The position numbers and the translations under genes are program-made. Of a stretch of 27,459 nucleotides of DNA, positions 1-27,459 are shown piece by piece (positions within the stretch are counted from its first letter, which is position 1; the number at the start of each line of letters is the position of its first letter). The notes beneath the pieces were generated by a model. The model was not told where the DNA came from, did no database searches, and was given only the letters and a program-made list of their open reading frames with translations. Origin of the DNA: a virus; the IMG/VR virus record IMGVR_UViG_3300013126_000195, positions 1-27,459 of that record; one strand, written 5' to 3'.

Positions 1-23
1 CAGTTACTTTGACTGTTGCCTAA
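1..23 (+). CDS. 3' end of an upstream virion gene (partial)
   Basis: The window opens inside a reading frame that ends in V-T-L-T-V-A and a TAA at 21-23. It is followed within 12 bases by a strong terminator. Such a beta-strand-like ending is common in Ig-fold phage structural proteins, but six residues are too few to name the gene. Confidence 0.5.
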
Positions 24-34
24 TTTGTTCTATG

Positions 35-65
35 AGAGTGGGGTAGCAATACTCCACTCTTTTTT
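35..65 (+). terminator. Rho-independent terminator
   Basis: An 11-bp stem (35-45 with 50-60, one G.U pair) closes on a GCAA tetraloop and is followed directly by six T residues. It ends the transcript of the partial upstream gene and separates it from the gene starting at 83. Confidence 0.9.
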
Positions 66-82
66 ATTATTTTGGAGGTAAA

Positions 83-1054
83 ATGGCAAGAATCCTAGAA
101 TTTTCAGACGGTGCTGAAAGAGGGGACATGAGTTGGTGGACATCATATTCTGGTGATACTGGAACTGGTGCTGTTACATCCTCTGTCATACATGGAACTT
201 ATTGTTACTATTTTATGAGTTTTGGTTTTTCAAATGCTCCATCTGGAACAAAAACAATTTCAGCACCTATTTCAGATATGTATCTTAGATGTTGGGTTAA
301 ACCAATAGATGATTTTAGAATTGCCTTTAATAATTCTTCAACCACACTTTTGACACTAAGAACGAATACTGGTTCACAAAAGATAGATATAACAGGTGGT
401 GTAACAGCAAGTACGCCGAACAATAGTTTCATGCTAAATGATTGGCAATGTTTAGAGGTAAGATACAAGGTTAGCGATACTGTTGGTGTTTTAACTATAA
501 AGGTTGATAATGCTGAAATTTTCACATATTCTGGTGATACAAAACCTGGTTCTGAAACAGCCGTTGACAAGTTTATTTTTTATGGCGACAATGTCAAATC
601 TTTTTATATTGACGATCTTGCTTTAGATGATGCTGAATGGTGTGGTTTAGGTTATTATCTTCCATTGAATGTTGCCGGTAATGGTTCTACGAATCAGTGG
701 ACAAGTAGTAGTGGAAATCCAAACTATCAGAATGTTGATGAAATTCCACCATCTGATACTGACTTTAACAGTTCTATGGTTTCTGGACAGGTTGATGAGT
801 ATACTTTAACAACAATCGACCTTACAAACTTGGTTGTTCAGAGAGTTATACCTTTCTTTAGATTGAGTGATACTGCTGGTGGTAGTGTAAATGCTGGAAT
901 AAGAACAAATTCTACAAACTACACAACCACTATTGTTTGTCCAACAAGTTTTACAACTTTGTATAGTACAGAATATCTTGTAAATCCAAACACAGGTCTT
1001 GAATGGACACAATCCGACATAAATAATTTACAACTACATATAAGTGTGCCGTAA
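83..1054 (+). CDS. Virion structural protein, LamG/concanavalin-like
   Basis: A 323-residue protein with no signal peptide or membrane segment. The N-terminal 190 residues look like a jelly-roll (LamG-like) beta sandwich that ends in the tract FYIDDLALDD (about 175-184), typical of such domains in phage decoration or fibre proteins. The rest is a second beta-rich part with NYQNVDE and a closing W-T-x-S-D-I-N-N-L-Q motif often seen in phage structural proteins. The start is set by GGAGG seven bases upstream. Its stop overlaps the next ATG by one base (TAATG), which suggests coupled translation. I infer that it lies on the capsid or tail surface; its exact position is unknown. Confidence 0.75.
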   Translation: MARILEFSDGAERGDMSWWTSYSGDTGTGAVTSSVIHGTYCYYFMSFGFSNAPSGTKTISAPISDMYLRCWVKPIDDFRIAFNNSSTTLLTLRTNTGSQKIDITGGVTASTPNNSFMLNDWQCLEVRYKVSDTVGVLTIKVDNAEIFTYSGDTKPGSETAVDKFIFYGDNVKSFYIDDLALDDAEWCGLGYYLPLNVAGNGSTNQWTSSSGNPNYQNVDEIPPSDTDFNSSMVSGQVDEYTLTTIDLTNLVVQRVIPFFRLSDTAGGSVNAGIRTNSTNYTTTIVCPTSFTTLYSTEYLVNPNTGLEWTQSDINNLQLHISVP

Positions 1055-2340
1055 TGAATATTTCTTCTACTCAAGTATTAACTGAAATAAATCCAGTCAA
1101 TACAACTAAAATTTCTGGAACTTGTGCTTTAGTAGAAGTTTTGATAACAGACTCTCTTTTATCTTATACTCAAACTCTGGTAGAAGTAGAACCAGAAAAA
1201 AATACAAAAGTATCAAATTCTCAATCTTTGGTAGAAGTTGCCTTTAGAAAATCAAAAATATCATCACTATTGACATTAATTGAAGTTTCTGAATACATTC
1301 CACCAATACCACAAGAATCAATAATTCAATATAGAAAATTTTTAGCAAGTGTGGCAGATGTTTGGGGGTATTCAGAAGAAACAGGTGAATTGCTTTTCAC
1401 AGGTAAAACTCTCTTGGATTCTTCTTTAGATTTTTCGGTTTCTACAACCGATGTTTACTCTGGGAGAGATTCTTTATTAGAAACTATTTATACAAACTCC
1501 CCTCAACTTAAAATAACTATAAACGATGCTCAGTTTAATTTAAGTTTACTTTCTCTAAACACACAAAACGGAATAACTACTTCTAATAATATATATACAG
1601 ATGAAAGAGTTATTTTGGGTGTTGGTGGAATTGGTACAGTCAGAAACAATCCTGTTGCGACAACCGATACTAATATATACGGTTGGGTAACTATAAATGA
1701 TTCTACCGAAAAAGTTGTTTTTTCTGGAAAGAATTTTACTTGTTCCGGCTTACTAGGTCAAGAAGTTTGTATAAGATATTATACCTTATCTGAAAATACA
1801 CAATCAATCGAAATAGACGGTGAGATAATTCCATCTACAGTAAGATTAGTTATGGAAGCTATGTTAGTATCATCAGATTCTAGCAGTAATCAGATAGGAA
1901 AAATACAAATTACTTTTCCAAGAGCGGAATTTGGTGGTTCTTTTTCTCTTTCAATAAAGCCCGAAGGATATACTTCAACACCTGTTGAATTGAATATCTT
2001 AGCATCTCAGGCTAATAATGGAGATTACGTTTTTGGTGATATTATAGAAATAATAGAAAACTCGGAATGGTATAGTGAAATTTCTCAAATAGTCATAGCC
2101 AATGGTGATTTTTATATTCCAATTACTGAAACAAAATATATAGATTTAAAAGCAATTGGAAATATGACTGTGTTCTCACCTCCTTATTCGGATATAACAT
2201 TTTCATCCTCCAATACATCTGTTGGTACAATTTCATCTTCTGGTTATTTTACAGCTTTATCAACAGGAACAACCACTATAACAGCAAAAGTTTCTGCATA
2301 TACAAGATTTACAGATTCTATTATTATAACGGTTTATTAG
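1054..2340 (+). CDS. Virion surface protein with short repeats and C-terminal Big_2 Ig-like domain
   Basis: A 428-residue protein. Residues 1-80 contain five degenerate repeats of the form S-x-Q-x-L-V-E-V, with the glutamates at 11, 28, 44, 61 and 77 (period 16-17), a pattern found in phage decoration proteins. The middle is beta-rich and unrecognised. Residues about 365-428 form a bacterial Ig-like group 2 (Big_2) domain with the signature SSSNTSVGTISSSGYFTAL and T-T-T-I-T-A. Such domains decorate phage capsids and tails and may bind cell-surface carbohydrate. The gene is translationally coupled to the LamG-like gene before it, so the two probably form one surface structure. Confidence 0.75.
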   Translation: MNISSTQVLTEINPVNTTKISGTCALVEVLITDSLLSYTQTLVEVEPEKNTKVSNSQSLVEVAFRKSKISSLLTLIEVSEYIPPIPQESIIQYRKFLASVADVWGYSEETGELLFTGKTLLDSSLDFSVSTTDVYSGRDSLLETIYTNSPQLKITINDAQFNLSLLSLNTQNGITTSNNIYTDERVILGVGGIGTVRNNPVATTDTNIYGWVTINDSTEKVVFSGKNFTCSGLLGQEVCIRYYTLSENTQSIEIDGEIIPSTVRLVMEAMLVSSDSSSNQIGKIQITFPRAEFGGSFSLSIKPEGYTSTPVELNILASQANNGDYVFGDIIEIIENSEWYSEISQIVIANGDFYIPITETKYIDLKAIGNMTVFSPPYSDITFSSSNTSVGTISSSGYFTALSTGTTTITAKVSAYTRFTDSIIITVY

Positions 2341-2353
2341 GAGGTGTATATGT

Positions 2354-2722
2354 ATGTTAGAGTATAACTTTTTTTCAGATTTTCATGCTTTTTATGAATT
2401 ATTAACATTGATAAATTTGATTTCTTCAATGGCAATATTTGGATTTACGGTATATATGTTGAGAACGGAAAAAGACCCAATTCGATGGGGATTGATTTCT
2501 TTTCTAGTCCCTTCTGGATATTTTACATTTTTTTACGGAATATTATTTATTTTTGATGCGGAAGATTCCATTACATCAGATGGTTTCATACACTCTTTTA
2601 CAAGACCTGGAATAACAACTCTCTTATTAAGTTTGGTTATATTTTTATATGTTTTAAAAATAAGATTAAATTATGAAAGAGAAAAAAGAGAGATGAATAA
2701 AATCAGAGAGGATGTGCAATAA
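2354..2722 (+). CDS. Small membrane protein with three predicted helices
   Basis: A 122-residue protein with three hydrophobic segments (about 14-36, 46-70 and 77-98) and a charged C-terminal tail rich in K, R and E. AGGAGG lies 10 bases before the ATG at 2354; an earlier ATG at 2350 runs into a stop after five codons. Its stop overlaps the next start by one base (TAATG), pairing it with a second membrane/coiled-coil protein. The pair could belong to lysis (holin/spanin-like) or to membrane interaction during entry, but neither protein matches a family I can name. Confidence 0.7.
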   Translation: MLEYNFFSDFHAFYELLTLINLISSMAIFGFTVYMLRTEKDPIRWGLISFLVPSGYFTFFYGILFIFDAEDSITSDGFIHSFTRPGITTLLLSLVIFLYVLKIRLNYEREKREMNKIREDVQ

Positions 2723-3180
2723 TGGAAATTTCAACAATAGTAACAATTATTGGTAGCATAGTCCTCAGTTTGACAACTTTAATTTCGGCTATATTAGCTT
2801 ACAGAAAAATAAAGTTTGAAATAGCTAATATGAAAGCAAATGAAAAAGACATTTACGCAACTGCGGCAGAAAAATTGATAAAAAGTTCAGGAATGGTTTT
2901 AGATCAATTAAAAGAGCGAGTGTCTTGTCTTGAAACTGAAAATGAGGAAAAAAATGTTCTATACAAGAAATTAGAAGATGAATATGAATTACTTAGAAAA
3001 GATCATATTTCTTTAAGGAATGATTATTTTAAATTAAATTCTGAACATAAAGACCTCAGTGATAAGTTGATAACATTGACTAAAGAAAATATTCTTTATA
3101 GAAAGTGGAATACAATTCTAATGGCTCAGGTAATAGAATTGGAAGGTATACCAGCACCAATGCCTAGAGGAGAAGATTAG
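2722..3180 (+). CDS. Membrane-anchored coiled-coil protein
   Basis: A 152-residue protein with one N-terminal membrane helix (about 5-27), a long charged coiled coil (about 35-125), and a conserved-looking tail with W-N-T and G-I-P-A-P-M-P. This layout, a membrane anchor plus a rod, resembles phage spanin-like or tail-associated membrane proteins. The P-x-P-rich end is seen in many small phage proteins near lysis or tail genes. Start codon overlap with the preceding three-helix membrane protein suggests they act together. The function is inferred only from architecture. Confidence 0.7.
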   Translation: MEISTIVTIIGSIVLSLTTLISAILAYRKIKFEIANMKANEKDIYATAAEKLIKSSGMVLDQLKERVSCLETENEEKNVLYKKLEDEYELLRKDHISLRNDYFKLNSEHKDLSDKLITLTKENILYRKWNTILMAQVIELEGIPAPMPRGED

Positions 3181-3187
3181 GAGGAAT

Positions 3188-3709
3188 ATGGCAGGTTATA
3201 AAAGAGTTTTTATTAATAGTGAGGATTTCTATAGTTTTACAGTTGGCGTTAATGCTAACACTATTAGAATAAATCCAATGCCTTATATGGCAGTACATAC
3301 TGGTTCTATTAGTGGTTTACAACATCTTTATTTGCAAGGTAACGAATTAACAGAAATTGCAGTTGCCGATGTTGATATTTTATTGAATGTTGGAAAATAT
3401 GCAGTAGATACATCGAACAGTGTTTGTTTTGTTGTAGATAAGATTACGGTAGACACAGAGGAAAAAGCTAAAAAGTATATTGAAGGATTTTTACTTGTTT
3501 ATCAGATGGTTTCTTTGCAATATTCTGGTGACATAAATATTTACACAATGTATACTTATGCAACAGATGGTACGTTTATTGGGGGTACAAATGCCTCAAG
3601 TTTGACGGATTTAGAGTATAAAATGAGCATTTTAGATAAGATGCAAAATATCAACGGAATCACTGGTTATTACTACCATATTCTCAATAGAGCGATAAGT
3701 TCTTTATAA
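3188..3709 (+). CDS. Unrecognised virion-region protein
   Basis: A 173-residue protein, mixed alpha/beta, without membrane segments or cysteine motifs. Start ATG follows AGGAGGAAT closely. It lies after the membrane pair and before probable tail-assembly genes, so it is likely a head-tail or tail component, but I do not recognise the family. Confidence 0.65.
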   Translation: MAGYKRVFINSEDFYSFTVGVNANTIRINPMPYMAVHTGSISGLQHLYLQGNELTEIAVADVDILLNVGKYAVDTSNSVCFVVDKITVDTEEKAKKYIEGFLLVYQMVSLQYSGDINIYTMYTYATDGTFIGGTNASSLTDLEYKMSILDKMQNINGITGYYYHILNRAISSL

Positions 3710-3712
3710 AAA

Positions 3713-4237
3713 ATGGAGTTTAAAGTGGATAAAAAGTCTTATGTTTTTCAGGAAATTAAGGAAGAAACTTTTGTTTATGATGATAAAATCATCAAGATTA
3801 AGCCTTATCTTAGTTTTGGAGAACAATTGTTACTAATTAAGAGTTATATTGAAACTTGCTTTGATGATCAGAGTATGACCAAATTAGCTAGTTTAAAATC
3901 GGATAGATTTGGTGCTGAATGGATTATGATGCTAACTGTAATTGATATGTGTACTGATATTGAAGTTGATGAACTCAGAGATTATGATTATCATCTGTAC
4001 AGAATTTGGCACATTGTTCAGGACAAGATTATAAACTACAATGATTTTATTTCAATCTTAAATAAATCTGTTGAAGAATACATGAATGAAAGAAATTCTA
4101 TTTCATCTATTCTCGAAAGATTGATGAAAGAATTTGAAGATAATTTCGGTGAAGAAAAACTACAGGCATTGAAATCAGAATTAGTCAGTATTGTAGAAAA
4201 ATTCAAAAGTTTGCCTTTGAGTAACTTACAGTCATAG
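3713..4237 (+). CDS. Probable tail-assembly chaperone-like protein
   Basis: A 174-residue, acidic, mostly alpha-helical protein. The N-terminal part (K-I-K-P-Y-L-S-F-G-E-Q) resembles phage proteins encoded just before the tape measure gene that act as tail-assembly chaperones; this is a context-based guess. The start lies only three bases after the previous stop, with no clear ribosome site, so translation is probably by reinitiation. I looked for the -1 frameshift that commonly links the two chaperone forms. No slippery heptamer fits near the end, and the downstream frame has its own stop at 4222-4224 and its own ATG. Confidence 0.55.
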   Translation: MEFKVDKKSYVFQEIKEETFVYDDKIIKIKPYLSFGEQLLLIKSYIETCFDDQSMTKLASLKSDRFGAEWIMMLTVIDMCTDIEVDELRDYDYHLYRIWHIVQDKIINYNDFISILNKSVEEYMNERNSISSILERLMKEFEDNFGEEKLQALKSELVSIVEKFKSLPLSNLQS

Positions 4238-4239
4238 TT

Positions 4240-4515
4240 ATGATTTTCGGAAAATTGAAAAAGAATTTAAATGAGAAATGTCCTTATTGTAAGAACATCT
4301 TACAGTTAAGGACATTTCAATCTGATAGAATTGTTGATGGTGAATTAGTTTCACTGGATGAAGATACTATAGTTTGTTCTAATCAATATTGCGATTATCA
4401 GAGAGATGTAGAAGAAAAGAGAAAGAGAAAAAAGGAGTTGAAAGATAATGCAAACGCTTACAAGTCCTTTGAAAAACCAAAAAGATTTGGAAATTCTTTT
4501 GGAAAAAGTGGCTGA
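4240..4515 (+). CDS. Small zinc-ribbon protein
   Basis: A 91-residue protein with a four-cysteine zinc-ribbon pattern: CPYC at 14-17 and C-S-N-Q-Y-C in the middle, followed by a highly basic K/R/E-rich tail. It probably binds zinc and perhaps nucleic acid or a tail/head partner. It starts two bases after the previous stop. Its last 68 bases overlap the next gene in another frame, an unusually long overlap, but the cysteine pattern supports it as real. Confidence 0.6.
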   Translation: MIFGKLKKNLNEKCPYCKNILQLRTFQSDRIVDGELVSLDEDTIVCSNQYCDYQRDVEEKRKRKKELKDNANAYKSFEKPKRFGNSFGKSG

Positions 4516-5002
4516 GGAAATAATAGAAGAAGTAGCAGAAGATGTCATGGAGAATTTACGATCTCAGATTTTAGACAATGTTTATACTATTGCAAGCTGG
4601 TATGCGCCTGATGATAATATGAAACCAACAGGTGAACCAACATGGGAATTTCTAAATTCTTGGAACTGGAAACCATTGAAGAAAACATTGAAAACAATGA
4701 GTAAAAAATTGTTCTATGATTATGCTGGAACAGGAATGTCGAATAACAGTAGAAGATGGATTCATGGTAGTCCCATTCCTGGATATGCTGATTCAAGAAA
4801 AAATTTAGAAGATATTCTAAACAATAAATTTACAGGTTATAATTACGGCCCTACTTCTTCTTTGGTTGATGGTGCAGGAAATTATTTCTCGCACGAAAGA
4901 ACACCATATTGGGAATCCTTTATCAGAGATATGATTGATAATGGTGGTTTGGAAATTTTATTCGATATAGCTTTTTATAAAAGAGGTTTTGTTAAAACAT
5001 AG
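4448..5002 (+). CDS. Putative tail-completion / HK97 gp10-like protein
   Basis: A 184-residue protein starting 11 bases after AGGAG. The N-terminal third is an amphipathic acidic helix (about 15-40), followed by a domain with a Y-x-P...P-T-G-E-P-T-W-E-F-L-N-S-W stretch. That stretch is reminiscent of HK97 gp10-family head-tail joining or tail-completion proteins (typically Y-E-P-T-G-x-L-x-x-S). The rest contains aromatic-rich segments. The family assignment is tentative; position upstream of the tape measure gene fits. Its 5' end overlaps the zinc-ribbon gene. Confidence 0.5.
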   Translation: MQTLTSPLKNQKDLEILLEKVAEEIIEEVAEDVMENLRSQILDNVYTIASWYAPDDNMKPTGEPTWEFLNSWNWKPLKKTLKTMSKKLFYDYAGTGMSNNSRRWIHGSPIPGYADSRKNLEDILNNKFTGYNYGPTSSLVDGAGNYFSHERTPYWESFIRDMIDNGGLEILFDIAFYKRGFVKT

Positions 5003-5011
5003 GAGGTTTTT

Positions 5012-5215
5012 ATGGAAAATATTAATGCTAAGTTTTGGTGGCAAAGTAAAACGGTGTGGTTGGGTGTGCTTCAAACCATGATTGGTATTTTACTGATCGT
5101 TGCTGATTTTCTGCAAAAAGGGAACTTCTCACCTTCTGAGGCTACTCTTTTGGTGACTGGTATTCTAACCGTTGTTTTGCGCATCTGGTTTACAGATAGT
5201 GCAATTGCCAAATAA
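5012..5215 (+). CDS. Holin-like small membrane protein
   Basis: A 67-residue protein with a short charged N-terminus (W-W-Q-S-K-T-V-W), a membrane helix (about 16-34), a polar loop and a second helix (about 43-60) ending in a polar tail. The SKTVWLG...SP..A..LV.G.LTVVLR pattern is common in small phage membrane proteins annotated as holin-like. It has a strong AGGAGG site seven bases before ATG and is the last gene before a terminator. A lysis role is plausible, but no endolysin gene is visible in this window to pair with it. Confidence 0.6.
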   Translation: MENINAKFWWQSKTVWLGVLQTMIGILLIVADFLQKGNFSPSEATLLVTGILTVVLRIWFTDSAIAK

Positions 5216-5225
5216 TTTTGGTATT

Positions 5226-5261
5226 AGAACAAGACAGATTTATTTCTGTCTTGTTCTTTTT
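5226..5261 (+). terminator. Rho-independent terminator
   Basis: A perfect 13-bp stem (AGAACAAGACAGA at 5226-5238 with its complement at 5245-5257), a 6-base loop and a T tract through 5261. It closes the operon ending in the holin-like gene and isolates the following recombination cassette. Confidence 0.92.
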
Positions 5262-5275
5262 CCTTTGGAGGAAAG

Positions 5276-5743
5276 ATGACAGAAGAATATTTATACGCAT
5301 TTGACTTATCTCTTAGTTGCACAGGTTTATCTATTTTTACCAATGATGGAAAATGTGTCTTTTGCACATCCATAGAAACAAAGGATTATGACACACATCC
5401 TTTGAAATTGAAATTTATTGGAGATAGAGTTTTATATTTTAGATCAATTTATAAACCTTTTAAAATAATTGTAGAACAAGGATTTTCAAGATTTAATGCT
5501 TCTACTCAAGCTATTTTTAAAGTTAATGGTCTTATTAATTATTTGTTCTATGATGTTGAACAGATTTTTCTTCCAGCTACCACAGTTAAGAAGATAATTC
5601 TAAATGATGGTCACGCTAAAAAAGAAAATATAAGAGATTATGTAATGTCAAAATATCCAGATATGAGTTTTAAAAATTTGGATGAAAGTGATAGTTTTTC
5701 AATTGGTTTAGCATATTTTATCAGGGAGAATATTTTAAAATGA
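5276..5743 (+). CDS. RuvC-like Holliday junction resolvase
   Basis: A 155-residue RNase H-fold nuclease, the usual size for phage and poxvirus RuvC-like resolvases. The four acidic residues are visible: D10 in AFDLSLSCTGLSIF, E67 in IIVEQGF, and D136/D139 in NLDESDSFSIGLAYF. The Asn/Gln-rich helix after the glutamate also fits. It should cut branched DNA during recombination or before packaging. GGAGG precedes the ATG. The last four bases overlap the tyrosine recombinase start (ATGA), so the two are co-translated. Confidence 0.85.
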   Translation: MTEEYLYAFDLSLSCTGLSIFTNDGKCVFCTSIETKDYDTHPLKLKFIGDRVLYFRSIYKPFKIIVEQGFSRFNASTQAIFKVNGLINYLFYDVEQIFLPATTVKKIILNDGHAKKENIRDYVMSKYPDMSFKNLDESDSFSIGLAYFIRENILK

Positions 5744-6756
5744 CAAGAAAAACTTTTCGTAAAGTTATTACGAGTGATGAATGTATTGAAAAAATCCACA
5801 AGAAAAATAAAGAATTTATTACAAAATTCTTGAAAGACAAAAATATGAGATCATCCGATCTTACGATTAGCAACTACCAGAGTGATTTGAACATTTTTTT
5901 TTGTTGGAATGTCGAGTATAATGAGAACAAAATATTTACAGATGTGAAGAAACTAGAGATTAGCGATTTCTTTATATTTTGCACTGAGGAATTACGATGG
6001 GGGTCTGCAAGAATTAACCGAATGAGGTCTTGTCTTAGTTCCTTCTCTGTCTTTCTGGAGAGGTTTTATGACGAAGATTACCCAAATTTTAAAAACAGAA
6101 TTTTGGTTGCAGTAGAAACCATGCCGAAGAACGAAGTTAGAGAAAAAACAATTCTTTCAGAAGAACAGATTGATAGTTTGTTTACCTATTTAAAAGAAAA
6201 TAATATGAAACAAGAAGCATGTTGGTTGGCTCTAGCTATTGCTAGTGGTGCTAGATTATCTGAATTATTTAGATTTGATATTGATATTCTTGATGAAAAC
6301 CATACTGCCTTCAATGGTCTTTTTATGGAAACTCTAAAAACCATTAAGACTAAAGGTAGAACAAAAAATGGTAAAATGATTTATAAGTATATTATTCGAG
6401 ATATATTTTTACCATACTATAAAGATTGGTTGGAAGAAAGAGAAAATATTTTATCTAAACACAATGTGGATGACCATCTTTCTTTATTTATTCAATTAGA
6501 CGGAAAACCCGCCACAATTCCTGTTATTAGAAACTGGATTACTAAGTTTGAAAAGGTTTTAGGCGTTGATTTATATCCTCACTGTTTTCGTCATTATGCT
6601 ACAACCTATCTTGTAAAGGCAGGATTATCTACTACTCTCATCAAGGAATTATATGGTTGGAGTGATGAAAAAATGGTTTCTATTTATACGGATATGGATG
6701 CAAAAGATAGAAAATGGGATGATTTGGATAATTTAAAAAATAAACTTAATTCTTAG
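5740..6756 (+). CDS. Tyrosine recombinase / integrase family protein
   Basis: A 338-residue recombinase. Residues 20-125 form the SAM-like DNA-binding arm; 140-335 form the catalytic domain with R172 (ASGARLSEL), a beta-hairpin lysine near 203-205, H281 and R284 (HCFRHYATT), W307 in place of the second histidine (LYGWSDE) and the nucleophile Y316 (SIYTD). All key residues are present, so it should be active. It could integrate the phage, resolve genome multimers or invert/excise DNA. It overlaps the RuvC-like gene by four bases, and both sit directly before the tape measure gene, an unusual place for an integrase. No attachment site could be identified from the sequence alone. Confidence 0.88.
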   Translation: MTRKTFRKVITSDECIEKIHKKNKEFITKFLKDKNMRSSDLTISNYQSDLNIFFCWNVEYNENKIFTDVKKLEISDFFIFCTEELRWGSARINRMRSCLSSFSVFLERFYDEDYPNFKNRILVAVETMPKNEVREKTILSEEQIDSLFTYLKENNMKQEACWLALAIASGARLSELFRFDIDILDENHTAFNGLFMETLKTIKTKGRTKNGKMIYKYIIRDIFLPYYKDWLEERENILSKHNVDDHLSLFIQLDGKPATIPVIRNWITKFEKVLGVDLYPHCFRHYATTYLVKAGLSTTLIKELYGWSDEKMVSIYTDMDAKDRKWDDLDNLKNKLNS

Positions 6757-6772
6757 GCATTATTTAATGCCT
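6755..6772 (+). terminator. Short stem-loop after the recombinase (weak terminator)
   Basis: A 7-bp perfect stem (AGGCATT/AATGCCT) with a 4-base loop starts inside the recombinase stop codon. The T run after it is poor (TTGATTTGG), so termination would be partial at best. Confidence 0.4.
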
Positions 6773-6789
6773 TGATTTGGAGGTGTTAA

Positions 6790-8655
6790 ATGGCAGGAAG
6801 TAAGTATACATTAGAACTTGCGGCAAAATTAAATCAAGCTAGTTTAGATGCTGTAATAAAAGGTATTGCTGATAGAAAAGTTCCAATGGTTGTTACTGTT
6901 AAAATAGATACAACGCCCGGTTCTAGTGCTGGAGATGTTCCACAAATTATTAAAGATAGCATAGCAAAAATAGAAGCAAGTGCTTCAAAGATAATAGGAA
7001 TAAATGCTAGTCAATGGGAAGATTTAGCAACCGGAATAAAGACTACGACAGCATATACCATAGAGTATATGGACAAAGAAAACAACCTGAGAAAAGAGAA
7101 TTTCAGATGGGCGAATGACCAATGGAATAAAACTATAAGTTTTCAAGAAAATCGTCTAGCAAATGAAAAACAGGAACAAAGAGAACTAAAAGAAAAAAAA
7201 AGACTTGAAGATATAAATCTAAAAATCGAAGCGCAAAAACTTGATTATATGAATAAACAAGTTGAAACTGCTAAGAGATTACAAGCGTCTATGAAACCTC
7301 TTACTGGTTCTGCGGATAAAACAGCCGCAGAAACAGAGGCATCTGATATATTGTCAATGGATGCTAAAGACCCTAAGAATTTTGATAAAATGGCTGAGGC
7401 GGGTGATCGTTTACAATTAGCATATAAAAAAGCTGTTGTAGAAAGTTCAAGACTTGTTGCATTAGCTAGAGAAGAAAAATCAGAAGATGAAAAAAGATTT
7501 TCGTTAAAACAGAAAATACTTTTAGCGGAAACAAAGTTATCCTTTTTAAAATCTAGTTCAAAAAGAAGTCTTGCTGAAACATTGGCTTCTGAGATAAAAT
7601 CCGATATTGCTTCAGGTGCAGACCCAAAAGACATCGAAGCCAAGATGACAAGATTTAAAAAGATGTATGCCGAAGCTGAAAAAGAATCTCGGAGACAGAT
7701 TCAGGCGGCTAGAGATTTAAAAGTAATTGAAGATAAAAGATTTTCTGAAAAACAGAAATTATTATTGCTTGAAACAAGAATTGGTCAATTAAAAGATAGT
7801 GCTAAGAAAACCGATGCTAATACATTAGCCGCTGAAATAAAAAGAGATATAGCCGCAAACGCTGACCCTAAAGATATTCAAGCTAAAATGACTACACTTA
7901 GACAAAAGTATAGTGAAGCATTGGTGGAATCTAGAAAAATAACTAATGAAGAAAATAAAAGAGCAAGAGAACTTGAAAGATCGTTAAAAGCTATGGATTC
8001 CATAAAACAAAAAGCTAGAGAATTTTTAGCCGCCGCTGGTGCTGGTAAGTATAGTGGTGGAAAAGAATTAGATATGTCTAAAGGTTTGGCACAAAATATA
8101 TTGGCTGAAACAGACCCAGACAAAGTAAAGGCTTTTTATAATCAATTAAAAGAAAACAATAAGACACTTCAAACATCTCAAAGAAACATATTTGATATTA
8201 GACAAGAAATCGGAAATGTTATCAAGAGATTCGCAGAATGGACTGTTGTTACTTTAACTATGCACCAAGCTATGGCTATGGTAAACCAATCAATACAATA
8301 CCTAATTCAATTAGATAGTGAAATGAACAAGATTAGATTGGTAACAGGTCAAAGTTCTGAGGATACTCAAAGATTAGCTATTTCATATAATAAAATGGCT
8401 AAGGAATTAGGTGTTTCTACTCTTGAAGTTGCAAAAGGTAGTTTGGAATGGATTAGACAAGGTAAAACTGTTGCTGAAACTAACCAATTGTTAACTACGT
8501 CTACAATGATGAGTAAACTGGCTAACCTTGATGCGGCACAAAGTACGGAATATTTAACTTCTATCTTAGCGGCTTATAACCTAGAAGCAAAAGATAGTAT
8601 TAGTATTGTTGATAAGTTGACAGCCGTTGATAATTCTAGTGCGACCTCAGTGGGT
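6790..8655 (+). CDS. Tail tape measure protein, exon 1
   Basis: First exon (622 codons) of the tape measure gene; join 6790-8655, 8994-9127 and 9533-13679 to give 6147 nt and 2048 residues. The protein sets tail length and helps DNA entry. Residues about 100-400 are a charged coiled coil containing two clear 82-residue repeats starting at residues 233 and 315. Residues about 470-622 belong to the TP901-type tape measure core (M-A-K-E-L-G-V-S-T-L-E-V, V-D-K-L-T-A-V-D-N). GGAGG precedes the ATG. The frame is stopped by TAA one codon into the intron at 8656, but reading continues as S-V-G|E-L-A-G-A-L across the splice junction, exactly as in related tape measure proteins. Confidence 0.92.
7486..7977 (+). 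repeat. Two 82-residue coding repeats in the tape measure gene
   Basis: The segments starting at codons 233 (D-E-K-R-F-S) and 315 (D-K-R-F-S) share the order E-K-Q-K-x-L-L, A-S/A-E-I-K, A-D-P-K-D-I and A-K-M-T at the same spacing, with a period of 246 nt. A more degenerate copy seems to lie just before (about 7240-7485). Tape measure proteins often grow or shrink by such units, changing tail length. Confidence 0.7.
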
Positions 8656-8993
8656 TAAGAAATTTGCCCAAATATACGGAAACGTATAGAAAATATTTGA
8701 CAAATTTGGATTTTAATGATACAATATTTGAAAATATTTTTAGTTGATGACTATATCGGTTAACGCCTATCGCAAAGGTAAGACCGAAGGAAGAATTTAT
8801 ATAGGAGATATATAAATAACCTCTACAGACTGTGGGATATAATTAGTAATAATTATGTTGAAGTCATCCCCTTTTTTAAATAAAGGTGAATATACAGTCG
8901 GAACTGCGTATACTATGCGAAGTATCAAAACGCAGAATTAAGTAGAAATACTTAGTCGCCTATAATTTTAGGTCAGAAAAGTAACAGATTTTG
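8656..8993 (+). ncRNA. Group I intron 1 in the tape measure gene (no ORF)
   Basis: A 338-nt self-splicing intron candidate. P1 forms between the 5' exon end UGGGU (8651-8655) and GCCCA (8666-8670), with the diagnostic U.G pair at the cut site. A TATACG-GAAA-CGTATA hairpin (8673-8688) follows. P3 pairs GATGACT (8746-8752) with AGTCATC (8862-8868). P7 pairs GACTGT (8828-8833) with ACAGTC (8894-8899). The AT-rich hairpin between the P7 and P3 strands resembles P7.1 of subgroup IA. CCTTT/AAAGG gives P8, and CTGCG (8904-8908) with CGCAG (8931-8935) gives P9. The last base is G (8993). Splicing rejoins the reading frame exactly. No endonuclease gene fits inside. Activity is inferred from structure, not shown. 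Confidence 0.88.
8697..8725 (+). promoter_or_regulatory. Near-consensus promoter inside intron 1
   Basis: TTGACA at 8697-8702, a 17-base spacer and TACAAT at 8720-8725, preceded by an extended -10 TGA. Transcripts would start inside the intron just before the P3 strand and run into exon 2, so they could not splice normally at this intron. The same arrangement occurs in intron 2. Confidence 0.6.
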
Positions 8994-9127
8994 GAATTGG
9001 CAGGCGCATTACAAAGAACGGCAGTTACCGCTCAACAATCAGGTGTTGGTTTTGATAGTTTGGTAGGTTATATAGGTACGGTTTCTAGTATTTCTAGGAA
9101 GGCGAGTGAAAGTATTGGTGAATCCTT
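8994..9127 (+). CDS. Tail tape measure protein, exon 2
   Basis: A 134-nt internal exon beginning with codons for E-L-A-G-A-L-Q-R-T-A-V and ending with S-I-G-E-S and the first two bases of a Phe codon. This is the most conserved part of TP901-type tape measure proteins (S-x-G-E-L-A-x-A-L-x-R-S and I-G-N-S-x-K-T-I-F-x-R in relatives). Its in-frame fit to exon 1 and exon 3 is the main evidence that both flanking pieces are introns rather than damage. On its own it has no start or stop codon and would be missed by gene finders. Confidence 0.9.
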
Positions 9128-9532
9128 ACCCATTGTCACTATTGACAAGATTTGAGGCATTATGATATAATAAAATCATAATGAAAACTTCCTTTGATGA
9201 TCCTAATTTAACCCATTTAAATTAGGTGGTTCGAAAATCCAATCTAAAAATTGGACAACGAATTGGAAGTTGTATAATAGTATTTAAAGGAATTAAGATG
9301 ATTATTGAGAATGGGAAACTTGATAATCTGAAATCAATTCCGTTTTTTTGAAAAATAAAATACTATTATATAACGCCATTAACGACTGAGCAAGGAAGAA
9401 GCAATCAAATTGCTTATGCAACAGTCTGAACTACACATATACATAAAAGTGTAGAGAGAAGGTCAAGTGTAAAGACACTTATTGAAGAACCTTTTCCGCT
9501 TCTGAAAAGAAGTCATAAAAAGTAACAGAATG
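9128..9532 (+). ncRNA. Group I intron 2 in the tape measure gene (no ORF)
   Basis: A 405-nt intron candidate. P1 pairs the 5' exon end CCUU (9124-9127) with GAGG (9154-9157), leaving U.G at the splice site. P3 pairs CTTCCTT (9188-9194) with AAGGAAG (9392-9398). P7 pairs GACTG (9384-9388) with CAGTC (9422-9426). P8 is AAGCAA (9399-9404) with TTGCTT (9410-9415). A 10-bp AT-rich hairpin (CCTAATTTAA and complement) and a 12-bp stem (ATAATAGTATTT and complement) give P5/P6-like extensions. The last base is G (9532). The 3' end AAAAGTAACAGA resembles that of intron 1, suggesting kinship. Splicing makes TT|T-AAA-ACC, restoring F-K-T-I-F-T-R. No ORF is present. Confidence 0.88.
9142..9171 (+). promoter_or_regulatory. 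Consensus promoter inside intron 2
   Basis: Perfect TTGACA at 9142-9147, an 18-base spacer that contains the intron guide sequence, and perfect TATAAT at 9166-9171 with an extended -10 TGA. It would transcribe the rest of the intron, exon 3 and possibly the downstream tail genes. Confidence 0.65.
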
Positions 9533-12500
9533 TAAAACCATATTCACACGTTATCAAGATATTAAAACAGGCAGATTAGATGAAGAAGGATTAGGTATCA
9601 ACAATGTTGCTGATGCCTTATTGCGCGTTAAAGACGCTACTGGACAAAATATTGAAATTTTAGATCGTCAAACAGGTGAGTTTAGAAGTTTTGAAGAAGT
9701 TCTAAATCAGTTATGGCCCGTTTGGGATAAATTAAATGCCGTAGAACAAGCAAACATAAGCAAAGCACTTGCGGGTACAAGGCAACGCGAAAACTTACTT
9801 ATACTTTTGAACAATCAAGCAACATACCAAAAATTAGTAAATGCTGAGGTTGCATCGGGTGGTTTAGCATTAGATAGATACGGAATTTATCTTGAATCTA
9901 TCGAAGCTAAAACAAATAAATTAAAAGCAACATCAGAAGGAATGTGGCAAGATTTTATAACGAGTGATGAAATTATTAGAGTTATAGATTTAGGTATTGC
10001 CATACTTAATTTAATTGATTCTATTGGTGGATTACAAACCATATTACCTATAGTTATTGCTTCTTTAGCTATGATGAAAGCTGAGATGGTAGGTAATGGC
10101 GTATTCGCTTTGGTTGCTGGATTACAGAATCTTTTAGGCAATATGGCTGCAAGTATTATTTTGACTGGTAGATTAACATCTGCTACTATTTCTTTTTCAT
10201 CTGCCGCAAAAGCGGCAGGAATAGCAATGAGTACAGCCGCCGCCGCCGCAAACACTTGGATTATAGCCATAACTGGTTTAATTGTTGCTTACCAAAAATA
10301 TCAACAAATTAAAAAAGATGCAGACCAATCAAGTGGTGAAGCTACAGATATATTTAAAGATAAAATTAACGAAGTTGCCGTAACCACGAATGATATAACG
10401 GCTGTTACCAGTAAATACGTTGAGAAGATGAAGATTCTAAAAGAAGGTTTGGCTGAAATAAGTTTCTTTGGTTCTTTAGTAGTTGACAAAAACAAAATGA
10501 TGTCTGATGTTTTCAAGCAAACAAGTGACACACTTGCGGCACTAACATCAACTTATGACGAATATGTCAGAGAAATGAATAGCGCGCAATACGAAACTGG
10601 TTATGTAAACGCTTCTCTAGTAATGACAGCAGAACAATTTCGTCAGCTAAAAGCAATTCAAGACGCATATAATGATACAACACATGACAGCACAATGGCG
10701 GTAGAAGGAACTGGTACTGCGGTAGCGGCTACAACAAAAAAGATTTATTCTTTTATTGATGCTTTGTTAAAACTTACACCTGAAATAAGTTCCATGAGGA
10801 ACTTATTAGATAAAGGTCTTGCTGGAACTTTTACAACTGACGATATTGCAGAACTTCAAAATCTAACTGGTTATGCTCAAAAATTTCTCATAGAAGAAAA
10901 TGGTCAAATTAAACTCAATATAGATGCTTTTTCTTTATACGCTGCTGAAAAAGTAAAAGCGCAAATGGAAGTTGCAAGACTAAATAACGCAACTGATTTA
11001 GAAATATCTATTTTGCAAAGCTTAATTGATGAAATATATGGTGTAGCAGATGCTTACGATAAAGCGAATAGCTTTATGGGTAAATTTGGCGAAACTGTAA
11101 ATAATGTAAATTCTGCCAAAACACTTTTGGAAAAAGGTATTGGTGGAACTTTTAGTGCTGAGGATATAACAACACTTCAAGAATTGACAGGTGATGCCGA
11201 AGCATATCTTGTTTCCGAAGAAGGTCAAGTAAAATTAAATATTGAAGCATTTAGAGACTATGAAAAAACAAAATTAGAATCAATGGTTGCGTCTTATACT
11301 GCCGCAGGTGCTGCTCAAATTGAGATCGACATTCTGAACGGTTTGATAAAAGCACTTGACGAAGTTGCAGATAAAACAGATAAAACTAAGGATTTTGTTG
11401 GTTTCTTCAATGCCTCTTTGATGCAAGCATCGGATTTAGCCGGTTCTTTCAAAGAAATATCTGATAATTTACAGAGATTAAATCAAGATTTCAGAGATGG
11501 CTCTATTAGCTCTGATGAATATTTTTCTCAAATAAATGAGCAACTTAAAAATATTGATTTTGAAAAATCTTTTGCTGGAAATAAGCAAGCCGCTCAAAGT
11601 TTTTTTTATGGAATGGTAGAAAATTCTTATTTTGCTTTGGGAAAAATTACAGAAGATTTTGAAAAACAAAAAATATCCGTCACTGATTATACTGACCAAT
11701 TATCAAAACTTGGTGATTTACTCTTAACAATATCCGACTATACTTCAAAATATGGTTCTTCTCTAGGATTGACAAGTGGAGAGATAGCTAATGTTGTTTC
11801 TAATACAGACACATTATCTTCTTCTGTTGGTGAATTGATTAAGATGCAAGAATTAAATGTTGTCATTCAAGACGCATTTACTCAATCTCTGACTGGTTCT
11901 CTTGAATTTGGGACTAAAGCATTTGAAGATTATGCTGATAAAATTGGTTATGTTGCTGAACAATCCGGTGTTGTTTTCAAAGATATAAATGGAAATGCCC
12001 TTAGTTCTGCTGATGAAATTTCTAATTATTTGAAGGCTGTACCTGGAAACTTACAAAATATAACCGATCAAATGGCTAATCAGACTGGTTCAGTTGTCAA
12101 TAGAATGGTGCGTAGTGCTGGAACAATGTTATTGGAATTGTATCGAGCAATGCAAGGATTTAAATTAGATTTAAATATCAGAGCAAGTAGAGCGGGTGGT
12201 AGTTTAAAAATACCACTTACTGCAAGTGCTGGTGGATTTACAATTCCTTTACCAACAATCGAAATTCCAAATATTGATATAAAAGTAGGTACTAATCTTA
12301 GCAGTGGAACTTCTGGTGGATTTGATAAAGGTGATAATGAAGGAGTTTCTGGTACTGTATCAAATCCTTTCAAGATCATCGAAGATACATTGAAAGAACT
12401 TTCAACTACTGATTTTGGTCTGGATTGGACAGATGATATCTACAAGACGACAGCGGCAATGGAAACTGCAAGTAAAGCCGCGGGAGATTATTCTAACAAA

Positions 12501-13679
12501 GTAGGTTCAATTTCCAATAAATTCAATGAACTTAAAAAAGCCGCACAAGCCGCCGCTAATCAGGCTAAAGATGATGCCAAATTCTTAGATGAATTACTAA
12601 AGATAGTCATCGAAAGAATAAAACAACAAAAACAAGCTGAAAAAGATGCTTTGCAACAATCTTTGGAATCCTATAAAGCAATCATCGACAAAAGAAAAGA
12701 ACTATTAAAAAGTAAACAGGAAGAATTGAATTATGACGAACAATTAGCTGAAAAGAACTCTAGTTTGGCAAAAATTCAAGGTGAAATACTTCAATTAAAA
12801 CTTGATGATAGTGAAGAAGCAAAAGCTAAAAGACTGAAATTAGAAGAAGAAGCCGCAAAAATTCAGAAAGATATAAATAAAACTCAGAGAGATCAAGGTT
12901 TCAAAGAGGAAGAAAAGGCTTTAGATTCAGACTATGGTATTTATGAAAAATATATCAAAGATAAAATAAAAGTTATTGACGATTATCTTTCAAAAAGTGG
13001 TCAAATAACCTTAGATGCTATTGCTCTAATCAATCAAAAATCATCTGGTTTCTATGAAGAATTAATTTCTTGGAATAGAATTTATGGTGATGGTATTGAT
13101 ATGACTATCACAAATGCTTGGAATAATGCCTATGACGCTCTTGAAAGATATAGAAATCTTGCTGGAAAGATTGATTATCAATTTGCATTAAACGCCATAA
13201 AGGAAGCTGAAAAAGCCGCCAATGCACTACTTGAAAGTTTAAATTCTTTAGGTGGTGGAGGTTCGGGGGGTAAAGGTTCTGGTGGTTCTGACTCAAAAGC
13301 TAAACCTTCTTATAAAACTGGTTCTTCGAATGTAACATCTGCCAATGGAAAAATTGCGGCATATCACGATGGTGGTGTTGTTGAAGGTTCTATTGGACAA
13401 GAAGTCTTTGCAAAGCTAATGAGCGGTGAAACTGTCGTAACTAGATCGCAAGCTGAAAAGTTTATGAAATATACGCTTCCTGGTTTGGCAAAAATTTCCT
13501 CAAAAGATATGAGTGGTTCTATGAGTTTTGGTAGTCTTATCAATATGAACGTTGAAGGCAATTTAGATTCTTCCGTTTTACCAAAAATAGAAGATATTGT
13601 AAATAATGCTGTTATGAAACTGAATAACTCAATGTTCACAAGAGGAATAACAAGAAAGGCTAATCAGTACGGAGTTTAA
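9533..13679 (+). CDS. Tail tape measure protein, exon 3
   Basis: The last 4147 nt of the tape measure gene, read in phase after exon 2 (F-K-T-I-F-T-R-Y-Q-D-I-K), so the ORF does not really start at the TTG at 9621. The first part completes the conserved core (Q-A-N-I-S-K-A-L-A-G-T-R-Q). Hydrophobic segments around 9980-10300 are likely membrane-active helices used for DNA entry. Two 107-residue repeats (LLDKG at 10803, LLEKG at 11124) follow. A long coiled coil lies around 12580-13000, then a Gly/Ser-rich linker (about 13250-13300) and a C-terminal domain with Y-H-D-G-G-V-V and S-G-E-T-V-V-T-R-S-Q, typical of tape measure C-termini. Confidence 0.92.
10785..11430 (+). repeat. Two 107-residue coding repeats in the tape measure gene
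   Basis: Both copies read L-L-x-K-G-x-x-G-T-F, then D-I-x-x-L-Q-x-L-T-G, then G-Q-x-K-L-N-I-x-A-F, and end with an E-I-x-I-L-like helix. Copy starts (LLDKG, LLEKG) are 321 nt apart. DNA identity is modest, so duplication is old. Confidence 0.7.
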
Positions 13680-13710
13680 ATTAGTGGGAGTGTTAATCAC
13701 TCCCACTAAT
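13680..13710. repeat. Perfect 13-5-13 inverted repeat between tape measure and Dit genes
   Basis: ATTAGTGGGAGTG (13680-13692), a 5-base spacer and its exact complement (13698-13710) directly follow the tape measure stop codon. The stem is GC-richer than its surroundings but has no T tract on either strand, so classical termination is doubtful. It may be an RNA stabiliser or processing site, or a weak terminator. Confidence 0.75.
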
Positions 13711-13730
13711 AATTCTACAAAGGAGGAAAA

Positions 13731-14528
13731 ATGAGTTTTTGGGGAAGAAATTTCAGCTACGGTACATTCAATAGTGAAAACTATAATATTTTTATATCCT
13801 CACCTAATGGTGGAGATATTTCCACAAACGGTTCTAGCGATGTATCTTTGTACACACAAGAAATATTCCGTAGACCAACACCCTACTTTTATGGTGTTAC
13901 ACAAAATAAAGTTTTAGAATTTGATGTTTCTTTTAGAACACCTTATGAATTAGATGCTCAAGATTATGAAGCTATTGCCGCAAAATTATTTGGACAGCAA
14001 ACATATCAGAAACTTCAAATAGATCAATATGATATTCAGGATATTTATTTTAATTGTTTCTTTAAATCTCCTAAAATGGATAAGGTTGGGAATATTGTAA
14101 GAGGCATTACAGCAACAGTTGTATGTGATTCGCCTTGGGCATGGAAGTTTCCACAAACTACAGCTTATACATTTCCTATTCCTATAACATCAATAGACAA
14201 TAGAACATTTATAAATCTGTCCGATAATGCTTTTTTCACACTTCCAAAAGTTACATTTACTATGGATAGATTTGGTGGAGATGCAAGATTTCAAAGTATT
14301 CAGAATACAGGAACTATAAGTGTATTTACAGGTTTATCGCCTTACGAAACAATCACTATGGATAACGATTTACAAATAATAACATCTTCAACAGGATTGA
14401 AAAGATTGTCTAATTTTAACAAACAATGGTTTAAACTTGTAAGAGGTGAAAACCTTATTAGGTTCAGTTTAGGAAATATGGCTACATGGTCTATGGAAAC
14501 AAAATTCGCAAAGAAATTCGGAGGTTAA
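13731..14528 (+). CDS. Distal tail protein (Dit)
   Basis: A 265-residue protein directly after the tape measure gene, the standard position of Dit, the hexameric hub joining tail tube to baseplate. The N-terminal part (F-x-G-R-N-F-S-Y-G...Y-N-I-F) and the middle (L-E-F-D-V-S-F-R-T, then C-D-S-P-W-A-W) match the siphophage tail-protein pattern, with a C-terminal beta-sandwich. AAGGAGG precedes the ATG by five to six bases. The last codons (F-G-G-stop) contain the ribosome site GGAGG for the next gene, tying translation of the hub and the tip protein together. Confidence 0.8.
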   Translation: MSFWGRNFSYGTFNSENYNIFISSPNGGDISTNGSSDVSLYTQEIFRRPTPYFYGVTQNKVLEFDVSFRTPYELDAQDYEAIAAKLFGQQTYQKLQIDQYDIQDIYFNCFFKSPKMDKVGNIVRGITATVVCDSPWAWKFPQTTAYTFPIPITSIDNRTFINLSDNAFFTLPKVTFTMDRFGGDARFQSIQNTGTISVFTGLSPYETITMDNDLQIITSSTGLKRLSNFNKQWFKLVRGENLIRFSLGNMATWSMETKFAKKFGG

Positions 14529-14529
14529 A

Positions 14530-17220
14530 ATGATCGTAGATTTCAATATATTTGATCAGTTTATAAGACCTCAAATAACTTTGTGTAATCCAAATAAAAC
14601 AGAATTATATTCTTTAGGCTTAATTTATAACACTAAATTAAGTTATAGATTTAATGCTTTATCGGAATTGACATTCTCACTTCCTCAATATATTGACGAT
14701 GTTAAAACAGAAATACCATATTACGATTTCATCAAAGCTAAAAGGTTAGTTCATGTTGATAATATCGGATATTTCATAATTGGAAATATTGAGGAAACCT
14801 TAGACGGAAAAGTTCCTGTAAAAAATGTAAAATGTGTTTCGATTGATGGCGAATTGATTACTAAAAAATTATCCGTATTTTCTGGTAGTTATTATTTTTA
14901 TAGACCAACAGACCCTACAAAATCCTTATTAGATATACTCATGGACAATTATTTATATGATTGGACTATTGCACACGTTGATACCGATCTCATGAATAAA
15001 TTCAGGTCATTTGATGTTTCGGATACTACTGTTTATAACTTTCTGGTTACAGACATAGAACAAACATTTAATTGTATTTTTAAATTTGACATAGTAAATA
15101 AGACAATTTCTGCTTATACATCTGCTAATTCTACAACTGAAACAGATATTTATTTGAGTTTTGATAACCTTTTAAAATCTGGTACTTTTACAGAAATAGC
15201 AGATGAAATTGCTACTGCACTTTTTTGCTATGGTGGAAATGATCTTGATATTCGTGCAGTAAATCCTTTAGGTACAAATGTTGTTTATAATTTTGATTAT
15301 TATAAAAATACTGATTGGATGACTGTTTCACTCATTGGTGCAATAACAGAATGGGAAAAACTAATAGAATATTTTAAACCTTATTATAGTTCAGAATTGA
15401 TTCATCTGAAAACAAAGAATGATGAATTGACAAATGCTAAAACAGGTGTTGGTGGTCTTACTGAATTACAAAACGATTATAACGCTCTTGAAAGTGTTCA
15501 ACAGGCTAGAATCGCACAAGGTTTACCTATAGATGATATAACCGCTCAAATGGATGCTATTCAAGTTCAGATAAACGCTGTAAATGCTTTAATTGTTGTC
15601 TTAGAGGCTGAAATAGCTTTAGTTACCGAAACGTTGATAGGTATGAATGAGGCTGTTTCTTTTGAAAGAAACTTCACATCAGACCAATTAAAAGAATTAA
15701 ATACATTTATTTTTCAAAGCACTTTTCAAAATGAAAACATAATTCAGCTTGATAGTATGACACCATCTGAGGTTCAAACACAATCACAAGAATTATACGA
15801 CCAAAGCATAATTACATTGGCTAAAGTTTCTCAACCTAGATACGAATTATCTGTTGATTCTGCCAATTTTCCATTTTTGAAAGAATTTCAATATTATACT
15901 AATCAATTAGAATTAGGTAGTGTTGTAACCATCCAAACAAAAGAAAATTTTACAGCAGAGATTATATTATTACAAATTGATATAAACTTTGATGACCCTA
16001 AAGATTTCAAACTCACATTTAGCAATAGACTTAGATTGGATAACGGTTATTTTATATATACTGATCTTTTAGGTCAAACAGTAAAAACTGGTTCTAGTGT
16101 AAGTTTTAATGCTGGAAAATGGACTAATTGGAGTGAATATAAATCAGAAGTTACTACATTTATAGATTCGTCTTTAAATGCTAGTCTGAATAATGTTGTA
16201 GCTGGTGCTAATCAAGAAATACTAATAAACGGCAATGGTATAAAAGCTAGGAAGTTTAATGGTTTATCAGGTTATGAACCAGAACAGTCATGGTTAACTA
16301 ATAATTCTTTAGTATTCACTGATGACGCTTGGCAAACTGCTAAAATTGCTTTAGGAAAAGTTAGTTCACCTTCACCAGCATACGGTATCGTTGGTGAACA
16401 AATTGTAGGTAAAGTTATTGCTGGTGAATTTTTACAGATTACAAATTCTGGGCCGGGTGGTATTGCTAATCTAACATTAGACCAAAATGGTTTATCACTC
16501 GTAAATGCTGATTTTACTTTGACTACGACAAATGAATTATCTCAAATTATTTTAGACCCTGCTGATGGTATAACAGTTCAGACTAGACCATCTATTATTG
16601 ACCCTTATACAAAAGTCTTTTATGTCGATATTCTTGGTAATTTGACATTTTCAGGTGTTGTTACAAGTTCAATTCCTCCCAGTCAATTATCTGGTATTCT
16701 AACTGCTGATAAAGGTGGTACAGGTAAAGATAATGGTTCTAATACTTTAACCATAGGTTCAGGTGCTTATGTTAGCGGAGTCAATACTGGTGATGGTTCA
16801 CGTACAGGAAGTATGTACGCTGGAAATATTACTAAAGTTGTAACAATTGCTTCAAGTAATGTTTACTATCAGGTAGATGGTTCTCTATCTGCTGGTTATA
16901 CACCTGATTTTACATTTCAAAACAATAGAGAATTGAAGTGTTTATATTCTGGATATTATCTTGTAAATTGGTCTATGACAATTGTTCCATCTGCGCCAGA
17001 TCAGGATGGTGGTGGAACTGTTATGGTTAATGGCGTAAGTCAGGCTCAAACAGAAAACCATACTAAATTAAAAGAAACCAGTGGTGGTTATTCTATTGGT
17101 GGTACAGGTATAATAAATTTAGGCGTGAATGATTTAGTTAGTCTTGCTGTTGAAAACGATACAAGTGCAAGCAATATAACTGTGAAATACGCCAATCTAA
17201 CATTGTTTAAAGTTTCTTAA
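14530..17220 (+). CDS. Tail-tip / tail-associated protein (Tal) with C1q-like C-terminus
   Basis: An 896-residue protein following Dit, the usual place of Tal, the trimeric tip that contacts the cell. Residues 1-290 match the hub-forming N-terminal domain of Tal/endopeptidase-tail proteins. Residues about 300-380 are a coiled coil (L-T-E-L-Q-N-D-Y-N-A-L). Residues about 380-530 return to the hub fold (L-E-L-G-S-V-V-T-I). Around 529-545 the motif GKWTNWSEYK begins a fibre-like extension with Gly/Ser-rich beta repeats. Residues about 760-896 look like a C1q/TNF-type jelly roll (Y-S-G-Y-Y-L-V-N-W-S near 817-826), a receptor-binding head. I see no cell-wall hydrolase motif. The ribosome site lies inside the Dit gene. 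Confidence 0.8.
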   Translation: MIVDFNIFDQFIRPQITLCNPNKTELYSLGLIYNTKLSYRFNALSELTFSLPQYIDDVKTEIPYYDFIKAKRLVHVDNIGYFIIGNIEETLDGKVPVKNVKCVSIDGELITKKLSVFSGSYYFYRPTDPTKSLLDILMDNYLYDWTIAHVDTDLMNKFRSFDVSDTTVYNFLVTDIEQTFNCIFKFDIVNKTISAYTSANSTTETDIYLSFDNLLKSGTFTEIADEIATALFCYGGNDLDIRAVNPLGTNVVYNFDYYKNTDWMTVSLIGAITEWEKLIEYFKPYYSSELIHLKTKNDELTNAKTGVGGLTELQNDYNALESVQQARIAQGLPIDDITAQMDAIQVQINAVNALIVVLEAEIALVTETLIGMNEAVSFERNFTSDQLKELNTFIFQSTFQNENIIQLDSMTPSEVQTQSQELYDQSIITLAKVSQPRYELSVDSANFPFLKEFQYYTNQLELGSVVTIQTKENFTAEIILLQIDINFDDPKDFKLTFSNRLRLDNGYFIYTDLLGQTVKTGSSVSFNAGKWTNWSEYKSEVTTFIDSSLNASLNNVVAGANQEILINGNGIKARKFNGLSGYEPEQSWLTNNSLVFTDDAWQTAKIALGKVSSPSPAYGIVGEQIVGKVIAGEFLQITNSGPGGIANLTLDQNGLSLVNADFTLTTTNELSQIILDPADGITVQTRPSIIDPYTKVFYVDILGNLTFSGVVTSSIPPSQLSGILTADKGGTGKDNGSNTLTIGSGAYVSGVNTGDGSRTGSMYAGNITKVVTIASSNVYYQVDGSLSAGYTPDFTFQNNRELKCLYSGYYLVNWSMTIVPSAPDQDGGGTVMVNGVSQAQTENHTKLKETSGGYSIGGTGIINLGVNDLVSLAVENDTSASNITVKYANLTLFKVS

Positions 17221-17229
17221 GAGGTAAAA

Positions 17230-17577
17230 ATGAGTTATGTTTCTTTTCAAACAATAAATTCCCTCGAAGAAATATCTTTTATAGGTGGTTCTACTTATAC
17301 CATAATTTTTGATATTTATGATGAAAATAACCTTCCTGTAGATAGTGTTCTATCGAGTCTCACTTGGAAAATGTTTTACTATGGGCAACCAAATATTGTT
17401 GCTCTTACAAAATCTGGTATCTATTCGCCTCTGAATAGATTTACAGTTACCTTAACTTCTGCTGATACTCAGAATCTTTCTGGAAAGTTTTTACATCAAG
17501 CTATAATAACTGATTATAGTGGAGCAATTTATAAACCAGCACAAGGTACGATTTTAATTGTGTCAGGAGTTGCATAA
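17230..17577 (+). CDS. Small Ig-like baseplate/fibre-associated protein
   Basis: A 115-residue, entirely beta-rich protein with an Ig-like strand pattern (F-I-G-G-S-T-Y-T-I-I-F-D-I-Y-D and L-S-G-K-F-L-H-Q-A-I-I-T-D-Y-S-G). Small BppU/Ig-like proteins with this Y-D-x-x-G and G-x-Y-x-x-x-x-x-T-D layout are common next to Tal in phages of Gram-positive bacteria. AGAGGT precedes the ATG. Its stop overlaps the next start (TAATG). Confidence 0.6.
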   Translation: MSYVSFQTINSLEEISFIGGSTYTIIFDIYDENNLPVDSVLSSLTWKMFYYGQPNIVALTKSGIYSPLNRFTVTLTSADTQNLSGKFLHQAIITDYSGAIYKPAQGTILIVSGVA

Positions 17578-17978
17578 TGGCTATAACTTATTATCAAGCA
17601 AATAAAATTATGGATTATAATTTTGGTGGTACTGATTATATTCTACCAGATAATTATTATATTGGTTTATCTACAACTGCTATTAATGCAGATGGTACAG
17701 GTGCTACTGAACCAGTTGGAAACGGATATGCTAGAGTTGAAATATCTAACGACAAAGTAAATTTTGGTGTTTCCGCAAACGGAAGTTTAACTAATCTTTC
17801 ATTGATTATATTTCCTCAAGCAAGTGGTTCTTGGGGTTCTATAACTCACATTTTGTTTTCTGATTCTTTGAGTGGTGGAAATATTTTGTTCTACGATGCA
17901 CTCACTACACCTAAAACAATTGGTGCTTCTGAGGTTGGAGTATTTGTAGCTTCAAGTTTAAATATAGGACTATCATAA
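17577..17978 (+). CDS. Phage tail-fibre-region structural protein
   Basis: A 133-residue beta-rich protein with the pattern Y-Y-I-G-L-S-T-T near residue 27, G-N-G-Y-A-R-V-E, S-G-S-W-G-x-I-T-H and a late P-K-T-I-G-A. This order is that of a widespread small phage virion protein family of unknown exact place in the particle. Coupled by one-base overlap to the Ig-like protein before it and followed two bases later by the next gene. Confidence 0.65.
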   Translation: MAITYYQANKIMDYNFGGTDYILPDNYYIGLSTTAINADGTGATEPVGNGYARVEISNDKVNFGVSANGSLTNLSLIIFPQASGSWGSITHILFSDSLSGGNILFYDALTTPKTIGASEVGVFVASSLNIGLS

Positions 17979-17979
17979 A

Positions 17980-18216
17980 ATGGCTAAAATATTTAGTTTA
18001 TTTTTAAGATTTGTAAAAACATTCAGTCTTGTTGTGACAGGAATATCTACAACTAATCCTGTAGCACAAAGATTACAATCAACAGTTCCTATAACTAATA
18101 CTTTTGTTTCTCAGATACAAAGGACTACAATGAATCCGTTATCAGATTATGACACATTGACATTATCAGCTATGAATACTGATACACTTGTAGATTTAGA
18201 TTACACAATTTTATAA
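17980..18216 (+). CDS. Small unrecognised tail-region protein
   Basis: A 78-residue protein with a hydrophobic, basic N-terminus (F-S-L-F-L-R-F-V-K-T-F-S-L-V-V) and a Thr/Ser-rich remainder. It starts just after the previous stop, with only a weak AGGA upstream. No family recognised; the context suggests a fibre or baseplate accessory. Confidence 0.55.
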   Translation: MAKIFSLFLRFVKTFSLVVTGISTTNPVAQRLQSTVPITNTFVSQIQRTTMNPLSDYDTLTLSAMNTDTLVDLDYTIL

Positions 18217-18224
18217 AGGAAAAT

Positions 18225-19229
18225 ATGACAACTACAACTACAAATCTAGGTTTGAAATTATATAATAATACCACAGATGGAGCGGCAAGTTTCCTAACAT
18301 ATCGTATGGATATGTCAGGAAATACTGGTACTAGCAATATGGAATTGATAGATGCCGCATTTTCCAATCTTGGTTTTGACCCTGTTTTACATAATGTAAA
18401 AATTGGTTTAGATGCTCTTGGAGTGAATACAACAGGTCATAATAATGTTGCTGTTGGTGAAAGTGTTTTAGGAACTAATACTACAGGTTATAATAATACT
18501 ATTGTTGGCAATTATTCTGGAAGTAATGCCGCAGTAGGTTCAAATAATAATATAGTTATAGGTTATTCCTCTTTCCAAAATGGAGGTGGTAATAACAATA
18601 TTGTTATTGGAAATTCTACTGGAAATACAGTGGTAGGAAATTATAATCTATTAATAGGTGAAGGTGCTTCTACATCAAACCCATTAATCGGCGGCAGTAT
18701 GGGTGATGATTATAATTTCATGTTATATAAATATCCTTTTGTTATGTTTTCTGGAAATAATTCGAGAGATGATTTGTCAATTCTTGGATACAATTACGAA
18801 AAACCAACTTTAGGCATTTATAACACAGATAATCCACTTGTTCTAAATCAAAATTCTGTACAAGCGTGGTATATAGGTAGTGGAACAGGTTTTGGTTTCT
18901 ATTCTATAGCGTTAGAAGTTAATAACTTGGGTAATTTAAAATTCTACAACAAAAACATAGAAACTTCAACAAGTATCGGTACTAAAATTGGTACTGACAC
19001 AACTCAGAAGATTGGTTTCTGGAATACTACTCCTGTCGTTCAACCAGCATCAGCTAATCAGGGAGCATTGACAAATTCAACAGGTGGTACTTATGATGGT
19101 ACTATTCAAGATGTTACGGCAAGTTATAGTCAGACTATTTTGAATAATAATTTTACTGATATTTATACTTTATTAAATGAAATTCGTTCTGCATTGGTAG
19201 CGGAAGGTTTAATTAAAGGTTCAGCATAG
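18225..19229 (+). CDS. Tail fibre with trimeric left-handed beta-roll repeats
   Basis: A 334-residue protein. The N-terminus (T-T-T-T-N-L-G-L-K-L-Y) is typical of phage fibre attachment segments. Residues about 60-145 carry repeats of G-x-N-N-x-x-V/I-G (e.g. G-H-N-N-V-A-V-G, G-Y-N-N-T-I-V-G, N-N-N-I-V-I-G), like the YadA-type head of trimeric adhesins and many phage fibres. The region 150-270 is beta-rich and may bind the receptor; the C-terminus (T-S-Y-S-Q...L-L-N-E-I-R-S-A-L-V-A-E-G-L-I-K-G) is a helical tip. It has a good AAAGGA site and is the last gene before the main terminator. Confidence 0.75.
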   Translation: MTTTTTNLGLKLYNNTTDGAASFLTYRMDMSGNTGTSNMELIDAAFSNLGFDPVLHNVKIGLDALGVNTTGHNNVAVGESVLGTNTTGYNNTIVGNYSGSNAAVGSNNNIVIGYSSFQNGGGNNNIVIGNSTGNTVVGNYNLLIGEGASTSNPLIGGSMGDDYNFMLYKYPFVMFSGNNSRDDLSILGYNYEKPTLGIYNTDNPLVLNQNSVQAWYIGSGTGFGFYSIALEVNNLGNLKFYNKNIETSTSIGTKIGTDTTQKIGFWNTTPVVQPASANQGALTNSTGGTYDGTIQDVTASYSQTILNNNFTDIYTLLNEIRSALVAEGLIKGSA

Positions 19230-19236
19230 TTAAAAT

Positions 19237-19270
19237 AAAAACAGGTTATCATAATAGATAACCTGTTTTT
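19237..19270. terminator. Bidirectional Rho-independent terminator
   Basis: A perfect 14-bp stem (AAAAACAGGTTATC at 19237-19250 with its complement at 19257-19270) and a 6-base loop. It has T tracts in both directions and lies between the convergent fibre and dUTPase genes. Confidence 0.93.
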
Positions 19271-19274
19271 TATA

Positions 19275-19790
19275 CTAATTTTTAGTAGAACCCAATCCAC
19301 CAATTCTATCTTCACTGGTATTATCTTCATCTGCTAAGAGATATTTTTGAAAAATACATTGTGCAATTCTGTCACCAGTTTTTACAACAATTTCCATATC
19401 GCCTTCATTTCTGATTTTTAACCAATAATGACCTTCATTATCAGGATTATTATAGTAATCACTATCACCGATTCCAACAGTATTAGCAAGACGTAAGAAA
19501 TATTTGAAACCTAATCCGCTTCTAGGATAGAATGATAAAAATTCATCCGGTAACATATATGCTTTAAATCCAGTTGGAATTTTGATAGAACCACCAACTC
19601 CTAAAGTAAAATCAATTGGTGAAAAAATATCGTAACCAGCAGAGTTTTTAGTTGATCGTTTTGGAAGGATAAGTTTATTATGTTTATCAGTTAATTCCGT
19701 TACTTGATGTTCGGTTGCAGTTGTAACATAACAATTATTATCTGTCAACCATTGAATGAGAGATATTTTGTCAAAACCACGTGTTTTCAT
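19275..19790 (-). CDS. dut: dUTP diphosphatase (trimeric dUTPase)
   Basis: A 171-residue trimeric dUTPase, which converts dUTP to dUMP and pyrophosphate, keeping uracil out of DNA and feeding dTMP synthesis. All five motifs are visible: AGYDIFSP (51-58), PRSGLGFKY (89-97), GIGDSDYY (106-113, catalytic Asp109; relatives usually have I where this has the second G), GDRIAQCIF (139-147) and RIGGLGST (162-169). A 40-residue N-terminal extension and the insert D-Y-Y-N-N-P-D-N-E-G resemble clostridial enzymes. AAGAAGGAA lies before the ATG. It is the last gene of the leftward operon and follows the HNH gene by seven bases. Confidence 0.9.
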   Translation of the reverse strand: MKTRGFDKISLIQWLTDNNCYVTTATEHQVTELTDKHNKLILPKRSTKNSAGYDIFSPIDFTLGVGGSIKIPTGFKAYMLPDEFLSFYPRSGLGFKYFLRLANTVGIGDSDYYNNPDNEGHYWLKIRNEGDMEIVVKTGDRIAQCIFQKYLLADEDNTSEDRIGGLGSTKN

Positions 19791-19797
19791 ATTTTAT

Positions 19798-20466
19798 TTA
19801 TTCCTTCTTTTTAAATACTGTATAAATATCATTTTCTCTATTTATTTCTTCACCAAAATATTTTATCTCTGCTTCTTTTCTTGCGGATACAGCATCTTCG
19901 AATTTAGAATATCTCCCCAAGTGAATATGTTTTCTTTTTATTTTTATGTACGCCTCCCATTTATTTCTCCTTTTATCAAATGAAACGCCTGGGAATGAAG
20001 ATGTATTATTTGACTGTTTACCCTTATTATATCCGTTGATTGTAAAATCCACGATTCTAAGATTTTCTCTACGATTGTCTAGTCTATTCCTATTTATATG
20101 GTCTATGACCGAATTTTCTTTCTTGTAGAAATCCATAACAAATTCATGTAAAGAGAAACCATCGCAAGTTCTAACATATCCATGTACTAAAAACCACTTG
20201 TGTTCTTTTATTTTTTCAATATTTTCAACATCTACAATAGCGCGGGCAACCTCTATATTTTTCATATTATATAAACATATTTCAGCATATTTTTGGTTAA
20301 TTAAAATTATTTCATTTGCATCGTATTTTGTTCTAGTTACTTTCCCATATTTTTTCAATAAATAAAAATGTGCTGCACAAACAAAATAACCATTTTCAAA
20401 TACTCTAATTGCTTTCTTTTCACAATGCTTGCATAGAGTTCCAGTCGGAATTATTTTTTTTACCAC
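19798..20466 (-). CDS. Free-standing HNH homing endonuclease with AP2 domain
   Basis: A 222-residue protein starting with GTG after AAAGGA. Residues 12-33 form a zinc-finger pattern (C12, C15, C30, H33) common in HNH homing nucleases. The HNH nuclease core includes H107 and the DHINRNRLDNRRENLR stretch at 122-137. Residues about 152-206 form an AP2/ERF-type DNA-binding domain (S-F-P-G-V-S-F-D-K-R-R-N-K-W). It should nick or cut a specific DNA site and spread by homing. It lies between nrdJ, whose stop codon it nearly touches (5 bases), and dut, interrupting what would otherwise be a plain nucleotide-metabolism operon. It is not inside an intron. Confidence 0.87.
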   Translation of the reverse strand: MVKKIIPTGTLCKHCEKKAIRVFENGYFVCAAHFYLLKKYGKVTRTKYDANEIILINQKYAEICLYNMKNIEVARAIVDVENIEKIKEHKWFLVHGYVRTCDGFSLHEFVMDFYKKENSVIDHINRNRLDNRRENLRIVDFTINGYNKGKQSNNTSSFPGVSFDKRRNKWEAYIKIKRKHIHLGRYSKFEDAVSARKEAEIKYFGEEINRENDIYTVFKKKE

Positions 20467-20471
20467 GAATA

Positions 20472-22373
20472 TTATTCCTTTGGTTTTTCCAAGATTTGAA
20501 AACTTTTTGAGTTATCGCGATAGATTGTACCACCCTTTAGACCAGATTTCCACATATACATATAAATATCATAAATATCTTGCGCTGTAGAATTTTCTGG
20601 AATATTTATTGTCTTAGAAATTGCATTTGAGACATATGTTTGCCATGCCGCTTGAGTTGCAATATGATCTTTCCAATGAATTTCATTTGCTGTTTTAAAA
20701 ATATTCTGAAATTCTTCTGGTACACTTACGCAATTTTTAATACTTCCAGTTTTAGAAACATATTCTAAAATTTCCTTTCTTTGTTCGTCATTGAAATTAA
20801 ATTCTTTTAATTTTCTATCTAACGCTGGATTTGTTTCAAAAAGACTATCTACCGCAATATTACCAATTCCTTCTGTGATATTTCTTTTATATGCTAATGC
20901 AAAAAATGGTTCAATGGAAGAATTTACACCACCAATAATGGCAATACTGCCAGTCGGAGGAAGGCTTTGTACAGCAACGTTTCTAACGCCAATTTCCTTA
21001 AATTCTTCAAAAGGAACTTCAAATTTTTTATAAGGATTATCGTAAAGTGTCTTTTTAATAATGTGAAAATCTACTTTATCTTTATCATAAAATCTAAAAG
21101 CACCACGTTCCTTAGCTAATTCAAAAGATTCAATCCAAGAATAATATCCGATAAACCAACTCAAATATTCAGCAAGTTCTACAGCCTCTTTTGAGTCATA
21201 GGGGATATTTAATTCTACTAATAAATCAGCCCAACCTAAAACCCCTAATCCTAAACGCCGTAAACCTTTTGTAACTTCATTGATTTTTTCTACTGGTGCT
21301 TCACCAACTTCGGTAACATTCTCAAGAAATCTAGTTGTTGTTTGAACAACATCTTTTAAAATATCATAATTTATTGATTTTGTTTTACTGTCGAACATTG
21401 AATGAAGATTGATAGAGGCTAAAATACAACTCTCGTATGGCATGAGGGGAACTTCTCCACAGGGGTTTGTAGCCTTGATTTCACCAATATAATCTCTAAC
21501 AATATTATCTTTATTGATTCTAGAACCCACGACTACACCTGGGTCGGCTGATTCCCATGCCTGTTCTGCAATTTGTTGTAGAATTTCCTTAGCTTTTACA
21601 GTTTTCACGACTTGTTTTGTTGAAGGTGAAATCAAATTCCAATCTTCATCGTTTTCAACAGCTTTCATAAATTCATCACTTAAGGAAACCGATATATTAA
21701 AATGTGTTAATTGATCATCCAAAAGAGTTTTTTCCAAAATTCTTTCATACTTTGTTCCATTGATAACGCCATTTACAACATGAAGATTCCTGTCATACTC
21801 TTGCATCAGACGTTTGTTTCGTGCATTTAATTTTGATTTGAAACCAATAAACTTTTCAATATCAGGGTGAGAAACATCCATCAAACCAATCTGTGCGCCT
21901 CTCCTAGAGGCTTGTTGAATTACTTCTCCAGTTTGATCAAATAATGACATGAAACTTAAAGGGCCACTAGCTTTACCACCAGTAGAATTTATCAAAGCAC
22001 CTTCTTCTCTTACATCACTAAAATCATACCCCACACCACCACCCATAGCAAAAACTTCTGCGGCGTTTTGTAGTGTCTCGTAAATAGATTGCCTAGAATC
22101 TTTTATTGGAAGAACAAAACAATTAGCTAAATTTTTAATTCCAGTTCCAGCATTAGCAATGATTCTACCACCTGGAATAAAATAAAGATCATATAAAAAT
22201 TTATAATATTTATCAGCGATTTTCTTTATTTCTTCATCTGTTGCTCCATAATTCCTTTCCCCCTCCGCAATAAAATCGGCAATTTTTCTACAAGAGTCTT
22301 TCCATGTTTTACTCTTTCCAGTTGAATACTTTAATGCAAAAACCTTTTTAGCTTTTTCGTTTAGTTCAGCCAT
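20472..22373 (-). CDS. nrdJ: Class II (B12-dependent) ribonucleotide reductase, lacking the usual C-terminal Cys tail
   Basis: A 633-residue reductase that makes deoxynucleotides from ribonucleotides. The (beta/alpha)10 barrel shows the redox cysteines C85 (N-C-F-V-L-P-I) and C316 (Y-E-S-C-I-L-A-S-I-N-L) and the finger-loop catalytic set N303-C305-E307 (N-P-C-G-E). A glycine-rich M-G-G-G-V-G-Y-D-F-S-D stretch (110-120) and P-P-T-G-S-I-A loop fit NrdJ. The lack of an adjacent small-subunit gene supports class II. It ends at Q-I-L-E-K-P-K-E, so the C-terminal CxxC-type pair that normally re-reduces the active site is absent. Its stop overlaps the preceding MazG-like gene by one base. The HNH gene follows at once. 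Confidence 0.88.
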   Translation of the reverse strand: MAELNEKAKKVFALKYSTGKSKTWKDSCRKIADFIAEGERNYGATDEEIKKIADKYYKFLYDLYFIPGGRIIANAGTGIKNLANCFVLPIKDSRQSIYETLQNAAEVFAMGGGVGYDFSDVREEGALINSTGGKASGPLSFMSLFDQTGEVIQQASRRGAQIGLMDVSHPDIEKFIGFKSKLNARNKRLMQEYDRNLHVVNGVINGTKYERILEKTLLDDQLTHFNISVSLSDEFMKAVENDEDWNLISPSTKQVVKTVKAKEILQQIAEQAWESADPGVVVGSRINKDNIVRDYIGEIKATNPCGEVPLMPYESCILASINLHSMFDSKTKSINYDILKDVVQTTTRFLENVTEVGEAPVEKINEVTKGLRRLGLGVLGWADLLVELNIPYDSKEAVELAEYLSWFIGYYSWIESFELAKERGAFRFYDKDKVDFHIIKKTLYDNPYKKFEVPFEEFKEIGVRNVAVQSLPPTGSIAIIGGVNSSIEPFFALAYKRNITEGIGNIAVDSLFETNPALDRKLKEFNFNDEQRKEILEYVSKTGSIKNCVSVPEEFQNIFKTANEIHWKDHIATQAAWQTYVSNAISKTINIPENSTAQDIYDIYMYMWKSGLKGGTIYRDNSKSFQILEKPKE

Positions 22374-22729
22374 TATTCAACCTCCATCCTTCCTCTTTCA
22401 GCCATCAAACAATACAAATCTTCTATAATTTTATACATAGTATTAATATGATTTTCTAAAATACCATCAACTTCATATCCTTCACGTTGACAGTTTTTTA
22501 AATATACGGTTAAATCCGTAGCCTCATCAATTGCGTCAATTACACTATCTCTACCATTATAAGGTTGTAAAGGAACTCCATAACGTTTAATACCGATTTC
22601 ATTACGCATTTTCATCAATTCTACAATATTTTCAACAAATGAATGTTTATTCTTGCTACGATAATCCTCAATTACTAAATCCCAACTAGGTTGAGAATTA
22701 TTCCCAATAGGTTCAGGTTGTGTTTGCAT
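22373..22729 (-). CDS. MazG-like nucleotide pyrophosphohydrolase-related protein
   Basis: A 118-residue, all-helical protein. The stretch R-Y-G-V-P-L-Q-P-Y-N-G-R-D followed by D-A-I-D-E-A-T-D-L-T-V-Y-L-K is characteristic of phage MazG-like proteins of the all-alpha NTP-pyrophosphatase fold; the E-x-x-D pair fits metal binding. It probably hydrolyses a (d)NTP to the monophosphate. I place the start at the ATG at 22729, preceded by GAAAGGAAA, rather than the ATG at 22753 inside the end of the upstream gene (no ribosome site). Its TAA overlaps the nrdJ ATG. Confidence 0.7.
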   Translation of the reverse strand: MQTQPEPIGNNSQPSWDLVIEDYRSKNKHSFVENIVELMKMRNEIGIKRYGVPLQPYNGRDSVIDAIDEATDLTVYLKNCQREGYEVDGILENHINTMYKIIEDLYCLMAERGRMEVE

Positions 22730-22739
22730 ATTTTCCTTT

Positions 22740-23681
22740 CTAAAATTCTTCATCTATTCTAACAAATTTTGATCTATCAGCAATTTCACTATAATGCCAT
22801 GCACCAAGATAAGTACATGCAGATTTTATACCCCACAAAAAACTATCAATAATATCTTTCAATGGTTTTTTCTCTTTTGTAATTTTTGTTTCAAATCCTT
22901 CAATGGATTTTAGTTGTTTACCATTTTCTTTATGTAGCCTAAAACTCGCCATTCCATAAAGTGTACCATCATTATCAGCTTCCTCTGCATGTGCTAATGC
23001 ACTTCCCAACATAATAAAATCTGCACCAGCGGCAAAAGATTTCACAGCATTACCAGAAGAAGTTACACCACCATCAGTAATAATAAGAGCATCAGATTTT
23101 GAACAATCCTTAGTTGCCGCAACATTATTTCTTCCGATGGCCGTTATTTCGCGAGTTTGGCAATTTGAACCTCCACCCACGCCTACCCTAACCATATCAA
23201 ATCCAGATTTATTCAGAAATTCAGCACCTTCTCTGGTTACAACATTTCCACCAATAGTATAAACATTGGGAAAATCCATCTTCAATTGATTACCAATATA
23301 AGACAATTTTTGAATATAGCCATTTGCCAAATCCGTAACAATAAACTTACATCCTCTATCAACAGCATATTTGGCAACTTCATATTCACCACTAAAATTT
23401 TCTACACCAATTGCAACACCCCAAACATGTGCTTTTTCTGCTACTTTATCAATCATAGATTTTCTATTTTCAATAGTATCAAAACGATGTAAAATCCCTA
23501 AGCAATTATTCTCTGCCATACAAATAACTAACCTAGCATCAGAAATACCTTTCATCGGTGAACTGATAATAGGATAAAGATCAAAAAGTTTACTATTCAA
23601 TTGTGGTTGAGTACGAGAGGATAATTCAGACATTCCATATTTAGGAACAAGATACCAAAAATCAAAATCATTTTTTTCCAC
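22740..23681 (-). CDS. GMP reductase / IMP dehydrogenase-like enzyme
   Basis: A 313-residue (beta/alpha)8 protein of the IMPDH/GMPR family, without CBS domains. The catalytic cysteine loop is G-V-G-G-G-S-N-C-Q-T-R (167-177, Cys174). Phosphate-binding motifs are DGG (203-205) and A-A-G-A-D-F-I-M-L-G-S (217-227), and the C-terminal flap has Y-G-M-A-S and T-Y-L-G-A. The size and flap fit GMP reductase (GMP to IMP, NADPH) better than IMP dehydrogenase, but the loop reads GGGSNC rather than the usual GPGSVC/GPGSIC, so substrate could be shifted. It is the first gene after a consensus promoter. Confidence 0.78.
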   Translation of the reverse strand: MEKNDFDFWYLVPKYGMSELSSRTQPQLNSKLFDLYPIISSPMKGISDARLVICMAENNCLGILHRFDTIENRKSMIDKVAEKAHVWGVAIGVENFSGEYEVAKYAVDRGCKFIVTDLANGYIQKLSYIGNQLKMDFPNVYTIGGNVVTREGAEFLNKSGFDMVRVGVGGGSNCQTREITAIGRNNVAATKDCSKSDALIITDGGVTSSGNAVKSFAAGADFIMLGSALAHAEEADNDGTLYGMASFRLHKENGKQLKSIEGFETKITKEKKPLKDIIDSFLWGIKSACTYLGAWHYSEIADRSKFVRIDEEF

Positions 23682-23716
23682 TTAGTTTTTCCTTTCTATT
23701 TTTGAATTGGAATAAT

Positions 23717-23745
23717 ATTATACCATTAAATTACACTTTTGTCAA
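23717..23745 (-). promoter_or_regulatory. Promoter of the GMP reductase-like to dut operon
   Basis: Read leftward: perfect TTGACA (23745-23740), a 17-base spacer and perfect TATAAT (23722-23717) with an extended TGG. It lies about 35 bases before the ATG at 23681 and should drive the five-gene run down to dut. Confidence 0.9.
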
Positions 23746-23753
23746 TAGGCAAT

Positions 23754-24050
23754 TTACACACCATCTTTACCAATTCTAGGAAAACAGATAGGTTCATCTT
23801 CACCTAAAATAACATAATTCAATGTAGAAATATCAGTTTCAGTTAGACTTTTATAATTCATTCCCTGAATAGCATTTCGTTGGTATGTATTGTCACATTC
23901 TAATAATGCTTCTTTAATCAACCATTTGTTACATTCACGAATATCGTTTGTACACGATCTAGCTGTTCGTGTCCTAATTGACGGTGGATAAATTTTTCTA
24001 CCAGACTTACTAATAATATAATATACTTTATCACCAAACTTATTTACCAT
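23754..24050 (-). CDS. Unrecognised small protein after RNase HI
   Basis: A 98-residue basic protein with a beta-rich N-terminus (K-V-Y-Y-I-I-S-K-S-G-R-K-I-Y-P-P-S-I-R) and a helical middle. It overlaps the end of the RNase HI gene by 11 bases, so it is probably translated with it. Cysteines are few and scattered and do not form an obvious metal site. No family recognised. Confidence 0.65.
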   Translation of the reverse strand: MVNKFGDKVYYIISKSGRKIYPPSIRTRTARSCTNDIRECNKWLIKEALLECDNTYQRNAIQGMNYKSLTETDISTLNYVILGEDEPICFPRIGKDGV

Positions 24051-24510
24051 AATTTTTCTCCATGTATTCTTTTATAGTTTTAGTACATAAATCATCGACA
24101 TATTCGTTACCTTCAATTCCAGAATGACCTTTTATGTGAAACCATTTTATATCTGTAAATCTCAAATCTAAGGCAACAAGATCAGTCCACAATTGAATGT
24201 TGGCGGTTTTCTTACCATTAGAACCTATCCAATTATTCTTCATCCAATTCCATACCCATTCTGCAATTCCTTTTACAACATACTGACTATCAGAATAAAC
24301 TTCAACAGGAATATCGAATTTCCTCAAAGATTGAAGTGCTTTTATTGCCGCTGTAAGTTCTGCAATATTAGAAGTGGCATGTTCAATAATGCCACTATCT
24401 ACTTTTGTTGCGTCTTTATACTGTATTCTGTAAGCCCAAGCATTGATATTTAAGTTTCTGTTTTTGTTGTTTGCCCCGCCGCCGTCACAATGAATAATTA
24501 TTTTACCCAT
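24040..24510 (-). CDS. rnhA: Ribonuclease HI
   Basis: A 156-residue RNase HI that cuts RNA in RNA/DNA hybrids, probably removing primers. The catalytic acids are D9 (H-C-D-G-G-G), E51 (I-A-E-L-T-A-A), D74 (Y-S-D-S-Q-Y-V) and D139/D140 (G-N-E-Y-V-D-D-L). The basic protrusion W-V-W-N-W-M-K-N-N-W is present, as is H-I-K-G-H-S. I chose the ATG at 24510 rather than 24546, because the extra 12 residues are hydrophobic and fall in another gene's frame. With this start it overlaps the end of the small membrane-protein gene by 13 bases, so translation is likely coupled. Confidence 0.9.
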   Translation of the reverse strand: MGKIIIHCDGGGANNKNRNLNINAWAYRIQYKDATKVDSGIIEHATSNIAELTAAIKALQSLRKFDIPVEVYSDSQYVVKGIAEWVWNWMKNNWIGSNGKKTANIQLWTDLVALDLRFTDIKWFHIKGHSGIEGNEYVDDLCTKTIKEYMEKNYGK

Positions 24511-24671
24511 TGCAAAAACGAAAATGACAAATCCAAAATAAAACATAATCCAATAGTAACATAGATAAGTGATTTATACTCATCTCTGATAGGAACAACG
24601 TTTTTTGATACCAATGTGTAAAATACTAGGAATGATAAAATTGAAACAAGAATATTAGTTATTGGATTCAT
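24498..24671 (-). CDS. 57-residue two-helix membrane protein
   Basis: A small gene filling the space between the zinc-ribbon gene and RNase HI. It reads M-N-P-I-T-N-I-L and ends L-Q-W-V-K-stop. Two hydrophobic helices (about residues 6-22 and 35-53) flank a charged loop (S-K-N-V-V-P-I-R-D-E-Y-K). The ATG overlaps the end of the upstream gene by 17 bases and has a GGAAGAAG-type ribosome site. Its stop overlaps the RNase HI start. Tight packing on both sides supports it as real. Function unknown. Confidence 0.6.
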   Translation of the reverse strand: MNPITNILVSILSFLVFYTLVSKNVVPIRDEYKSLIYVTIGLCFILDLSFSFLQWVK

Positions 24672-24984
24672 AATATTCTTCTTCCGTAATCCATCTAATG
24701 AATTGTGGCTGATTATAAACGAGGTTACTAAAATTAATATTCTCTATTTTTATTCCATTAGGAACTGAAACAGTAGGACAGTATGAGCCATCACCAAGAG
24801 ATTCTACAAACAAAACCCACTTGCATTTTGGACAAATTACAGACCCTATAATTTTAACTTCTTCGCCACATACACAATTTGCAATCATTCCAGCAACTTG
24901 TGGTTTTGTGATCGGAACAGTAGAATAATACCTTTTCTTAAAAGATTTATTTCTATTTCTAATTTCTTCAATTGATTTTCTCAT
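24655..24984 (-). CDS. Small zinc-ribbon protein
   Basis: A 109-residue protein with a basic N-terminus (R-K-S-I-E-E-I-R-N-R-N-K-S-F-K-K-R) and a four-cysteine zinc ribbon: C-V-C-G (37-40) and C-P-K-C (51-54). The rest is beta-rich. It may bind DNA or a polymerase subunit, but no family is recognised. It is the first gene after a strong promoter, with AAAGGAGAG before the ATG. Confidence 0.65.
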   Translation of the reverse strand: MRKSIEEIRNRNKSFKKRYYSTVPITKPQVAGMIANCVCGEEVKIIGSVICPKCKWVLFVESLGDGSYCPTVSVPNGIKIENINFSNLVYNQPQFIRWITEEEYYESNN

Positions 24985-25008
24985 TTATTTTCTCTCCTTT
25001 ATGTGTTC

Positions 25009-25037
25009 ATTTTAACATAAAATCGTTATTTTGTCAA
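25009..25037 (-). promoter_or_regulatory. Promoter of the zinc-ribbon to RNase HI operon
   Basis: Read leftward: perfect TTGACA (25037-25032), a 17-base spacer and TAAAAT (25014-25009) with an extended TGT, about 25 bases before the ATG at 24984. Confidence 0.85.
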
Positions 25038-25045
25038 GTAGCAAA

Positions 25046-25719
25046 CTACCAGATATTGAACTTATCTTCATTAGAAAGTTCTACAATTTCTTCCATTTTA
25101 TCTAAATTAAATCCTTTAGTCAACCAAAAAGAATGAAAATCAGATGATGAAATCTTTCTCAATACACCATTTGGAATTTGTTCCAAATCGGAATATTGTT
25201 CATCAATTCCTTTTGACTTATTATGTTCATTTGCTCTTTCAAGAGTATATGGTGCCAAATAATCAATCCTTCTTGTTGGAGTAATTCTTTGTGCGCCATC
25301 TTTGATAGCTTTCAGCAACCAACCAGAATAATCTGCTGGAATAAGTAAGGCAAATGGTTTACCTAATTCAATACATCTTTTATAAAATTGTTCTTTTAAA
25401 CTAAAAGGTGGGTTGGTAATGATTGCATCATAATTCTCATATAATTCCTCAGTTAAAAAATTCATTCTCGCGTAATGAATTAATGGATTAAACTTCAAAT
25501 CAGTAGAATAAACATCATATCCATTATCTGAAAGTACATCAGAAATCATATTATGAGAACCGCTAGCACATTCCCAAACGGTTTTTACCCCCCCATTCTC
25601 AGGTATGGTAATAATAAATTTGTAGCATATCTAGGAGTTAGAAAACAATCTCTTTCTGAAACATTTTCATAGTCTTTCTTTTGCTGGATTTTAGTCTTTT
25701 TGGGATTATGTAATTTCAT
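25046..25719 (-). CDS. DNA N6-adenine methyltransferase-like gene broken by a frame change at a G7 tract
   Basis: Two frames together make one methyltransferase. From the ATG at 25719 (overlapping the previous stop as TAATG), frame 1 gives 44 residues including L-T-P-R-Y-A-T-N-L-L-L-P-Y-L and stops at TAA 25587-25585. The -1 frame is open from 25630 and continues as V-K-T-V-W-E-C-A-S-G (SAM-binding motif I) to T-N-P-P-F (catalytic motif IV) and a stop at 25046. One extra G in the G7 tract (25594-25588) would join them into 224 residues. The part with its own ATG (25549-25046, 167 residues) lacks motif I and should be inactive. This could be a real mutation, phase variation, ribosomal slippage or a sequencing error. 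Confidence 0.75.
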
Positions 25720-26270
25720 TATTCCTCTTTTCTTATAATAAACTCAGGATGTTCTAATTCAGATAGAACAATACTTAAAAATATCTTCCATTGTGGAAGT
25801 TTATGATTAATTCTTTGCCAAAAAATATTCTGTAATGTTTTATAATTCAAACACCAGATTCTACGTTGTAAGAAACTTTCAGGAAGATTATTCTTAATCC
25901 GCATAAAAACATCCTTTTGTTTTCCTTGTTGATAGATTAAAATATCATTATTTAAATTCCTAAGAGTTTCAGGATAAACATATCCGTCAAAATCACTTTC
26001 TTCGAGTAATCTTTTAGAAATAGTGTGCATGGTAGATTCTGATTGTTTACTTGTTCCGACCCTGTAAGTGTTGCACTCCTGCCACATATATCTGGGAAGA
26101 TCACAGTCTAACCATACATAAATATTTTCCAAGAATTTATTATGACCACATTGTTTATGAGCAAGGTTTGGTGCAATTTGAATACTTCTTTCTACATCAC
26201 TTGCCCATGATAAAGAAATTCCTAACATGGCTTCATCATAACCACATTCTTTAATTACAGACACATTCAT
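25719..26270 (-). CDS. Diverged ThyX-like protein
   Basis: A 183-residue protein resembling flavin-dependent thymidylate synthases in layout: G-H-N-K-F-L-E (42-48), then P-R-Y-M-W-Q-E (59-65), T-Y-R-V-G-T-S-K-Q-S-E-S-T-M-H (68-82), and a C-terminal half with L-P-E-S-F-L-Q-R-R, N-Y-K-T-L-Q-N-I and P-Q-W-K-I-F. The classical R-H-R-x7-S signature is not intact (Y-R-V-G-T-S-K-Q-S-E-S-T-M-H in its place), so it may not make dTMP from dUMP. It could act on another pyrimidine or be a structural relative. It is coupled at both ends: to the 22-codon ORF before it and to the methyltransferase start after it. Confidence 0.55.
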   Translation of the reverse strand: MNVSVIKECGYDEAMLGISLSWASDVERSIQIAPNLAHKQCGHNKFLENIYVWLDCDLPRYMWQECNTYRVGTSKQSESTMHTISKRLLEESDFDGYVYPETLRNLNNDILIYQQGKQKDVFMRIKNNLPESFLQRRIWCLNYKTLQNIFWQRINHKLPQWKIFLSIVLSELEHPEFIIRKEE

Positions 26271-26335
26271 GGTTTATAATCCAATTCTGTCATCAAAAAA
26301 TGTGGTCTAGGTTCAACTTCTACTGTTTTAGCCAT
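26267..26335 (-). CDS. Possible 22-residue micro-ORF before the ThyX-like gene
   Basis: The only unexplained stretch between 26270 and 26328 is open in one frame from ATG at 26335 to TGA at 26267. It encodes M-A-K-T-V-E-V-E-P-R-P-H-F-L-M-T-E-L-D-Y-K-P. It overlaps the upstream stop (8 bases) and the downstream ATG (ATGA-type). It may be a leader for coupled translation, a micropeptide or a detached N-terminus of the next protein. Confidence 0.4.
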   Translation of the reverse strand: MAKTVEVEPRPHFLMTELDYKP

Positions 26336-26510
26336 TTAAAATCTCACTTCTTATAACAGCTTGATAATAAACTGTCCCACTACCAAAAAGAACAACACTT
26401 ATTCCACCTTGACACGTGTATCCTTCATTCAAGTAAGAGCTAATAATTCTTTCAATTTCATCATTTGAAAATGCAAACAAAACTTTGTATTCATGTTTAA
26501 CATAACTCAT
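26328..26510 (-). CDS. DUF1737-like small protein
   Basis: A 60-residue protein with the pattern H-E-Y-K-V-L, a helix N-D-E-I-E-R-I-I-S-S-Y-L-N-E-G-Y, then G-G-I-S-V-V and Y-Y-Q-A-V-I. This matches small DUF1737-type proteins (L-x-x-G-W...G-G-x-S-V...Y-Y-Q-A) found in bacteria and phages. Biochemical role unknown. GGGAG precedes the ATG, which overlaps the end of the upstream zinc-binding gene by 14 bases. Confidence 0.65.
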   Translation of the reverse strand: MSYVKHEYKVLFAFSNDEIERIISSYLNEGYTCQGGISVVLFGSGTVYYQAVIRSEILNG

Positions 26511-26685
26511 TTTTATTCTCCCGATCTATCTCATCTTCTCTTAATGGTTCAGCACACATTGGACAATATTTAAATTTACGCGTTTCCTTTGTCATAAAAA
26601 GTCCAAATTCATATCCACAATTGCTACATCCAAAACTAACATGATGTGGGATACCACATTCTTTACAATTAATTGATATTAACAT
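26497..26685 (-). CDS. Small protein with three Cys pairs (zinc ribbons)
   Basis: A 62-residue protein with three Cys-x2-Cys pairs: C-K-E-C (7-10), C-S-N-C (20-23) and C-P-M-C (41-44), plus H14 and H15. It should bind one or two zinc ions, like tiny rubredoxin/zinc-ribbon domains. It overlaps both neighbours by several bases. Function unknown. Confidence 0.6.
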   Translation of the reverse strand: MLISINCKECGIPHHVSFGCSNCGYEFGLFMTKETRKFKYCPMCAEPLREDEIDRENKNELC

Positions 26686-26876
26686 TCTTTATTCTCCCAT
26701 TCCATTTCCTTTCCAGAACCTTCACAGGAAACCTTCTTATACAATCTAATTGTTCCATCATACAATCTTCTTTGGTGATTCTTCATAATTCCTTTTCCGT
26801 TGATGAATGTTATTAGATAGTTATTTAAACAATATTTACATTGAATATAGGACTGGTTATATTCTAAGACGTTCAT
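26679..26876 (-). CDS. Small putative zinc-binding protein
   Basis: A 65-residue protein with C-K-Y-C near residue 13, a histidine in the middle (K-N-H-Q-R-R) and further cysteines towards the end, plus a basic stretch. A treble-clef or zinc-finger fold is possible. It begins just after the stop of the coiled-coil gene (TAATAATG) and overlaps the next small gene by seven bases. Confidence 0.55.
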   Translation of the reverse strand: MNVLEYNQSYIQCKYCLNNYLITFINGKGIMKNHQRRLYDGTIRLYKKVSCEGSGKEMEWENKEC

Positions 26877-26878
26877 TA

Positions 26879-27184
26879 TTATGACAATCCTCTCAACGCT
26901 TCACGAACAATTCCTCTAATATCTTCTAATCCAGTTCTTGCATCCTCTCTGAAATATGCGATCATAATATCTTCTATTTTGGAAAACTTTGATTTTAGTC
27001 TAACAATTTCAGTTTCCATGTGGTCAATCAATTGGTAATTAACTTCACATTCGCCAATTCTTTTGCCTAGTCCTCTTATTTCTTCATCTTTTACAGAAAT
27101 AATATTTTTTAAAATTTGGATTTCCTCTTTCAAAGTCTCAATTTCCCATTTCAATTCTTGAATATACTCATCAATATCTTTCAT
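26879..27184 (-). CDS. Coiled-coil protein
   Basis: A 101-residue protein. Residues 1-72 form a heptad-patterned, highly charged coiled coil (I-D-E-Y-I-Q-E-L-K-W-E-I-E-T-L-K); the C-terminus (residues about 75-101) contains R-E-D-A-R-T-G-L-E-D-I-R-G-I. GGAG lies inside the end of the preceding gene. It pairs with another coiled-coil gene directly upstream, suggesting a shared origin or heteromeric partner. Confidence 0.6.
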   Translation of the reverse strand: MKDIDEYIQELKWEIETLKEEIQILKNIISVKDEEIRGLGKRIGECEVNYQLIDHMETEIVRLKSKFSKIEDIMIAYFREDARTGLEDIRGIVREALRGLS

Positions 27185-27187
27185 ATT

Positions 27188-27385
27188 TTACTCCAAAAGC
27201 CCAAGACTTTTAAATTTCTTTTCTAAAAACTGAAATTCTTTAGATAACTGTATTGCAACAACAGGATTATCTATAATAACTGATAAATAATCTAAAGCAT
27301 ACTCGGCAATTTGTACTTTTAGATTTATGTTTTCCTCTAATAAAAGATTGATTTTGTTCTCTAATTCTTGGATTCTAAGGTTCAT
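27188..27385 (-). CDS. Small coiled-coil protein
   Basis: A 65-residue protein with an N-terminal heptad-rich helix (L-R-I-Q-E-L-E-N-K-I-N-L-L-L-E-E-N) and a second helix ending L-G-L-L-E. It precedes the other coiled-coil gene by three bases and overlaps the partial gene upstream by 11 bases. Function unknown. Confidence 0.55.
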   Translation of the reverse strand: MNLRIQELENKINLLLEENINLKVQIAEYALDYLSVIIDNPVVAIQLSKEFQFLEKKFKSLGLLE

Positions 27386-27459
27386 TCTTCAAAAATCCTT
27401 TCAATTCTTCACTTGCAATAAAAAATTCACGATAATAATATTCACTTTCTCTACAATCA
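27375..27459 (-). CDS. C-terminal end of a further leftward gene (partial)
   Basis: An open frame enters from the right edge, reads D-C-R-E-S-E-Y-Y-Y-R-E-F-F and ends G-F-L-K-N-E-P-TAG at 27375. Its stop overlaps the start of the following coiled-coil gene by 11 bases, which fits the packing of this operon. Too short to identify. Confidence 0.5.
   Translation of the reverse strand, partial: DCRESEYYYREFFIASEELKGFLKNEP

Follow-up and report, generated by a model that had tools for sequence, protein, structure and literature searches.

Is the tape measure gene of this phage broken, or is it a normal gene interrupted by elements that leave its transcript? The window, that is, the whole stretch of DNA analysed, is a 27,459-nt phage record from IMG/VR. 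By frame joining, its tape measure gene lies on the plus strand in three coding pieces between positions 6790 and 13679. Exon 1 (6790-8655, +) has 622 codons and ends with ...S A T S V G; its 3' end reads TCA GTG GGT (8655) and is followed by an in-frame TAA stop at 8656. Exon 2 (8994-9127, +) is 134 nt long and encodes E L A G A L ... S I G E S plus two nucleotides. The first base of exon 3 (9533-13679, +) completes the split Phe codon. The three pieces amount to 6147 nt, which is divisible by three, with one terminal stop and a product of 2048 aa. The junctions in the joined frame restore ...SATSVG|ELAGAL... and ...SESIGES-F-KTIF.... The initial annotation had placed the end of the frame at 8656 and had given these intron and exon boundaries, which were confirmed to the base. 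Its joined coding length of 6147 nt in frame was also obtained, and both motifs that it expected to be restored, S-V-G-E-L-A-G-A-L and S-I-G-E-S-F-K-T-I-F, were seen at the junctions. Automatic annotation would likely report a disrupted gene here and may lose the 134-nt exon; once the exons are joined correctly, the gene is intact.

The joined protein was compared with the Pfam PhageMin_Tail family (PF10145). The joined core scored 96.6 bits, above the gathering score, and covered profile positions 5-201 of 201. Exon 1 alone scored 41.9 bits (profile 5-93) and exon 3 alone had no PhageMin_Tail match. With a tape-measure HMM built without the window's own sequence, the joined protein scored 277.8 bits and exons 1, 2 and 3 scored 99.8, 31.6 and 113.8 bits, respectively, the value for exon 2 alone corresponding to an E of 1.9e-11. 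The joined core matched 96 GenBank phage records and, among the matches listed, the homologous protein is one uninterrupted piece across both junctions. The multiple alignment with the homologues placed a gap at neither junction. In the alignment of the spliced product to tape measure proteins, which had been proposed as a check, the joined exons are exactly collinear with uninterrupted homologues. Considering the joined frame, the PhageMin_Tail score, the uninterrupted homologues and the HMM scores, the two inserts are additions to an otherwise normal gene.

The in-frame TAA at 8656 ends exon 1 and could also end a separate product. Therefore, the interruption might be read otherwise than by RNA splicing, either as translational bypassing or as two or three separate tape-measure polypeptides. 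We regard this as extremely improbable. Known translationally bypassed segments are tens of nucleotides long, against 338 and 405 nt here. Only some 44 residues of the conserved PhageMin_Tail core are encoded by exon 2, and the inserts show full group I anatomy with covariation, as described below.

Two covariance models were built with the window left out, R1 from 28 introns of the intron 2 type and R2 from 8 introns of the intron 1 type. Intron 1 (8656-8993, +) is 338 nt long, and its fold has a dinucleotide-shuffle z of -5.7, with 0 of 100 shuffles as low. The exon strand of P1 is UGGGU (8651-8655, +), whose last base U8655 forms a U.G pair with G8666. The internal guide AAUUU|GCCCA (AAUUUGCCCA; 8661-8670, +) pairs with all 10 bases of the ligated exons UGGGU|GAAUU. 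In this pairing, 8666-8670 with 8651-8655 makes P1, and 8661-8665 with 8994-8998 makes P10, which has 5 bp, is contiguous with P1 and is kept in a related phage contig (L058, described below). P3 is formed by GAUGACU (8746-8752, +; MFE fold and covariation in relatives) and AGUCAUC (8862-8868, +; covariation in relatives). Another P3, UAUAUC/GAUAUA, was considered and rejected, and the comparison with relatives supports GAUGACU/AGUCAUC. P4, CGGUU/GACCG (8757-8761/8782-8786, +), encloses P5 (8765-8768/8776-8779, +), both from the sequence and the MFE fold. The latter also gives P6 (8788-8790/8820-8822, +) and P6a (8795-8803/8809-8817, +). The P7 strands located by R2 are C-(bulge A)-GACUG (8826-8832, +), the guanosine site, and CAGUC-G (8895-8900, +). 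The R2 model and the MFE fold agree on the P8 hairpin CCUUU/AAAGG (8870-8886, +), on P9 CUGCGU/ACGCAG with an inner P9a (8904-8935, +), and on the P9.1 (with a GAAA loop) and P9.2 hairpins (8938-8972, +). They also agree on an extra hairpin AUAAUUA-GUAA-UAAUUAU (8839-8856, +), which is P7.1/P7.2-like and lies between P7 5' and P3 3'. The plain energy fold alone recovers P3 to P6, P8 and P9. The intron ends with the terminal G, the omega G, at 8993 (+), as read from the sequence. The extra hairpin is an IA-type feature. Since only one of the extra P7.1/P7.2 helices is seen, intron 1 is called IA-like rather than IA.

Intron 2 (9128-9532, +) is 405 nt long with a fold z of -7.6 (0 of 100 dinucleotide shuffles as low). 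Its P1 has only 4 bp, the exon strand CCUU (9124-9127, +) with GAGG (9154-9157), and carries U9127.G9154 at the cut. P3 is CUUCCUU/AAGGAAG (9188-9194 with 9392-9398, +), found by the P3 pairing test. The R1 model places P7, A-(bulge C)-GACUG/CAGUC-U (9382-9388 with 9422-9427, +). R1 and the fold together give the P8 hairpin AAGCAAU/AUUGCUU (9399-9415, +) and P9 CUACAC/GUGUAG (9431-9454, +). P9.1 and P9.2 follow with approximate limits of 9456-9508 (+), and P9.1 holds the clade motif GUCAAGUGUAAAGACACUU. The terminal G is at 9532 (+), and the junction phase is the same in four other phage loci (L013, L058, L063 and L071). The P7.1/P7.2-like helix between P7 5' and P3 3' is absent from intron 2. 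Its P10 pairing of the guide with the 3' exon is weak, and the P4-P6 domain, clear in the MFE fold of intron 1, was not made out. The short P1, the weak P10 and the P4-P6 domain of intron 2 are the weakest points of the anatomy. Both introns possess the P3-P7 pseudoknotted core with P8 between and a P7 with a bulged nucleotide, and the P1 with U.G, P3, P7, P8 and terminal G that the initial annotation had ascribed to each were all seen on the sequence. The longest stop-free run in either intron is 33-41 aa on the plus strand and 46-62 aa on the minus strand. Therefore, both introns are ORF-less, and an endonuclease gene is found in neither.

Rfam searches of the window gave nothing significant, whether run at the gathering threshold or with E allowed up to 10, and RF00028 reached only 11.7 bits on intron 1, far below its cut-off of 50. 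A search with the Rfam group I model in Infernal had been proposed as a check, with "no group I hit" as the refutation. The window indeed has no match at the gathering score. However, this refutation is misleading because the Rfam model under-scores proven tape-measure introns as well. In a control on the tape measure gene of Vibrio phage ICP1, RF00028 gave 77.9, 38.9 and 28.9 bits, two of the three being below the cut-off of 50. The same point on the Rfam model and phage introns was made in a 2025 study of Bastillevirinae (PMC11878797). Eight further relatives were searched with Rfam and none matched at the gathering score; one member of the R1 family (L046) passes the Rfam cut-off with 72.9 bits.

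The models made from the relatives found both introns. R2 finds intron 1 with 135.1 bits (E ~9e-31) at 8822-8990 and R1 finds intron 2 with 131.5 bits (E ~4e-22) at 9378-9531; the relatives were gathered by short 3'-end patterns of the introns themselves, so that the model match is partly circular there, and P7, P8 and P9 lie outside these patterns. The next best place in the window scored 13.7-16.2 bits. Each intron was also matched by the model of the other (42.5 and 46.6 bits). Compensatory changes were present at 18 of 32 pairs in the R1 training alignment and at 21 of 31 pairs in that of R2. The covariation score was 0.50 for the R1 set (0.16 shuffled) and 0.71 for the R2 set (0.21 shuffled), and in both alignments a shift of the partner by one column brings it down to background. 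The outer P7 pair occurs as A-U, G-C, C-G and U-A across the relatives. Endonuclease genes sit between the P3 strands in many related introns, and for this reason the P3 test over all introns was uninformative; an anchored version worked. P3 matches its own partner with at least 6 bp in 67% of 21 introns, compared with 13% when partners are swapped. Group I anatomy in the window and covariation in the relatives are thus direct observations. The anatomy and the covariance models make the two tandem ORF-less group I introns in a TP901-type tape measure gene, as first annotated, the best reading of the locus. We are highly confident that the inserts are two independent ORF-less IA-like group I introns and that removal of both restores a 2048-residue protein of the PhageMin_Tail type.

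Splicing of both introns is likely. Each intron in the precursor mRNA would fold into a group I ribozyme, whose internal guide near the intron 5' end would form P1 with the last bases of the preceding exon, the U.G pair lying at the cut; the guide of intron 1 would also pair with the start of the downstream exon as P10. As expected from group I biochemistry, a guanosine cofactor in P7 would attack after U8655 or U9127. The freed exon would then attack after G8993 or G9532 and the exons would be joined. The two splicing events can be independent because each intron has its own guide sequence. It could also be that the inserts are group I by descent, with one or both now dead for splicing, in a dying gene on a contig from a decaying prophage or a defective phage. 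Splicing in the window phage is, after all, deduced from the DNA, the P1 of intron 2 is short (4 bp), and the endonuclease gene is missing from both introns. Nevertheless, 2048 codons are open across the three exons, both introns keep intact core helices and an intact G-binding pocket, and the neighbouring structural genes in the window are open. Group I introns without an ORF commonly splice. We therefore consider the loss of splicing improbable and prefer two functional introns.

A proven example of such a gene is that of Vibrio phage ICP1. Its tape measure gene has four exons and three introns, whose splicing was proven by RT-PCR and RNA-seq from infected cells, and usually only the middle intron has a nuclease gene, an HNH endonuclease (PMC10448857). 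ICP1 resembles the window in that a single tape measure gene has several introns, some of them nuclease-free, and in the restoration of the protein by splicing, proven in ICP1. On the other hand, ICP1 is another phage type with another tape measure lineage. R1 and R2 did not find the ICP1 introns, and the link between the window and ICP1 comes from Rfam and anatomy only. Phage group IA introns are known from T4, SPO1, Twort and Bastillevirinae (PMC3984707, PMC11878797). Like those of the window, they occupy conserved codons of essential genes, have IA-type peripheral helices and carry a nuclease gene optionally. However, the cited introns lie mostly in replication, nucleotide and terminase genes, whereas the window's lie in a tape measure gene. 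The Bastillevirinae introns were found with Rfam and GISSD models (PMC11878797), whereas those of the window do not come near the Rfam cut-off. Tape measure genes with several group I introns are already in the literature, and the window adds a further, clean case, which brings to light a group of tape-measure introns missed by the standard tools.

Relatives of the two introns were searched for in other phages. BLAST of the whole insert in phages had no match at 1e-5, BLAST of intron 1 alone gave only chance-level matches, and BLAST of intron 2 in plasmids gave none. With intron 2 alone, its 3' 80-110 bases matched Microcystis phage MaeS (MT362618, L011; E 2e-5) and a human-gut phage (MT835481, L010; E 8e-4). 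As in the window, the introns of both phages are inside tape measure genes. In contrast to the window's, they have a long intron ORF, endonuclease-like, and occupy other codons. The tape measure gene of the human-gut phage has a further intron that passes the Rfam cut-off with 75.1 bits. In IMG/VR contigs, one 3'-end pattern had 95 matching stretches and the other 92. When these loci and the window were scanned by script for P7 and the 3' end, 147 candidate introns emerged. In 44 of the 95 stretches with the P9.1 motif of intron 2, tape-measure coding was nearby on the same strand, as judged with a profile that included the window's protein. In a stricter test, 36 of the 147 introns were directly followed by tape-measure coding. 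Since Rfam misses these introns and 44 of 95 motif loci are near tape-measure coding, mis-annotation of tape measure genes is probably frequent among metagenomic phages. R1 and R2 would find many such missed introns.

A close counterpart of the window is the IMG/VR phage contig IMGVR_UViG_3300037493_002946 (L058), which has introns at exactly both sites of the window and the same 134-nt exon (5776-5909) between them. A tail protein of L058 is 44% identical to the window's. The P1 of its first-site intron is CAGCU/GGCUG where the window has UGGGU/GCCCA, so that the sequence differs and the pairing is kept; its P3, GAUAACU/AGUUAUC against GAUGACU/AGUCAUC, covaries; and its P10 is the same as in intron 1. 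The gene (3940-6760) has at least two introns beyond these two, at least four in all, and one extra intron with an endonuclease gene is followed by a 34-nt exon. In terms of the protein model, codon 144 follows intron 1 and codon 188 is split by intron 2. The first site is also used in L058 and L023, and the second in L013, L058, L063 and L071. The second intron of L023 lies no more than a few bases from the other site.

The two introns of the window both end in AAAAGTAACAGA, from which the initial annotation had argued for a probable common ancestor. The motif belongs to an entire clade of phage introns and is no sign of a recent common origin. The shared ending and the match of each intron to the other's model might still suggest that one intron was duplicated in tandem inside the gene. 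However, the intron tree separates the two by 1.12 changes per column, and their own neighbours elsewhere are at 0.33-0.45. Intron 1 groups, with support, among nine introns, and the majority of these have an extra helix that intron 2 lacks. In addition, both sites are occupied by introns in L058 as well. A duplication is therefore very unlikely. As the introns are far apart in the tree and nearer to introns of other phages, and as the P7.1/P7.2-like helix is in intron 1 only, they were acquired separately or diverged long ago. A scheme with one lineage per insertion site was also rejected; the insertion-site groups scatter in the tree.

The introns may have arrived by homing into conserved codons, and the endonuclease genes of both would have been lost or would act in trans. 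A candidate for homing in trans is a free-standing HNH_3/AP2 endonuclease gene in the window (19801-20466, -), situated between the ribonucleotide reductase large-subunit gene (20475-22373, -) and the dUTPase gene (19278-19790). The closest relatives of intron 2 (L040, L104 and L098; also L099) lie in loci with large phage proteins that are not tape measure proteins. Introns of this clade therefore appear to move between genes. We tentatively propose, while holding it somewhat doubtful, that one clade of phage group I introns, mostly missed by Rfam, repeatedly settles in the conserved part of PhageMin_Tail tape measure genes. Its members would occupy at least six fixed codon positions, a single gene having up to four introns and exons down to 34 nt, and nuclease-free copies like the two of the window would be kept mobile by endonucleases of sister introns or of free-standing genes.

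Several minor observations were also made. The tape measure genes of four loci (L087, L046, L091 and L100) have several group I introns each; some of these pass the Rfam cut-off and others, at different codons, do not. In L040, a 257-aa ORF without a Pfam match is directly upstream of the intron core. The ribonucleotide reductase of the window is closest to phage B12-dependent (class II) enzymes, with Microcystis phage MaAM05 as the best match (34.7%). Directly upstream of the tape measure gene and within the structural module, at 5276-6756 (+), there are two genes, one for a RuvC-like resolvase and one of the integrase family (phrog_1, 111 bits). RuvC is likewise encoded just before the tape measure gene in Enterocloster phage PMBT24.
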